Shown here in pieces: positions 1-64,000 of a stretch of 64,000 bases of DNA. The translations under genes were made by a program, and so were the position numbers. Source of the stretch: Streptomyces hydrogenans (GTDB taxonomy: Bacteria > Actinomycetota > Actinomycetes > Streptomycetales > Streptomycetaceae); NCBI RefSeq assembly GCF_014656075.1, contig NZ_BNBS01000011.1:1-64000 (forward strand). Direction: 5' to 3'. The notes beneath the pieces are model-generated. The model had not been told where the DNA came from, did no database searches, and was given only the letters and a program-made list of their open reading frames with translations. Within the stretch, counting starts at the first letter, position 1; every line of letters begins with the position of its first letter.

Positions 1-207
1 AGCGGCCTCCGGCTCGGCGGCCGGGGTCTCGGCGGCCGGCTCCGGGGTGGTCTCGACGACCTCGGTGGCCTCGGCGGTCTCGCCGGCGGCCGTCACCGGC
101 GGGCCGGCGGGCCGGGAAGCGGCGCGGCGCCGACGGCGCGGCGGCAGCTTGTCACCGGGGGCGTTGCTGTCGTTGTTGTCGGCGGTCTCGTTGGTGTTTT
201 CGAGCAT
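1..207 (-). CDS. rne: Rne/Rng family ribonuclease, N-terminal fragment
   Basis: The gene runs off the left edge; only 69 codons from the ATG at 207 are present. The fragment is low-complexity: an acidic/Asn-rich start, a PPRRRRR basic patch around residues 22-27, then a Pro/Ala/Glu-rich tract. This resembles the disordered N-terminal extension of Streptomyces RNase E/G, which precedes the S1 and catalytic domains. A GGGAGA sequence about 9 nt upstream could serve as ribosome binding site. The call rests on the fragment plus its place downstream of the DUF2344/radical SAM pair, as I remember it in other streptomycetes. No catalytic residue is visible here. Confidence 0.7.
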   Translation of the reverse strand, partial: MLENTNETADNNDSNAPGDKLPPRRRRRAASRPAGPPVTAAGETAEATEVVETTPEPAAETPAAEPEAA

Positions 208-438
208 GCGGGCGGTTCTCCCGTCACGCTCCCGGGCGCCGCGTCGGATTCCGGTGGCGGCACGGACGCGCGTCGAGCGCGGTGCCGCCGTCCGGGGCGC
301 GGGCGCCGCACGGGAGCTGAATGTCTGGCTCGCCGGTTCCGTACGCCCGATGCGTACGGCCTGGCGAAAGTCTCCTGGTCCATGCGCGGCCCGACCCAGG
401 TGGCTCCCGAGTGCCAGGGCTGCGCTCGACTCCGTCCC

Positions 439-1230
439 CTACGCGGGGCCTGCCTCCGGCGCCGTCGCCGGGGCGGTCGCGGCGGCCGTGGTAGCTGCGG
501 CCGTGACTGCCTCGCGGTCGGGCGCGAGCGGGTCGGTCACCGTGCCGGACTCCTCGTCGAAGAGCCCCTGCGCCAGCCTGGTCACCGCTGCGGGGACCGG
601 CGGCGCCAGGTCGGCCACAGCTCGGAGACCGGACAGGACGTCGTCGGGTCGCACGGCAGGTGTCACGTGCCGAACAACCAGCCGCAGTATCGCACAGGCA
701 TCGTCGGCGGGCCTATCACCCTGGGGATCGCCCTGGGGACGGTCCGCGACGAGCTCGGCGACGGCGGAGCGGGTGTCGAAGGTGCGGATGCCGTTCTTGG
801 TCTTGCGCTGTACCTCGACGGTCTCGGCCGCGAGGAAGGCGTCGACGGCCTTGCGCGCGTCGTCGACGGGGACGCCGTCGAGCCGGAGCTCCCACACGGA
901 GGCGGTGAGCCGGTCGGCGAGGCCGGAGGTGCGGGCCTCCACGGCGTCGGTGATGTCGAGTCCGGCCGGGAGGGACTCGTCGAGCAGGACCCGCAGGGTC
1001 TCCGGGTCGCGGTGCTCGGTGAGGGCGATCTCCAGGAACTCGGCCTCGGAGCCCGTACCCGTGGGGGCGGCGTTGGCGTACGACACCTTGGGGTGCGGGG
1101 TGAAGCCGGCCGAGTACGCCATGGGCACCTCGGCGCGGCGCAGGGCGCGCTCGAAGGCGCGCTGGAAGTCGCGGTGGCTGGTGAACCGGAGGCGGCCGCG
1201 CTTGGTGTAGCGCAGACGGATGCGCTGCAC
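439..1230 (-). CDS. TIGR03936 family radical SAM-associated protein (DUF2344)
   Basis: This 263-residue protein belongs to the DUF2344 family, usually found beside or fused to a TIGR03960-type B12-binding radical SAM protein; here that partner lies upstream at 2176-4104. Its biochemical role is not established. The family start is clear: LRYTKRGRLRFTSHRD followed by GFTPHPK. The C-terminal third becomes Ala/Thr/Pro-rich. The start given is a GTG with no good ribosome binding site. In frame upstream, a CTG at 1272 sits about 8 nt after an AGGAG and would add 14 residues beginning LGKRQPEG, which looks like the N-terminus I recall for homologues, so the true start may be that CTG. Confidence 0.85.
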   Translation of the reverse strand: MQRIRLRYTKRGRLRFTSHRDFQRAFERALRRAEVPMAYSAGFTPHPKVSYANAAPTGTGSEAEFLEIALTEHRDPETLRVLLDESLPAGLDITDAVEARTSGLADRLTASVWELRLDGVPVDDARKAVDAFLAAETVEVQRKTKNGIRTFDTRSAVAELVADRPQGDPQGDRPADDACAILRLVVRHVTPAVRPDDVLSGLRAVADLAPPVPAAVTRLAQGLFDEESGTVTDPLAPDREAVTAAATTAAATAPATAPEAGPA

Positions 1231-1469
1231 CGCCGGTGCGGGCGGCGGGCCTTCGGGCTGTCGCTTGCCCAGTGGTTCTTCTCCTCGGTGCGGGGCGGGC
1301 GCGGTGGCGCTCCGCCCGGAAGTCTCGGGACGTCCCGTGGGCTCCCGCCCGGATCACCCCCGTCGGGCGGGGAGATCTCGGGGGCGGGCGCCGCGCCGGG
1401 GACGTTCGTTGTACTACCCAGAGTACGCGCCCGGGCCACCTCGGGTTCCCCGGCGGGGTCGGCGACGGC

Positions 1470-2105
1470 TCAGCGGGGGCCGCCGAAGAGCGCCGTGCGG
1501 ACCTCGCGGGCGGCGGCGCGGACGGCCCGGGCGACGGTGGCGACCGGCTCCCACACGTACCGGCGCAGCAGGCGGCCGACCGGGGCCAGGATCACCCGGT
1601 GGATCCACACGAGGGGTCGGCCGATCGCGTGCCAGAGCACCCATCGCAGCGCGCGGCCGACGGCGCGGGAGATCTCCCCGGCGACGCGCCAGGCCCAGGC
1701 GAGGGCGGCGCCGACGACGCGCAGGACGGGGCCGAGGACGTACCGCCAGAGCCAGGTCAGCGGGGTCACGAGCAGCAGGTCGACCACCCACCACACGGCC
1801 TTGCCGACCGGGACGAGCACCCACTCCCACAGCCATCGCAGCGGGGTGACGACCAGCAGGTCGACCACCCACCACACGGCCTTGCCGACCGGGACGAGCA
1901 CCCACTCCCACAGCCATCGCAGGGGGATGACGAGCAGGTGGTGGACGAGCCATCCGAGGGCGCGGCCGACGGGGGCGAGGATCCACCGCCAGAGCTGCCG
2001 GCCGCACCAGACGAGCGCGTCCCAGAGCAGTCGGACGGGCAGGACGACCACGAGGGCGACGGCGCGGGCCGCCCCGGTGAGACAGCCCGGGTTTTCCGTG
2101 TTCAT
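1470..2105 (-). CDS. Tryptophan-rich repeat protein, unknown function
   Basis: I do not recognise a named family for this 211-residue protein. It is built from repeated hydrophobic/aromatic segments: three consecutive 27-residue units begin PVG(R/K)A and carry WLVHH or WWVVD, then PLRWLWEWVLV, with degenerate copies either side. About 23 of 211 residues are Trp. Lys, Arg, Asp and Glu are spaced through the segments, so they look like interfacial or amphipathic membrane helices rather than clean transmembrane spans. No signal peptide is seen. The ATG at 2105 lacks an obvious ribosome binding site and lies just after the hairpin that ends the radical SAM gene, so expression may depend on read-through or a leaderless transcript. 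Confidence 0.6.
   Translation of the reverse strand: MNTENPGCLTGAARAVALVVVLPVRLLWDALVWCGRQLWRWILAPVGRALGWLVHHLLVIPLRWLWEWVLVPVGKAVWWVVDLLVVTPLRWLWEWVLVPVGKAVWWVVDLLLVTPLTWLWRYVLGPVLRVVGAALAWAWRVAGEISRAVGRALRWVLWHAIGRPLVWIHRVILAPVGRLLRRYVWEPVATVARAVRAAAREVRTALFGGPR
1761..1922 (-). repeat. 81-bp tandem repeat inside the Trp-rich gene
   Basis: Two copies with a period of 81 bp (27 codons) start at 1761 and 1842. The stretch 1773-1841 is identical to 1854-1922, 69 bases without a mismatch; the 12 bases before each differ at two positions. Protein-level copies continue on both sides but have diverged in DNA. The identity points to a recent in-frame duplication. Confidence 0.9.
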
Positions 2106-2120
2106 GTCGGGAATGACGAC

Positions 2121-2158
2121 GACGGCCCGGCGGAGGGTTTCCCCTCCGCCGGGCCGTC
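2121..2158 (-). terminator. Hairpin terminator after the B12 radical SAM gene
   Basis: A perfect 17-bp stem (2121-2137 with 2142-2158) closes a TTTC loop, 18 bases past the stop of the minus-strand radical SAM gene. No T-run follows, as is usual for streptomycete terminators. It also lies just upstream of the Trp-rich gene's start. Confidence 0.8.
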
Positions 2159-2175
2159 ACCAAGGCGTTACGCGG

Positions 2176-4104
<1,929 letters not shown>

Positions 4105-4156
4105 CTCGAACCTTCGTGAGCTGGCAGGGGGGCGACTCTCAAGCGTACCCCGGTGC

Positions 4157-5680
4157 TCAGCGGCTCAGCGCCGCCCGGATCCCCGGGGCCTCGGCCCGCT
4201 CCCACACCCCCGGCAGCTCCCGCTCGCTCGCCGCGGCGGCCGCCTCCTGGCGCTCGTGGAGAACGCCCCAGGTGAAGGAGGGTTCGCCGGCGGTCTCGGC
4301 CTCGGTGGCGAGGTCGCGGAGGGCGGCGCGGGCGACGACGGCGTCCTGGTGGTCGCCGAGGAGGCTCTGGACGGCCTTCACCCTCTTGGAGAACCGTTTC
4401 GCGGGCTTGCCGAGGGTCGGGGCGGCGGCGTCGGCGGCGTACCGGGCCCGCTTGGCGGCCTTGCGGGCCTCGTGGAGGGCGACGTCCCGCTCGTGGCCCG
4501 GGTCGAGGGCGAGGGCGGGGCCGATCCGGTCGGCGAGCCTGCCGTGGTCGCGGCGGATCGCCCGGGGCAGCGCCTTCGTGGCCTTCTTCCGCGCCCCGGG
4601 GCGCAGCGGCGGGTCGGCGAGCAGGCGGTCGAGGGCGTCGAGGAGCGCGAGGTGGCGGGGCGAGTCGAGGGCGTCGAGGGTGCGGCGGCGGGCCCCGGCG
4701 GAGCGGGCCCGGTCCCAGCGGCGCAGCCGGCCGCGGACCGGGCCGTCGAGCCGCTCGCGGGGCAGCGCGTCGAGCGCGTCGCTCAGCCGGGCGGCCAGGA
4801 CCTCCTGGTCCCGGGCGTGACCGAGTTCACCGGCGAGCCATTTCAGTTCGGCGCCGACCGGGTCGGTGACGTCCCGGTCGAGGACCTTGCGGTAGGTCTT
4901 GAAGGCGCTGCGCAGCCGCCGGCAGGCGACCCGCATCTGGTGCACGGCGTCGGGCAGCTCGCGGCGGACGGCGGGGTCGAGCCGGACGAGCGCGTCGACC
5001 TGTTCGCGCGCGTAGGCGAGGACCGCGGCGCCCGCGGAGCCGTCGTCGGGGGCCGCCGTCTCCTTCTCCGCCGGTCCCCCACCGGTCTCGTGGAGGGCGC
5101 GGGCCAGTTTGGAGGGGGCGTCGGAGGGGTGGACGCCGGCCTTCCGCAGCCGCTTCTCGACGGCGTCGAGGACGGCGGGGTCGGCGTCGTCGGCGAGTTC
5201 GACCTCGATCTCGGTCCAGGCGGCGGTCGCGCCGGACGTCCCCAGGAGGCGGTCGGCGCGGACGGTGTCGACGGACACCTCGGCCAGGACCGTGCCGTCC
5301 TCGTCCCGCAGGTGCCTCACGTCGCGCGAGGAGCGGAGGCGGACGACGGGGACGACCTCGTCGTGGCGGACGCGGGAACGCAGGAGCCCCGCCAGGGAGC
5401 GCGGGAGCTTCTCCGAGAGCGGGGCCCTGAGCTCGTCGCGGACGCCGACGGCGACCGGGAACTTGAGGTGCCAGCCGGCGTCCGACCCGCCGGTGCGGCG
5501 CCGGAGGGTGAGGGAGTCGGCCGCGAGCCGCAGGCCGGGCGTGTCGTAGTAGACCGCGTCCAGTTCGGTGACGCCCTCGCCGGTCACCGAGGCGACGCCG
5601 GCCGCGCGGGTGAGGTCCGGCAGCCGGGTGTCCGCGGTGGCTTCGTACTTCCGCTCGATCTCGCGCTTCGTCTCCGCCAT
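4157..5680 (-). CDS. CYTH and CHAD domain-containing protein
   Basis: The N-terminal CYTH (triphosphate tunnel) domain covers about residues 1-200 and starts with the signature KREIERKYEA (ExExK). The rest, from about residue 230, is a CHAD domain: an alpha-helical, His/Arg-rich domain thought to bind polyphosphate, here with VHQMRVACRRLRSAFKTY and ALHEARKAAKRARYAADAA. CYTH proteins act as adenylate cyclases, thiamine-triphosphatases or inorganic triphosphatases; with CHAD a polyphosphate-linked role is likely, but the exact substrate cannot be read from the sequence. It sits 44 bp downstream of rodA on the same strand, perhaps as the tail of the cell-wall cluster. Confidence 0.92.
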   Translation of the reverse strand: MAETKREIERKYEATADTRLPDLTRAAGVASVTGEGVTELDAVYYDTPGLRLAADSLTLRRRTGGSDAGWHLKFPVAVGVRDELRAPLSEKLPRSLAGLLRSRVRHDEVVPVVRLRSSRDVRHLRDEDGTVLAEVSVDTVRADRLLGTSGATAAWTEIEVELADDADPAVLDAVEKRLRKAGVHPSDAPSKLARALHETGGGPAEKETAAPDDGSAGAAVLAYAREQVDALVRLDPAVRRELPDAVHQMRVACRRLRSAFKTYRKVLDRDVTDPVGAELKWLAGELGHARDQEVLAARLSDALDALPRERLDGPVRGRLRRWDRARSAGARRRTLDALDSPRHLALLDALDRLLADPPLRPGARKKATKALPRAIRRDHGRLADRIGPALALDPGHERDVALHEARKAAKRARYAADAAAPTLGKPAKRFSKRVKAVQSLLGDHQDAVVARAALRDLATEAETAGEPSFTWGVLHERQEAAAAASERELPGVWERAEAPGIRAALSR

Positions 5681-5724
5681 GTTCCGAATCTAACCGCCGG
5701 GGCGGCCCGGCATGCCTCGAAGCG

Positions 5725-6924
5725 TCAGGCCGTCATCGGCCGTTGCGCCCGGATCGACTGGAGCAGTCCGATCGCGACCCAGACGGCGAACATCGAGGAG
5801 CCGCCGTAGGAGACGAAGGGCAGCGGGAGACCGGCGACCGGCATGATGCCGAGCGTCATGCCGATGTTCTCGAAGGACTGGAAGGCGAACCAGGCGATGA
5901 TGCCGGCGGCGACGATCGTGCCGTACAGCTCGGTCGTCTCGCGGGCGATCCGGCAGGCGCGCCAGAGGATGACGCCGAGCAGGAAGAGGATGAAGCCGGC
6001 GCCGAGGAAGCCGAGCTCCTCGCCCGCGACGGTGAAGACGAAGTCGGTCTGCTGCTCGGGGACGAACTGGCCGGTGGTCTGGGAGCCCTTGAAGAGGCCG
6101 GAGCCGAGGAGGCCGCCGGAGCCGATCGCGATGCGGGCCTGGTTGGTGTTGTAGCCGACGCCGGCCGGGTCGAGGTCGGGGTTGGCGAAGGCGGCGAAGC
6201 GGTTGATCTGGTACTCGTCGAGCATGCCGAGGGCGGTGACGAGGACCGCGCCGCCGATGCCGGCGCCGATGAGGCCGAGGACCCAGCGGTTGGAGGCGCC
6301 GGAGGCGAGCAGGACGCCGAGCACGATCACGATCATCACCATGACCGAGCCCAGGTCGGGCATGAGCATCACGATGCCCATGGGCAGGGCGGCGAGCACC
6401 AGGGCCTTGGCGACGGTGCCGTGGTCCGGGTGGAGCTGGTCGCCCGCGTCCACCTTGGAGGCCAGCAGCATCGCCATCACCAGGATGATGGTGATCTTCA
6501 CGAACTCGCTGGGCTGGAGCGAGAAGCCGCCGCCGACCACGATCCACGCGTGGGCGCCGTTGATGGTGGCGCCGAGCGGGGTGAGGACGGCGAGGATCAG
6601 CACGATCGACAGGCCGTAGAGGACCGGCACCGCCCCGCGCAGGGTGCGGTGGCCGAGCCAGATCGTGCCGACCATCAGCGCCACGCCGATGCCGGTGTTG
6701 AGCAGGTGCCGGAAGAGGAAGTAGTACGGGTCGCCCTGGTTCAGCTCGGTGCGGCCGCGGGTGGCGGACCACACCAGGAGCGCCCCGATGAAGGAGAGGG
6801 CGAGCGCCGAGAGCAGGATCGGCCAGTCGAGCCGGCGGAGCACCGAGTCGCGGGCGGTGAGCTTGGCGAGGGTGCCGCGCTCGGGGGCGTACCGGGAGAC
6901 GGAGAAGCCGTGCGGTGCGGACAT
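5725..6924 (-). CDS. rodA: FtsW/RodA/SpoVE family peptidoglycan glycosyltransferase
   Basis: This is a SEDS-family polytopic membrane protein of 399 residues with about ten hydrophobic segments. Conserved signatures include FSLQPSEFVKI and the MPDLGSVMVM segment that contains the probable catalytic Asp of SEDS polymerases. It polymerises lipid II into glycan strands in partnership with the class-B PBP encoded just upstream (4 nt gap). In Streptomyces the RodA-type protein of this cluster is known as Sfr and contributes to spore-wall synthesis. Membership in the mre cluster, rather than the dcw cluster, argues for RodA over FtsW. Confidence 0.93.
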   Translation of the reverse strand: MSAPHGFSVSRYAPERGTLAKLTARDSVLRRLDWPILLSALALSFIGALLVWSATRGRTELNQGDPYYFLFRHLLNTGIGVALMVGTIWLGHRTLRGAVPVLYGLSIVLILAVLTPLGATINGAHAWIVVGGGFSLQPSEFVKITIILVMAMLLASKVDAGDQLHPDHGTVAKALVLAALPMGIVMLMPDLGSVMVMIVIVLGVLLASGASNRWVLGLIGAGIGGAVLVTALGMLDEYQINRFAAFANPDLDPAGVGYNTNQARIAIGSGGLLGSGLFKGSQTTGQFVPEQQTDFVFTVAGEELGFLGAGFILFLLGVILWRACRIARETTELYGTIVAAGIIAWFAFQSFENIGMTLGIMPVAGLPLPFVSYGGSSMFAVWVAIGLLQSIRAQRPMTA

Positions 6925-6928
6925 CGGT

Positions 6929-9115
6929 TCAGTCCCTCCGTCCGTTGGCGGCCGGCGGTCCGGCGAGGGCGGCCGCGCCGTCCTCGGCGGGGTCGACCTT
7001 CTGCGCCTCGGGGTCGTACGGCTTGATCTTCGGTGCGTTGATCGAGCCGTCGGCGTCGATCTTCGGGAGGGCCTTCTGCGGCGTGGGCAGCAGGGCCCGC
7101 TTGAGGTCCTGGTTGCCGGCGTCGTCGAGGCCGTAGAGGGCGTCGTAGATGTTGCGCACGGCGGGGCCGGAGGCGCCGGAGCCGGTACCGCCCTGGGCGA
7201 TCGTCATGACGATCGAGTAGTCCTTGGTGTACGTGGCGAACCAGGAGGTCGTCTGCTTGCCGTAGACCTCGGCGGTACCCGTCTTGGCGTGCATCGGGAT
7301 CTTGTCCTGCGGCCAGCCGCCGAACCGCCAGGCGGCCGTACCGCGGGTGGCGACACCCGCGAGGGCCTCCTCTATCAAGTCCTGCGTCCGGGCGTCCATG
7401 GGCAGCTTGCCGTGGGACTTCGGCGCGATCTCGGTGACCTTCTTGCCGTCGGGGCTGACGATCGCCTTGCCGACGGTCGGGTTGTACAGCGTGCCGCCGT
7501 TGGCGATGGCGGCGTAGATGGTGGCCATCTGGATGGGGGTGACGAGGGTGTCGCCCTGGCCGATGGAGTAGTTGACCGAGTCACCGGCGCGCATCAGGTT
7601 GCCTTCGAGGCAGTTCTCGTAGGAGAGCTGCTCGACGTAGCTGCCGCCGCGCTTGCCGATCTTGCACCAGTAGTCCTTGTTGGCCTCCCAGAAGTTCTGC
7701 TTCCACTTCCGGTCGGGGACGCGTCCGGTGACCTCGTTGGGCAGGTCGATGCCGGTGGCGGCGCCGAGGCCGAACTGATGGGCCGTCTTGTAGAACCAGT
7801 CCTTGGCGTCGGCCTTCGGCTTCATCCCGCCGTCCTTCTGCCACTGCTGGTGGGCCAGCGCGTAGTAGACGGTGTCGCAGGAGACCTCCAGGGCGCCGCC
7901 GAGCGTGATGCTGCCGTGGCCCTGGGACTCGAAGTTCTTGAAGACCTGGTTGCCGATGGAGTACGAGGACGGGCACGGGTAGCGCCCGTTGAAGTCGTAT
8001 CCGGCGTTGACCGCGGCCGTGGTCGGGATGACCTTGAAGATGGAGCCGGGGGCGGCCTGGCCCTGGATGGCGCGGTTGAGCAGCGGGAAGTTGGAGTTCT
8101 TGCCGGTGAGGGCCGCGTAGTCCTTGGCGGAGATGCCGCCGACCCAGGCGTTGGGGTCGTAGTCGGGCTGCGAGGCCATGGCGACGATCCGGCCGGTCTT
8201 CGTCTCCATGACGACGACGGCGCCGGCGTCGGCCTTGTAGTTCTCGCTGGTGTTCTTGTCGTACACCTTGCGGGCCTCGACCATCGCGTTGTGCAGCTCC
8301 CACTCGGCGACCGCCTGCACGCGGGCGTCGATGGAGGTGACGACGTTGGAGCCGGGGACGGCGGGGTCGGACTTGGCCTGGCCGATGACGCGGCCGAGGT
8401 TGTCGACCTCGTAGCGGGTGACGCCGGCCTTGCCGCGCAGCTCCTTGTCGTAGGTGCGCTCCAGTCCGGAGCGGCCCACCTGGTCGGAGCGGAGGAACGG
8501 CGAGTCGGTGTCCTTGGCCTTCTCGATCTCCTGGTCGGTGACCGGCGAGAGGTAGCCGAGGACCTGCGAGGTGCGGGACTCGCCGGGGGCCGGGTAGCGG
8601 CGGACGGCGGTCGGCTCGGCGGTGATGCCGGGGAAGTCCTCGGCGCGCTCGCGGATCTGGAGGGCCTGCTGGGTGGTGGCCTCGTCGGTGACCGGGATCG
8701 GCTGGTAGGGCGAGCCGTTCCAGCAGGGCTTGGGCGTCTTGGAGTCGCAGAGCCGGATCTTGTTGATGACGTCCTCGGGCTTCATGTCGAGGACGCCGGC
8801 GAGCCGGGTGAGGACGGCCTTGCCGTCGTCCTTCATCTTCATCAGCTCGGTGCGCGAGGCGGAGACCACGAGGCGGGTCTCGTTGTCGGCGAGCGGGACG
8901 CCCCGGGCGTCGAGGATGGAGCCGCGGACGGCGGGCTGGACGACCTGCTGGACGTGGTTGTTCTTGGCCTCGTCCGTGTACTCCTTGCCGTTGCGGATCT
9001 GGAGGTACCAGAGCCGGCCCCCCAGGGTGAGCAGCAGCGAGAAGACGAGGATCTGGATGACGACGAGCCGGGTCTGGACCCGGGGGGTCCTTCCGGTCTC
9101 GGGGATGTTGCTCAT
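6929..9115 (-). CDS. mrdA: Penicillin-binding protein 2 (class B transpeptidase)
   Basis: A 728-residue membrane-anchored D,D-transpeptidase. One N-terminal transmembrane helix (about residues 17-37) precedes the PBP dimerisation domain and the C-terminal transpeptidase domain. The catalytic motifs are all present: SIFK with Ser near residue 358, SVNYS (SxN), and AKTGTAEV (KTG). It cross-links peptidoglycan during elongation or sporulation with its cognate RodA. It lies 19 nt downstream of mreD and 4 nt upstream of rodA, so the five genes are very probably one operon. The C-terminal tail beyond the transpeptidase is short and acidic. Confidence 0.94.
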   Translation of the reverse strand: MSNIPETGRTPRVQTRLVVIQILVFSLLLTLGGRLWYLQIRNGKEYTDEAKNNHVQQVVQPAVRGSILDARGVPLADNETRLVVSASRTELMKMKDDGKAVLTRLAGVLDMKPEDVINKIRLCDSKTPKPCWNGSPYQPIPVTDEATTQQALQIRERAEDFPGITAEPTAVRRYPAPGESRTSQVLGYLSPVTDQEIEKAKDTDSPFLRSDQVGRSGLERTYDKELRGKAGVTRYEVDNLGRVIGQAKSDPAVPGSNVVTSIDARVQAVAEWELHNAMVEARKVYDKNTSENYKADAGAVVVMETKTGRIVAMASQPDYDPNAWVGGISAKDYAALTGKNSNFPLLNRAIQGQAAPGSIFKVIPTTAAVNAGYDFNGRYPCPSSYSIGNQVFKNFESQGHGSITLGGALEVSCDTVYYALAHQQWQKDGGMKPKADAKDWFYKTAHQFGLGAATGIDLPNEVTGRVPDRKWKQNFWEANKDYWCKIGKRGGSYVEQLSYENCLEGNLMRAGDSVNYSIGQGDTLVTPIQMATIYAAIANGGTLYNPTVGKAIVSPDGKKVTEIAPKSHGKLPMDARTQDLIEEALAGVATRGTAAWRFGGWPQDKIPMHAKTGTAEVYGKQTTSWFATYTKDYSIVMTIAQGGTGSGASGPAVRNIYDALYGLDDAGNQDLKRALLPTPQKALPKIDADGSINAPKIKPYDPEAQKVDPAEDGAAALAGPPAANGRRD

Positions 9116-9134
9116 GCTGCCGGTGCCCCCTCGG

Positions 9135-9803
9135 TCACAGTCGCTTGACTCCCTTGATGCGTCCGGCGCGCGTCGCGCGGGCGCGGGCGGACTTGACGCG
9201 CAGTCCGCCGCGCTGGGTGCCGATCCTCAGGCCGGTGCCGGAGGAGAGCCAGCCGGAGGAGACGTCGGTGCCGCCGGAGCCGGTGGCGTCGGCGACCGGG
9301 TCGTTCTCGGCGCGGCGGGCCAACGCCATGATGAGCGGCACCGTGAAGGGCGCCAGCAGCAGGTCGTAGATCACGGCGGTGAAGAGCAGCGAGCCGAGGC
9401 CGACGTGGCGGGCCGCGGTGTCGCCGACGAGGGCGCCGACGCCCGCGTAGAGCAGGGTGGAGCCGACGGCCGCGCCGACGACGGCGGCCATCGGGCCGAC
9501 GGCGGAGGTGAAGCGGCCGTTCTCGGGCCGGACGAGGCCGACCAGGTAGCCGACGACGCAGAGCACCAGGGCGTAGCGGCCGGCGGCGTGGTCGGCGGGC
9601 GGGGCCAGGTCGGCGAGGAGGCCGGCGGAGAAGCCGACGAGCGAGCCGGTGACCGGCCCGTGGACGAGGGCGAGGGCGACGACGGTGAGGAGGACGAGGT
9701 CCGGTACGGCGCCGGGGAGCTGGAGCCGGGCGAGGACGGAGACCTGGACGACGAGCGCGACGACGATCAGGGTCGCGGAGAGGAGGATGCGGTTGAACTT
9801 CAC
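9135..9803 (-). CDS. mreD: Rod shape-determining protein MreD
   Basis: A 222-residue integral membrane protein with about five or six hydrophobic segments, matching MreD, which links MreC to the elongation machinery. The GTG start overlaps the mreC stop by four bases (GTGA), indicating translational coupling. The C-terminal region from about residue 160 is hydrophilic and ends in a strongly basic tail (RVKSARARATRAGRIKGVKR) that probably lies in the cytoplasm. The family diverges fast, so position between mreC and PBP2 is the main support. Confidence 0.9.
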   Translation of the reverse strand: MKFNRILLSATLIVVALVVQVSVLARLQLPGAVPDLVLLTVVALALVHGPVTGSLVGFSAGLLADLAPPADHAAGRYALVLCVVGYLVGLVRPENGRFTSAVGPMAAVVGAAVGSTLLYAGVGALVGDTAARHVGLGSLLFTAVIYDLLLAPFTVPLIMALARRAENDPVADATGSGGTDVSSGWLSSGTGLRIGTQRGGLRVKSARARATRAGRIKGVKRL

Positions 9804-10834
9804 GGTGTCGCGTCCCCCTGGTCGTTCGGGTTCTCGTTCTGCGGCTGCTGCTGGTCCTGGGCGGGCTTCTCGGCCTGCCCCGTGAGCGGCTGGTCGGCCT
9901 TCTCCCCCTGCGGCTGCTCGCCCTCGGCGGGCGGCTTCGCGGTGACCGTGACGGTGACGGTCGGCGCGGGCTTCGGCTTCTGCGGGAGCACCGTGTCGCG
10001 CGGGTCGGAGCGGGGGGCCTGGACGACGACGCCGACGATGTCGAGCTTGGTGAAGCCGACGTACGGGCGGACGTAGACGTTGCGGGTCAGACCGCCGCCC
10101 GCGGGGTCGACGCGGACGACCTCGCCGACCGGGACGCCGGGCACGAAGGGCTTGTCGGCGCGCGAGCCGAAGGTGACGAGGCGGTCGCCCGCCTTCACCT
10201 TGGCCTTGCCGTTGAGGAGCTGGACCAGCAGCGGCCGGTCGCCCTGGCCGGTGGCGAAGCCGAGTTCGTCGGTCTTCTCCATGCGGGTGCCGACGGTGAA
10301 GTCGGGGTCGTTGGCGAGGAGGACCGTGGAGGTCGACGGGCCGACGGTGGTGACCCGGCCGACGAGTCCGGAGCCGTTGAGGACGGTCATGTCGCGCTGG
10401 ATGCCGTCGCGGGCACCGACGTCGATGGTGACGGTCCAGGAGAAGCCCTGGGCCGCTCCTATGGCGATGACCTGGGCGCCCTTGATGCCGTACTGGCCGG
10501 CGCCGGCGGTCTTGAGCATGGAGTCGAGTTCGCGCAGCCGGTTGCGGTTGCGGTCGTCGCTGCCGAGCTCCGCCTTGAGCTCGGCGTTCTCCTTCTCCAG
10601 GGCGGCGATCCGGGTGTGCCGTTCGCCGGAGTCGCGGACGGCGCCTATGGCGTTGCCGATGGGGTCGACCGCCGCCGCGACGCCGTTCTCGACCGGGCCG
10701 AAGACGGCGGCGGCGGCCTGCCGGGCGCCGTCGACCGGCGACTCCTGGCCGCCGCGGATGTCCACCGTGATCAGCGCGAACGCGACGGCGACCAGCAGCA
10801 CCAGGAGCAGCCGGCTCTCTCGTGTGTCCCTCAC
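9800..10834 (-). CDS. mreC: Rod shape-determining protein MreC
   Basis: A 344-residue bitopic protein: short basic N-terminus (RDTRESR), one transmembrane helix (about residues 8-25), a coiled coil around ALEKENAELKAELG, then the beta-rich extracytoplasmic MreC core. The last 55 or so residues form a Pro/Gln/Glu-rich tail, starting KPKPAPTVTVTVTAKPP, that is probably disordered. I chose the GTG at 10834 because the protein from there matches the normal MreC N-terminus; the frame stays open much further upstream, but that extension overlaps mreB and is not MreC-like. A GGAAGG lies about 15 nt upstream. Confidence 0.92.
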   Translation of the reverse strand: MRDTRESRLLLVLLVAVAFALITVDIRGGQESPVDGARQAAAAVFGPVENGVAAAVDPIGNAIGAVRDSGERHTRIAALEKENAELKAELGSDDRNRNRLRELDSMLKTAGAGQYGIKGAQVIAIGAAQGFSWTVTIDVGARDGIQRDMTVLNGSGLVGRVTTVGPSTSTVLLANDPDFTVGTRMEKTDELGFATGQGDRPLLVQLLNGKAKVKAGDRLVTFGSRADKPFVPGVPVGEVVRVDPAGGGLTRNVYVRPYVGFTKLDIVGVVVQAPRSDPRDTVLPQKPKPAPTVTVTVTAKPPAEGEQPQGEKADQPLTGQAEKPAQDQQQPQNENPNDQGDATP

Positions 10835-10910
10835 GTGCGGCGGCCGTGCCCTTCCTCGTGGTTCGTTGTGCAGATGTTCGTACCGTACGGGCTCGCGCCC
10901 GGCCGACGGG

Positions 10911-11930
10911 TCAGCGGCGCGGCTGGGCGTCCAGGACCTGCTGGAGCGCCTCGAACTCCTCGACGCACTTGCCGGATCCGAGGGCCACCGAGTCCAGCGG
11001 GTCCTCGGCGATGTGGATCGGCATGCCGGTCTCGCGGCGGAGCCGCTCGTCCAGGCCGCGCAGCAGGGCGCCCCCACCCGTGAGAACGATGCCGCGGTCC
11101 ATCACGTCACCGGAGAGCTCGGGCGGGCACTTGTCCAGGGTGGTCTTCACCGCGTCGACGATCGCGTTGACCGGCTCCTCGATGGCCTTGCGGACCTCGG
11201 CGGCCGAGATGACGACGGTCTTGGGGAGGCCGGAGACGAGGTCGCGGCCGCGGATCTCGGTGTGCTCGTCCTGCTCCAGGTCGTAGGCCGAACCGATCGT
11301 GATCTTGATCTGTTCGGCGGTGCGCTCGCCGAGGAGGAGGGAGTACTCCTTCTTGATGTGCTGGATGATCGCGTTGTCCAGCTCGTCGCCGGCCACCCGG
11401 ATGGACTGTGCCGTGACGATTCCTCCGAGGGAGATCACCGCGACCTCGGTGGTGCCGCCGCCGATGTCGACGACCATGTTGCCGGTGGCCTCGTGGACGG
11501 GGAGGCCGGAACCGATGGCCGCGGCCATGGGCTCCTCGATGATGTGCACCTGGCGGGCGCCGGCCTGGGTGGACGCCTCGATGACGGCGCGGCGCTCGAC
11601 GCCGGTGATGCCGGAGGGCACGCAGACCACGACACGGGGGCGGGCGAGGTAGCGCCGCTTGTGGATCTTCAGGATGAAGTAGCGGAGCATCCGCTCGGTG
11701 ATCTCGAAGTCGGCGATGACGCCGTCCTTGAGCGGACGCACGGCGACGATGTTGCCGGGGGTCCGGCCGATCATCTTCTTCGCCTCGGCACCCACCGCGA
11801 GGATCCCGCCGGTGTTGGTGTTGATCGCGACGACGGACGGCTCGTTGAGGACGATGCCTCGACCCCTGACGTACACCAGCGTGTTGGCGGTCCCGAGGTC
11901 GACAGCCATGTCACGGCCGATGAACGACAT
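10911..11930 (-). CDS. mreB: Rod shape-determining protein MreB (actin homologue)
   Basis: A 339-residue bacterial actin carrying the nucleotide-binding signatures DLGTANT (phosphate 1), [11 protein letters not shown] (phosphate 2) and [11 protein letters not shown] (adenosine). MreB filaments organise wall synthesis; in Streptomyces it acts mainly in spore-wall assembly. I start at the ATG at 11930 (MSFIGRDM) because AAGGGG lies about 6 nt before it. An in-frame ATG at 11951 would add MGNKGNF but places that good ribosome binding site inside the coding region. It leads the mreBCD-PBP2-rodA cluster; its promoter should lie within 11931-12080. Confidence 0.96.
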
Positions 11931-12082
11931 GAAGTTCCCCTTGTTTCCCATGGCTGAGGGTGGTGCGGCGAAGAGTTTTCATCGTAGTGCCGCTCACGCG
12001 GATGGCGCGCGCTGGTCCACCTCTGTACTAGGTGACGGTAGGACGCGGCGATCCGTTCCCGGGATTGGCGTTCATATGCCTG

Positions 12083-12110
12083 GGGGCGGCCGAATTCCTT
12101 CGGTCGCCCC
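12083..12110 (-). terminator. Hairpin terminator after ndk
   Basis: A 12-bp stem (12083-12094 with 12099-12110, one G-T pair) around a TTCC loop, about 60 bases past the ndk stop on the minus strand and upstream of mreB. It separates the ndk unit from the mre cluster. Confidence 0.7.
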
Positions 12111-12169
12111 ACCAGGTGCTTCCGTTCGGCTGACGGTGGGTCAGCCGGAACGTCGTGCGGGACCGGACG

Positions 12170-12583
12170 TCACGCCAGGCCGGGGAAGAAGATCTTCAGC
12201 TCGCGCGCGGCGGACTCCTCGGAGTCCGAGGCGTGGATGAGGTTCTCGCGGACGATGGTGCCGAAGTCGCCGCGGATGGAACCCGGGGCGGCGGCGATCG
12301 GGTCGGTCGGGCCCGCCAGCCGGCGGACGCCCTCGATGACCCGCTCGCCCTCGACGACGAGCGCGACGACCGGACCGGAGGACATGAAGCCCATCAGCGG
12401 CTCGTAGAAGGGCTTGCCCTTGTGCTCGCCGTAGTGCTGCTCCAGCGTCTCCTGGTCCAGCTCGCGCAGCTCCAGGGCCGCGAGGGTCCAGCCGGCCTTG
12501 CGCTCGATGCGGCCGATGATCTCGCCGACCAGGCCGCGGCGGACCGCGTCGGGCTTGAGCAGGACGAGCGTGCGCTGGCTCAC
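12170..12583 (-). CDS. ndk: Nucleoside-diphosphate kinase
   Basis: A full-length 137-residue NDP kinase, which transfers the gamma-phosphate from NTPs to NDPs through a phosphohistidine. The family start QRTLVLLKPDAVRRGLVGEI is clear, and IHASDSEESA near residue 114 contains the catalytic-His region. The GTG start has GAAGGAG about 8 nt upstream. It lies 64 bp downstream of the DUF4233 gene in a folC-DUF4233-ndk order on the minus strand. Confidence 0.97.
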   Translation of the reverse strand: MSQRTLVLLKPDAVRRGLVGEIIGRIERKAGWTLAALELRELDQETLEQHYGEHKGKPFYEPLMGFMSSGPVVALVVEGERVIEGVRRLAGPTDPIAAAPGSIRGDFGTIVRENLIHASDSEESAARELKIFFPGLA

Positions 12584-12647
12584 GGGGGGAACTCCTTCGG
12601 GAGGGGTGTGCGGGCCTATGAATCTACAGGGCCCGCCCCGCCCCCCG

Positions 12648-13016
12648 TCACGCAGCGTCAGGCCCTGCGGAGCCCTGGCCCGCGGCGTTCGAGACGGCCC
12701 AGCGGGCCTTGATCTCGTCCACCTTGCGCCCGTAGTGCACCGAGCACCACCACAGGACGGCGAAGACCGCCCCGAGGAAGTACATGACGGGGACGAAGAA
12801 GCCGCTGAGGATCAGCCCGATCTGGAGCGCCCAGCCGAGCTGGACGCCACCGGGGCGGGTGATCATCCCGCAGAGCAGCACGGAGAGGACCATCGCGACG
12901 CCGCACACCCACCAGACGGTGGAGGTGCTGAGGCCGTCGTCCTTCATGGCGACGAGGCCGGCGAAGCCGATGACGAAGAACTCGCCGATGAGCGTGGAGG
13001 AGCAGAGCGTGCGCAT
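12648..13016 (-). CDS. DUF4233 domain-containing membrane protein
   Basis: A 122-residue protein with four predicted membrane helices (FFVIGFAGLVAM, VWWVCGVAMVLSVLLC, LGWALQIGLILSGFF, MYFLGAVFAVLWW) and a polar C-terminus. DUF4233 proteins of unknown function regularly follow folC in actinobacteria. Here it starts 7 nt after the folC stop, so the two are almost certainly co-transcribed. No catalytic motif is visible. Confidence 0.9.
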   Translation of the reverse strand: MRTLCSSTLIGEFFVIGFAGLVAMKDDGLSTSTVWWVCGVAMVLSVLLCGMITRPGGVQLGWALQIGLILSGFFVPVMYFLGAVFAVLWWCSVHYGRKVDEIKARWAVSNAAGQGSAGPDAA

Positions 13017-13023
13017 TTCCGGG

Positions 13024-14547
13024 TCAGCCCCTCTTGAGCAGCAGCCGGGCGTCGCCGACCGTGAAGATCGAACCGGTCACCAGCACGCCGGCGCCGCCGT
13101 ACTCGGCCTCCTCCTCGGCGAGCGTGATCGCCGCCTCCAGGGCGTCGGGCAGCCGCGGCTCCACGACGACCCGGTCCTCGCCGAAGACCTCGACGGCGAC
13201 GGCGGCGAGCGCGTCGGCGTCGGTGGCACGGGAGGTGGAGTTCTGGGTGATCACGATCTCGGCGAAGATCGGCTCGAACGCCTCCAGGAGCCCGCGGGCG
13301 TCCTTGTCGCCGCTGGTGGAGACGACGCCGATGAGCCGGGAGAAGCCGAAGGCCTCGGAGACGGCCTCGGCGGTCGCGCGGGCCCCGTGGGGGTTGTGCG
13401 CGGCGTCCAGGATGACCGTCGGGGAGGAGCGGACGACCTCCAGACGGCCGGGCGACGTGGTGTGGGCGAAGGCGCGCCGGACGGTCTCGACGTCGAGGGT
13501 GCGGGCGTGCTCGGCGCCGATGCCGAAGAACGCCTCGACGGCGGCGAGCGCCACGGCCGCGTTGTGCGCCTGGTGGGCGCCGTACATCGGGAGGAAGATC
13601 CCGTCGTACTCGCCGCCGAGGCCGCGCAGCGTCAGCAGCTGCCCGCCGACGGCCACCTCGCGGGAGACCACGCCGAACTCCATGCCCTCGCGGGCCACCG
13701 TCGCGTCGACGTCGACGGCCTTCTTCAGGAGCACCTGGGCGGCGTCCACCGGCTGCTGGGCCAGGATGACGGTAGCGCCCTGCTTGATGACGCCGGACTT
13801 CTCGCCGGCGATCTCACCGGTGGTCTCGCCGAGCCGGTCGGTGTGGTCCAGGTCGATCGGGGTGACGACGGCGACGGAGCCGTCGATCACGTTGGTCGCG
13901 TCCCAGGTGCCGCCCATGCCGACCTCGACGACGGCCGCGTCGACCGGGGCGTCCGCGAAGGCCGCGTAGGCCATTCCGGTGAGGACCTCGAAGAACGAGA
14001 GCCGGTACTCCTCCCGGGCGTCGACCATCTCGACGTACGGCTTCACGTCCTGGTACGTCTCGATGAACCGCTCGGCGGAGATCGGGGCGCCGTCCAGGCT
14101 GATCCGCTCGGTGATGGTCTGCACGTGCGGCGAGGTGTAGCGGCCGGTGCGCAGCTCGAAGGCGCCGAGCAGGGACTCGATCATCCGGGCCGTCGACGTC
14201 TTGCCGTTGGTGCCCGTGATGTGGATCGAGGGGTACGCGCGCTGCGGCTCGCCCAGCACGTCCATCAGGGCCGCGATCCGCTTGACCGACGGCTCCAGCT
14301 TGGTCTCGCCCCAGCGGGTCGAGAGCTCGGTCTCGACCTCGCGGAGCGCCTTGTCCAGCTCCGGGTCCTCGGGGCGGGTCGGCACGGGGTCGCCCTGCGG
14401 GGGTCCGGCCTGGGTGCGCAGGGTGCGGCTGCCGGCCTCGATCACCGCCAGGTCGGGGTCTCGGCTGGTCGCCTCGTCGACGAGGTCGTCGAAGTCGTCG
14501 GCGTGCTCGTCGGCGGCGTGGTCGCGCGGGTCGCTCGGGTCACTCAC
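13024..14547 (-). CDS. folC: Bifunctional folylpolyglutamate synthase/dihydrofolate synthase
   Basis: FolC ligates Glu to dihydropteroate or to folates in an ATP-dependent Mur-ligase-like reaction. The P-loop ITGTNGKTSTARMI, the GMGGTWDATNV segment and the later LDAAHNPHGARA motif match the family. I start at the GTG at 14547 (SDPSDPRDH), giving 507 residues; the frame remains open upstream but that extension is Arg/Gly-rich and unlike the family. The first 60 or so residues are an acidic, probably disordered extension typical of streptomycete FolC. The promoter is shared with, or faces, the divergent mreB-like gene about 100 bp away. Confidence 0.94.
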   Translation of the reverse strand: MSDPSDPRDHAADEHADDFDDLVDEATSRDPDLAVIEAGSRTLRTQAGPPQGDPVPTRPEDPELDKALREVETELSTRWGETKLEPSVKRIAALMDVLGEPQRAYPSIHITGTNGKTSTARMIESLLGAFELRTGRYTSPHVQTITERISLDGAPISAERFIETYQDVKPYVEMVDAREEYRLSFFEVLTGMAYAAFADAPVDAAVVEVGMGGTWDATNVIDGSVAVVTPIDLDHTDRLGETTGEIAGEKSGVIKQGATVILAQQPVDAAQVLLKKAVDVDATVAREGMEFGVVSREVAVGGQLLTLRGLGGEYDGIFLPMYGAHQAHNAAVALAAVEAFFGIGAEHARTLDVETVRRAFAHTTSPGRLEVVRSSPTVILDAAHNPHGARATAEAVSEAFGFSRLIGVVSTSGDKDARGLLEAFEPIFAEIVITQNSTSRATDADALAAVAVEVFGEDRVVVEPRLPDALEAAITLAEEEAEYGGAGVLVTGSIFTVGDARLLLKRG

Positions 14548-14648
14548 GGAGCCAAGTCTACGGAGACCCACCGACAGGACCATCGGCCCACCCCGTTCGG
14601 GACCTTCGGCCCGCCGTCCACGGGGGCCGCCCGGCAAACTTGGCGATC

Positions 14649-15671
14649 ATGGACATAGGCATCGATCTCGGCACGGCCAACACCCTCCTCTACGCGCGCG
14701 GGCGCGGCATCGTGCTCAACGAGCCGTCCGTGGTGGCGGTCCAGGAGGGCTCCCGGCACGCGCTCGCGGTCGGCGCGGAGGCGAAGGAGACGATCGGCCG
14801 GACACCCGGGTCGATCACCGCGGTCCGGCCCCTGCGGGACGGGGTGATCAGCGACTACGAGGCCGCCGAGGAGATGATCCGGCACTTCGTCCGCAAGGCG
14901 GTGCCGGGGCGCAGGCTCCCCCGCACCCGGATGGTCGTGTGCGTCCCCAGCGGGGTCACCCCGGTCGAGCGACGGGCCATCGTGGACGCCTCGGTCTCGG
15001 CGGGCGCGCGGGCCGTCCACCTCATCGAGGAGCCGATGGCGGCGGCGATCGGGGCGGGGCTGCCGGTCTCCGACCCGCGCGGCTCGATGGTGGTCGACAT
15101 CGGCGGCGGGACGACGGAGGTGGCGGTGATCTCGCTGGGAGGGATCGTCACCGCGCAGTCCCTGCGGGTCGGCGGCGACCGCTTCGACGCGGCGATCACC
15201 GACCACGTCCGCAAGGAGCACTCGCTGCTGATCGGGGAGCGGACGGCGGAGGACGTGAAGGTGGCGATCGGCTCGGCGTGGCCGGTGCCGGGCGGCGAGG
15301 AGTTCGAGCGGAGCGCCTTCACGGTGCGCGGCCGGGAGAAGGTCAGCGGCCTGCCGCGCACGGTGGAGCTGTCCGTGCCGGAGGTCCGCGCGGCCCTGGA
15401 CGAGCCGGTGGAGGCGGTCGTCGCGGCGGTGCGGGCGACGCTGGAGGAGTGCCCGCCGGAGCTGTCCGGTGACGTGATGGAGCACGGCATCGTCCTCACC
15501 GGCGGCGGCGCGCTGCTGCCGGGCCTGGACCTCAGGATGGCCTCGGCCACGGGCATCCCGGTCTTCGTGGCGGACGACCCGCTGGACTGCGTGGCCCTCG
15601 GCTCGGGCCGCTGCGTGGAGGACTTCGACGGCCTCCAGCGGGTGCTGGGCAAGGCGGTGCGGGCCCGTTAG
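14649..15671 (+). CDS. MreB-like rod shape-determining protein (second paralogue)
   Basis: A 340-residue bacterial actin with intact [18 protein letters not shown] and [11 protein letters not shown] nucleotide-binding motifs, clearly paralogous to MreB at 10911-11930. It differs in the RKAVPGRRLPRTRM region, in a longer WPVPGGEEFERSAF insert and in lacking the MSFIGRDM start. It sits alone, away from mreCD and divergent from folC. Streptomycetes carry Mbl and other MreB-like proteins at other loci; whether this is one of those relocated or an additional copy cannot be decided from the window. The ATG at 14649 is preferred, though a TTG at 14640 is possible; no clear ribosome binding site is visible. 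Confidence 0.9.
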   Translation: MDIGIDLGTANTLLYARGRGIVLNEPSVVAVQEGSRHALAVGAEAKETIGRTPGSITAVRPLRDGVISDYEAAEEMIRHFVRKAVPGRRLPRTRMVVCVPSGVTPVERRAIVDASVSAGARAVHLIEEPMAAAIGAGLPVSDPRGSMVVDIGGGTTEVAVISLGGIVTAQSLRVGGDRFDAAITDHVRKEHSLLIGERTAEDVKVAIGSAWPVPGGEEFERSAFTVRGREKVSGLPRTVELSVPEVRAALDEPVEAVVAAVRATLEECPPELSGDVMEHGIVLTGGGALLPGLDLRMASATGIPVFVADDPLDCVALGSGRCVEDFDGLQRVLGKAVRAR

Positions 15672-15780
15672 GCCATACGGGGATGTGCCCGGCCCGGGCC
15701 TTGGCGGCCCGCGCGGTACGGGCCCGTCAGACCGTACGAGGTGGGGCGGGACCGAGGGCCTCGGCCGCCCGCGCGGCACG
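15654..15780. repeat. Decayed direct repeat, period about 59-60 bp
   Basis: GCGGTGCGGGCCCGTTAG (15654) recurs as GCGGTACGGGCCCGTCAG (15713), and a third, shorter copy starts GCGGCACG (15773). The first copy spans the stop codon of the MreB-like gene and the others fill the gap before the histidine kinase stop. This looks like an old tandem duplication; no function is evident. Confidence 0.55.
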
Positions 15781-15788
15781 CCTCCGGC

Positions 15789-16937
15789 TCAGCGGCGCGG
15801 CAGGCCGGACGGCAGCGTCGCCCGGACCACGTACGCCTCGTCCTTCTCCCTCGCCGTGAGGGTGCCGCCCATGCTGGCCACGCGCTCGTCCATCGAGACG
15901 AGGCCGGTGCCGGTGGAGACGGGGGCGCGGTCCGGCGGGGTCCGCGGCAGCGGGTTGCGGACCTCGATCCACAGGTCCGCACCGGCGACGCCGATGGCGA
16001 CCCGCACCGGCAGGCCCGGCGCGTGCTTCGCCGCGTTCGTCAGGCACTCCTGGACCACGCGGTAGACCGCGGCCTGCCGCAGCGGCGAGAGCGCCTTCCC
16101 GTCCTCGGTCACGTCCAGCTCCACCGGACTGCCCATCCGCTCGCTCTCGGCGGCCAGGTCCGCGAGGCCCTCCAGACCGGGCGTGGCGCCCTCCCGGTCG
16201 GCGCGCCGCACGATCGTCTCGTTCAGCATCAGGTGGGCGCGCCGGGCGGTGTCCGCCAGCTCCTCGAAGTCCTTCTGGTGGGCGTCGCCCCGGGCCCGCA
16301 CGGCGAGCACCTCGGCCCGCACCGCGAGCACGGTCAGCTCGCGCCCGACCAGGTCGTGGACGTCCCGTCCGACCTGGATGCGCTCCTCCTGGACGGCCTG
16401 CCGGGCGGCCGCCTCGCGCCGCTGGACCTCCAGGGCGCGCACCAGGTCCTGGCGGTAGGCGGCGATGCCGACGCCCGCCGCGAGCACCCCGATCGGGACG
16501 ATCACGCTGAGGAAGTCGCTGAGGGTGTCGCCGTGGTGCGCGGCGGGCCAGCCGGGCGTCTGGAAGTAGGCGTACGCCACCCCGATGTAGAGCAGGGTCG
16601 CGACGACCGCGGCCCGTCGGCCCCGGAAGCGCCCGATCGAGTAGAGCGCGAACTGGATCATGGTGACTTCGTGGAGCCAGCCCATCAGCCCGAGCGCCAC
16701 GACGTACGGCACCCAGGGCGCCCGCCGCCGCAGCACCAGGGTCGCGGCGCCGGCGGCGAGGACCAGGGTGGCGGTGACGCCGGTGAGGGAGTTGTCCTCC
16801 CGGGCGAGCCCCGGCACGTCCAGGACCATGAGCCCGAAGGCGCTCAGCGCGGCGACGACGTCCAGGGCGCGGGGCGAGCCGGCCCACCGGTCCACACGGC
16901 GGCGCAGCGACGCGGGGACGGCGGGGAGGCGGACCAT
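15789..16937 (-). CDS. Sensor histidine kinase, NarL/HisKA_3 type
   Basis: A 382-residue two-component sensor. Residues about 25-165 hold five or six membrane helices with little extracytoplasmic sequence. A dimerisation/phosphoacceptor domain follows, with VGRDVHDLVGREL (H194 the probable phosphorylated His). The C-terminal HATPase has its N-box in QECLTNAAKHAPG and a G-box in GTGLVSMDERV. Such kinases normally sit next to a LuxR-type response regulator, but none is adjacent here: valS is upstream and the MreB-like gene downstream. It is therefore an orphan kinase, and its signal is unknown. Confidence 0.93.
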   Translation of the reverse strand: MVRLPAVPASLRRRVDRWAGSPRALDVVAALSAFGLMVLDVPGLAREDNSLTGVTATLVLAAGAATLVLRRRAPWVPYVVALGLMGWLHEVTMIQFALYSIGRFRGRRAAVVATLLYIGVAYAYFQTPGWPAAHHGDTLSDFLSVIVPIGVLAAGVGIAAYRQDLVRALEVQRREAAARQAVQEERIQVGRDVHDLVGRELTVLAVRAEVLAVRARGDAHQKDFEELADTARRAHLMLNETIVRRADREGATPGLEGLADLAAESERMGSPVELDVTEDGKALSPLRQAAVYRVVQECLTNAAKHAPGLPVRVAIGVAGADLWIEVRNPLPRTPPDRAPVSTGTGLVSMDERVASMGGTLTAREKDEAYVVRATLPSGLPRR

Positions 16938-17039
16938 GTCTCCATCATCCAGGGTCCTTGGTCCCGACGCCGTGGACCCGAAGTCCCGTCTGCTGTGAGA
17001 TCAGGCACTACGTCCCGTTTCCTGCGGGATCGGGGACGC

Positions 17040-17075
17040 GGAAGGGCCCGGGACCTCTCGGTCCCGGGCCCTTCC
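17040..17075 (-). terminator. Hairpin terminator after valS
   Basis: A perfect 16-bp stem (17040-17055 with 17060-17075) around a TCTC loop, about 10 bases past the valS stop on the minus strand. There is no T-run. Confidence 0.82.
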
Positions 17076-17085
17076 TCCGCACGCG

Positions 17086-19713
17086 TTACGCCCGGGGCAG
17101 CGTGTCCAGCTGGGACTGGATGCGGGCGATGTCCTCGTCCGCCTTGGCGAGCCTGCCCTTGATCTTGTCCACGACGTTGTCGGGGGCCTTCGCCAGGAAC
17201 GCCTCGTTGCCGAGCTTGGCCTCGGCCTGGGCCTTCTCCTTCTCGGCGGCGGCCAGGTCCTTAGCGAGCCGCTTGCGCTCGGCGGCGACGTCGATCGTGC
17301 CCGACAGGTCGAGCGAGACCGTGGCACCGGCGACCGGCAGGGAGGCGGTGGCCTCGAAGGAGTCGCCCTCCGGCTGGAGGCGCAGGATCTGGCGGATGGC
17401 CGCCTCGTGCGCGACCAGCGCCGTACCGCCCAGGTCGAGACGGGCGGGCACCTTCTGGGCGTCCTGGAGGCCCTGCTCCTTGCGGAAGCGGCGGACCTCG
17501 GTGACGACCCGCTGGACCAGCTCGATCTCCTTCTCGGCGGCCTCGTCGCGGAAGCCGCTGTCCTTGGGCCAGTCGGCGACGACGAGGGACTCGCCGCCGG
17601 TGAGCGTGGTCCACAGGGTGTCGGTGACGAAGGGGACGATCGGGTGCAGCAGGCGCAGCATGACGTCCAGGACCTCGCCGAGGACGCGGCCCGAGACCTT
17701 GGCGCCCTCGCCGCCGGCGAAGAACGTGGTCTTGGACAGCTCGACGTACCAGGCGAAGACCTCGTCCCACGCGAAGTGGTAGAGCGACTCGCTCAGCTTC
17801 GCGAACTGGAAGTCGTCGTAGTACGCGTCGACCCGCGCGACCGTCTCGTTGAGGCGGGACAGGATCCAGCGGTCCGTCGCCGACATCTCGGAGGCGTCCG
17901 GCAGCGGGCCCTCGATCGTGGCGCCGTTCATCAGCGCGAAGCGGGTCGCGTTCCAGATCTTGTTGGCGAAGTTCCGGGACGCCTTGACCCAGTCCTCGCC
18001 GATCGGGACGTCGGCGCCGGGCGTGGCGCCGTTGGCCAGGGTGAAGCGGACGGCGTCGGAGCCGTACGCGTCCATCCAGGTGATCGGGTCGACCGCGTTC
18101 GGGTTCGACTTCGACATCTTCTTGCCGAACTCGTCGCGGACGAGGCCGGTGAGGGCGACCGTCTTGAACGGCACCTCGCCGTCCATCGCGTACAGGCCGA
18201 ACATCATCATCCGGGCGACCCAGAAGAAGATGATGTCGTGGCCGGTGAGCAGGACGTCGGTCGAGTAGAACTTCGCCAGGTCCGGGGTCTTCTCCGGCCA
18301 GCCGAGCGTGGAGAACGGCCACAGGCCGGAGGAGAACCAGGTGTCCAGGACGTCGGGGTCCTGGGTCCAGCCCTCGGCCTCGGTGCCGGGCGGCTCCTCG
18401 TCGGGTCCGACGCAGACGACCTGGCCCTCGGGGCCGTACCAGATCGGGATGCGGTGGCCCCACCACAGCTGGCGCGAGATGCACCAGTCGTGCATGTTGT
18501 CGACCCAGTCGAAGTAGCGCTTGGAGAGCTCCTTCGGGTGGATGTCGACGGAACCGTCGCGGACGGCGTCGCCGGCGGCCTGGGCCAGCGGGCCGACCTT
18601 GACCCACCACTGCATCGACAGGCGCGGCTCGACGGTCGTCTTGCAGCGCGAGCAGTGGCCGACGGAGTGCATGTACGGGCGCTTCTCGGCGACGATCCGG
18701 CCCTGCTCCTTCAGCGCGCCGACGATCGCCGAGCGTGCCTCGAAGCGGTCCAGGCCGAGGAAGGGGCCGTGGACGGTGATCACGCCGTGCTCGTCCATGA
18801 CCGTCAGGGACGGCAGGTCGTGGCGGCGGCCGATCTCGAAGTCGTTCGGGTCGTGCGCCGGGGTCACCTTGACGGCGCCGGTGCCGAACTCAGGGTCGAC
18901 GTGCTCGTCGGCGACGACCGGGATCGTGCGGTCGGTCAGCGGCAGCTTGATCTGCTTGCCGACCAGGTGCTTGTACCGCTCGTCCTCGGGGTGGACGGCG
19001 ACGGCGGTGTCGCCGAGCATCGTCTCGGCACGGGTGGTGGCGACGACGAGGCTGTCCTCGCCCTCGCCATACCGGATGGAGACCAGCTCGCCGGCGTCGT
19101 CCTGGTACTCGACCTCGATGTCCGAGATGGCCGTCAGACAGCGCGGGCACCAGTTGATGATGCGCTCGGCGCGGTAGATCAGGCCGTCCTCGTAGAGGTC
19201 CTTGAAGATCTTCTGGACGGCCTTGGACAGGCCCTCGTCCATGGTGAAGCGCTCGCGCGACCAGTCGAGGCCGGCGCCGAGACGGCGGAGCTGGCCGAGG
19301 ATCCGGCCACCGTACTCCTCCTTCCACTGCCAGACGCGCTCGACGAACGCGTCACGGCCCAGGTCGTGGCGGGACTTGCCCTCCTCGGCGAGCTGCTGCT
19401 CGACCTTGTTCTGGGTCGCGATGCCGGCGTGGTCCATGCCCGGCAGCCAGAGCGTCTCGAAGCCCTGCATGCGCTTGCGGCGGGTCAGGGCGTCCATCAG
19501 CGTCACCTGGAAGGCGTGGCCCAGGTGCAGGGCGCCGGTGACGTTCGGTGGCGGGATGACGATGGTGTACGGAGGCTTCTCGCTCTTCGCGTCCGCCTCG
19601 AAGTAGCCGCGCTCCACCCAGCGCTCGTACAGCGGCCCCTCTACCTCGGCCGGCGTGTACTGGGTCGGCAATTCGGTGGTGGCTGCTGTCTGCTGCTGAG
19701 TGTTCTCGGTCAC
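17086..19713 (-). CDS. valS: Valyl-tRNA synthetase
   Basis: A complete 875-residue class I aminoacyl-tRNA synthetase. The HIGH motif appears as HLGH (residues 63-66, after PPPNVTGAL) and KMSKS as KKMSKSN near residue 530. The CP1 editing insertion lies between them, followed by the anticodon-binding domain and the C-terminal coiled coil typical of ValRS ([21 protein letters not shown]). The ATG start lies in a plausible leader. No T-box leader was recognised in the 138 bp upstream. Confidence 0.97.
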
Positions 19714-19851
19714 GGGCCCAGTTTAGGGGTGCGACGGTCGTGTCCCGAAACGCGATTGTTCGGTAACGGTGTGCCCCCCGCCGCCCCACCACGGGACGGC
19801 TTCCGCCAGGATGTTCGCTACGCATAAACGTCCTGTGAGGGGAAGCAGTAG

Positions 19852-20781
19852 ATGAGCTACAACCAGCCGGGTCCGTACGGGGGCCAGCAGCCTCAGCAGC
19901 CCGGGCCCTACGGTCAGCAGCCCGGCCCTTACGGGCAGCCGCAGGGTCAGCCCGGCTACGGCTACCCCCAGCAGGCCCCGCAGGGCGTGCCGCCGCAGCA
20001 GCCGTACGGCTACCCGCAGCAGCAGCCGAACCCCTACGGCCAGCAGCCGCAGTACGGCGCCCCCCAGGGCCCCGGCGGCTACGTGCCCCACCCGCCGGCC
20101 CCGGCGAAGTCCAAGACCCCGCTCATCATCGGCGCGGTCGCCGTCGTCGCGGCGATCGCCGTCGGCGCGTACTTCCTGATCGGCGGCGGTGGCGGCGCGT
20201 CGGTCGCGAACGACGGCCCGCACAAGCTGGTGACGCCGGAGACGGTGCTGACCGAGTACAAGAAGGCTCCGGACGAGTCCAAGTCCGACGAGGACGACTT
20301 CATCAAGGACGCGGAGAAGTTCGGCGTCAAGAACCCTCAGCGAGCCAACGGCAGCTACCAGGTGAAGGACGCCAGCAACCCGCTCGCGGGCAAGATGCTG
20401 ATGTTTGGCGGCGCCTACGGCGAGATCTCGGACCCCGAGAAGACCGTCGACAACGTCTTCGCCGGCATGAAGGCCGAGATGGAGGCCGAGAAGGACAAGA
20501 ACGAAGGCGAGCTCGTCGGCGACCCGAAGACGGTCACGCCTGAGGGCCTCGACGGCGCCGTGATGAAGTGCCAGGAGGTCAAGTCCAAGACCGGCGAGGA
20601 GTCCGGGGGCCTTGGCCCCAAGGAGGTCACCATGCCTGTCTGCGTCTGGGGCGACCACAGCACGCTCGGCTACGTGATGCATTTCAACCTGGCCGACATG
20701 ATGGCCGGCAAGGGCGGCACCATCGACGAGGTCGCCGCCATCGCCGCCAAGCTCCGCAAGGAAGTCCGCGTCAAGATCTGA
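19852..20781 (+). CDS. PGPYGQ-rich single-pass membrane protein, unknown function
   Basis: A 309-residue protein. The first 85 residues are a low-complexity cytoplasmic tail of repeated QQPGPYG, YGYPQQ and PNPYGQQ units. One transmembrane helix follows (about residues 89-108, IIGAVAVVAAIAVGAYFLI), then a Gly-rich hinge and an extracytoplasmic domain of about 190 residues with no family I recognise. Two Cys in the outer domain (MKCQEV and MPVCVWG) could form a disulphide. Similar Pro/Tyr/Gln-tailed single-pass proteins are common in streptomycetes and their role is unknown. The ATG follows GGGGAAG by about 8 nt. Confidence 0.8.
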   Translation: MSYNQPGPYGGQQPQQPGPYGQQPGPYGQPQGQPGYGYPQQAPQGVPPQQPYGYPQQQPNPYGQQPQYGAPQGPGGYVPHPPAPAKSKTPLIIGAVAVVAAIAVGAYFLIGGGGGASVANDGPHKLVTPETVLTEYKKAPDESKSDEDDFIKDAEKFGVKNPQRANGSYQVKDASNPLAGKMLMFGGAYGEISDPEKTVDNVFAGMKAEMEAEKDKNEGELVGDPKTVTPEGLDGAVMKCQEVKSKTGEESGGLGPKEVTMPVCVWGDHSTLGYVMHFNLADMMAGKGGTIDEVAAIAAKLRKEVRVKI

Positions 20782-20797
20782 CGCACGCGCCATACGT

Positions 20798-20836
20798 GAA
20801 GGGGCGCCCCGCCGGATTCCGGTGGGGCGCCCCTTC
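20798..20836. terminator. Bidirectional hairpin between convergent genes
   Basis: An 18-bp stem (20798-20815 with 20819-20836, one G-T pair) around an ATT loop, placed between the plus-strand membrane protein and the minus-strand clpX. The plus-strand tail reads CGCGTGTG rather than a T-run. Confidence 0.85.
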
Positions 20837-20851
20837 GCGTGTGCCGTGCGG

Positions 20852-22135
<1,284 letters not shown>

Positions 22136-22291
22136 GAGGTGCTTCCCCTTCGCCTGGGAGCGCCTGGTTCAGCGACTCCTGGTGCCTCATATTCGACGGT
22201 ACCTTGCCGGGCCCCCCGTTCGGGCCCCCCTTGGCACGGTTCACATGGTCGCGATTCGGCCACGCGCTCCGTGCCAGGGGAAGGTCGGGCG

Positions 22292-22966
22292 TCAGTGCGC
22301 CGCGGCGGCCGTGCTCTTGCGGGTCGAGACGATCTGGTCGACCAGGCCGTACGCGAGGGCGTCCTCGGCCGTGAGGATCTTGTCGCGCTCGATGTCCTCG
22401 CGGATCTTCTCGATCGGCGTGGTGGAGTGCTTGGCCAGCATGGTCTCCAGCTGGTCACGCATCCGCAGGATCTCCTTGGCCGCGATCTCCAGGTCGGAGA
22501 GCTGCTCACGGCCGGTGCCGCCGGAGGGCTGGTGGATCAGCACACGGGCGTTCGGCAGGGCCATCCGCTTGCCGGGGGTGCCGGCGGCGAGCAGCACGGC
22601 CGCGGCGGAGGCCGCCTGGCCCATGCAGACCGTCTGGATGTCCGGCTTCACGAACTGCATCGTGTCGTAGATGGCCGTGAGCGCGGTGAAGGAGCCACCG
22701 GGGCTGTTGATGTAGATCGAGATGTCGCGGTCCGGGTCCATCGACTCCAGGCACAGCAGCTGCGCCATGACGTCGTTGGCGGAGGCGTCGTCGATCTGCA
22801 CGCCGAGGAAGATCACGCGCTCCTCGAAGAGCTTCGCGTACGGGTCGTACTCGCGGATGCCCTGCGAGGTGCGCTCGACGAAGCGCGGGACGACGTAGCG
22901 GTTGTCCATCGGCGCGCCGGTGTAGAGGCCGCTCGGGGAGAGGTTGTTCTGCATCTGGGTGTTCAC
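22292..22966 (-). CDS. clpP2: ATP-dependent Clp protease proteolytic subunit (ClpP2)
   Basis: A 224-residue serine peptidase. The catalytic Ser is in GQAASAAA (S120), the His in IHQPSGG (H145), and the Asp probably in GLVDQI. Streptomycetes encode ClpP1 and ClpP2 in tandem, which assemble with ClpX or ClpC. Compared with ClpP1 next door, it has a longer N-terminus (about 20 extra residues, partly a propeptide). It starts 53 bp after the clpP1 stop and is almost certainly in the same operon, under the ClgR-type box at 23759. Confidence 0.95.
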
Positions 22967-23019
22967 CGTCCTGGTGGCGTTCGGCGGGGGGCTGGGGCTC
23001 TTCGGGGGCTGCCGGCGCC

Positions 23020-23637
23020 TCAGGCGCCCGTGCCGCCGCCACCCGGAACGCCCGCGGCGTGCGTGATGATGTCGTCGATGAGGCCGTAGTCCTTGGCCTC
23101 TTCCGCGGTGAACCAGCGGTCACGGTCGCCGTCGCGGATGATCGCCTCGACGGTCTGGCCGGAGTGGTGCGCGGTGATCTCGGCCATGCGCTTCTTCGTG
23201 CGAAGGAGGTACTCGGCCTGGATCTTGATGTCGGAGGCGGTGCCGCCGATGCCGGCGGAGCCCTGGTGCATCAGGATGTCGGTGTTCGGCAGCGCGAAGC
23301 GCTTGCCGGGGGTGCCGCCGGTGAGCAGGAACTGGCCCATCGAGGCCGCCATGCCCATACCGATGGTCACGACGTCGTTGGGGATGTACTGCATGGTGTC
23401 GTAGACGGCCATGCCGGCCGTCACGGAGCCACCGGGGCTGTTGATGTAGAGGAAGATGTCCTTCTCCGGGTCGGCGGCCAGGAGGAGCATCTGGGCGGTG
23501 ATCTTGTTGGCGATCTCGTCGTCGACCTGCTGGCCGAGGAAGATGATGCGCTCGCCGAGCAGCCGGTTGTAGACATGGTCGCCGAGGCCGCCACCGATGG
23601 ACGGCTCACCCGCGGCGTAAGGCTTCAGATTCGTCAC
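23020..23637 (-). CDS. clpP1: ATP-dependent Clp protease proteolytic subunit (ClpP1)
   Basis: A 205-residue ClpP with catalytic S99 (GMAASMGQ) and H124 (LMHQGSAG), and Asp in the GLIDDII region. The reading frame is open far upstream to about 24144, but I start at the GTG at 23637 because AGGTGG lies 5-6 nt before it and the protein from there ([12 protein letters not shown]) fits ClpP1. It leads the clpP1-clpP2 pair. Loss of ClpP1 is known to affect aerial mycelium formation in Streptomyces. The C-terminus ends in a short Gly-rich tail. Confidence 0.95.
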
Positions 23638-23758
23638 GTATCCACCTGCTCGTCTCCGACGGCCCCGGGCCGTCTCAGCGTCTCGTTCAGAGGGCAGTGC
23701 CCCCGTATCCATGGACCCTAACGCGCAGGTGGGACAACGCCATCCCGGTTCCCGAACT

Positions 23759-23772
23759 GTTCGCTGGGAGCG
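23759..23772 (-). promoter_or_regulatory. ClgR-type operator upstream of clpP1
   Basis: GTTCGC-TGGGA-GCG matches exactly the published actinobacterial ClgR consensus GTTCGC-N5-GCG. It lies about 122 bp upstream of the clpP1 start, where the clpP1P2 promoter should be. ClgR activates clpP1P2, clpC and lon in Streptomyces, and it is itself a Clp substrate, which gives feedback. Confidence 0.8.
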
Positions 23773-23809
23773 CAAGGTAGTTGGCGGCGCATAAAAGGTC
23801 CGCCTACGT

Positions 23810-23849
23810 CCACGGGCCCGGCCGCACAGCAGTGCGTCCGGGCCCGTGG
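23810..23849 (-). terminator. Hairpin terminator after trigger factor
   Basis: An 18-bp stem with one mismatch (23810-23827 with 23832-23849) around an AGCA loop, about 50 bases past the tig stop on the minus strand. It insulates the clpP1 promoter from tig transcription. Confidence 0.8.
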
Positions 23850-23899
23850 CGCGATACGGAGCGCGCGGGGCGCGAGCCCCGGCGTCGGCCTGGTGGGGC

Positions 23900-25285
23900 C
23901 TACTTCTCCTCGGCGACCTCGGCCTCGCCGGTGACGGCCTCGACCGTCTCGGCGGCGGCCTCGACCTCGTCCTCGTCGTCGGAGAGGTCGACGACCTCAC
24001 CGTTGGTGTCGACGACCTTGGCGGCCTCGACGACGACCGCGAGGGCCTTGCCGCGGGCGACCTCGCCGACCAGCATCGGCACCTGGCCGCCCTGGACGAC
24101 GGCCTGGGCGAACTGGTCGGGGGACATGCCGGAGGAGGCGGCACGGCGGAACAGGTGCTCGGTGAGCTCCTCCTGCTCGACGTTCAGCTCCTCCTTGGAG
24201 ACCAGCTCGTCGAGCAGGAACTGGGTCTTGATGCCCTTGACCGCCTGCTCCTTGGTCTCGGTCTCGAACTCCTCGACCGTCTTGCCCTGGAGCTCCAGGT
24301 ACTTCTCCAGGCTCAGGCCCATCTGGCCGAGCTGGTGGTGCTCCAGGTTGTGCTTGCGGGTGTTGACCTCGTCCTCGAGCAGCTTCTCGGGGACGGGGAT
24401 CTCCGCCAGCTCCAGGAACTTCTCCAGGACGCGCTCCTGGGCCTGGGTGGCCTGGTCGAACTGCTTCATGTTCTCGAGGCGCTTGCGGCTGTCGGCCTTG
24501 AGCTCGTCGAGGGTGTCGAACTCCGACGCCATCTGCGCGAACTCGTCGTCCAGCTCGGGGAGCTCGCGGGCGGCGACGGCGGTGACCTTGACGGTGACCT
24601 CGGCCTCCTTGCCCGCGGCCGAGCCGCCCTTCAGCTCGGAGGTGAAGGTGGCCTCGCCACCGGCCTCCAGGCCGGTGACGGCGGCGTCGATGCCGTCGAG
24701 CAGCTCGCCGGAGCCGATGGTGTACGAGACGCCGTCGGCGATGCCGTCGGGCAGCACCTCGCCCTCGACCTTGGCGGTCAGGTCGACGGTGACGACGTCA
24801 CCCTCGACGGCGGCGCGCTCGACCGGGTTGGTCGACGCGAAGCGCTCGCGGAGCTGCTCCACGGACTTCTCGACGTCCTCGTCGGTGACCTCGATGGCGT
24901 CGACCTCGACCTCGATGCCGGAGTAGTCCGGGATCTCGATGGTCGGGCGGACGTCGACCTCGGCGGTGAAGGAGAGCAGCTCGCCGTCCTTCAGCTCCGT
25001 GATGTCGACCTCGGGCTGGCCCAGCGGGTTGACCTCGGCCTCGTTCACGGCCTCGGTGTAGAACTTCGGGAGCGCGTCGTTGACGGCCTCCTCCAGCACG
25101 GCGCCGCGACCGAACCGCTGGTCGATCACACGAGCCGGGATCTTGCCCTTGCGGAAGCCCTTGACCGTGACCTGCTGGTTGATCTTCTTGTACGCCGCGT
25201 CGAGGCTGTCCTTGAGCTCCTCGAAGGGCACCTCGACAGTGAGCCGAACCCGGGTCGGGTTCAGGGTCTCCACGGCGCTCTTCAC
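23900..25285 (-). CDS. tig: Trigger factor
   Basis: A 461-residue ribosome-associated chaperone and peptidyl-prolyl isomerase. The ribosome-binding signature is [17 protein letters not shown] near residue 45, followed by the FKBP-type domain ([19 protein letters not shown]) and the C-terminal helical chaperone domain. The last 35 residues are strongly acidic ([14 protein letters not shown]). I start at the GTG at 25285, with AAGGAG 8 nt upstream; the open frame continues further but without family similarity. It lies upstream of the clp genes, an arrangement conserved in many bacteria. Confidence 0.96.
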
Positions 25286-25460
25286 GGTTCGGTCTCCTTG
25301 TGGCTGATTCCTGGATTCCGGCGGAGCCGCGCGGGGCGGTTCCGGCCGATGGGCCCGGTCAGAAAGACACACGGGCACGCAGCTTGCATAGTAACCGCAC
25401 GTGGGATCAGGCCCACAACGTGATCAAGAACCCGCGAGGTCGGAGCGCGGGGGATCATGC

Positions 25461-25537
25461 TGGTCGGGGTGGCGGGATTTGAACCCACGGCCTTCCGCTC
25501 CCAAAGCGGACGCGCTACCAAGCTGCGCCACACCCCG
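25461..25537 (-). tRNA. tRNA-Pro (anticodon TGG)
   Basis: Read on the minus strand, the acceptor stem CGGGGTG pairs with CACCCCG, the D-arm and T-arm (GTTCAAATC) are canonical, and the anticodon loop TTTGGGA carries TGG. The discriminator A is followed by an encoded CCA at 25463-25461. Total 77 nt with CCA. Confidence 0.96.
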
Positions 25538-25669
25538 TCGGTGCGACACGTAGGGTACATGTACGGAGACGCTGCGACGCCCCCTCTTTCCGGGGGCGTG
25601 CACGGACGGCTCCGGACCGGCTACGATGCTGTCCGTGCCGCGCTGGTTCCGACCTGCGGCGCATCCTGT

Positions 25670-25740
25670 GCGGGCGTAGCTCAATGGTAGAGCCCTAGTC
25701 TTCCAAACTAGCTACGCGGGTTCGATTCCCGTCGCCCGCT
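25670..25740 (+). tRNA. tRNA-Gly (anticodon TCC)
   Basis: A 71-nt cloverleaf: acceptor GCGGGCG pairs with CGCCCGC, anticodon stem CTAGT/ACTAG holds loop CTTCCAA (TCC), and the T-arm reads GTTCGATTC. CCA is not encoded. The hairpin starting 8 nt later should end the transcript. Confidence 0.96.
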
Positions 25741-25747
25741 CTGTGTA

Positions 25748-25794
25748 CGGCTCCGGGCCCGGGTTCCTCGTCGAGGAACCCGGGCCCGGAGCCG
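25748..25794 (+). terminator. Long perfect hairpin after tRNA-Gly
   Basis: A 23-bp perfect inverted repeat (25748-25770 with 25772-25794) separated by one base. The plus strand continues with TTT. It sits 8 nt after tRNA-Gly and just before the minus-strand small membrane gene, so it can stop transcription from both sides. Confidence 0.88.
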
Positions 25795-25822
25795 TTTCCG
25801 GACCGTCTCCGGCCCGTTCCCG

Positions 25823-26017
25823 TCAGAATTTGATGGCGCTGATCGTCTGGGATATCGAGTTCAGGAAGCGCTGGATGTCGTCGGCCATGCCCGTGAAGGC
25901 GAGGAAGAAGCCGAAGAGGACGGCGACCACCGCGGGGCCGGCCTTGAGGCTGCCGCCCCGGATCAGCACCACGAGGACGATCCCCAACAACAACACCGCG
26001 GAAAAAGAAATCGCCAC
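25823..26017 (-). CDS. Small two-helix membrane protein, unknown function
   Basis: A 64-residue protein with two hydrophobic helices (AVLLLGIVLVVLI and AGPAVVAVLFGFFLAFTG) joined by a short basic loop and followed by a polar tail (DDIQRFLNSISQTISAIKF). Small membrane proteins with this layout are widespread in streptomycetes and have no assigned role. The third-position GC fits a real gene despite its length. It is convergent with tRNA-Gly. Confidence 0.75.
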   Translation of the reverse strand: MAISFSAVLLLGIVLVVLIRGGSLKAGPAVVAVLFGFFLAFTGMADDIQRFLNSISQTISAIKF

Positions 26018-26155
26018 GACTGCTCACACCCTCGGTCGGTCCCACCTGGCCCCGGGGTGCGCATCCGGACACCCCCGCGGTTCTATCGTGCCACCAACCC
26101 CGGTGCCCTCGACGGGGGGTGACGAATCGTGGGACGCGTCACGGACCCGCGGGGT

Positions 26156-27298
26156 TCAGGCCGGGCGGGAGATGAGGAGGAGGGCGCGGTCGTCGTTGAC
26201 GTCCTTGGCGACCGCCTCGATGAGGTGCCAGGCGACGCCCTCGAAGCCGGCCGGGACGCAGCGGTCGGCCTCTCCGGTGAGGCGGTCGATGCCCTCGGCG
26301 AGGTCCCGGTCGGCGGCCTCGACGAGGCCGTCGGTGAAGAGCATCAGGACGTCGCCGGGGTGCAGGGATCCCTTGACCGGGTGGAACTCGGCGCCGTCGT
26401 AGACGCCGAGGAGGGGGCCGTCGCCGTCCTTCTCCTCCCAGCGGCCGGTGCCGGAGTGGAGCTGGAGCGCGGGCAGGTGGCCGGCCGAGAAGAGTTCGTA
26501 GTCCCCGGAGTCCAGGTCGAGGACGAGGTGGATGGAGGTGGCGAAGCCCTCGTCCCAGTTCTGCCGGAGCAGGTAGCCGTTGGCGGCCGGCAGGAAGCCG
26601 TGCGGCGGCAGCGAGCCGAGGAGGCCGCCGAAGGCGCCGGAGAGCAGCAGGGAGCGGGAGGCGGCGTCCATGCCCTTGCCGGAGACGTCGGTGAGGACGA
26701 CCTCCAGGGTGCGGCCGCCGTGGGTGCGGGCGGCGACGACGAAGTCGCCGGAGAAGGACTGGCCGCCGGCCGGGCGGAGCGCCATCTCGCGGTGCCAGCC
26801 GCGCGGCAGCCGGGGCAGGGCGCTCTGCACCCGGAGCCGTTCGCGCAGGTCGAAGAGCATGGTGCCGCCGCGCCGCCAGGGCACCCCGACGCGGGCCCGG
26901 AACTGGGCGATGAGCAGGCCGAAGAGGCCGCAGGCGGCGACCACCAGGACGGTGCCGGGGGTGACGCGGGCGGGGCCCTCGCCGTACGGGCCGAGGACGG
27001 TGGACTCGACGATCAGGCCGCCGGCGGCCGCCGCGTACAGGCCGAGGAGGCTGGCGGGCCGCAGCAGCAGTCCGCCGGCCACGATCGGCAGCACGAGGGC
27101 GGCGGGCGAGCACCAGACGGGGTCGAGGACGGTGCCGCAGACGATGGCGGGGATGGTGAGGAGGAGCCCGGCGAGGGCGAGGCGGTCGGAGGTGCCGCCG
27201 CGGAAGTAGTCGACGCCGGTCCGGCGCAGCGCGACGCGGGCCCGGTGGGCGCGCCTGCGCAGCCGGGCCGCGTACGTGTTCACTCCGTGGTGGGCCAT
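26156..27298 (-). CDS. PP2C family serine/threonine phosphatase, membrane anchored
   Basis: A 380-residue protein with an N-terminal membrane region (about residues 40-125, four hydrophobic segments) and a C-terminal SpoIIE/RsbU-type PP2C domain. Metal-binding Asp positions appear in QSFSGDFV, LTDVSGKGMDA and FTDGLVEAADRD, ending in NDDRALLLI. Such phosphatases dephosphorylate anti-anti-sigma factors in partner-switching pathways, but no partner gene lies nearby. The ATG at 27298 starts a sensible basic leader; the frame is open upstream without family similarity. It is divergent from the acetyltransferase at 27405. Confidence 0.92.
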   Translation of the reverse strand: MAHHGVNTYAARLRRRAHRARVALRRTGVDYFRGGTSDRLALAGLLLTIPAIVCGTVLDPVWCSPAALVLPIVAGGLLLRPASLLGLYAAAAGGLIVESTVLGPYGEGPARVTPGTVLVVAACGLFGLLIAQFRARVGVPWRRGGTMLFDLRERLRVQSALPRLPRGWHREMALRPAGGQSFSGDFVVAARTHGGRTLEVVLTDVSGKGMDAASRSLLLSGAFGGLLGSLPPHGFLPAANGYLLRQNWDEGFATSIHLVLDLDSGDYELFSAGHLPALQLHSGTGRWEEKDGDGPLLGVYDGAEFHPVKGSLHPGDVLMLFTDGLVEAADRDLAEGIDRLTGEADRCVPAGFEGVAWHLIEAVAKDVNDDRALLLISRPA

Positions 27299-27404
27299 TG
27301 GCCTGGACCCTATCCACCCGGGCCGTCCCCGTGCAGGGGTACCCCGGTGACAAGGTGCGTGAAATCGGGTCGCCCCGGTCAGGATGCGCTGATATCGATG
27401 GCAT

Positions 27405-28634
27405 ATGACGACTGAACTGCGGGTGCTTGACCCTTCGGAGTGGGATCGCTGGTTCGAGGCGCTGGAACTCGCCTTCGGCGGGGTGCCGGAGCAGCCGGAG
27501 GAGCGTGCGCTGTGGCGTGACCTGACCGAGTGCGAACGGTCCCTGGCGGTCTGGGACGGCGGGCGGGCGGTGGCGACGGCGGGGGCGTTCTCCTTCCGGC
27601 TGACCGTGCCGGGCGGGGCCTCGGTGCCGGCCGCCGGCGTCACGATGGTGAGCGTGGCCGGAACGCATCGCCGGCAGGGGATCCTGACGTCGATGATGCG
27701 GCGGCAGCTCGACGACGTGCGGGCGCTGGGCGAGCCGCTGGCGGTGCTGACCGCCTCGGAGGCGGTCATCTACGGGCGGTTCGGTTACGGGGCCGCGAGC
27801 CGGGCGCAGCGGGCGGTGATCGACACGACCCGGGTGCGGCTCGACGTGCCGGCCGGGACGGACGCGGTGACGCTGCGGATGGTGCCCCTGGCGGAGTCCT
27901 CGGCGGTGACGGAGGCGGTGTACGCGCGGATGGTGCCGCGCCGGCCCGGGATGCTGGCCCGGCGGCCGGGCTGGGAGCGGCTGCCGCTGCTCGATCCGCC
28001 GGGTGCGCGGGAGGGCGCCTCTGCCCGGCTGTGCGTGCTGGCGGAGCGCGGCGGGGAGGTCGTGGGGTACGCCTTCTACGCGATCAAGCCGGAGTGGAGC
28101 TGGGCCGGCGCGGACGGTTCGGTGACCGTGCACGAGCTGTACGGGCTGGACCCCGCGGCGGAGGCGGCGCTGTGGCGGTTCCTGTGCTCGGTGGACCTGA
28201 CGGGGAAGGTGAAGGTGAACAGCGCGCCGGTGGACGCGGCCTGGCAGCACCTGGTCTCGGACGTGCGGCGGTGCGAACCGACCGAGCGGGAGGCGCTGTT
28301 CGCGCGGCTGGTGGAGGTGGGCGCGGCGCTGGAGGCGCGGACGTACCGGGCGCCGGTGGACGTGGTGTTCGAGGTCGAGGACGCGTTCTGTCCGTGGAAC
28401 GCGGGTCGGTGGCGGCTGTCCGGCGACGCGAAGGGCGCGGTGTGTTCACGGACCTCCGACGCGGCCGATCTCGCGCTCTCGGTGCGGGAGTTGGGGGCCG
28501 CCTACCTGGGCGGTACGTCCCTGGCGGCGCTGGCCTCGGCGGGGCGGGTCACCGAACTGCGGGAGGGCGCGCTGGCGGAGGCGTCGCTCGCCTTCGGGTC
28601 CGACGCCGCGCCCTGGTTGCCGCACGGGTTCTAG
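27405..28634 (+). CDS. GNAT family N-acetyltransferase, Eis-like
   Basis: A 409-residue protein with the three-part Eis architecture: an N-terminal GNAT domain with the acetyl-CoA-binding motif VAGTHRRQGILTSMM (near residue 90), a second degenerate GNAT domain, and a C-terminal SCP2-like domain ending in a free carboxylate (PHGF) that, in Eis, takes part in catalysis. Mycobacterial Eis acetylates aminoglycosides and other amines; the physiological substrate here is unknown. There is no strong ribosome binding site before the ATG. It is divergent from the phosphatase and convergent with the glycosylase. Confidence 0.9.
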   Translation: MTTELRVLDPSEWDRWFEALELAFGGVPEQPEERALWRDLTECERSLAVWDGGRAVATAGAFSFRLTVPGGASVPAAGVTMVSVAGTHRRQGILTSMMRRQLDDVRALGEPLAVLTASEAVIYGRFGYGAASRAQRAVIDTTRVRLDVPAGTDAVTLRMVPLAESSAVTEAVYARMVPRRPGMLARRPGWERLPLLDPPGAREGASARLCVLAERGGEVVGYAFYAIKPEWSWAGADGSVTVHELYGLDPAAEAALWRFLCSVDLTGKVKVNSAPVDAAWQHLVSDVRRCEPTEREALFARLVEVGAALEARTYRAPVDVVFEVEDAFCPWNAGRWRLSGDAKGAVCSRTSDAADLALSVRELGAAYLGGTSLAALASAGRVTELREGALAEASLAFGSDAAPWLPHGF

Positions 28635-28654
28635 TGATCTGAGCCGGAGGGGTC

Positions 28655-29461
28655 CTACGGCTGGCAGGTCGGGCACCAGAAGAGGTTGCGGGCCGCCAGG
28701 TCCGCCGTGCGGATCTCCGTGCCGCAGAGGTGGCACGGGAGGTTCGCGCGGCGGTAGACGTAGACCTCGCCGCCGTGGTCGTCGACCCGGGGCGGGCGGC
28801 CCATGGCCTCGGGGGTGTGCTCGGGGCGGACCGTGTCGATGCGGTTGAGGCGGACGCCTTCGCGCATGAGGGCCTGGAGGTCGGTCCAGATCGCGGTCCA
28901 CTCCCCCGGCGTGAGGTCCCGGCCCGCGCGGTACGGGTCGATGCCGTGGCGGAAGAGGACCTCGGCGCGGTAGACGTTGCCGACGCCGGAGATGACCTTC
29001 TGGTCCATGAGCAGGGCGGCGACGGTCGAGCGGGACCTGGAGATCCGGCGCCAGGCGGCGTCGGGGTCGTCGTCGGCGCGGAGGGGGTCGGGGCCGAGCC
29101 GGTCGTGTATCGCCCGCTTCTCGTCGTCGGTGACGAGCGCGCAGGTGGTGGGGCCGCGGAGGTCGACGTACGACTCCGGGTTCGCCAGGCGCAGGCGGAC
29201 GGTGTCGGTGGGCGGCGGCGCGGGGGCGTCGCCGAAGTTCACCTTGCCGAAGAGGCCGAGGTGGATGTGGATCCACTCGTCGCGCGGGAAGCCCAGGAAG
29301 AGGTGCTTGCCGTGGGCCTCGGTGGTCTCCAGGACGGAGCCGTCGAGCAGGGCCGCCGAGTCGGCGAACTTGCCCTGGGGGCTGGAGACGCGCACGGGCC
29401 GGCCGCCGAACCGTTCGCGGTGGTCGGCGGCCAGCCGGTGGATGGTGTGCCCTTCGGGCAT
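28655..29461 (-). CDS. Fpg/Nei family DNA glycosylase (endonuclease VIII type)
   Basis: A 268-residue base-excision repair glycosylase/AP lyase. It begins MPEGHTIHRL, giving the catalytic Pro2 and Glu3; PEGH rather than PELP points to the Nei branch. The helix-two-turn-helix region is DQKVISGVGNVYRAEVLF, and a C-terminal zinc finger has CHLC and CPTC pairs. The ATG overlaps the rpiB stop by one base (TGATG), so translation is coupled to rpiB. The frame continues upstream but only as a shadow of rpiB. Confidence 0.93.
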   Translation of the reverse strand: MPEGHTIHRLAADHRERFGGRPVRVSSPQGKFADSAALLDGSVLETTEAHGKHLFLGFPRDEWIHIHLGLFGKVNFGDAPAPPPTDTVRLRLANPESYVDLRGPTTCALVTDDEKRAIHDRLGPDPLRADDDPDAAWRRISRSRSTVAALLMDQKVISGVGNVYRAEVLFRHGIDPYRAGRDLTPGEWTAIWTDLQALMREGVRLNRIDTVRPEHTPEAMGRPPRVDDHGGEVYVYRRANLPCHLCGTEIRTADLAARNLFWCPTCQP

Positions 29462-29955
29462 CAGGCGGTGGGCTCCTGCGGGTGGTGGGCCGGGATCGGG
29501 GGGAGCTCGCCGGTGGTCTCGTACGCGCTCAGCATCTCGATGCGGCGGGTGTGGCGCTCGTCGCCGGAGTACGGGGTGGAGAGGAAGATCTCGACGAACT
29601 TGGTCGCCTCCTCCTCGGTGTGCATGCGGGCGCCGACGGCGACGACGTTGGCGTTGTTGTGCTCGCGGCCGAGGGCGGCGGTCTGCTCGCTCCAGGCGAG
29701 GGCGGCACGGACGCCCTTGACCTTGTTGGCGGCGATCTGCTCGCCGTTGCCGGAGCCGCCGATGACGATGCCGAGGGCGTCCGCGTCGGCGGCCGTCTTC
29801 TCGGCGGCGCGCAGGCAGAACGGCGGGTAGTCGTCGAGGGCGTCGTAGATGTGGGGACCGCAGTCGACGGGCTCGTGGCCGTGGGCCTTCAGCCACTCCA
29901 CGAGGTGGGTCTTGAGTTCGTAGCCGGCGTGGTCGGAACCGATGTAGACGCGCAT
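29461..29955 (-). CDS. rpiB: Ribose-5-phosphate isomerase B
   Basis: A 164-residue RpiB that interconverts ribose-5-phosphate and ribulose-5-phosphate. YIGSDHAGYELK at the start and GGSGNGEQIAANKVKGVRAAL near residue 70 match the family. The second motif lacks the catalytic Cys of E. coli RpiB and has the Glu of the mycobacterial type (Glu75 in M. tuberculosis), so it should use Glu as the base. It is coupled to the downstream glycosylase gene and divergent from the amino-acid permease. Confidence 0.95.
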   Translation of the reverse strand: MRVYIGSDHAGYELKTHLVEWLKAHGHEPVDCGPHIYDALDDYPPFCLRAAEKTAADADALGIVIGGSGNGEQIAANKVKGVRAALAWSEQTAALGREHNNANVVAVGARMHTEEEATKFVEIFLSTPYSGDERHTRRIEMLSAYETTGELPPIPAHHPQEPTA

Positions 29956-30173
29956 GGACCGAGTGTGGCACGGCCGGGACGGGGCAGGCGTCAGCGGGGT
30001 CGGGACCTTGGTCCCGTCGGGTCACGGACCTCCGACCCGTCTGGTCTGGACCTTATGGCCCGACTATGTCCTGAATCACGATCCGGAATCAAACCTTCCG
30101 TACCGGCCGGTCGCCGGGTTTCATGGCTCCGGCTCGCGACCCGAGTCGCCCCCCACATTCGAAGGAAGCGTTC

Positions 30174-31610
30174 ATGAACACGCAGCCGACCCTCGCCCAG
30201 GAAGGCAGCGGCACCGGTGACCCCGGTCAGACGCCGCCGTCCGACGGCCTCAAGGCCGGGCTCAAGAACCGCCATCTGTCGATGATCGCGATCGGCGGCG
30301 TCATCGGCGCCGGCCTGTTCGTCGGCTCCGGCTCCGGCATCGCCGCCGCCGGCCCCGCGATCCTCCTCTCCTACGCGCTCGTCGGCGCGATGGTCGTGTT
30401 CGTGATGCGGATGCTCGGCGAGATGGCCGCCGCGCGCCCCTCCTCGGGCTCCTTCTCCGCCTACGCCGACCAGGCGCTCGGCCGCTGGGCCGGCTTCACC
30501 ATCGGCTGGCTGTACTGGTTCTTCTGGGTCGTCGTGCTGGCCGTCGAGGCGACCGCGGGCGCGGTCATCCTGGAGGGCTGGGTCCCGGCGGTGCCGCAGT
30601 GGGCCTGGGCGCTCATCGTGATGGTGGTGCTCACCGCCACCAACCTGGCCTCGGTGGCCTCGTACGGCGAGTTCGAGTTCTGGTTCGCCGGGATCAAGGT
30701 CGTCGCCATCGGCGCCTTCGTGGTGATCGGCCTGCTCGCGGTCTTCGGCGTGCTGCCGGGCTCGGACAACCCGGGCGCGGGCTTCGCGCACCTCACCGAC
30801 GCCGGCGGATTCATGCCGATGGGCGCGGGCGCGATCCTCACCGGTGTGCTGATGGTGGTCTTCTCCTTCATGGGCAGCGAGATCGTGACCCTCGCGGCCG
30901 GCGAGTCGGAGGACCCGCAGCGGGCCGTGACCAAGGCGACGAACAGCGTGATCTGGCGGATCGGCGTCTTCTACCTGGGCTCGATCTTCGTGGTGCTGAC
31001 GCTGCTGCCGTGGAACGACCCGTCGATCGTGGAGAAGGGCTCGTACGTCGCCGCCCTCGACTCCATCGGCATCCCCGCGGCCGGCCAGATCATGAACGTG
31101 ATCGTCCTGACCGCCGTGCTGTCCTGCCTGAACTCGGGCCTCTACACGGCCTCCCGGATGGCCTTCTCGCTCGGCCGGCGCGGAGACGCGCCGAAGGGCT
31201 TCGCGAAGGTCGACAAGCGCGGTGTGCCCAAGGCCGCGATCCTCTCCTCGGTCGTCTTCGGCTTCGTCGCGGTCTTCTTCAACTACCAGTGGCCGGACAC
31301 CGTCTTCGCCTTCCTGCTGAACTCCTCCGGCGCGGTGGCGCTCTTCGTCTGGCTGGTCATCTGCGTGACCCAGCTGCGGATGCGCGGGATCATCCTGCGC
31401 GAGTCGCCGGAGAAGCTGGTCGTGCGGATGTGGCTCTTCCCGTACCTGACGTGGGCGACGATCGGCATGATCGTCTTCGTCCTCGGCTACATGATCTACG
31501 ACGGCGGCGGCGCCCGGGAGCAGGTCGTGCTCTCGCTGCTGGTGGCCGCGCTGGTGCTGGCGATCGCGCTGGTCCGCGAGCGGGCCAGGAAGGCCGCCGA
31601 GCGCGTCTGA
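30174..31610 (+). CDS. Amino acid permease (APC family), copy 1
   Basis: A 478-residue, 12-helix transporter of the AroP/GabP branch. After a polar N-terminus comes LKNRHLSMIAIGGVIGAGLF, the first-helix signature that binds substrate, then RMLGEM and YGEFEFWFAGIKV. The specific amino acid cannot be told from sequence. The ATG at 30174 has AAGGAA 8 nt upstream. It is the first of three related permeases within 5.5 kb; copies 2 and 3 resemble each other more (both have AVKNFGEFEFWFAALKV). Two small hairpins in its leader (30001-30016 and 30018-30039) are unexplained. Confidence 0.92.
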   Translation: MNTQPTLAQEGSGTGDPGQTPPSDGLKAGLKNRHLSMIAIGGVIGAGLFVGSGSGIAAAGPAILLSYALVGAMVVFVMRMLGEMAAARPSSGSFSAYADQALGRWAGFTIGWLYWFFWVVVLAVEATAGAVILEGWVPAVPQWAWALIVMVVLTATNLASVASYGEFEFWFAGIKVVAIGAFVVIGLLAVFGVLPGSDNPGAGFAHLTDAGGFMPMGAGAILTGVLMVVFSFMGSEIVTLAAGESEDPQRAVTKATNSVIWRIGVFYLGSIFVVLTLLPWNDPSIVEKGSYVAALDSIGIPAAGQIMNVIVLTAVLSCLNSGLYTASRMAFSLGRRGDAPKGFAKVDKRGVPKAAILSSVVFGFVAVFFNYQWPDTVFAFLLNSSGAVALFVWLVICVTQLRMRGIILRESPEKLVVRMWLFPYLTWATIGMIVFVLGYMIYDGGGAREQVVLSLLVAALVLAIALVRERARKAAERV

Positions 31611-31623
31611 CCGGGACACGAGG

Positions 31624-31660
31624 AAGGGCCCGCCGCTCCGGCACGGAGCGGCGGGCCCTT
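31624..31660. terminator. Bidirectional hairpin between permease 1 and bioY
   Basis: A perfect 17-bp stem (31624-31640 with 31644-31660) around a GCA loop, between convergent genes. The plus-strand tail is TCGCGTA. Confidence 0.85.
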
Positions 31661-31680
31661 TCGCGTACGGCCTCGCGGGG

Positions 31681-32274
31681 TCAGCCCTTGCGGCCGACGA
31701 GCTTCCAGGCGGCCGGGAGGGCGCCCATGGCGAGGGCGGCCTTGAGGGCGTCGCCGATGAGGAAGGGGGTCAGGCCGGCGGCGACGGCCTGGCCGAGGCT
31801 CATGCCGGTGGCGAGGGCGAGGTAGGGGACGCCGACCGCGTAGATGATCGCGGAGCCGAGGAGCATGGTGCCGGCGGTGCGCAGGACCGAGCGGTCCGCG
31901 CCGCGGCGGGCCAGCGCGCCGACGACGGTGGCGGCGAGCAGCATGCCGAGGATGTAGCCGAAGGACGGCATCGCGTAGCCGGAGCTCGCCTCGGCGAACC
32001 ACGGGACGCCCGCCATGCCGACGACGGCGTAGAGCGCGAGCGAGAGGAAGCCGCGGCGGGCGCCGAGGGCGGTGCCGACGAGCAGGGCGGCGAAGGTCTG
32101 GCCGGAGACCGGGACCGGGGAACCCGGGACCGGCACGGTGAGCTGCGCGGCGAGGCCGGTGAGGGCGGCGCCGCCGACGACGAGCGCGACGTCGCGGACG
32201 CGGCTCGCGGGGAGGAGGTCGGCCAGGACGGTGCCCGTACGGAGGGTGCGGACGGGGGCGGCGGCGGTGCTCAT
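31681..32274 (-). CDS. bioY: Biotin transporter BioY
   Basis: A 197-residue S-component of the biotin ECF transporter with about six membrane helices. The family signatures VPVSGQTFAALLVGTALGARRG and PSFGYILGM are clear. No BioM/BioN energising components lie nearby, so it must share general ECF modules or act alone, as reported for some BioY proteins. It is inserted in opposite orientation between permeases 1 and 2. The 273 bp upstream hold its promoter and that of permease 2; no biotin-repressor site was recognised. Confidence 0.94.
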   Translation of the reverse strand: MSTAAAPVRTLRTGTVLADLLPASRVRDVALVVGGAALTGLAAQLTVPVPGSPVPVSGQTFAALLVGTALGARRGFLSLALYAVVGMAGVPWFAEASSGYAMPSFGYILGMLLAATVVGALARRGADRSVLRTAGTMLLGSAIIYAVGVPYLALATGMSLGQAVAAGLTPFLIGDALKAALAMGALPAAWKLVGRKG

Positions 32275-32547
32275 CGGTACTCCGCGGGGGTGAGGGTGTC
32301 GGGACAGGTCGACGCTATGCCAGGAGTGAACGGGCGATCACCGTCAGCCGCCGACAAAGCCTCGGGCCGGGGCTTCATCGGTTTCCGACAAAGGGGGGCG
32401 ACGGCGCCGGGCGCCACGTGACGCTTGTCACTGGGAGATGGCGATATCTCGCCCCTTTTGCGTCGAGCGCCGGTCAGCGGGGAGACTGTGGGGTCTCGAT
32501 AAACCCTTCCCCCGTGTGTCACTCCTCTCAGAGCGCGAGCCCCCACC

Positions 32548-33942
32548 ATGCGCGACGCAGCACCGTCGTCCCCCCTCACCGAACCCGAGCCGCTCTCCCA
32601 CGGCCTGAAGCAGCGTCATCTGACGATGCTCGGGCTCGGCGGGGTGATCGGCGCGGGCCTCTTCGTCGGCTCGGGCGCGGGCATCGCGGTCGCCGGGCCC
32701 GGCATCGTGCTCTCGTACCTGATCGCGGGCGCGCTCGCGATGCTGGTGATGCGGATGCTGGGCGAGATGTCGGCGGCGATGCCGGCGTCCGGGGCGTTCT
32801 CGGTGCACGCGGAGCGGGCGCTGGGCCGCTGGGCCGGCTTCTCGGTGGGGTGGCTGTACTGGTTCCTGCTGGTCGTCGTCCTCGCCGTGGAGGCGACGGG
32901 CGCGGCGCGGATCGCGCACGGCTGGGTGCCGGGGGTGCCGCAGTGGGGCTGGGTGCTCCTCTTCATGGTGGTGTTCACCCTCGCCAACCTGGCGGCGGTG
33001 AAGAACTTCGGCGAGTTCGAGTTCTGGTTCGCCGCGCTGAAGGTCGGCGCGATCGTGCTCTTCCTGCTCCTCGGCACGCTGGCGATCGTCGGCCGGCTGC
33101 CCGACACGGATCCGGTGGGGCTCGCCAACCTGACGGGGCAGGGCGGCTTCCTGCCGAACGGCTGGTCCGGGGTGGTCTCCGGGGTGCTCGCGGTGGTCTT
33201 CGCCTTCGGCGGTCTGGAGGTCGTCACCATCGCCGCCGCCGAGTCGGAGGACCCGGCGCGGAACGTGGCGCGGGCGGTGCGCAGCGCCGTGTGGCGGATC
33301 CTGCTCTTCTACGTGGGCTCGATGCTGGTGATCGTGACCCTGCTGCCGTGGACGTCGATGACGCCGGGCGAGTCGCCGTACGTGGCGGTGCTCGACGAGA
33401 TCGGGGTGCCGGGCGCGGGGCAGATCATGAACGTGGTGGTGTTCGTGGCGCTGCTGTCGGCGCTCAACGCCAATCTGTACGGCTCCTCCCGGATGGTGTT
33501 CTCGCTGGCCGAGCGCGGCGAGGCGCCGAAGGGGCTGCTGAAGGTGTCCGGCGGGGGCGTGCCGCGGCGGGCGGTGCTCGCCTCGGTGGCCTTCGGCTTC
33601 GTCTCCGTGCTGCTCAATCTGAAGTGGCCGGACTCGGTCTTCCTCTACATGCTCAACGCGGTCGGCGCGGTGCTGCTCTTCGTGTGGGCGCTGATCGCGG
33701 TGTCGCAGCTGCGGCTGCGGCCGCGGATCGAGCGGGAGGCGCCGCAGACGCTGACGCTGCGGATGTGGGGCTTCCCGTGGCTGACGTGGACGGCGCTGGC
33801 GGCGATGGGCGCGGTGCTGGTCCTGATGCTGACCGACGACGCGGCGCGGCCGCAGGTGATGTGGTCCGCGGGGGCGACGGCGGCGGTGCTGCTCGTGGCG
33901 TGGCTGCGGGAAACCCGCATGTCCACGACGAAACGGAACTGA
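32548..33942 (+). CDS. Amino acid permease (APC family), copy 2
   Basis: A 464-residue, 12-helix permease very like copy 3. It starts LSHGLKQRHLTMLGLGGVIGAGLFV and carries NLAAVKNFGEFEFWFAALKVGAIVLF. No strong ribosome binding site precedes the ATG at 32548, but the downstream sequence starts exactly where its paralogues align. Codon use is more G-rich than copy 3, so the pair is not a very recent duplication. Substrate unknown. Confidence 0.91.
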   Translation: MRDAAPSSPLTEPEPLSHGLKQRHLTMLGLGGVIGAGLFVGSGAGIAVAGPGIVLSYLIAGALAMLVMRMLGEMSAAMPASGAFSVHAERALGRWAGFSVGWLYWFLLVVVLAVEATGAARIAHGWVPGVPQWGWVLLFMVVFTLANLAAVKNFGEFEFWFAALKVGAIVLFLLLGTLAIVGRLPDTDPVGLANLTGQGGFLPNGWSGVVSGVLAVVFAFGGLEVVTIAAAESEDPARNVARAVRSAVWRILLFYVGSMLVIVTLLPWTSMTPGESPYVAVLDEIGVPGAGQIMNVVVFVALLSALNANLYGSSRMVFSLAERGEAPKGLLKVSGGGVPRRAVLASVAFGFVSVLLNLKWPDSVFLYMLNAVGAVLLFVWALIAVSQLRLRPRIEREAPQTLTLRMWGFPWLTWTALAAMGAVLVLMLTDDAARPQVMWSAGATAAVLLVAWLRETRMSTTKRN

Positions 33943-33944
33943 AT

Positions 33945-33961
33945 CTTCACCTTGTGTGAAG
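33945..33961. promoter_or_regulatory. Inverted repeat between permeases 2 and 3
   Basis: CTTCAC-CTTGT-GTGAAG, a perfect 6-5-6 inverted repeat, begins 3 bases after the permease 2 stop and about 100 bp before permease 3. It is short and AT-richer than its surroundings, so it could be a regulator site for permease 3 rather than a terminator. No known consensus was matched. Confidence 0.4.
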
Positions 33962-34058
33962 CTCGTGACCGTATAGCGGACACCCGTTCCCTCTGAGCGG
34001 TGCGGGCACCCAGACTGTGGGCTCCCCTCCCCGTCTCAGCCTATGAACAGGGTTGCCC

Positions 34059-35483
34059 ATGTCCCGGACCACCGCGCCCGCGCAGGCCGACCGCGAGGAC
34101 GGCAGCGCCGCTCCCTCCGACGGCCTCTCCCACGGCCTCAAGCAGCGCCATCTGTCGATGATCGCGCTCGGCGGCGTCATCGGCGCCGGCCTCTTCGTCG
34201 GCTCCGGCGCGGGCATCGCCGCCGCGGGCCCCTCGATCGTCATCGCGTACGCGATCTCCGGCGTGCTCGTCATGCTGGTGATGCGGATGCTCGGCGAGAT
34301 GTCGGCGGCGAACCCCGCCTCCGGCTCCTTCTCCGTCCACGCCGAGCGCGCCTTCGGCCCGTGGGCCGGCTTCACCGCGGGCTGGGCCTTCTGGTTCCTG
34401 CTCTGCGTGGCCGTCGGCCTGGAGGGCATCGGCGCGGCGAACATCATGACCGGCTGGTTCTCGGGCACGCCCGAATGGGCCTGGGTGGCGCTCTTCATGG
34501 TGGTCTTCTGCGGCACCAACCTGGCGGCGGTGAAGAACTTCGGCGAGTTCGAGTTCTGGTTCGCCGCGCTGAAGGTCGGCGCGATCGTCCTCTTCCTCGG
34601 CATCGGCGTGCTCGCCATCACCGGCGTCCTGCCCGGCACCGACGCGCCCGGCACGGCCAACCTCACCGGAGACGGCGGCTTCTTCCCGCACGGCTCCGAG
34701 GGCCTGATCGTCGGCCTGCTCGCCTCCGTCTTCGCCTACGGCGGCCTGGAGACGGTGACCATCGCGGCGGCCGAGTCCGAGCACCCGGTGCAGGGCGTCG
34801 CCAAGGCGGTCCGCACCGCGATGTGGCGGATCGCGCTCTTCTACATCGGCTCGATGGCGGTCATCGTCACCCTCGTCCCGTGGGACGACGGGGCGGTCGT
34901 CGAGAAGGGCCCGTACGTCGCCACCCTCGACCACCTGGGCATCCCGGCCGCCGGCCAGATCATGAACGTGGTCGTCCTGGTCGCCCTGCTCTCCGCGATG
35001 AACGCCAACATCTACGGCGCCTCCCGCATGGCCCGCTCGCTGATCGGCCGCGGTCAGGGCCCGCAGGCGCTCGGCCGCACCTTCGGCGGCGTGCCGCGCC
35101 CGGCCGTCCTGCTCTCCTCGGTCGTCGGCTTCGGCGCCGTCCTGCTGAGCTACTGGTCGCCGGACAAGGCGTTCATCTGGCTGCTCAACACCATCGGCGC
35201 GATCATCCTCGTCGTCTGGTTCTTCATCGCCGCCTCCCAGCTGGTGCTGCGCCGCCGCACCGAGCGCGAGGAGCCGGAGAAGCTGGTCGTGCGCATGTGG
35301 GCCTTCCCGGTGCTGACCTGGGTGGCGCTGGCCGGCATGGCCGCGATCTTCTTCCTGATGGCCCGTGAGGAGGGCACCCGCGTCCAGCTGTACGCGACGG
35401 GCGCCCTCACCCTGGTCCTCGCCGTGACCGGTTTCGCCCTCCAGAGGTCCCGCGCGAAGACGGCCCCCGCCGAACGGAGCTGA
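34059..35483 (+). CDS. Amino acid permease (APC family), copy 3
   Basis: A 474-residue, 12-helix permease of the same AroP/GabP branch, with LSHGLKQRHLSMIALGGVIGAGLFV near residue 27 and AVKNFGEFEFWFAALKV. I start at the ATG at 34059 rather than the TTG at 34053; the protein then begins SRTTAPAQADRED. A hairpin 18 bp past the stop ends the unit. Together with copies 1 and 2 it suggests local expansion of one transporter type. Confidence 0.91.
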   Translation: MSRTTAPAQADREDGSAAPSDGLSHGLKQRHLSMIALGGVIGAGLFVGSGAGIAAAGPSIVIAYAISGVLVMLVMRMLGEMSAANPASGSFSVHAERAFGPWAGFTAGWAFWFLLCVAVGLEGIGAANIMTGWFSGTPEWAWVALFMVVFCGTNLAAVKNFGEFEFWFAALKVGAIVLFLGIGVLAITGVLPGTDAPGTANLTGDGGFFPHGSEGLIVGLLASVFAYGGLETVTIAAAESEHPVQGVAKAVRTAMWRIALFYIGSMAVIVTLVPWDDGAVVEKGPYVATLDHLGIPAAGQIMNVVVLVALLSAMNANIYGASRMARSLIGRGQGPQALGRTFGGVPRPAVLLSSVVGFGAVLLSYWSPDKAFIWLLNTIGAIILVVWFFIAASQLVLRRRTEREEPEKLVVRMWAFPVLTWVALAGMAAIFFLMAREEGTRVQLYATGALTLVLAVTGFALQRSRAKTAPAERS

Positions 35484-35500
35484 CCCCTCCGCGTCCCGTA

Positions 35501-35538
35501 CGAAGGCCCCGCCGGGTTCCGACCCGGCGGGGCCTTCG
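35501..35538 (+). terminator. Hairpin terminator after permease 3
   Basis: A perfect 17-bp stem (35501-35517 with 35522-35538) around a TCCG loop, 17 bases past the permease stop. The tail reads CGCGTCC rather than a T-run. Confidence 0.85.
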
Positions 35539-35620
35539 CGCGTCCGGGGGCGGTGGGGAGGACGACGGGACTAGGTCGAAGGACTGATCAAGTTCTACCG
35601 CAGGTGCTGTTAGCCTGCAC

Positions 35621-35637
35621 TTGCATATAGGTTGCAA
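35621..35637 (+). promoter_or_regulatory. Nur box upstream of sodF
   Basis: TTGCAT-ATAGG-TTGCAA fits the published Nur operator tTGCaa-N5-ttGCAA. It ends 32 bp before the sodF start. Nur is the nickel-responsive Fur-family repressor that shuts off sodF when nickel is sufficient and the nickel enzyme SodN can take over. The sequence match is direct; the regulation is inferred from S. coelicolor. Confidence 0.88.
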
Positions 35638-35669
35638 TAAGCAGCAGTCAGTCGAAGGGCTCGGCACAC

Positions 35670-36317
35670 ATGGCGATCTACACACTTCCGGAGCTGCCGT
35701 ACGACTACGCGGCGCTGGAGCCGGTGATCAACCCGCAGATCATCGAGCTGCACCACGACAAGCACCACGCCGCGTACGTCAAGGGTGCGAACGACACCCT
35801 GGAGCAGCTGGAGGAGGCGCGCGACAAGGACCAGTGGGGGGCCATCAACGGCCTGGAGAAGAACCTGGCCTTCCACCTCTCCGGCCACATCCTCCACTCC
35901 ATCTACTGGAACAACATGGCCAGCCCGAAGGCCGGCGAGGGCGGCGGCGAGCCGCTCGCGGCCGACGGCGTGGGCGAGCTCGCCGACGCGATCACCGAGT
36001 CCTTCGGCTCCTTCGCCAAGTTCAAGGCCCAGCTGACCAAGGCCTCGGCGACCACCCAGGGCTCCGGCTGGGGCGTCCTCGCCTACGAGCCGATCAGCGG
36101 CCGCCTCATCGTCGAGCAGGTCTACGACCACCAGGGCAACGTCGGCCAGGGCTCCGTCCCGGTCCTCGTCTTCGACGCCTGGGAGCACGCCTTCTACCTG
36201 CAGTACAAGAACCAGAAGGTCGACTTCATCGAGGCCATGTGGCAGGTCGTCAACTGGCAGGACGTGAACAAGCGCTACCAGGCCGCCAAGGCCAGCGTGC
36301 CGCTGATCTCGTTCTGA
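35670..36317 (+). CDS. sodF: Superoxide dismutase, Fe/Mn family (SodF-like)
   Basis: A 215-residue cytosolic superoxide dismutase. Metal ligands are H28 (LHHDKHH), H76 ([10 protein letters not shown]), D169 and H173 (FDAWEHAFY). Length and order are complete. In Streptomyces this is the iron-type enzyme induced when nickel is scarce, and the Nur box just upstream supports naming it sodF. The ATG start has GAAGGG about 9 nt upstream. A 16-bp hairpin separates it from the convergent DsbA-fold gene. Confidence 0.95.
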
Positions 36318-36386
36318 GCCGCCCGACGGCCCCAGCTCGTCCTGCTCGTGATCGTCTTCTCAGCCTTCACCTGCGGACGGATGAAA

Positions 36387-36425
36387 GAAGAACCCCCGTG
36401 ATGACGTGAATCACGGGGGTTCTTC
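36387..36425. terminator. Bidirectional hairpin after sodF
   Basis: A perfect 16-bp stem (36387-36402 with 36410-36425) around GACGTGA, between convergent sodF and the DsbA-fold gene. The stem is flanked by A/T on the outside (GAAGAA/TTCTTC). Confidence 0.85.
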
Positions 36426-36450
36426 CATGGCCGCTCGGACGGCCGGGCGC

Positions 36451-37086
36451 TCACTCGAAGCTCGGCGCCGCCGTCCGGGTGCGCTTGATCTCGTAGAAGC
36501 CCGGGGTGGACGCCACCAGCAGCGTGCCGTCCCACAGCCGGGCCGCGGCCTCGCCGCGCGGGGTGGGGGTGACGACCGGGCCGAAGAAGGCGACCTCGTC
36601 GCCGTCCGGGCCGGGCACCGCGATGACCGGGGTGCCGACGTCCTGGCCGACCTTCCCTATGCCCTCCGCGTGGGAGGCCCGCAGCTCGGTGTCGTAGGTG
36701 TCCTTGTCGGCGTACTCCACCAGGTCCTCGGGGAGGCCGACGTCCCGCAGGGCGGCGGCGATCGCCTCGCGGGTCGGGCCCTCGCCGTCGTTGTGGAAGC
36801 GGGTGCCGAGCGCGGTGTAGAGCTTGCCGACGACCTCGTCGCCGTGCAGCTGCTGGGCCGCCACGACGACCCGGACCGGGCCCCACGCCTTGGTCTCCAG
36901 CATGTCCCGGTACTCCTCCGGGAGCTCGTCCAGCCGGTTCTCGTTCAGCACCGCGAGGCTCATCACCTTCCAGCGCACGTCCACCGGACGGACCCGCTCC
37001 ACCTCCAGCATCCACCGGGAGGTCATCCAGGCCCAGGGGCACAGCGGGTCGAAGAAGAACTCAGCGGTGGTCCTGCTCTCGGACAT
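36451..37086 (-). CDS. DsbA family protein, mycothiol nitroreductase-like (Rv2466c family)
   Basis: A 211-residue thioredoxin-fold protein with the DsbA helical insertion. The family start FFFDPLCPWAWMTSRWMLEVE is clear. The active-site motif is CPWA, so the second Cys of CxxC is missing and only a monothiol (mycothiol-linked) mechanism is possible; as I recall, mycobacterial Rv2466c has CPWC. It is cytosolic, with no signal peptide. The ATG at 37086 has GAGGAG about 6 nt upstream. It is divergent from pepN and convergent with sodF. Confidence 0.9.
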   Translation of the reverse strand: MSESRTTAEFFFDPLCPWAWMTSRWMLEVERVRPVDVRWKVMSLAVLNENRLDELPEEYRDMLETKAWGPVRVVVAAQQLHGDEVVGKLYTALGTRFHNDGEGPTREAIAAALRDVGLPEDLVEYADKDTYDTELRASHAEGIGKVGQDVGTPVIAVPGPDGDEVAFFGPVVTPTPRGEAAARLWDGTLLVASTPGFYEIKRTRTAAPSFE

Positions 37087-37228
37087 GTCACTCCTCGGAG
37101 GCGGTCGGTCGGGCGGGTGCGCCGACTTGGCGCAACACCGACGGGGCGTGTCGGCATTCCCGTGCGCCGGGTGAAAGGTGCGCATGGGAGGATCGGTGCT
37201 GTTTCGAACACGCCACGAAGGAGTGACC

Positions 37229-39775
37229 GTGCCCGGTGAGAACCTGTCCCGCGACGAGGCCCACGAGCGGGCCTCGCTGCTGTCCGTCGACGGCTACGAG
37301 GTCGCCCTCGACCTCCGCTCGGCGGTCGGCGAGTCCACGGAGGCGGTACGCACCTTCCGCTCGGTGACGACGATCCGCTTCCGTCGCACGGGCGAGGCCG
37401 ACGCGACCTTCGTGGACCTGATCGCCCCGTCGGTCACCTCCGTCACCCTCAACGGGCGCGCCCTGGACCCGGCGGCCGTCTTCGACGGGGCCCGGATCGC
37501 CCTGGACGGACTGGCCGACGAGAACGTGCTGGTCGTCGACGCCCAGTGCGCGTACAGCCGCACCGGCGAGGGCATGCACCGCTTCGTCGACCCCGAGGAC
37601 GGCGAGGTGTACCTGTACACCCAGTACGAGCCGGCCGACGCCCGCCGCGTGTACGCCGACTTCGAGCAGCCCGACCTCAAGGCGCCGTACCGCTTCGAGG
37701 TGACCGCCCCCGACGGCTGGACGGTCTGGAGCAACGGCGTCGGCGAGCAGGGGGCCGACGGGGTGTGGCGGTTCGCCGAGACGGCGCCGATCTCCACGTA
37801 CATCACCTGCGTGGTGGCCGGTCCGTACCACTACGTCACCGACACCTACCGGCGCGGCGACGTCGAGATCCCGCTCGGCGCGATGTGCCGCAAGGGGCTC
37901 GCGAAGCACTTCGACGCGGACGACGTCTTCCTGGTCACCAAGCAGGGCTTCGACTTCTTCCACGACAACTTCGACTTCCCGTACCCCTTCGGCAAGTACG
38001 ACCAGGCCTTCGTGCCCGAGTACAACCTCGGCGCCATGGAGAACCCCGGCATGGTCACCTTCACGGAGGAGTACATCTACCGGGGCAAGGTCACGCGGGC
38101 GGCGTACGAGCGGCGCGCCAACACGATCCTGCACGAGATGGCCCACATGTGGTTCGGCGACCTGGTCACCATGGTGTGGTGGGACGACCTGTGGCTGAAG
38201 GAGTCCTTCGCCGACTTCATGGGCTCCTTCTCGCTCGCCGAGGCCACCCGCTTCACCGACAGCTGGGTCACCTTCGCCAACAACCGCAAGGCGTGGGCCT
38301 ACCGCGCCGACCAGCTCCCGTCCACCCACCCGGTCACGGCCGACATCCGTGACCTGGAGGACGCCAAGCTGAACTTCGACGGCATCACCTACGCCAAGGG
38401 CGCGTCCGTCCTCAAGCAGCTCGTCGCCTACGTGGGCCGGGACGCCTTCCTGGAGGGCGCCCGCCGCTACTTCAAGCGCCACGCCTACGGCAACACCCGC
38501 CTCGCCGACCTGCTCGCCGTCCTGGAGGAGACCTCCGGCCGGGACATGAAGGCGTGGTCGAAGTCCTGGCTCCAGACCTCCGGCGTCAACGTCCTCGCCC
38601 CCGAGGTCACCTACGACGCCGAGGGCCGGATCACCGAGCTCGCCGTCCTCCAGGAGGGCGACGAGCCGCGCCCGCACCGGATCGCCGTGGGCCTCTACCG
38701 GCTCACCGACGGCGAGCTCGTGCGGTACGCGCGCACCGAGACGGACGTGGCCGGGGCCCGCACGGTCGTGGACGCGCTGGCCGGCAGCGAACGGCCGGAC
38801 CTGATCCTCGTCAACGACGACGACCTCACCTACTGCAAGGTCCGCTTCGACGAGGGCTCCCTCGACACCCTCCGCGGCCACCTCGGCGCGATCACGGACC
38901 CGCTGGCCCGCGCGCTGTGCTGGTCGGCGCTGTGGAACCTGACCCGGGACGGGCTGATGCCGGCCCGCGACTTCGTCGCCGCCGTGCTCGCCTTCGCGGG
39001 CCGCGAGACCGACATCGGCGTCCTCCAGATGGTGCACGCCTGGGCGCGGACCGCCGTCACCCACTACGCCGCCCCCTCCTGGCGCGAGGAGGGCGGGCGG
39101 CGGCTCGCCGAGGGCGGGCTGCGCGAGCTGCGGACCGCCGAGCCGGGCAGCGAGCACCAGCTGACCTGGGCGCGCTTCTTCGCCGCGACCGCCTCCACGG
39201 ACGCCGACCTCCAGCTCCTGGAGGGGCTGCTGGCCGGCACCGCACGGATCGACGGCCTCGACGTCGACCAGGAGCTGCGCTGGGCGCTGCTCTCCCCGCT
39301 CGCCGAGGCCGGCCGGGCCGACGAGGCGCGGATCGGCGAGGAGCTGGCGCGGGACGACACCGCCAGCGGCAAGCGGCACCAGGTGCGGCTGCTCGCCGCC
39401 CGGCCGTCGGCGGCGGTGAAGGCGCAGGCGTGGGCGCAGGTCGTCGAGTCGGACACGCTGTCGAACGCGCTGGTCGGCGCGACCATCGCCGGTTTCGCCC
39501 AGCCCTCGCAGCGCGAGCTGATCGCGCCCTACGCGGAGAGGTACTTCGCGGTGATCGAGCGGATCTGGGCCGAGCGGTCGATCCAGATCGGCATGGACGT
39601 GGTGCGGGGGCTCTTCCCCGCCCACCAGGACCGTCCGGAGACCCTGGCGGCGACCGACGCCTGGCTGGCGGCGCACGCGGACGCGGCGCCGGCGCTGCGG
39701 CGCCTGGTCCTGGAGTCCCGTGACGACCTGGCCCGCGCGCTGCGGGCGCAGGAGTGCGACGCGCTGGAGGACTGA
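37229..39775 (+). CDS. pepN: Aminopeptidase N (M1 family), copy 1
   Basis: An 848-residue zinc aminopeptidase. GAMEN lies at about residues 268-272 and the zinc site HEMAH at 302-306, with the distal Glu in WLKESFADF; the C-terminal ERAP1-like helical domain is complete. I use the GTG at 37229 (PGENLSRDEAHERASLL) because GAAGGAG ends 5 nt before it. It releases N-terminal residues from peptides in the cytoplasm, which fits the nearby amino-acid permeases. A closely related second copy lies at 51594. Confidence 0.95.
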   Translation: MPGENLSRDEAHERASLLSVDGYEVALDLRSAVGESTEAVRTFRSVTTIRFRRTGEADATFVDLIAPSVTSVTLNGRALDPAAVFDGARIALDGLADENVLVVDAQCAYSRTGEGMHRFVDPEDGEVYLYTQYEPADARRVYADFEQPDLKAPYRFEVTAPDGWTVWSNGVGEQGADGVWRFAETAPISTYITCVVAGPYHYVTDTYRRGDVEIPLGAMCRKGLAKHFDADDVFLVTKQGFDFFHDNFDFPYPFGKYDQAFVPEYNLGAMENPGMVTFTEEYIYRGKVTRAAYERRANTILHEMAHMWFGDLVTMVWWDDLWLKESFADFMGSFSLAEATRFTDSWVTFANNRKAWAYRADQLPSTHPVTADIRDLEDAKLNFDGITYAKGASVLKQLVAYVGRDAFLEGARRYFKRHAYGNTRLADLLAVLEETSGRDMKAWSKSWLQTSGVNVLAPEVTYDAEGRITELAVLQEGDEPRPHRIAVGLYRLTDGELVRYARTETDVAGARTVVDALAGSERPDLILVNDDDLTYCKVRFDEGSLDTLRGHLGAITDPLARALCWSALWNLTRDGLMPARDFVAAVLAFAGRETDIGVLQMVHAWARTAVTHYAAPSWREEGGRRLAEGGLRELRTAEPGSEHQLTWARFFAATASTDADLQLLEGLLAGTARIDGLDVDQELRWALLSPLAEAGRADEARIGEELARDDTASGKRHQVRLLAARPSAAVKAQAWAQVVESDTLSNALVGATIAGFAQPSQRELIAPYAERYFAVIERIWAERSIQIGMDVVRGLFPAHQDRPETLAATDAWLAAHADAAPALRRLVLESRDDLARALRAQECDALED

Positions 39776-39782
39776 CCCGGGA

Positions 39783-39816
39783 CCGGGAGGGGCCGCCGCC
39801 GGGCGGCCCCTCCCGG
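39783..39816 (+). terminator. Hairpin terminator after pepN copy 1
   Basis: A perfect 15-bp stem (39783-39797 with 39802-39816) around GCCG, starting 7 bases past the stop. Confidence 0.8.
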
Positions 39817-39959
39817 GGAACCCTCCCGGGGCCCCGCCCCGCGGTCGCGCGGGGCCGCGCCCCGGCCGGCTCCTCTCGGCAGTCGAACGCGCGTACTTTA
39901 GTGCGGGCTTGTCCGGGTTCGGCCACCGCCTTGTAACAGGCCGTTAGGACCGGGACCGG

Positions 39960-40985
39960 GTGCGGAACACCCCCGGCATGAACCACAACACCCCCGGCAC
40001 CCCCCGCACCCGCCCCGCCTCCTGCCCCGCGGGCCTCACGCAACGACTCGCGTCCACCGGCCAGTTGAGGGCCATGGGCGTGCCCGCCGCGGAGGTCGCC
40101 GGGCGGTCCGCGGCGGGCGGCGACTGGCAGCAGCTGCTGCCGGGCGTCTTCCTGCTCCGCCCCGGCGCCCCGACCGGCGACGACCGGCTGCGGGCCGCGC
40201 TGCTCTACGCCCGCCGGGACGGCGAGGCGCCGCTGGACGGCCCGGGCGCGATGCTCACCGGGCTGGCCGCGCTCTCCCTGCACGGCTTCTCCTCCGCTCC
40301 CCCGGCGCCCGCCCTGGACCGGATCGACGTCCTCGTCGGGCGGACCCGGCGGCTGCGGTCGACCGGATTCGTGCGGGTGGTGCGGGCGCCGGAGTCGCCG
40401 GAGCCGGTGGAGCTGGACGGGCTGCCGGTCGCGCCGGTCGCCCGCGCGCTCACCGACGCCGTCTCGGGACTGCACGACGCCGAGACCGTCCGCGGGCTGC
40501 TGACCGAGGCGGTGCGCGGCGGCCACTGCGAGCCCCCGGTTCTGGTGCGGGAGTTGAGCCGGGCCCGGCTGCTGACCCGGCCGCACGTGGTGGACGCGGT
40601 GGACTCGCTCCTGGTGGAGGGGCGGGGGCTGTCGGAGGAGCGGCTGTACGAGATGGTGCGGGACTTCGGGCTGCCGGACCCGGTGTGGAACGTGGACCTG
40701 AGGCTGCCCGGCGGCCCGCACCTGGGCGGGGTGGACGCCTACTGGCCGGACCAGGCGGTGGCGGTGGAGCTGGACACGCGGGCGCCGCGGCAGGACGAGG
40801 ACGCGATGTGGTCCGAGTACACCCGCAAGCGGGAGCACCTGGAGCGGCTGGGCATCACGGTGGTCCACCTGACCCCGCGCAAGCTGCGCGAGGCGATGGA
40901 CCAGCAGGCCACCGTGGTCCGTACGGCCCTGATGGCCGCGTCGGAGCGGCAGCCCGCCGCGTACGTCGTCGTCCTGCCCCGGTGA
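39960..40985 (+). CDS. AbiEi-antitoxin-like / endonuclease-fold hypothetical protein
   Basis: A protein of about 340 residues. The N-terminal half (TQRLASTGQLRAMGVPAAEV, then WQQLLPGVFLL) resembles the winged-helix start of AbiEi-type transcriptional regulators. The C-terminal half (VDAYWPDQAVAVELD, then ITVVHLTPRKLRE) resembles the DUF559/very-short-patch-repair endonuclease fold, with possible metal-binding Asp and Glu. Proteins with this pairing are common in actinobacteria and uncharacterised; no toxin gene is adjacent. The start could be the GTG at 39960 or the ATG at 39978; neither has a good ribosome binding site. Its stop is 1 base from that of the convergent serine hydrolase. Confidence 0.7.
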   Translation: MRNTPGMNHNTPGTPRTRPASCPAGLTQRLASTGQLRAMGVPAAEVAGRSAAGGDWQQLLPGVFLLRPGAPTGDDRLRAALLYARRDGEAPLDGPGAMLTGLAALSLHGFSSAPPAPALDRIDVLVGRTRRLRSTGFVRVVRAPESPEPVELDGLPVAPVARALTDAVSGLHDAETVRGLLTEAVRGGHCEPPVLVRELSRARLLTRPHVVDAVDSLLVEGRGLSEERLYEMVRDFGLPDPVWNVDLRLPGGPHLGGVDAYWPDQAVAVELDTRAPRQDEDAMWSEYTRKREHLERLGITVVHLTPRKLREAMDQQATVVRTALMAASERQPAAYVVVLPR

Positions 40986-40986
40986 G

Positions 40987-42138
40987 CTACGGCTTCGGGA
41001 GGGTGCCGCAGAACTCGGCGTCGATGACCGCCTGGGTGTCGCCGGTCCAGTCGGCGTTGATGTTGGCGGCGAGGGTGTGCCGGCCGTCGCGGGTGGTGTA
41101 CGCCTCCGAGGTCGAGCCGTGGATGCCGCCGCCGTGGCCCCAGATCTCGGTGCCGCAGCCCAGCTTCTGCCAGGAGATGCCGAGGCCGTAGCGGAAGTCG
41201 GGGTACTGGGGGGAGACGGGGACGGTGGTGGTGAGTTCGCGCATCTCGGCCTTCGGGAGGAGCCGGCCCTTGATCAGGGCGCGGTAGAAGGTCTGGAGGT
41301 CGGCCGAGTCGGAGATCATCTCGCCGGCCGCGTGGGCGAGGGAGGGGTTGAGCTCGGTGACGTCGTGGACGGGGGCGGAGGCGTCGGCGGTGAGGGTGGA
41401 GTAGGCGCGGCTGCTCGGCTTCGGGACGTTCACCCGGGTGCCGGGGACGCTGGTGGCGCGGAGCTTGAGGGGCTTGATGATCCGGTTCTCGACGGCCTTG
41501 CCGTAGGGGCGGCCGGTGACCTCCTCGATGACCAGTCCGGCCAGGACGAAGTTGGTGTTGGAGTAGCCCCAGGAGGTGCCGGGGGCGAAGGCGGGGGCGT
41601 GGCTCGTGGCGACGGCGACCAGGTCGCGCGGCTTCCAGGTGTCGTAGCGGTGCTCCAGGAAGCCGGGGCCGAAGACCTTCTGCTGGAAGCCGGGGTCCTC
41701 GGTGTAGCTGTAGACGCCGCTGGTGTGGTTGAGGAGCTGGCGGACGGTGATCTTCCGTCCGTCGTGGCCGTTGCCGCGGACCAGGCCCGGGAGCCACTTC
41801 TCGACCGGGTCGTCGAGGTCGATCCGGCCCTCGGCCTGGAGCTGGAGGAGGACGGTGGCGGTGAAGGTCTTGGTGATGGAGCCGACGCGGAAGCGGTCGT
41901 CGCCGCCGCGCTCGCCGGCGGTGCCGGTCCAGGCGCGGCCGTCGACGCGGGCCTCGGCGACGGAGCCGGGGACGCCGAGGTCGACGGCGGTCCGGAGGGC
42001 CGCCTGCGTGGCGGCGTGGTCCTTCTTCGCCGGGGCCGCGGGGCCCGCCGCGTGGGTGGCGGCGGCGAGCGCGGTGACGGTGAGGCCGGCGGCGAGGGCC
42101 GCGGCGACGACGGTGCGGGCGGTACGGGCGGAGCTCAT
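40987..42138 (-). CDS. Secreted class-C beta-lactamase-fold serine hydrolase
   Basis: A 383-residue protein with a signal peptide (about residues 1-30). SxxK is S87-I-T-K90, YxN is the YSN in WGYSNTNFVLAG, and the third motif is HGGG in place of KTG. This combination is typical of D-alanyl-D-alanine carboxypeptidases of the Streptomyces R61 type and related esterases, and does not by itself mean beta-lactam resistance. It is a separate unit, 99 bp after the Nudix gene on the same strand. Confidence 0.92.
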   Translation of the reverse strand: MSSARTARTVVAAALAAGLTVTALAAATHAAGPAAPAKKDHAATQAALRTAVDLGVPGSVAEARVDGRAWTGTAGERGGDDRFRVGSITKTFTATVLLQLQAEGRIDLDDPVEKWLPGLVRGNGHDGRKITVRQLLNHTSGVYSYTEDPGFQQKVFGPGFLEHRYDTWKPRDLVAVATSHAPAFAPGTSWGYSNTNFVLAGLVIEEVTGRPYGKAVENRIIKPLKLRATSVPGTRVNVPKPSSRAYSTLTADASAPVHDVTELNPSLAHAAGEMISDSADLQTFYRALIKGRLLPKAEMRELTTTVPVSPQYPDFRYGLGISWQKLGCGTEIWGHGGGIHGSTSEAYTTRDGRHTLAANINADWTGDTQAVIDAEFCGTLPKP

Positions 42139-42237
42139 GCGGGGTTCCCCTGTTTCCCTGGTCCGGTACTGCGGTCGGCGGGGAGGACCGGGGGCGGGGC
42201 GGCGGGGTTGAGCGGGCGCGTGCCGGTTGAGCCGTTT

Positions 42238-42705
42238 TCAGCCGTTCGTCGGATCGGCGAGGCGGGAGCGGCCCACGGGGGGACGTTCCCGCCACAGGTC
42301 GAGCCCGATGTCGACCAGCTCGACCCGGGGCAGGGCGGGGACGGAGTCCAGCGGGTGCCAGGCCGCGAGGTCGGTGGAGCCGCCGGTCTCGGGGCGGAGC
42401 GCGCCACCGGTGATCCGGGCCTCGTAGACGATGCGGAGCCCCTGGAAGGAGCCCGGCGTGCCGAGCCGGGCGATCCAGCCGCGCAGGATCGAGTCGACGC
42501 CGAGGAGGGCGGTCGGCTCGACGGCGTACCCGGTCTCCTCCTCGACCTCGCGGACGACGGTCCGGACGGGTTCCTCCCCGTGGTCCATGCCGCCGCCGGG
42601 CAGCGTCCACCGCTTGGTGCCGTCCTTGGCCACCCAGCGGGCGAGCAGTATCGCGTCGTCCCGGACGACTACGGCGTAGGCCGCCACCCGCAGCTCCTGC
42701 TTCAT
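42238..42705 (-). CDS. NUDIX hydrolase
   Basis: A 155-residue hydrolase of nucleoside-diphosphate-linked compounds. The Nudix box is complete: GGGMDHGEEPVRTVVREVEEETGY matches Gx5Ex7REUxEExGU. The substrate is not predictable. It lies 22 bp after the HPP gene, probably the end of a VOC-PNPOx-HPP-Nudix operon on the minus strand. Confidence 0.93.
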   Translation of the reverse strand: MKQELRVAAYAVVVRDDAILLARWVAKDGTKRWTLPGGGMDHGEEPVRTVVREVEEETGYAVEPTALLGVDSILRGWIARLGTPGSFQGLRIVYEARITGGALRPETGGSTDLAAWHPLDSVPALPRVELVDIGLDLWRERPPVGRSRLADPTNG

Positions 42706-42727
42706 GCCCAGCAGGCTAGGCGGAGGG

Positions 42728-43288
42728 CTAGATCCAGTACACGGGGTAGGTGCGGCGGGTCGCGCGGGCGGCGAGCAGGCCGACCGCGACGAGCAGGAGG
42801 CAGGAGGCGAGCAGGAGGCCGGTGAAGGTCCAGAACGGCGGGCTGCCGAGGGCGACGATCACCGCCGTGGCGGCGGCCGGGGAGTGCGGGGCGCGGGCGA
42901 GCGTCATCGCGCCCAGCGCGAGCCCGCCGGCGACGGCGGCGCTCCACAGGCCGGGTCCCGCGACGGCGAGGACGGCGAAGCCGGTCAGGGCGGACAGGAG
43001 CTGGCCGCCGACCACCGAGCGGGGCTGGGAGAGCGGCAGGTCCGGGGAGGCGGCGACCAGCGCCATGCTCGCGGCGAGCGGCGGGATGAGCAGCGGGTGG
43101 TGCAGGACGGTGCCGAGGGCGACCAGCAGGAGCAGGGCGGCGGTGCTGGTGCCGGTGGCGACGAGGACGGCCAGGGGACGCGGACGCGGCGGCGGACCGG
43201 GCCGGCGTACGGGGGCGGGCTCGGTGGTCGTGGACGGGGCGGACGGGCCGGGCACGGTGGCGTCGGGAGCCTGGGTGGCAGTGGTCAC
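42728..43288 (-). CDS. HPP family membrane protein
   Basis: A 186-residue integral membrane protein with four or five helices and the HPP-family signature in modified form (HSPAAATAVI for HPPAAAT). Some HPP proteins are nitrite or anion transporters; the substrate is unknown here. A Pro-rich N-terminal tail precedes the first helix. It is flanked by the PNPOx-like and Nudix genes, 53 and 22 bp away. Confidence 0.88.
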   Translation of the reverse strand: MTTATQAPDATVPGPSAPSTTTEPAPVRRPGPPPRPRPLAVLVATGTSTAALLLLVALGTVLHHPLLIPPLAASMALVAASPDLPLSQPRSVVGGQLLSALTGFAVLAVAGPGLWSAAVAGGLALGAMTLARAPHSPAAATAVIVALGSPPFWTFTGLLLASCLLLVAVGLLAARATRRTYPVYWI

Positions 43289-43341
43289 GGGTTCCTCGGG
43301 ATCGTGGATCGGGAGTCCGCGTGCGGGCGGCAGGTGCGCGA

Positions 43342-44223
43342 TCAGGGGGTGGTCGGGTTGGCCGGGGAGTACGCCGGCGCGGACCAGCGCAGGGGGCTGG
43401 CGGCGGGGGTCTCGACGACGCTGTCGACCCGGAAGCGGACGAACCGCTCCTCCAAATGGTATACCGTTTTCGCCCGGCCGCTGAGCTGAAGGGTCGTCCC
43501 CGACTCCCAGTCCAGGAAGAGGAGGCCCGCCCTGCCGTCCGTCTCCAGGTTTCCGAGCGTGAGGAACATCGCATTGCCGGGGTAGTCCCGCCAGAGGAGT
43601 TCCCGGGGGCCTTCGGCGTGGACGAAGCCGGGGTTGCCGCCGCGGTGGCTGGCGTCGGCGCCGTCGGGTCCGGTGGTCGCGACGAAGAAGGTGTCCGCGG
43701 CGCGGACGGCGGCCAGCTGGGCCTCGGTCAGGGCGTCGCCCGTGCGGGGGGCGGCGGTGCCCGGGCCCGCGGGGTCGGAGCCGTACAGCTCGCGCTTCTG
43801 GAGGTACTTCGGGCAGTTGGCGAAGACCTGCTCGGCCTCGATCAGGAGGCCCCGGGCGCTGGGGCGGGCGGTGCCGTTGAGGCGCATGCGGCGACGGGTG
43901 CGGGGGTCGAGGGCGATCGTGCCGACGGTGGTCCCGGCGGCCGACGCCTCGGCCAGGGGGTCGTGGGGGGCGAGCCCGCCCGCGACCGAGACCGTGTGGG
44001 GTCCGGTGGCGCGGGCGAAGCCGGGTTCGCCGGTCAGCAGGCTCGCCCAGACGCGGCCGTCGGGGGCCGCCGCCCCCAGGACCAGCATGGGCTGGGCCTC
44101 CAGGAAGGCGGCGGCGACCGGGCGGATGCCGGGGTTGATGCTGGGGGCGATGTGGGCGGCGGCCTGCTGGACGCCGAGGCGTGCTTGTACGGCCAGGGAG
44201 CCGTGGTGGTACGCGGTCGTCAT
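43342..44223 (-). CDS. Pyridoxamine 5'-phosphate oxidase family protein
   Basis: A 293-residue flavin- or F420-binding split-barrel protein. FFVATTGPDGADASHRGGNPGFVHAE in the second half is the PNPOx-like core (DUF2470-free, Streptomyces type), followed by RAGLLFLDWESGTTLQLSGRA. The N-terminal half is an additional related domain with an uncertain function. Probably an oxidoreductase or a binding protein for a reduced cofactor. It is 61 bp downstream of the VOC gene. Confidence 0.88.
   Translation of the reverse strand: MTTAYHHGSLAVQARLGVQQAAAHIAPSINPGIRPVAAAFLEAQPMLVLGAAAPDGRVWASLLTGEPGFARATGPHTVSVAGGLAPHDPLAEASAAGTTVGTIALDPRTRRRMRLNGTARPSARGLLIEAEQVFANCPKYLQKRELYGSDPAGPGTAAPRTGDALTEAQLAAVRAADTFFVATTGPDGADASHRGGNPGFVHAEGPRELLWRDYPGNAMFLTLGNLETDGRAGLLFLDWESGTTLQLSGRAKTVYHLEERFVRFRVDSVVETPAASPLRWSAPAYSPANPTTP
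43454..43469. promoter_or_regulatory. GntR-like palindrome inside the PNPOx-like gene
   Basis: AAATGGTATACCGTTT is a 16-bp palindrome with one mismatched pair, AT-rich in a GC-rich gene, and close in form to GntR-family operators such as TGGTATACCA. It lies 166 bp upstream of the HPP start, so it could control an internal promoter. The match is by eye. Confidence 0.35.
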
Positions 44224-44284
44224 GGCGGGCCTCCGGTGGGTGCGGGCGGGCGCGCGGGGCGCCCCGGACGAGGTGGGGCCCGGT

Positions 44285-44740
44285 CTAGAAGAAGCCGCAG
44301 GTCGGGGCCGTGGCGTTCGGGGCCGGGGACTCCTCGGCGCCCTGGGGGACGGAGATCTCCAGGCGGGTGCCGTCGGGGTCGTGGAAGAAGATGCCGCCGG
44401 AGGCCGCGCCCTCGCGGTGGGCGACGACGCCGTCGTAGGCGAAGGTGACGCCCCGCGCCTTGAGGACCGCCTCGGCCTCGCGGACCTTCTCGATGGACTC
44501 GGCCTCGAAGGCCAGGTGGTGCAGGCCGGCGCGGTGCGCGTCGTAGCCGCCCTCGGCCTGCTGCCAGAGGGTGACGGCGAGCTTGCCGTCCTGGCCGAGG
44601 AAGGCGTAGCGGCGGCCGTCGGCGTCGCCGGAGCCGATCACGTCGAAGCCGAGCACGTCGCCGTAGAAGCCGAGCGAGCGGTCCAGGTCGGTGACGTTGA
44701 TGCCGATGTGCGCCGTGTTCAGCGTGCCGATCGCGGACAT
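44285..44740 (-). CDS. VOC family (glyoxalase-like) protein
   Basis: A 151-residue vicinal-oxygen-chelate protein of two beta-alpha-beta modules. GINVTDLDRSLGFYGDVLGFDVIG and HLAFEAESIEKV give the metal-binding His positions, and FFHDPDGTRLEI carries the final Glu. Members are glyoxalases, dioxygenases or drug-binding proteins; the reaction is unknown. It starts divergently from the CGNR regulator, with the repeated half-sites at 44775-44848 between them. Confidence 0.92.
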   Translation of the reverse strand: MSAIGTLNTAHIGINVTDLDRSLGFYGDVLGFDVIGSGDADGRRYAFLGQDGKLAVTLWQQAEGGYDAHRAGLHHLAFEAESIEKVREAEAVLKARGVTFAYDGVVAHREGAASGGIFFHDPDGTRLEISVPQGAEESPAPNATAPTCGFF

Positions 44741-44774
44741 GACGGTCCCCTCGTCTTCGGTCGCCCCTTCCGGG

Positions 44775-44848
44775 CTAACCTGTTAACTCGACTTTAGGGG
44801 TTAGACGCGAGCGGACGCAACCGTTCACGTACGCTTGAGGGGTTAGAC
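44775..44848. promoter_or_regulatory. Repeated CTAACC/GGTTAG half-sites between VOC and CGNR genes
   Basis: CTAACC occurs at 44775-44780, and GGTTAG occurs inside two near-identical 15-bp direct repeats, CTTNAGGGGTTAGAC, at 44792-44806 and 44834-44848 (42-bp spacing). The first pair forms an inverted repeat. All lie in the 128-bp divergent intergenic region, as expected for an operator of the CGNR regulator. Confidence 0.6.
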
Positions 44849-44868
44849 AGTCCAGGGGATCGAGGAGG

Positions 44869-45420
44869 ATGTCCTTCATGACCGTCATCGATCCGCGGCC
44901 GCTGACCGGCGAACCCCTCTCCCTGGACCTCCTCAACACCCGCTGGATGAGCGAGGGCGAGCGCCAGGACCTGCTCGTCGACACCGAGGGACTCGCGATC
45001 TGGCTCGCCGCGAACGGGCTCGACGGGGAATTCGCCGCCGACGAGGCCACCCTCCGCCACACCCGCACCGCCCGCGAGGCGCTGAAGGCCCTGGTCGACC
45101 GGCCCGGCGACGCGGAGGCGACCGCCCGGGTCGACGCCGTCCTGGAACACGGCCGGATCCGCGCCGTGCTCACGACCGCGGGGCCCGGGGAGCGGGCCGA
45201 GTTCACCGATCCGGCGTGGGGGCCGGCCTGGACCGCCGCCCGCGACCACCTGGACCTGCTGCGCACCGCCCCGGACCGGATCAGGACCTGCGCGCACGAG
45301 GCGTGCATCCTGCACTTCCTCGACACCTCACGGAACGGCACCCGGCGCTGGCACTCGATGGCGACCTGCGGCAACCGCGCGAAGGCGTCCCGGCATTACG
45401 CCCGGACCAAGGAGACCTGA
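44869..45420 (+). CDS. CGNR zinc finger transcription regulator (ABATE domain)
   Basis: A 183-residue regulator. The N-terminal ABATE domain (LSLDLLNTRWMSEGE) is followed by a C-terminal zinc finger CAHEACILHFLDTSRNGTRRWHSMATCGNRAK that contains the family CGNR motif. The family is described as putative stress-induced regulators. The ATG follows AGGAGGA. Adjacent repeated half-sites and the divergent VOC operon make it likely that it controls both. Confidence 0.93.
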   Translation: MSFMTVIDPRPLTGEPLSLDLLNTRWMSEGERQDLLVDTEGLAIWLAANGLDGEFAADEATLRHTRTAREALKALVDRPGDAEATARVDAVLEHGRIRAVLTTAGPGERAEFTDPAWGPAWTAARDHLDLLRTAPDRIRTCAHEACILHFLDTSRNGTRRWHSMATCGNRAKASRHYARTKET

Positions 45421-45440
45421 GCCGCAAGCCCCGTTCGGAT

Positions 45441-45457
45441 CGCCCCCGTTGGGGGCG
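45441..45457 (+). terminator. Short hairpin after the CGNR gene
   Basis: A 7-bp GC stem (45441-45447 with 45451-45457) around GTT, extendable by wobble pairs, 20 bases past the CGNR stop. Confidence 0.5.
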
Positions 45458-45567
45458 GTTCGTCCGCTGTGGCGCATGGGGCGCGGTGGCGGATGTACGC
45501 CACGGACACAACCCGCCCTCCGCGAACTCTCCACAAAGCCCTGTCATTTGCGAAAGGCTGAGCGGTC

Positions 45568-45581
45568 ATCCGGTACCGGAT
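45568..45581. promoter_or_regulatory. 14-bp palindrome upstream of the subtilase
   Basis: ATCCGGTACCGGAT is a perfect palindrome ending 34 bp before the S8 peptidase start. It may be an operator. I know no matching consensus. Confidence 0.4.
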
Positions 45582-45615
45582 TCCGGACCCTCTTCTTTCA
45601 CAAACAGGGATGTAA

Positions 45616-48600
45616 ATGACCACCCCCGAAACGCAGAGCTCCATACCCGGGCGCTCGACCGCCGGGACCAGACGAGCGGCCCGGATCGCCGCCGCCGCCG
45701 GCCTGGTGACCGCGCTCGTCGCGGCCGGTGCCGCACCGGTCCTCGCCGCCGACGACCCGGCGGCCACTCCCCCGGTGAAGGCCGCGGAGCCCGCCGACAA
45801 GCTCGGCGCCACCGACGCGCAGCGCCTCTCCGAGGCCGAGGCCGCCGGCGAGTCGCACGTCACCATCCTGGTCGCCACCGCGCCCGGCGCGACCGAGCAG
45901 GTCGCCGACCAGCTCGACGCCGTCCCCGGCGCCTCGGTTGGCAACCGCAACGACGAGCTCGGCTACGTCCGCGCCACCCTGCCGACCGGCAGGGCCGACG
46001 CCGCGATCAAGGCCGCCACGAAGCTCTCCTCCGTCCAGTCGGTGGACCTCCGGGCCGAGATCGAGCTGGACGACCCCCGCCCCGACGCGGGCCTCGGCGG
46101 CGCCGTCGAGGGCACCACGGTCGCCCGGACCTACCCGGCGCCGTCGAAGTACACCCCGGCGAAGAACCCGTACAACCCGTCCCACGAGACGGGCGCCGTC
46201 GAGTTCGTCGAGGACCACCCGCGCGCCGACGGCCGCGGCGTGACCATCGGCATCCTCGACTCGGGCGTCGACCTGGCCCACCCGGCCCTCCAGAAGACCA
46301 CCACCGGCGAGCGCAAGATCGTCGACTGGGTGACCGCCACCGACCCGCTGGTCGACGGCGACGCCACCTGGCGCGCGCAGATCACCCCGGTCGCGGGCCC
46401 GGTCTTCACCGCCGCCGCGCAGTCCTGGAAGGCGCCCGCGGGCTCCTACCAGTGGAGCCGCTTCAGCGAGTCGGTGACCGCGGGCGGCGACCCGGCCGGT
46501 GACATCAACCGCGACGGCGACACCACCGACGTCTTCGGCATGCTGTACGACCCGGTCGCCGGCACCGTCCGCGTCGACACCGACCAGGACAACGACTTCA
46601 CGGACAACGAGCCGATGAAGCCGTTCAAGGACGGCTACGGGGTCAACTACTTCGGCACCGACAACCCGGCCACCGACGTCGTCGAGCGCACCCCCTTCGT
46701 CGTGCAGATCCGCAAGGACGTCCCGATGGACCCGCTGGGCGGCTCCTGGGTCGGTCAGAAGCGCGACTTCGTCAACATCGGCGTCGTCGAGTCCTCGCAC
46801 GGCACCCACGTCGCCGGCATCACCGCCGCCAAGGGCCTCTTCGGCGGCAGGATGAACGGCGCCGCCCCCGGCGCGAAGATCGTCTCCTCGCGCGCCTGCA
46901 CCTGGGACGGCGGCTGCACCAACGTCGCCCTCACCGAGGGCATGGTCGACCTCGTCGTCAACCGCGGCGTCGACATCGTCAACATGTCGATCGGCGGCCT
47001 GCCCGCGCTGAACGACGGCGACAACGTCCGCGCCCGCCTCTACACCCGTCTCATCGACGAGTACGGCGTGCAGCTGGTGATCTCGGCCGGCAACTCCGGC
47101 CCGGGCACCAACACGATCGGCGACCCCGGCCTGGCCGACAAGGTCCTCTCGGTCGGCGCCGCGGTCTCCCAGTCGACCTGGGCCGCCAACTACGGCTCGG
47201 CCGTCGACAAGAAGTACGCCATGTTCCCGTTCTCCTCGCGCGGTCCGCGTGAGGACGGCGGCGCCACCCCGCTGGTCACCGGCCCGGGTTCGGCCGTGAA
47301 CACCATCCCGACCTGGCAGGCCGGCGCCGGCGTCCCCGAGTCCGGCTACGCGCTCCCCGCCGGCTACGGCATGCTCAACGGCACCTCGATGTCGTCCCCG
47401 CAGGTCGCGGGCGCCAGCGCGCTGCTGCTCTCCGCCGCCAAGCAGCGGAAGATCGAGCTCTCCCCGCTGACCCTGCGCACCGCGCTCACCTCGACCGCGA
47501 AGCGGATCCCGGGTGTCGCGGCCCACGAGCAGGGCGCCGGTCTCGTCGACATCAACGAGGCCTGGGAGTCGATCGAGGACGGGGCCACCGCCCACTCCTA
47601 CAAGGTCGAGGCCCCGGTCGACACCGTGATCTTCCCGGCCCCGCACACCGGCACCGGTGTGTACGACCGCGAGGGCGGCCTCAAGGTCGGCCAGAAGAAG
47701 GTCTACGACGTCACCGTCACCCGCACCAGCGGCCCGGACCGCGCCCTCTGGCACGAGCTGGACCTCAAGTACAACGACGGCACCTTCCGGATCCTCGGCG
47801 ACGACGAGGTCCGCCTCCCGCTGAACACCCCGGTCACCGTCAAGCTGGAGGCCCGCCCGAAGACCGCCGGCGTGCACAGCGTGATCCTGGAGGCCGACGA
47901 CGAGCGCACCGAGGGCGTCGACAAGCAGATCCTCGCCACCTCGGTCGTCGCGAGCGACCTGGTCGCCCCCGGCTACGGCTTCTCCGCCTCGGGCTCGGTC
48001 CAGCGCAACAGCCACAAGTCGTACTTCGTGACCGTGCCGAAGGGCGCGACCTCCCTGGAGGTGGCGATCGGCGGCCTGAAGGAGAAGAGCCAGACCCGGT
48101 TCATCTCCATCCACCCGTACGGCGTCCCGGTCGACCCGACCGCGACCACCATGTGCTACCCGCACTACAACCCGGCGAACACCTGCCGCCCGGACCAGCG
48201 CTCCTACGCCAACCCGCAGGCCGGCGTCTGGGAGATCGAGGTCGAGGCGCGCCGCACCTCGCCGGACCTGGACAACCCGTACAAGCTCGACGTCACCGTG
48301 CTCGGCGCCTCCTTCGACCCGGCCGTCCAGACGGTCGCCGAGGCGAAGGTCGGCGTGCCGTCCGCCGTCGAGTGGACCGTCACCAACAAGTTCGCCGGCA
48401 TCGACGGCAAGCTCAAGGGCGGTTCGCTGGGCTCGGCCAAGGTCGAGACCCCGACCATCCAGCACCACGAGTCGCAGACGAAGACCGTCACCATCGGTGA
48501 GGGCGTCGAGCGCCTCGACATCGGGATCGGCAACACCTCCGACAAGGCCGCCGACCTCGACCTGACCGTGCTCCTGAACGGCGTCAAGGTCGCCTCGTCG

Positions 48601-48933
48601 GCCGACGGCGACTCGGAGGAGGCCGTCTCCCTCGTCAAGCCGAAGGCCGGCACGTACACCGTCGTCATCGACGGCTACGCGGTCCACGCCGAGGGCGGCA
48701 CGACCTACGACTACAAGGACGTCTACTTCTCCTCGGCGCTCGGCACCGTGAAGGTCGACGAGTCGAAGACCTACCCGCTGGCCAACGGCGCGAGCACCAA
48801 GGTCCCGGCCGAGGTCGTCGTCGGCGGTGCGGCCCCCGAGGGACGCCAGTTCTTCGGCGAGGTCCAGCTGCTCAACGCGCGCGGCACCGTCGCGGGCACC
48901 GGCAGCGTCCTGATCGGCAGCGTCACCCCGTAA
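45616..48933 (+). CDS. Secreted S8 family serine peptidase (subtilisin-like)
   Basis: An 1105-residue secreted protease with a Sec signal peptide ending about residue 45 (APVLAADD). The catalytic triad is D215 (GILDSGVD), H395 (SSHGTHVAG) and S591 (NGTSMSSPQ). The long gap between Asp and His (about 180 residues) holds an inserted domain with a possible Ca-binding loop (DINRDGDTTD). The C-terminal half (about 660-1105) is beta-rich, with PPC-like domains. A role in extracellular protein breakdown or maturation is likely. The start follows CAGGGA; a 14-bp palindrome lies just upstream. Confidence 0.95.
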   Translation: MTTPETQSSIPGRSTAGTRRAARIAAAAGLVTALVAAGAAPVLAADDPAATPPVKAAEPADKLGATDAQRLSEAEAAGESHVTILVATAPGATEQVADQLDAVPGASVGNRNDELGYVRATLPTGRADAAIKAATKLSSVQSVDLRAEIELDDPRPDAGLGGAVEGTTVARTYPAPSKYTPAKNPYNPSHETGAVEFVEDHPRADGRGVTIGILDSGVDLAHPALQKTTTGERKIVDWVTATDPLVDGDATWRAQITPVAGPVFTAAAQSWKAPAGSYQWSRFSESVTAGGDPAGDINRDGDTTDVFGMLYDPVAGTVRVDTDQDNDFTDNEPMKPFKDGYGVNYFGTDNPATDVVERTPFVVQIRKDVPMDPLGGSWVGQKRDFVNIGVVESSHGTHVAGITAAKGLFGGRMNGAAPGAKIVSSRACTWDGGCTNVALTEGMVDLVVNRGVDIVNMSIGGLPALNDGDNVRARLYTRLIDEYGVQLVISAGNSGPGTNTIGDPGLADKVLSVGAAVSQSTWAANYGSAVDKKYAMFPFSSRGPREDGGATPLVTGPGSAVNTIPTWQAGAGVPESGYALPAGYGMLNGTSMSSPQVAGASALLLSAAKQRKIELSPLTLRTALTSTAKRIPGVAAHEQGAGLVDINEAWESIEDGATAHSYKVEAPVDTVIFPAPHTGTGVYDREGGLKVGQKKVYDVTVTRTSGPDRALWHELDLKYNDGTFRILGDDEVRLPLNTPVTVKLEARPKTAGVHSVILEADDERTEGVDKQILATSVVASDLVAPGYGFSASGSVQRNSHKSYFVTVPKGATSLEVAIGGLKEKSQTRFISIHPYGVPVDPTATTMCYPHYNPANTCRPDQRSYANPQAGVWEIEVEARRTSPDLDNPYKLDVTVLGASFDPAVQTVAEAKVGVPSAVEWTVTNKFAGIDGKLKGGSLGSAKVETPTIQHHESQTKTVTIGEGVERLDIGIGNTSDKAADLDLTVLLNGVKVASSADGDSEEAVSLVKPKAGTYTVVIDGYAVHAEGGTTYDYKDVYFSSALGTVKVDESKTYPLANGASTKVPAEVVVGGAAPEGRQFFGEVQLLNARGTVAGTGSVLIGSVTP

Positions 48934-48950
48934 CACCCCGGGCGGTACGA

Positions 48951-48980
48951 GGGGCGGGCACCCGTGAGGGTGTCCGCCCC
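48951..48980 (+). terminator. Hairpin terminator after the subtilase
   Basis: A 13-bp stem with one G-T pair (48951-48963 with 48968-48980) around GTGA, 18 bases past the stop. The tail reads TTCGCGTGCG. Confidence 0.8.
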
Positions 48981-49002
48981 TTCGCGTGCGGCCCCTTCCC
49001 GC

Positions 49003-49785
49003 TCAGCCGCGGCCGGGGCAGGGCCCGCCGGCCTCCGGCAGCGCCCTCGCCAGCCACTTCCGGCCGTACTCCAGCTCGTCGCGGACCGGGCCGACGTCCT
49101 CGCCCAGCTCGCCGGGCGGCTCCATGTCCTGGCGGAAGGTGAGCACCCCCTCGTCGGCGGAGCGCGGGACGACCGCCAGCATCCGCGTGCCGGGCCGGTA
49201 GTACGACGCCTCCGCCGCCCAGCCCCGGAAGGCCAGCTCGCCGGAGTCCGGCCCCGCCGGCTTGTACCGGCGCTCCACCCGCAGCACCACCCGGAACCCT
49301 CCGTCCGCGAGCGGCTCGGCCCGCACCACCGCGCCCTCGGCGACGTCCGCGGCGCAGGCCACGATCCCGCCCGGCGTCAGCTTGGCCTCGGCGGCGGCGA
49401 TCCCGCCGTCGCCTCCCGGCCGGGCCGCGAGCCAGGCGCCGCCGGTGCCGAGCACGCCCAGCGCCAGGCACGCGACGAGCGCCCATCCCACGATCCGGGC
49501 GCGCCGCCGGGGACGCACGGCGGCGGGCCCGCGCACGGGCTCGACGGGTGCGGGCTCGGCCGGTACGGGATCGGCCGGTGCAGGACCGGCCTGTACGGGA
49601 TCGGCGGGCACGGCACCGGCCGGGGCGGGCCCCGTCGTGAGCGCCGCGGCGAGGACGCCCAGCTGCTCGCGGAGCAGGGCCACGTCCGCGCGGGCGCGGG
49701 CGACCTCGGGGGCGTCCCCGGCGTCCGGCGGTCCGTCCTCCGGGAACAGGGCCGCCGCCAGCGGGTCCCTCTGCTGCGCGTCCAC
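49003..49785 (-). CDS. Membrane-anchored partner of the ECF sigma factor (possible anti-sigma)
   Basis: A 260-residue single-pass protein. The N-terminal cytoplasmic part (1-95) has a helix (ADVALLREQLGVLAAAL) and a Pro/Ala-rich stretch of PADPV and PAEP repeats (30-bp DNA period near 49561-49620). One transmembrane helix follows (about 99-118), then an extracytoplasmic domain with two Cys. The GTG starts one base after the sigma stop (TGAGGTG), so the genes are coupled, which suggests an anti-sigma factor. No HxxxCxxC zinc anti-sigma motif is present, so the role is inferred only from position. Confidence 0.72.
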   Translation of the reverse strand: MDAQQRDPLAAALFPEDGPPDAGDAPEVARARADVALLREQLGVLAAALTTGPAPAGAVPADPVQAGPAPADPVPAEPAPVEPVRGPAAVRPRRRARIVGWALVACLALGVLGTGGAWLAARPGGDGGIAAAEAKLTPGGIVACAADVAEGAVVRAEPLADGGFRVVLRVERRYKPAGPDSGELAFRGWAAEASYYRPGTRMLAVVPRSADEGVLTFRQDMEPPGELGEDVGPVRDELEYGRKWLARALPEAGGPCPGRG

Positions 49786-49786
49786 C

Positions 49787-51452
<1,666 letters not shown>

Positions 51453-51470
51453 CACCGGACCGTACGCGCC

Positions 51471-51504
51471 GAGGGGCGGCCACCCGGGTGGGTGGCCGCC
51501 CTTC
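51471..51504 (+). terminator. Hairpin terminator after asd
   Basis: A 15-bp stem, G-T-extended at its base (51471-51485 with 51490-51504), around GGGT, starting 18 bases past the asd stop. The tail reads GCGTGTT. Confidence 0.8.
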
Positions 51505-51593
51505 GCGTGTTCGCCCTGGGAAATGCGCGATGCGCCCACGACTCACCCCGTGGAAGGATGGCCCAAACGTCACGAAACCGAGGAGTTGACCGG

Positions 51594-54176
51594 GTGCCTG
51601 GTACGAACCTGACCCGTGAAGAGGCCCAGCAGCGGGCGGCGCTGCTGACCGTGGACGCGTACGAGGTCGAACTGGACCTCACCGGTGCGCAGGAGGGCGG
51701 CACCTACCGGTCCGTCACCACCGTCCGCTTCGATTCCGCCGAGGCCAACGCCGAGAGCTTCATCGACCTCGTCGCCCCCGCCGTCCACGAGGCCGTGCTC
51801 AACGGGCACGCGCTGGACGTGGCCGCCGTCTTCCGCGACTCGCGGATCGCCCTGCCGCACCTGAAGCAGGGCCGCAACGAGCTGCGCGTGGTCGCGGACT
51901 GCGCGTACACCAACACCGGTGAGGGCCTGCACCGCTTCGTCGACCCGGTCGACGGCCAGGCCTACCTGTACACGCAGTTCGAGGTGCCGGACGCGCGCCG
52001 GGTCTTCGCCTCCTTCGAGCAGCCGGACCTCAAGGCGACCTTCCAGTTCACGGTGAAGGCGCCGGAGGGCTGGAGCGTCATCTCCAACTCGCCGACCCCG
52101 GAGCCGAAGGACGGGGTGTGGGCCTTCGAGCCGACCCCGCGGATCTCCTCGTACATCACGGCCCTGATCGTCGGCCCGTACCACGCGGTGCACTCGACGT
52201 ACGAGGGCCCGGACGGGCAGGTCGTGCCGCTGGGCATCTACTGCCGTCCGTCGCTGGCGGAGTTCCTGGACGCGGACCACATCTTCGACGTGACCCGGCA
52301 GGGCTTCGGCTGGTTCCAGGAGAAGTTCGCCTACGCCTACCCGTTCGCCAAGTACGACCAGCTGTTCGTGCCGGAGTTCAACGCGGGCGCGATGGAGAAC
52401 GCGGGCGCGGTCACCATCCGCGACCAGTACGTCTTCCGCTCGAAGGTGACGGACGCGGCCTACGAGCGCCGCGCCGAGACCATCCTCCACGAGCTGGCCC
52501 ACATGTGGTTCGGCGACCTGGTGACCATGGAGTGGTGGAACGACCTCTGGCTGAACGAGTCGTTCGCCACCTACACCTCGGTCGCCTGCCAGGCGTCCGT
52601 GGCGGGCACCCGCTGGCCGAACGCCTGGACCACCTTCGCCAACGCGGAGAAGACCTGGGCCTACCGCCAGGACCAGCTGCCGTCGACGCACCCGATCATG
52701 GCCGAGATCAACGACCTGGAGGACGTGCTCGTCAACTTCGACGGCATCACGTACGCCAAGGGCGCCTCGGTCCTCAAGCAGCTCGTCGCCTACGTCGGCC
52801 AGGACGAGTTCTTCAAGGGCGTGCAGGCGTACTTCCAGCGCCACGCCTTCGGCAACACCCGCCTGAGCGACCTGCTCGGCGCGCTGGAGGAGACCTCCGG
52901 ACGCGACCTGAAGACCTGGTCGAAGGCGTGGCTGGAGACGGCCGGCATCAACATCCTCCGCCCGGAGATCGAGACCGACGAGAACGGCTCGATCACCGCC
53001 TTCGCGGTGAAGCAGGAGGCCCCGGCGCTCCCCGCCGGCGCCAAGGGCGAGGCCGTGCTCCGCCCGCACCGCATCGCGATCGGCTTCTACGACCTCGACG
53101 CGGCCGGCAAGCTGGTCCGCACCGAGCGCCTGGAGCTGGACATCGCGGCGGCCGAGCTGACCGAGGTGCCGGCGCTGGTGGGCAAGTCCCGCCCGGCGGT
53201 CGTGCTGCTGAACGACGACGACCTGTCGTACGCCAAGGTCCGCCTCGACGAGGTGTCGCTGCAGAACGTGACCGCGCACCTCGGCGACTTCGCCGAGTCG
53301 CTGCCGCGCGCGCTGTGCTGGGCCTCGGCCTGGGACATGACCCGCGACGCCGAGCTGGCCACCCGCGACTACCTGGAGCTGGTGCTGTCCGGCATCGCCA
53401 AGGAGTCGGACATCGGCGTGGTGCAGTCCCTCCAGGGCCAGGTGAAGGCCGCCCTGGAGCTGTACGCGACGCCGGAGTGGCGCGACGCGGGCCTGACCCG
53501 CTGGACCGAGGCGACGCTGACCCACCTCAAGGCTGCCGAACCGGCGAGCGACCACCAGCTGGCGTGGGCGCGGGCCTTCGCCGCCACCGCCCGGACGCCG
53601 CAGCAGCTCGACCTGCTCGCCGCGCTCCTGGAGGGCCGCGAGACGATCGAGGGCCTCGCCGTCGACACCGAGCTGCGCTGGGCGTTCGTGCAGCGCCTCG
53701 CCGCGACGGGCGTCTTCGACGAGCCGGAGATCGCCTCCGAGCTGGAGCGGGACCGTACGGCCGCCGGTGAGCGGCACGCCGCCACGGCCCGCGCGGCCCG
53801 CCCGACCGAGGCCGCGAAGGCCGAGGCGTGGGCGGCGGTCGTCGAGGACGACAAGCTGGCCAACGCGGTGCAGGAGGCGGTGATCGGCGGCTTCGTCCAG
53901 ACCGACCAGCGCGAGCTGCTCGCCCCGTACACGGAGAAGTACTTCGCGTCGATCAAGCGCGTGTCGGAGACCCGCAGCCACGAGATGATCCAGCAGATCG
54001 TGGTCGGCCTCTACCCGACGCTCCAGGTCTCGCAGGAGACGCTGGACGCCACGGACGCGTGGATCGGGGCCAACGACCCGGTCCCGGCGCTGCGTCGTAT
54101 GGTCACGGAGTCGCGGGCGGGCGTCGAGCGCGCCCTGAGGGCCCGTGCGGCGGACGCGGCGGCCGCGCTGCGGTAA
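51594..54176 (+). CDS. pepN: Aminopeptidase N (M1 family), copy 2
   Basis: An 860-residue paralogue of the aminopeptidase at 37229. It has GAMEN (about 265-269) and the zinc site HELAH at 299-303, with the distal Glu in WLNESFATY. The start (GTG at 51594, PGTNLTREEAQQRAALL) aligns with copy 1 and has GAGGAG about 8 nt upstream. The two copies differ in the zinc-site neighbourhood (WWNDLWLNES against WWDDLWLKES), so both look functional. It is convergent with allantoicase, separated by a strong hairpin. Confidence 0.95.
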   Translation: MPGTNLTREEAQQRAALLTVDAYEVELDLTGAQEGGTYRSVTTVRFDSAEANAESFIDLVAPAVHEAVLNGHALDVAAVFRDSRIALPHLKQGRNELRVVADCAYTNTGEGLHRFVDPVDGQAYLYTQFEVPDARRVFASFEQPDLKATFQFTVKAPEGWSVISNSPTPEPKDGVWAFEPTPRISSYITALIVGPYHAVHSTYEGPDGQVVPLGIYCRPSLAEFLDADHIFDVTRQGFGWFQEKFAYAYPFAKYDQLFVPEFNAGAMENAGAVTIRDQYVFRSKVTDAAYERRAETILHELAHMWFGDLVTMEWWNDLWLNESFATYTSVACQASVAGTRWPNAWTTFANAEKTWAYRQDQLPSTHPIMAEINDLEDVLVNFDGITYAKGASVLKQLVAYVGQDEFFKGVQAYFQRHAFGNTRLSDLLGALEETSGRDLKTWSKAWLETAGINILRPEIETDENGSITAFAVKQEAPALPAGAKGEAVLRPHRIAIGFYDLDAAGKLVRTERLELDIAAAELTEVPALVGKSRPAVVLLNDDDLSYAKVRLDEVSLQNVTAHLGDFAESLPRALCWASAWDMTRDAELATRDYLELVLSGIAKESDIGVVQSLQGQVKAALELYATPEWRDAGLTRWTEATLTHLKAAEPASDHQLAWARAFAATARTPQQLDLLAALLEGRETIEGLAVDTELRWAFVQRLAATGVFDEPEIASELERDRTAAGERHAATARAARPTEAAKAEAWAAVVEDDKLANAVQEAVIGGFVQTDQRELLAPYTEKYFASIKRVSETRSHEMIQQIVVGLYPTLQVSQETLDATDAWIGANDPVPALRRMVTESRAGVERALRARAADAAAALR

Positions 54177-54192
54177 GCGGCCGACCGAGTGG

Positions 54193-54236
54193 ACGACGAA
54201 GGGGCGCCCTCCCCCACGGAGGCGCCCCTTCGTCGT
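54193..54236. terminator. Bidirectional hairpin between pepN copy 2 and allantoicase
   Basis: A perfect 16-bp stem (54193-54208 with 54221-54236) around a 12-nt loop, between convergent genes. Confidence 0.85.
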
Positions 54237-54239
54237 GTC

Positions 54240-55364
54240 CTAGCGGCTCGCGCGGTCGAAGCGGGCGCGCAGGTCGGCGGCGCCCTCCTCGGTCAGGGAG
54301 CCGTGCAGGCGCATGCGGGCGACGCCGCCGTCGGGGAAGGCGTCGAGGCGCACGTGGGTGACGACCGCCTGGGCGGGGAGCTTGAAGCGGTGCAGGGTGT
54401 CGGGCTGGAGGCGGGTGCGCGGGACGATCTCGAACCACTCGCCGGACTCGCCGTTGCGGCCCTGGAGGGCGATCCAGCCGGCCGAGTTGCCCTTGAGGTA
54501 GGCGGTGTCGATCTCGACGGCGCGGACGGCGCCCTGGGCGGGGAGGCGGAAGCGGACCCAGTCGTTGGTGCCGCGCACGCGGCGGCGGCGGTTCTCCCAG
54601 CCGTCGTCCATCTTGCGGGAGGTGCCGGGCAGGATGATCTGCGTCGGCGAGGAGTAGAACTTGTCGGAGGCGTCCTCGTACGACCCGCCGTTGAGCACGG
54701 AGAGCAGGTCGATCGTGCCGAGGAGGGCGAGCCACTCGGGGTCGGGCAGCACCTCGCCGTGGACGCGGAGGCGGGCGACGCCGCCGTCCGGGTGCTGGCA
54801 GAGGCGGACGTGGGTCCAGCGACGGTCGCTGCCGATCGTGAAGCCGTTGGCGGCGTGGCCGCGGACGGGGGTGGGCGGGACCAGCTCCTCCCACTTGGCG
54901 TCGAGCAGCTCCTCGGGGCCGGGGCTTCCCTCGACGGCGGTGGCCTGGACGCTGACCTTCTGCGGGTAGTTGCCGCGGAAGTGGGCGGTGTCGACGATCA
55001 GGCCCCGGATGACGCCGGGGGCGCCGAGGCGGACGATCGCCCAGTCGTGGTCCTCGGGCGCGGGGAAGACGTTCTCGGCGTCGGCGCCGCGGCGGCGGCG
55101 GGTCTCCCAGCCGTCCATGATCTTGCCCTTGTGGCCGAAGTGCTCCGGGTCGAAGACGGCCCGCTCGCGGACGAGCAGGTTCTCGCGCTCGGCGAAGAAC
55201 TCGTCGTTGGCCGCGACGACGCCGGCGCCGAGGCGGCGGTCGGCGAGGTCGACCAGCTCGGTGAAGGGGAAGTCACCGGTGCGGTAGTCGGCGTACGGGT
55301 CGCCTCCGGCGTACGGGGCGGCGTCGTTGGCGTGCGGGTCCTGGGTGTCCTCGATGGCGGTCAT
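54240..55364 (-). CDS. alc: Allantoicase
   Basis: A 374-residue allantoate amidinohydrolase (allantoate to ureidoglycolate and urea) made of two tandem allantoicase repeats, marked by WETRRRRGADAENVFPAPEDHDW and, later, WENRRRRVRGTNDW. I start at the ATG at 55364; the frame is open upstream only as a shadow of the LysR gene. No other purine-degradation gene (allantoinase, uricase) lies in the window, so it is detached from its usual neighbours. A putative operator lies 30-74 bp upstream. Confidence 0.95.
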   Translation of the reverse strand: MTAIEDTQDPHANDAAPYAGGDPYADYRTGDFPFTELVDLADRRLGAGVVAANDEFFAERENLLVRERAVFDPEHFGHKGKIMDGWETRRRRGADAENVFPAPEDHDWAIVRLGAPGVIRGLIVDTAHFRGNYPQKVSVQATAVEGSPGPEELLDAKWEELVPPTPVRGHAANGFTIGSDRRWTHVRLCQHPDGGVARLRVHGEVLPDPEWLALLGTIDLLSVLNGGSYEDASDKFYSSPTQIILPGTSRKMDDGWENRRRRVRGTNDWVRFRLPAQGAVRAVEIDTAYLKGNSAGWIALQGRNGESGEWFEIVPRTRLQPDTLHRFKLPAQAVVTHVRLDAFPDGGVARMRLHGSLTEEGAADLRARFDRASR

Positions 55365-55393
55365 GGTCCGACTGTCCCGCGCCGGAAGACTCC

Positions 55394-55438
55394 GGTCCAT
55401 CGAATGTTTTCGACAGGTCTTTTCAGCTCTGCTGAACG
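55394..55438 (-). promoter_or_regulatory. Operator-like element upstream of allantoicase (copy A)
   Basis: On the minus strand it reads CGTTCAG-N5-CTGAAAAG, then 14 bases, then TTCGATGGACC. TTCAG-N5-CTGAA is a 15-bp inverted repeat of the LysR T-N11-A type. The same blocks with identical spacing recur upstream of the EamA transporter at 57336-57380. This copy overlaps the LysR stop codon. Confidence 0.6.
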
Positions 55439-56349
55439 TTCTCGCGCTCCACGGCGACCTGCCGCAGCGCCGCGAGGACCCGGGCCAGCGCCGGGGCCTC
55501 CTCGGCGCCGCGCCGGACGGCGGCGACGACATGGCGCCGGGGCTGGTCGGCGGAGAGGACCCGCATGACGACGCCGGTGCCGCTCCGGCGGTCGGCGGCG
55601 GCCATCCGGGGGACGAGGGCGATGCCGAGCCCCGCCTCGACCATGGCGAGGATCGCGGTCCAGCCGGAGGCGCTGTGGGCCTGCTCGGGCACGAAGCCGG
55701 CGGCCTCGCAGGCGGCGGTGGTGATCTCGGACCAGGGCCCGGAGCCGCCGAAGATCCAGGGCTCCGCGGCGAGGTCGGCGAGGCGCAGGCCGGGCGCCGC
55801 GGCGAGCGGGTGGCCGGCGGGCAGGGCGACGTCGAGGGGGTCGACGAGCAGCGGGACCCGGCTGAACTGCGGGTCGCGCGCGGTGGGCGCGTGGGCGGCG
55901 AGCGAGAGGGCGAGGTCGGCCTCGCCGGCGGTGAGCAGTTCGTACGCCTCCCCCGCCTCGGCCTCCCGGACGCGGACGTCGAGCCCGGGGTGGGCGGTGC
56001 GCAGCCGCCGTACGGCGGGGACGAGCAGCGCGGGCACGGAGGTCGAGAAGGCCGCGACGCGGACCTGGCCGGCCTCGCCGCGCAGATAGCCGTCGAGTTC
56101 GGCGTCGGCGCGCTCCAGCTGGGCGAAGACGGCCTCGGCGTGGCGCAGGACGAGGTGGGCGGCGTCGGTGAGCCGGACGCGCCGCCCGTGCGCCTCCAGG
56201 AGCGGCACGCCGAGCTGCCTGGCGAGGTTGGTGAGCTGCTGGGAGACGGCCGAGGGGGTCATGAGCAGGGTCTCCGCGGTGGCGGTGACGGTGCCCCGGT
56301 CGCGCAGGGTGCGCAGGATGTGCAGCTTCTTGATGTCCCACTCGGTCAT
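55423..56349 (-). CDS. LysR family transcriptional regulator
   Basis: A 308-residue LysR protein with an N-terminal winged helix-turn-helix (LRDRGTVTATAETLLMTPSAVSQQLTNLARQLG) and a C-terminal substrate-binding domain starting GQVRVAAFSTSVPALLVPAVRRL. The ATG at 56349 is preferred over a TTG at 56358. It lies 25 bp after the EamA gene, probably in the same transcript, and 58 bp before allantoicase. Duplicated T-N11-A elements upstream of both neighbours suggest it controls them. The co-inducer is unknown; allantoate or a related ureide is an inference from context only. Confidence 0.93.
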   Translation of the reverse strand: MTEWDIKKLHILRTLRDRGTVTATAETLLMTPSAVSQQLTNLARQLGVPLLEAHGRRVRLTDAAHLVLRHAEAVFAQLERADAELDGYLRGEAGQVRVAAFSTSVPALLVPAVRRLRTAHPGLDVRVREAEAGEAYELLTAGEADLALSLAAHAPTARDPQFSRVPLLVDPLDVALPAGHPLAAAPGLRLADLAAEPWIFGGSGPWSEITTAACEAAGFVPEQAHSASGWTAILAMVEAGLGIALVPRMAAADRRSGTGVVMRVLSADQPRRHVVAAVRRGAEEAPALARVLAALRQVAVERENVQQS

Positions 56350-56374
56350 GGGGCGCAACCTATCCGGCCCGGGG

Positions 56375-57304
56375 TCAGCGGGCGGAGCTCAGGGCCACTC
56401 CGCCGAGGATGAGGGCCATGCAGGCGCCGCCGGCCAGGCCGAGTTCCTCGCCGAGGAGGGCGTAGGAGAGCAGGGCGACGCAGACCGGCTGGAGGTAGTA
56501 GACGACTCCGGCGCGGGCGGCGCCGATCAGGGAGATCGCCTTGTTCCAGCAGAAGAAGGCGACGGCGGAGGAGAGCACCCCGACGTAGAGCAGCGGGCCG
56601 ACGGTGCCGGGGGTGGCGGGGAAGCCGCCCTGGACGGCGAGGGAGACGGCGTGGACGGGGGCGAGCATGAGCGCGCCGAGCACGAAGGTGGTGAAGAGGA
56701 AGGCGAGTCCGTCGATCCCTTCGGGCCTGCGCTTGAGGAGGGCGCTGTAGGAGGCGAAGGAGAGGGCGGCGGCGAACATCCACAGGTCGCCGGCGGCGAG
56801 GTCGATCGTGAGGGAGCCCCTGCCGACGAGGAGGAGGACGCCGAGGACGGCGACGGCCATGCCGAGGAGGCGGCGGGCGCCGAGCCGTTCGCCGCCGAGC
56901 CGGGCGTAGACCGCCATGATCACCGGGGAGGCGGCCATGATCATGCCCATGTTGGTGGCGGAGGTGGTCAGACCGGCCTGGTGGACCAGGGTGTTGTAGA
57001 GGGCGACGCCGAACAGCGAGGCCAGGGCGGTGAATCCGAGGTGCCGGCGGAGGAGCGCGCGCTGCCGCCAGAACGGGCGGGCGGCGAAGGGGGCGACGGC
57101 GAGGAGGGCGATGATCCAGCGCCAGAAGACCGCCTGGACGGGCGGGACGGAGTCGGCCAGGTCGCGGGTGGCGACGAAGCTGCCGGACCAGACGACGGTG
57201 GCGAGGAGGGCGAGGAGCAGGCCGAGACCGGCGCCCCTGGCGGGCGCCGGTCTCCGGGTGGCCGCTGCGGACGCGGTCGGGTGGCGTGCGGTCGTGAGGG
57301 TCAT
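56375..57304 (-). CDS. EamA/DMT family transporter, copy 1
   Basis: A 309-residue, ten-helix drug/metabolite transporter with two EamA repeats. WSGSFVATRDLADSVPP in the first repeat and GVLSSAVAFFCWNKAISLIG in the second are typical. Its substrate is unknown. It follows the second EamA gene by 5 bp and precedes the LysR gene by 25 bp. The putative operator copy B lies 32-76 bp upstream, inside the 3' end of the preceding gene. Confidence 0.93.
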   Translation of the reverse strand: MTLTTARHPTASAAATRRPAPARGAGLGLLLALLATVVWSGSFVATRDLADSVPPVQAVFWRWIIALLAVAPFAARPFWRQRALLRRHLGFTALASLFGVALYNTLVHQAGLTTSATNMGMIMAASPVIMAVYARLGGERLGARRLLGMAVAVLGVLLLVGRGSLTIDLAAGDLWMFAAALSFASYSALLKRRPEGIDGLAFLFTTFVLGALMLAPVHAVSLAVQGGFPATPGTVGPLLYVGVLSSAVAFFCWNKAISLIGAARAGVVYYLQPVCVALLSYALLGEELGLAGGACMALILGGVALSSAR

Positions 57305-57309
57305 GCGGC

Positions 57310-58263
57310 CTACCGTCGCATTCCCGAAACCTCCAGGTCCATCGAAACTTCCTGACCGTTCTTTTCAGTGGAACTGAACGGTACGGCTCCGGCCCCGGCA
57401 GCCCTGGGCTTCGCGGGGGCCAGCTGGCCGGCCAGGGTGGCGCCGAAGGCGATCACCATGCCGAGCACCTGCACGGGACCGAGGGCCTGGCCGAGGGCGA
57501 CCCAGCCGATGACGGCGGCGGTGATCGGGGAGAGCGGGCCGAGCAGGGTGACCGAGGAGGCGCTCAGCCGCTCGATGCCGCGGAACCAGAGGAAGTAGGA
57601 GATCGCGGTGTTGCCGAGGGCGAGGTAGGCGTAGCCCGCGAGGTGGGTGCCGGTGAGGGCGGGCGGGGCGCCCTCGACCAGGAAGGCGATCGGGAGGATG
57701 ACCAGGCCGCCGGCGGTGAGCTGCCAGCCGGTGAGGGCGAGGGCGCCGACGCCCTCGGGCCGGCCCCAGCGCTTGGTGAAGACGACGCCCGCGGACATCG
57801 AGAGGGAGGAGAGCAGTCCGGCGAGGACGCCGACCAGATCGAAGGCGGCCCCCGCCTTGAGCACCACGAGGCTGACGCCGAAGGCGGCGGCGACGGCGGT
57901 GAGCAGGGTCCTGGTGGTGGGCTTCTCGGCGAGGAAGAGGGCGGCGAGGCCGACGACGAAGAGCGGGCCGACGGAGCCGACGACGGCGGCGACTCCGCCG
58001 GGCAGCCGGTAGGCGGCGAGGAAGAGCAGCGGGAAGAAGGCCCCGATGTTGAGCGCGCCGAGGACCGCCGACTTCCACCACCAGGCGCCGCTCGGGAGCT
58101 TGCGGGTCAGCGCGAGGAGCAGCAGGCCGGCGGGGAGGGCCCGCATCAGGCCGGTGAAGAGGGGCCGGTCGGGCGGCAGGAACTCGGTGGTGACGAAGTA
58201 GGTCGAGCCCCAGGAGATCGGGGCGAGGGCGGTGAGCGCGACGACGGCGGCCTTGCGGGACAT
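57310..58263 (-). CDS. EamA/DMT family transporter, copy 2
   Basis: A 317-residue, ten-helix transporter of the same family, with SWGSTYFVTTEFLPPDRPLFTGLMRALPAGLLLL in the first repeat and YLALGNTAISYFLWFRGIERL in the second. The C-terminus is a hydrophilic tail that includes the shared regulatory element. It is divergent from the MarR gene, with two palindromes between them, so it is probably the MarR target. Substrate unknown. Confidence 0.93.
   Translation of the reverse strand: MSRKAAVVALTALAPISWGSTYFVTTEFLPPDRPLFTGLMRALPAGLLLLALTRKLPSGAWWWKSAVLGALNIGAFFPLLFLAAYRLPGGVAAVVGSVGPLFVVGLAALFLAEKPTTRTLLTAVAAAFGVSLVVLKAGAAFDLVGVLAGLLSSLSMSAGVVFTKRWGRPEGVGALALTGWQLTAGGLVILPIAFLVEGAPPALTGTHLAGYAYLALGNTAISYFLWFRGIERLSASSVTLLGPLSPITAAVIGWVALGQALGPVQVLGMVIAFGATLAGQLAPAKPRAAGAGAVPFSSTEKNGQEVSMDLEVSGMRR
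57336..57380 (-). promoter_or_regulatory. Operator-like element upstream of EamA copy 1 (copy B)
   Basis: On the minus strand CGTTCAG-TTCCA-CTGAAAAG, then 14 bases, then TTCGATGGACC, the same blocks and spacing as copy A. It lies within the last codons of the preceding EamA gene, so the sequence serves coding and possibly promoter roles at once. Confidence 0.6.
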
Positions 58264-58330
58264 GGCAGGACTCCCCCTGAAGCGGTGCGGCCCCGGCGGT
58301 CCGGAGCGCGACTGGCTTGGCGGTAATTAA

Positions 58331-58358
58331 CTTAGCACTAAGCTACTTACTTGCAAGT
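58331..58358. promoter_or_regulatory. Paired palindromes in the EamA-MarR divergent promoter
   Basis: CTTAG-CA-CTAAG (58331-58342) and ACTTGCAAGT (58349-58358) are perfect palindromes with centres 17 bp apart, in an AT-rich patch between divergent genes. This is the layout expected for a MarR dimer operator that controls both genes. Confidence 0.6.
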
Positions 58359-58401
58359 GGCTTTCTTGCCATCGACCGGGAAGGGGCGGAACACTGAGGT
58401 C

Positions 58402-58911
58402 ATGAAGACGCAGCCCCCGGCGCACGACGCCGTCGACGCCATCACCGACCAGTGGGCGGCCGTCCGCCCCGACCTGGACACGCTCCCCATGGCGGTCTTC
58501 GGGCGCATCTACCGGCTGGCCGCCGCCATGCGCGGCAAGGTGGACAAGGCGTACGCGCCGTACGGCATGGCGCTCGGGGAGTTCGACGTGCTCGCGACGC
58601 TGCGCAGGTCCGGGGAGCCGTACACGCTCTCGCCGCGCGAGCTGACCGCCACCCTGATGATCACCACCGGCGGGATGACCGGCCGGCTGGACAAGCTGGA
58701 GAAGGCCGGACTGCTCACCCGCAGCCCCGACCCGAACGACCGGCGCGGACTGCGCGTCACGCTCACCGAGCGCGGCCGGGAGCTGGTGGACCAGGCGGTC
58801 GGCGCGGGCCTGGAACGGCAGCGCGAGGCGCTGGAGCCGGCGCTGACCGAGGAGGAGGCCGAGCAGCTCGCCGGACTCCTGCGGAAGCTGCTCGCGACGA
58901 CGGCCGCGTGA
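58402..58911 (+). CDS. MarR family transcriptional regulator
   Basis: A 169-residue winged-helix repressor. YTLSPRELTATLMITTGGMTGRLDKLEKAGLLTRSPDPNDRRGLRVTLTERG contains the recognition helix and the conserved wing (DPNDRRG). The ATG follows CTGAGG. It is divergent from the EamA transporter, typical of drug- or metabolite-responsive efflux control. Confidence 0.95.
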   Translation: MKTQPPAHDAVDAITDQWAAVRPDLDTLPMAVFGRIYRLAAAMRGKVDKAYAPYGMALGEFDVLATLRRSGEPYTLSPRELTATLMITTGGMTGRLDKLEKAGLLTRSPDPNDRRGLRVTLTERGRELVDQAVGAGLERQREALEPALTEEEAEQLAGLLRKLLATTAA

Positions 58912-59040
58912 CGGTCGGCGCGTCCGGGCGGCCGTCGCCCGGACGCGGCACGGTCACCGCCCGGACGGACGCCGCCCGGACGGTCACGGCTCCGGCCGAC
59001 GGCGCGGGCATGCGGTCCGCGTGTCCGCGTGCGGACGCGC

Positions 59041-59079
59041 GAGGGCGCCGCACGGCCTCTCCGGCCGGGCGGCGCCCTC
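59041..59079. terminator. Hairpin between MarR and the small membrane gene
   Basis: An outer 11-bp stem (59041-59051 with 59069-59079) encloses a second 5-bp stem (59053-59057 with 59063-59067), separated by one mismatch. It lies between convergent genes. The 129 bp before it contain several GCCCGGACG direct repeats and no gene. Confidence 0.7.
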
Positions 59080-59117
59080 GTCCCGCTACAGGTGGAGGCC
59101 CTGGGGCCTCCCGGGGG

Positions 59118-59345
59118 TCACGCCTTCTTGGACTTGTCGAGGACCATCACCAGACCGGTGATGACCAGGAACAGCACCAGCGGGGCGGCAACGAACAGGC
59201 CGAGGGTCTCGATGACCTCCAGCTTGGGGGCCGGGTCGTCACCGTCGTCGCGGGTCAGCGCGAGCGCGGGGGACGACATGAGCAGCATCATCAGCGTCGT
59301 ACCGGCCGCGACGGCGCCGGCGCGCAGGGCGTTCTTCTTGTCCAC
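59118..59345 (-). CDS. Small secreted/membrane protein, unknown function
   Basis: A 75-residue protein with an N-terminal signal-like helix (NALRAGAVAAGTTLMMLLMSSPALA) and a second helix near the C-terminus (LFVAAPLVLFLVITGLVMVLD) followed by a Lys-rich end. The loop between (LTRDDGDDPAP) is acidic. Similar two-helix proteins recur in streptomycetes. I start at the GTG at 59345, since the frame upstream is a shadow of malQ. Confidence 0.7.
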   Translation of the reverse strand: MDKKNALRAGAVAAGTTLMMLLMSSPALALTRDDGDDPAPKLEVIETLGLFVAAPLVLFLVITGLVMVLDKSKKA

Positions 59346-59365
59346 GGTGCAAAAGTAGCGAACAC

Positions 59366-61453
59366 CTAAACGGCCCGCGCGCCCGGGGGTGCCGTACGGG
59401 CTCCGACCCCCTCGGCGGCGGTCCGCAGCAGCGCGTGCGCGCGGGGCGAGGCGGCGATCCGCTCCAGGGTGAGCGGCTGTCCGTCGGGGCCCGCGACCGG
59501 CAGCCGCCAGTTGGGGTACTCGTCCCAGGTGCCCGGCAGGTTCTGCGGCCTGCGGTCCCCCACCAGGTCCGGCAGCCAGACCCCCACCATCCGGGCCGGG
59601 GTGCGGGCCAGGAAGCGGTGCAGGGCCCGGATCTCGGCCTCCTCGTCGCCCGGCCCCTCCGGGAGCAGCCCGAGCCGCTGGAGGATCCCGCGCCACTCGG
59701 CCGTCTCCGCCGCGTCGGCGGCCCGCTCACGCGCCAGGTCGCCGGTGAGCAGGCCCAGCCGGTGCCGCAGCACCACGTGGTCGCCGGAGAGCCGGGCGGC
59801 GGTGGGGGGCAGGTCGTGGGTGGTGGCGGTGGCCACGCAGTCGGCCCGCCACGCCTCGGGCGGCAGCGGGGCGCCGCCGCCGTCCCAGTCCCGCTCGAAC
59901 CAGAGCACCGAGGTGCCGAACACCCCGCGCGCGGCGAGGGCTTCGCGGACGCCCGGCTCGACGGTGCCCAGGTCCTCGCCGACGACCAGGGCGCCGGCCC
60001 GGTGCGCCTCCAGGACGAGGACGGCCAGCATCGCCTCGGCGTCGTACCGGACGTAGGTGCCCTCGGTGGGCTCCCGGCCCTCCGGCACCCACCAGAGCCG
60101 GAACAGGCCCATCACGTGGTCGAGGCGCAGCGCGCCCGCGTGCCGCAGGAGTTCGCGCAGCAGCCCGCGGTACGGGGCGTACCCGGCGGCGGCGAGGGCG
60201 TCGGGCCGCCACGGCGGCAGCCCCCAGTCCTGGCCGCGGGAGTTGAAGGCGTCCGGCGGGGCGCCGACCGACATCCCGGCGGCGAAGTCGCCCTGCCGGG
60301 CCCAGACGTCGGAGCCCTCGGGGTGCACGCCGACGGCCAGGTCGTGGACGAGCCCGACCGCCATCCCGGCCTCCCGCGCCGCCTCGGCCGCCTCGCCGAG
60401 CTGTCGGTCCGTCAGCCAGGCGAGCCGGCAGTGGAAGTCGACCCGGGCGGCCAGCGCCGCGTCGGCGCGGACCGCCGCCGCGGCGCCGTCGGGGGTGCGC
60501 AGCGGTGCGGGCCAGGAGCGCCAGCGCGGGCCGTGGAGTTCGGCCAGCGCCTGGTAGGTGGCGTGGTCCTCCAGGGCGCGGCCGCGTTCGGCGAGGAAGT
60601 CGTGGTACTCGGCGCCGCGGCCGGGGCCGGGCTCGACCGCGGCGAGGAGTTCCAGGGCCCGGAGCTTGAGCGCCCAGACGGCGTCCCGGTCGATCGTGGT
60701 GCCCTTGGCGAGGACGCTCTCGCGGAGTTCGGCGGCGGAGGCGAGGATCCCGTCCAGCTCCTCGCGCCGGCCGGGGTCCAGGTGGGCGTACTCGGGGATC
60801 CGCTCGATCCGCAGGTGGACGGGGTCGGGGAAGCGCCGGGAGGAGGGGCGGTACGGCGAGGGGTCGCAGGGAGCCCCGGGCACGCCCGCGTGCAGCGGGT
60901 TGACCTGGACGAAGCCGGCGCCGTGCGCGCGCCCCGCCCAGGAGACGAGTTCGCGCAGGTCGCCGAGGTCGCCCATGCCCCAGGAGTGCTCGGAGAGCAG
61001 CGAGTAGAGCTGCACGAGCAGGCCGTACGCGCGCGTCGCCGGGGCGGGCACGCGCGCGGGGGCGACGATCAGGGTGGCGCGGGCGGTGCGCCCGTCGGGC
61101 GCCTCGGCGTCCACGGTGTGCACGCCGAGCGGCAGCCGCTCCCAGTCGTCGCCGGCGCGGACCTCGCCGGTCTCGGTGGTGACCCGGAGCAGGGTCCCGT
61201 CGGGCAGCCCGTCCGGCGGGCGCACCGGCTCGCCGCCGGTGTGCCGGACCAGGGTGGGCGGGAGCAGGCGCTCCCGGTCGGCCCGCTCCGCCGCGCCGAG
61301 GGAGGCGGCGACCGCCTCCGGGGTGGTCGCGTCGACCCCGAGGGCGCCGAGCACCGCGATCACGGTGGCCTCGGGCACGGGCGCGGTGACGCCCTCGGAC
61401 GGGCTGAACGCGGTGGCGACGCCGTGACGGGCGGCGAGGCGGGCCAGGGTCAC
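59366..61453 (-). CDS. malQ: 4-alpha-glucanotransferase (amylomaltase)
   Basis: A 695-residue GH77 enzyme that transfers maltodextrin segments between glycogen-like glucans. The GH77 core shows WGMGDLGDLRELVSWAGR and VRYDAEAMLAVLVLEAHRAGALVVGEDLGTVEP, with the probable acid Glu, and SVLWFERDW. The first 150 or so residues are the N-terminal extension of actinobacterial MalQ. The GTG lies 1 base after the stop of the small repeat protein upstream, so translation is coupled. Confidence 0.95.
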   Translation of the reverse strand: MTLARLAARHGVATAFSPSEGVTAPVPEATVIAVLGALGVDATTPEAVAASLGAAERADRERLLPPTLVRHTGGEPVRPPDGLPDGTLLRVTTETGEVRAGDDWERLPLGVHTVDAEAPDGRTARATLIVAPARVPAPATRAYGLLVQLYSLLSEHSWGMGDLGDLRELVSWAGRAHGAGFVQVNPLHAGVPGAPCDPSPYRPSSRRFPDPVHLRIERIPEYAHLDPGRREELDGILASAAELRESVLAKGTTIDRDAVWALKLRALELLAAVEPGPGRGAEYHDFLAERGRALEDHATYQALAELHGPRWRSWPAPLRTPDGAAAAVRADAALAARVDFHCRLAWLTDRQLGEAAEAAREAGMAVGLVHDLAVGVHPEGSDVWARQGDFAAGMSVGAPPDAFNSRGQDWGLPPWRPDALAAAGYAPYRGLLRELLRHAGALRLDHVMGLFRLWWVPEGREPTEGTYVRYDAEAMLAVLVLEAHRAGALVVGEDLGTVEPGVREALAARGVFGTSVLWFERDWDGGGAPLPPEAWRADCVATATTHDLPPTAARLSGDHVVLRHRLGLLTGDLARERAADAAETAEWRGILQRLGLLPEGPGDEEAEIRALHRFLARTPARMVGVWLPDLVGDRRPQNLPGTWDEYPNWRLPVAGPDGQPLTLERIAASPRAHALLRTAAEGVGARTAPPGARAV

Positions 61454-61454
61454 T

Positions 61455-61730
61455 TCACACTCCGGGGGACTCCGTGCCGCACCGGCCTCCGGGGGCGGTG
61501 GGCTCGCTGGTGAGGGGGGCGGCGCCGGTGAGCGGCGGCTCGCTGGTGAGGGGCGCCGCGCCGGCGAGCGGGGGCTCGCTGGTCAGCGGCGCGAGGTCGG
61601 CGCACGGGGGCTCGCTGGTCAGCGGCGCGTCGGCGGCCGGCGCGGGCTCGCCGGCCGACGGGGCGCCGCCGGGTGCGGCCTGACGTGGGATCCGTATCCG
61701 TCCGGAGAGGTGGCGGGCGGTCGTGGTCAC
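61455..61730 (-). CDS. Small repeat protein coupled to malQ
   Basis: A 91-residue protein from the GTG at 61730, which follows GGGAG. The first 30 residues (TTTARHLSGRIRIPRQAAPGG) are basic and non-repetitive; then come four 12-residue repeats of the type PLTSEPPLAGAA. Its stop precedes the malQ start by 1 base. No signal peptide, membrane helix or known family is seen; the repeated part is probably disordered. It may be a genuine small gene or a leader for malQ. An opposite-strand reading of the same repeats is less likely, because it has no neighbour or ribosome binding site. Confidence 0.5.
   Translation of the reverse strand: MTTTARHLSGRIRIPRQAAPGGAPSAGEPAPAADAPLTSEPPCADLAPLTSEPPLAGAAPLTSEPPLTGAAPLTSEPTAPGGRCGTESPGV
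61501..61644. repeat. Four 36-bp tandem repeats upstream of malQ
   Basis: GGCTCGCTGG recurs at 61501, 61537, 61573 and 61609, exactly 36 bp apart. Each copy has diverged at a few positions but keeps the frame of the small minus-strand protein. The exact multiple of three fits selection on a coding repeat. Confidence 0.85.
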
Positions 61731-62031
61731 GGGGGTCTCCCGGGTCTCGTCTCGACGTGGTGGCCGGCCGGCGGCGGGTGGCCGCCGGCCGTGGGTGCGA
61801 CGAGTGATAGCCCTACCCACCACACCTCCCTTTGCCCCTTTTACCGGGGGAAGTCGGCGAAAGGGCGACAGCTCGCCGGTGGTTCGCCGGGCAAAGCCGA
61901 CACTTCGCCCCGGCGGATTGACACCCGCGTGCGACGGGTGGTGGGCTCGTGATCCGCTCGTTACCAACCGGCCGGGCGGGGCCCGCCCCTGACGACCCGG
62001 CGGGTTCCGGCCCCGGCGAAGGGAGACCGCC
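61731..62031. other. Divergent intergenic region, no gene seen
   Basis: 301 bp between the malQ-linked peptide (minus) and the glycosidase (plus). It contains a 10-bp hairpin (61766-61775 with 61781-61790) in the leader of the minus-strand unit, a TTGACA hexamer at 61918-61923 without a clear -10, and a 6-bp inverted repeat (61922-61927 with 61935-61940). Nothing matches a consensus I can name. Confidence 0.6.
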
Positions 62032-64000
62032 GTGACCCCCGTGCGTCCGGGACGCGGACCGCGTACGGCGACCGCGGTCGCCGCCGCCGTCATCGGCGGA
62101 CTCCTGGGCGGTGCCGTGCCCGGTGCGGCGGGCGCCGTCCCGCTCCCCGTGACCGTGCCCGACCTGGCCGCCTCTCCCGCGCCCGCGAAGGCCCCCACCG
62201 GGCCCGCCGCGAGCCCGGCCGTGCCCGCGCCCCGGACCGGCTCCCCGCGCGTGGCGCCCGCGGTGCCCGCCGTGTGGCCCCGGCCGCAGTCGCTGACGGC
62301 CGCCGGGCCGGCCGTGCGCCTCGGGGAGCGGGTCACGCTCGTCGCGGACGAGGACGCCGATCCGTACGCCCTCGCGGCGCTGCGGGCGCTGCTCGGCGAG
62401 GCCGGGGTGCGGAGCGTCCACGAGGGGCTGCCGGGCGCCGGGCCGGTCGTCCGGGTCTCGGGCCCGTCCGGGGAGGCGGCGCAGGAGGCGCTGGCCTCCT
62501 TCGGGGTGGCCGAGCGGGCCGATCTGCCGGCCGGCGGCTACCGGCTGGCCACCGGCCGCTTCGGCGGGCGGGACACGGTGGTGCTGGACGGGGTCGGCGA
62601 GGACGGGCTCTTCCACGCGGTGCAGACGCTCCGCCGGCTCCTCGGCGAGGGGACGGACGGCCTCGGCGGCGAGGTGCCGGGCGTCGTCGTCCGGGACTGG
62701 CCGGGGACCGCCGAGCGGGGGATCGCGGAGGGCTTCTACGGCACCCCGTGGACGACGGAGCAGCGCCTGGCGGCGGTCGACTTCCTGGGCCGCACCAAGC
62801 AGAACCGCTATCTGTACGCGCCGGGCGACGACCCCTACCGGGCGGCGCAGTGGCGCGAGCCCTACCCGGAGGCGCAGCGGGCCGGGTTCCTGGCGCTGGC
62901 CGAGCGGGCCCGGGCGAACCACGTGACGCTCGGCTGGGCGGTGGCGCCCGCGCAGTCGATGTGCCTGTCCTCGGACGAGGACGTGGCGGCGCTGACGCGG
63001 AAGCTGGACGCGATGGCGGAGCTCGGCTTCCGCTCCTTCCAGCTCCAGTTCCCCGACGCCGGGTACGGCGAGTGGACCTGCGACGAGGACGCCGACGCCT
63101 TCGGGCGGGACGCGGCGGGCGCGGCCCGGGCGCACGCGCGCGTGGCGAACACCGTGGCCCGGCACCTGGCCGGGCGCCGGCCGGACGCCGAGCCGCTGAC
63201 GGTGCTGCCGACGGAGTACTACCAGGAGGGCACCAGCGAGTACCGCTCGGCGCTCGCGGAGGCCCTGGACCCGCGCGTGCGGGTGGCGTGGACGGGCGTG
63301 GGGGTGGTGCCGCGCACCGTCACCGGCACCGAACTGGCCGGGACGCGGGCGGCCCTGGGGCAGCGCCCGCTGGTCACCCTGGACAACTACCCGGTCAACG
63401 ACTACGCGCAGGACCGGCTCTTCCTGGGGCCGGTCCGGGGCCGGGAGCCCGCGGTGGCGGCCGGTTCCGCCGCCTATCTGGCGCACGCGATGGAGCAGCC
63501 GGCCGCCTCCAGGATCCCGCTGTTCACCACCGCCGACTTCGCCTGGAACCCGCGCGGCTACCGGCCCGGGGAGTCCTGGCGGGCGGCCGTCGCCGACCTG
63601 GCGGGCCCCGATCCGGCCGCGCGGGCCGCGCTCGGCGCCCTGGCCGGGAACGCGGCCTCGTCGATCCTCGCCCCGGACGCCGAGTCGGCCGGTCTCAAGC
63701 CGCTGATGAGCGCCTTCTGGTCGGCCCGGGCCGCGGGTCCGGCGGCGGCCCGGGAGAAGGCGGGCGCCGAGCTGCGGGCCGCCTTCGACGTGGTGCGGGA
63801 GGCGGCGGAGCGGCTGGCCGGCACGGCGGACGGCGCCCTGCGCGCCGCGGCCGGGCCCTGGCTGGAGCAGTTGGCGCGGTACGGGGCGGCGGGCGAGGCG
63901 GCCGTCGACATGCTCCTCGCGCAGGCGCGCGGGGACGGGCCCGCCGCCTGGCAGGCGCAGTTGCGCCTGGAGCCGCTGCGGCCGCGGATCGCGGCGAGCG
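62032..64000 (+). CDS. Secreted beta-N-acetylglucosaminidase, GH84-like, partial
   Basis: The gene starts at the GTG at 62032 (GGGAGA 6 nt upstream) and runs off the right edge after 656 codons. A signal peptide (about 1-37) is followed by a Pro/Ala-rich linker, a GH20b-like N-terminal domain (about 83-215) and a GH84 catalytic domain opening with RGIAEGFYGTPW near residue 235. Where GH84 enzymes normally have adjacent catalytic Asp residues, this protein reads QFPDAGYGEW (P341-D342), so the first Asp seems replaced if my alignment is right. It may cleave GlcNAc from glycoconjugates, or have changed activity. Confidence 0.85.
   Translation, partial: MTPVRPGRGPRTATAVAAAVIGGLLGGAVPGAAGAVPLPVTVPDLAASPAPAKAPTGPAASPAVPAPRTGSPRVAPAVPAVWPRPQSLTAAGPAVRLGERVTLVADEDADPYALAALRALLGEAGVRSVHEGLPGAGPVVRVSGPSGEAAQEALASFGVAERADLPAGGYRLATGRFGGRDTVVLDGVGEDGLFHAVQTLRRLLGEGTDGLGGEVPGVVVRDWPGTAERGIAEGFYGTPWTTEQRLAAVDFLGRTKQNRYLYAPGDDPYRAAQWREPYPEAQRAGFLALAERARANHVTLGWAVAPAQSMCLSSDEDVAALTRKLDAMAELGFRSFQLQFPDAGYGEWTCDEDADAFGRDAAGAARAHARVANTVARHLAGRRPDAEPLTVLPTEYYQEGTSEYRSALAEALDPRVRVAWTGVGVVPRTVTGTELAGTRAALGQRPLVTLDNYPVNDYAQDRLFLGPVRGREPAVAAGSAAYLAHAMEQPAASRIPLFTTADFAWNPRGYRPGESWRAAVADLAGPDPAARAALGALAGNAASSILAPDAESAGLKPLMSAFWSARAAGPAAAREKAGAELRAAFDVVREAAERLAGTADGALRAAAGPWLEQLARYGAAGEAAVDMLLAQARGDGPAAWQAQLRLEPLRPRIAAS

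Follow-up and report, generated by a model that had tools for sequence, protein, structure and literature searches.

A tryptophan-rich protein, previously undescribed, widely kept in Streptomyces and encoded beside the mre spore-wall genes, is built of a unit that, to judge from its sequence, is like the Trp-helix repeat found in the tape measure proteins of phages. We analysed it in Streptomyces hydrogenans, in a window comprising the first 64,000 nucleotides of contig NZ_BNBS01000011.1. The gene (1470..2105, reverse strand; 211 amino acids plus stop, ATG start) stands at the end of the mre spore-wall cluster and belongs to no phage or contractile injection cluster. The best explanation, whose chances we regard as evenly balanced, is a scaffold owned by the cell, with tape-measure-type repeats forming a helix on the membrane surface. 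The structural side of this reading is fairly well supported, while its function we infer.

The chain would form one long alpha-helix of about 200 residues, some 300 Å if straight and longer in other species, with a slip of roughly one residue in the turn that precedes each proline. Because the slip would cancel the drift of the polar face, a single stripe of Arg, Lys, Asp and Glu would run along its length, with most Trp beside the stripe and Leu, Ile and Val filling the opposite side. Such a net positive helix would rest in the interface of the inner membrane, which is anionic, and bury its hydrophobic side there. Since repeat lengths of 27, 11, 38 and 49 keep phase, its length could change without breaking the stripe. 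Its place at the mre cluster hints weakly that it might scaffold or stabilise the membrane at the site of spore envelope synthesis.

The gene and its 27-residue repeat

The third-position GC content of the gene was 0.96, as in its neighbours. The first-pass annotation had put Trp at about 11% of residues and the repeat at exactly 27 residues, and both values stand: Trp makes up 10.9% (K+R 11.8%, D+E 4.3%), and three units follow one another in register over residues 45–125 (unit 1, residues 45–71, 1893..1973; unit 2, residues 72–98, 1812..1892; unit 3, residues 99–125, 1731..1811; all reverse strand). Before them lies an N-terminal part of 44 residues (1–44; 1974..2105, reverse strand), conserved across the family, with a GCL motif and later P, R and W positions; after them comes a C-terminal part of 86 residues (126–211; 1473..1730, reverse strand), a conserved but less regular helix that ends in a basic tail. 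Across 33 family rows, G20, C21, L22, P40, R42 and W45 (numbered as in member L051) were invariant.

The top lag in the autocorrelation of the protein was 27, exceeding 30 of 30 shuffles, and TRF returned the same 81-bp array. The longest exact direct repeat in the gene was 69 bp (1773..1841 and 1854..1922, reverse strand, period 81), the next with a different period being 11 bp. This repeat had been taken for two units identical over 69 bp of DNA. The identity and its 81-bp period are real, but it straddles the unit borders (units 3/2 against units 2/1), which means that a 69-bp identity does not hold for any one unit.

Helical phase and proline

The hydrophobicity spectrum peaked at 92–96 degrees per residue, or approximately 3.8 residues per turn, in all 55 family members, a set in which we trimmed each protein at a start codon of our choosing and from which L047 and L048 (copies, of the L005 and L004 type) were excluded. 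For 53 of the 55, no more than 10 of 200 shuffles reached as high; L055, with 11, and L039, with 31, were the other two. The window protein itself peaked at 94 degrees with 0 of 200 shuffles as high, which bears out the earlier observation that its charged residues fall at regular positions. As a control we used 38 of the 48 other open reading frames of the window, ten being dropped as mostly short or doubtful; three of these peaked at 92–96 degrees and none of the three beat its shuffles. Favoured repeat lags (27, 49, 11, 38, 12 and 15) were near multiples of 3.83, and units of unequal length thus keep phase.

The higher the proline fraction, the lower the peak angle: a regression over 69 related sequences, the 55 members together with 14 tape measure segments, gave r = −0.85, a slope of −92 and an intercept of 99.9 degrees; like the counts over members, it is uncorrected for descent. 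The intercept is close to the 100 degrees per residue of an alpha-helix. Similar values were obtained for the family alone (intercept 100.2, slope −98) and for the phage set alone (L143, L144, L164–L175; intercept 99.6, slope −81, r = −0.86, n = 14), and a proline-dependent phase may be a general rule for tape measure proteins.

A model in which a 100-degree helix slips at each proline did better than any uniform angle in 52 of the 55 members. The best slip per proline was 94 degrees (quartiles 90–98), placed 3–4 residues before the proline, and the mean moment was 0.227 with slips at prolines against 0.136 with slips at random sites. Proline leaves the backbone carbonyl 3–4 residues earlier without a hydrogen bond. 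Among the 11 of 14 phage segments with at least five prolines, the slip model exceeded the uniform angle in three, and exceeded nearly all random sites in ten. We regard as fairly well supported the prediction of a normal alpha-helix that skips about one residue of phase per proline and so keeps one charged stripe.

On the helical wheel of the window protein corrected in this way, 92% of Lys/Arg and 100% of Asp/Glu fell within one 120-degree arc, a partition that is partly built in because the phase was fitted to hydrophobicity. Measured from the arc centre, most Trp occupied the 40-, 80- and 280-degree sectors, and Pro was confined to one flank; the placement of these two residues weighed little in the fit, although the slip was set relative to Pro. 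Leu, Ile, Val, Met and Cys lay opposite the charged arc. A continuous polar stripe with a hydrophobic face opposite, the feature of an amphipathic in-plane helix, thus extended over the whole chain. The proline-skip rule predicts the positions of wide turns, which structure determination can check directly.

Similarity to phage tape measure proteins

Searched by tblastn with the window protein (E 1e-5), a set of 50,697 phage records gave three matches, all inside annotated tape measure genes, with 27–28% identity (E 3e-6 to 8e-6). Eleven of the 33 members matched PHROG 971, a profile labelled endolysin (best E 1.1e-7), with the match limited to profile positions 562–734 of 1338. Tape measure segments match the same region of that profile (8e-38 and 2.4e-51), and we therefore treat PHROG 971 as a tape measure family. 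The window protein alone matched it at E 0.012, and L050, L067 and P0003 went unmatched. Of the nine PHROGs listed, four others were named tape measure families (1–2 members each, all weak) and four had no description. When a wide profile of the family was run over 296 genomes of the class, 29 genomes matched; the non-family matches below 1e-3 were two (G589, 2.1e-4; G408, 7.2e-4), and both fell in tape measure proteins by PHROG search. By eye, the tape measure protein of G408 had no clear Trp repeat.

Profile–profile alignment (hhalign) of the family with the phage segments (the H1 and H2 records plus 12 chosen among 60 listed of 793 records) gave probabilities of 95–97% in four forward pairings (E 1.9e-10 to 9.5e-9), against 0.06–0.08% in six family/phage pairings with one side reversed. 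When each profile was compared with its own reverse, the phage set reached 40% (E 4.9e-5) and the family 3.8%, so repeats of this sort can score on pattern alone. As the alignments were thin (Neff about 2.4) and shared physics could shape both sides, we claim the same kind of repeat and leave common descent aside.

An alternative close to our own is that the protein works as tape measure proteins may do at the membrane stage, with copies bundling into a rod or pore whose charged stripes face each other or the lumen. The shared repeat kind, the similar wheel and a phase of 94–95 degrees, as in segments of two Gordonia phages, argue for it, as do reports, in the accessible parts of PMC10721106 and PMC5099701, that tape measure proteins are oligomers in the tail and are proposed to form channels in the host membrane. 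We nonetheless think it unlikely, because the match is confined to the repeat region of tape measure profiles, no tail genes lie nearby, and the stripe is rich in Arg where that of the phage segments is rich in Asn, Gln, Ser and Thr.

The first-pass annotation had placed the protein in no known family, which was correct as far as named domain families go but missed the tape-measure kind of its repeat. Pfam and NCBIfam searches of the window protein up to E 10 returned nothing. Over the 33 members, NCBIfam gave two weak matches (best 0.038) and Pfam gave 11 scattered families of 1–2 members each (best E 0.0028), which we judged to be chance, as we did the one match of the family profile among PDB sequences, a receptor chimera at E 0.17. 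A plasmid search with P0001 and its relative P0002 had no match, and a pattern search of viral contigs for stand-alone relatives yielded 38 and 2 candidate stretches, none of them a relative. We recognised no publication on this protein in a literature search to which most subscription journals were external. Searches by locus number, that of the orthologue not being fixed, found nothing for SCO2601 or SCO2602, and the papers on SCO2603–2605 do not deal with this gene in their accessible parts; a search for Trp-rich repeats and Streptomyces gave nothing relevant by title among the matches listed.

Structure prediction and the membrane

AlphaFold2, run from 15 close sequences, predicted one helix over residues 6–207 (mean pLDDT 84.7, pTM 0.31). 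A Foldseek search of this model against the PDB gave no match, a single helix carrying little fold signal. The protein had been proposed to consist of amphipathic helices at the membrane surface; the computations support the surface character, but point to one phase-locked helix instead of separate segments. A membrane location is probable.

Three of 39 sampled 19-residue windows exceeded 1.6 on the Kyte-Doolittle scale, and the protein may therefore insert into the membrane. These windows, together with its great hydrophobicity, would also suit an ordinary polytopic membrane protein with short spans, in which the periodicity is a by-product. Charges recur every 4–8 residues within the units and on one face, however, no PDB sequence matched below E 0.17, and the Pfam matches were weak and scattered, so we consider the polytopic reading distinctly unlikely.

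Distribution, selection and copy number

A scan of genomes by contig gave 16 relatives with a best-segment identity of 67–82%. Within the genus, a narrow profile matched 279 of 392 genomes and the wide profile 152 of 199 sampled genomes. We re-inspected ten of the weakest among these 152. Four matches are doubtful: three (G006, G069 and G158) had E values from 6e-6 to 2e-4, and the fourth (G044) lies in a frame of 1605 codons that may be a tape measure gene. In G080, G025, G053, G170 and G050 the best matches were in frames of only 94–199 codons (loci L177, L179–L181 and L183), which may be partial, split or decayed genes. Twelve genomes without a profile match were inspected and all contained the TIGR03936 gene that adjoins the repeat gene elsewhere; none had a family member upstream of it in the fetched stretch (up to 1.5 kb), and in five of them the radical SAM and TIGR03936 genes were about 160–380 bp apart.

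Pairwise dN/dS between the window gene and eight relatives was 0.27–0.46. This is purifying selection and shows constraint on the protein, and the Trp-rich repeat frame is a real gene. One of the 16 close relatives, L012 from S. diastatochromogenes ATCC 21481 (L030 is this stretch too), has a frameshift after residue 164, at about position 4490, possibly through an assembly or sequencing error. Absence or frameshift in close relatives had been named as what would speak against the gene; the first applies to part of the genus and the second to this single relative. As it is missing in part of the genus, we conclude that the gene is common there but dispensable.

Members ranged from 184 to 439 amino acids over the set of 55, the 40 more distant ones from 242 to 439. 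In the alignment sets, A1 was without L006 (a near-copy of L004) and the frameshifted L012, and A2 had 33 members. A variable copy number had been expected between strains. It does vary across the family, but three core units were kept in 14 of 15 close relatives, the other (L017) having two and being exactly 27 amino acids shorter. Across the window protein and 13 relatives, DNA identity within a protein was 0.68–0.93 between units 1 and 2 and 0.59–0.86 between units 2 and 3, and the middle unit was nearest to unit 1 in certain species and to unit 3 in others, in agreement with the recent expansion proposed earlier. Between species, the mean identity of the middle unit (0.73) was below that of unit 1 (0.83) and unit 3 (0.86). 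This low identity and the shifting likeness of the middle unit indicate that units are probably lost and re-made.

Relatives were also present in two other genera of the same taxonomic family (G570 and G548) and in a second family of the class (f20), where 12 of 35 genomes had one. Of seven f20 stretches, the four that passed a crude filter were tested for phase: three members peaked at 94–95 degrees with 0 of 200 shuffles as high, while L123 was not distinct (45 of 200). No radical SAM or TIGR03936 gene was found in the seven stretches, some of which end at contig ends, and no common gene context was evident among the parts of them that we viewed. A locus recorded as Microtetraspora glauca (L015) has a Streptomyces-type copy with the same downstream neighbour, for which reason its species name is probably wrong.

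Genomic neighbourhood

Downstream of the repeat gene is a TIGR03936/DUF2344 gene (439..1230, reverse strand) and upstream a TIGR03960 B12-binding radical SAM gene (SCO2606-like; 2176..4104, reverse strand). All 36 loci examined, 35 in the genus and one in another genus, have the family gene immediately upstream of the TIGR03936 gene. The radical SAM gene was on the other flank in 28 and absent from the fetched stretch in eight; in two of the 28, L007 and L083, only a 3' piece of it, 23–25 residues long, adjoins the repeat gene. Beyond it follow genes for CYTH/CHAD, RodA/Sfr, PBP2, MreD and MreB proteins and, farther away, a second MreB-like gene. The two MreB-family genes lie on opposite strands (10911–11951, reverse; 14649–15671, forward), and the latter is perhaps Mbl. 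In S. coelicolor, according to the accessible parts of PMC4416010 and PMC4255298, the mre cluster affects synthesis of the thick spore wall. A sporulation role for the repeat protein is a guess from this position, and the link to the mre genes may be accidental, given the absence of the gene in part of the genus and its different surroundings in f20.

A perfect 17-bp hairpin (2121..2158, reverse strand) ends 15 nt before the start codon; the 76-nt stretch containing it folds at −51.1 kcal/mol (z −6.9), and it is perhaps the terminator of the upstream gene. By eye, no clear ribosome site follows it. We dropped a long hairpin as a feature of the family, the consensus of 14 relatives having short stems only (−5.4 kcal/mol). 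After the stop codon is a GTAC-repeat DNA element (1405–1430, reverse strand), a candidate promoter of the TIGR03936 gene; in many longer members the frame reads through GTAC-like sequence into a C-terminal ...RTLGSTT... stretch. A scan of 1200–2300 for sigma-70 promoters and T-tailed terminators, which covers Streptomyces signals poorly, found none, and Rfam at gathering thresholds had no match in positions 1–13000.

Phage phiJoe has its attachment site within the 3' end of the radical SAM gene, at a distance of 74 bp from the gene end, and mobile elements occupy this site in several species, as described in the accessible part of PMC5311408. In the window, approximately 2225–2275 (reverse strand) looks by eye like the published site and appears unoccupied. 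In related loci the gap between the radical SAM and repeat genes is anywhere between about 70 bp and several kb long and holds unrelated genes.

The attachment site directly upstream (PMC5311408, in its accessible part) raises the question of whether the gene is a fragment of the tape measure gene of a prophage, left behind or captured, that is now drifting or disturbs the tail assembly of infecting phages. The 3' remnants in L007 and L083 and the eight loci whose fetched stretch has no radical SAM gene are as expected from insertions, and the gene is absent from some species and decayed-looking in several genomes. A prophage origin of this sort is hard to square with purifying selection, with N- and C-terminal positions conserved over 33 members, or with the failure of the viral pattern search to find a stand-alone relative, and we give it little chance.

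Least credible is that the protein is a cargo or effector of the cytoplasmic contractile injection systems (CIS) of Streptomyces: Tme and Sle1, which function in the formation of spores or in competition, are remote tape measure homologues with additional domains whose genes lie in CIS clusters (accessible parts of PMC11126660 and PMC13277306), but the repeat gene lies elsewhere and has no further Pfam domain, and sheath genes (PF04984, which also matches phage sheaths) were not associated with it: 14 of 21 carriers had them, and so did 13 of 20 non-carriers, both groups being taken from the wide-profile search of 199 genomes. DUF4157 was absent from the Pfam families listed for the 33 members, and the named neighbours in the window were the mre, CYTH/CHAD and radical SAM genes. 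Both this reading and the polytopic one are weaker than the membrane-surface scaffold.

Significance

What is new here is the occurrence of the tape measure repeat in a cell protein that stands alone; the repeat itself is known from phage tails. At 211 amino acids, the window protein is a natural mini-version that could serve as a workable model of it. More speculatively, and with only a small chance of being right in our estimation, a ruler helix of the phage type may have been turned, in filamentous actinobacteria, into a normal cell protein whose in-phase units set the length of a membrane rod during spore envelope formation, under a proline-skip rule shared with phage tails. If so, one proline for one skipped residue would be a general recipe for amphipathic helices, whatever their length.

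Comparison with known systems

Exchangeable apolipoproteins and perilipins are tandem amphipathic helices punctuated by proline, an arrangement they have in common with the window protein, but the apolipoprotein repeat period is 11/22 against 27 here. Neither was among the 11 Pfam families listed for the 33 members at E≤1. With the spore wall synthesizing complex (SSSC), the tie shown is one of gene neighbourhood with the mre genes. Tme of S. davawensis and Sle1 of S. lividans are likewise encoded by Streptomyces hosts and related to tape measure proteins; compared by their descriptions in the accessible parts of PMC11126660 and PMC13277306, they differ from the repeat gene in combining a coiled coil with a functional domain and in lying in CIS clusters.

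A close likeness is to the tape measure repeats of, for example, Gordonia phages Evaa and LittleMunchkin and of PHROG 971, which by our reading share the 27-residue unit, P-V-x-[KD]-A, W at position 8, W-L-W at 20–22 and polar positions 4, 11, 19 and 23. The 14 tape measure segments had phases of 94–99 degrees, near the 92–96 of the family, and their wheel was like that of the family for Leu/Ile/Val and Gly and partly so for Trp and Pro. Published tape measure repeats, in which Trp or Phe marks the unit, have periods of 11 or 18 residues in the accessible text of PMC5099701, whereas the family period is mainly 27. The family proteins are also shorter, at 184–439 amino acids (211 in the window) against over 600, their stripe is charged rather than composed of the uncharged polar residues of the phage segments, and, unlike phage tape measure proteins, they are without tail-gene neighbours and without flanking tape measure or enzyme domains.
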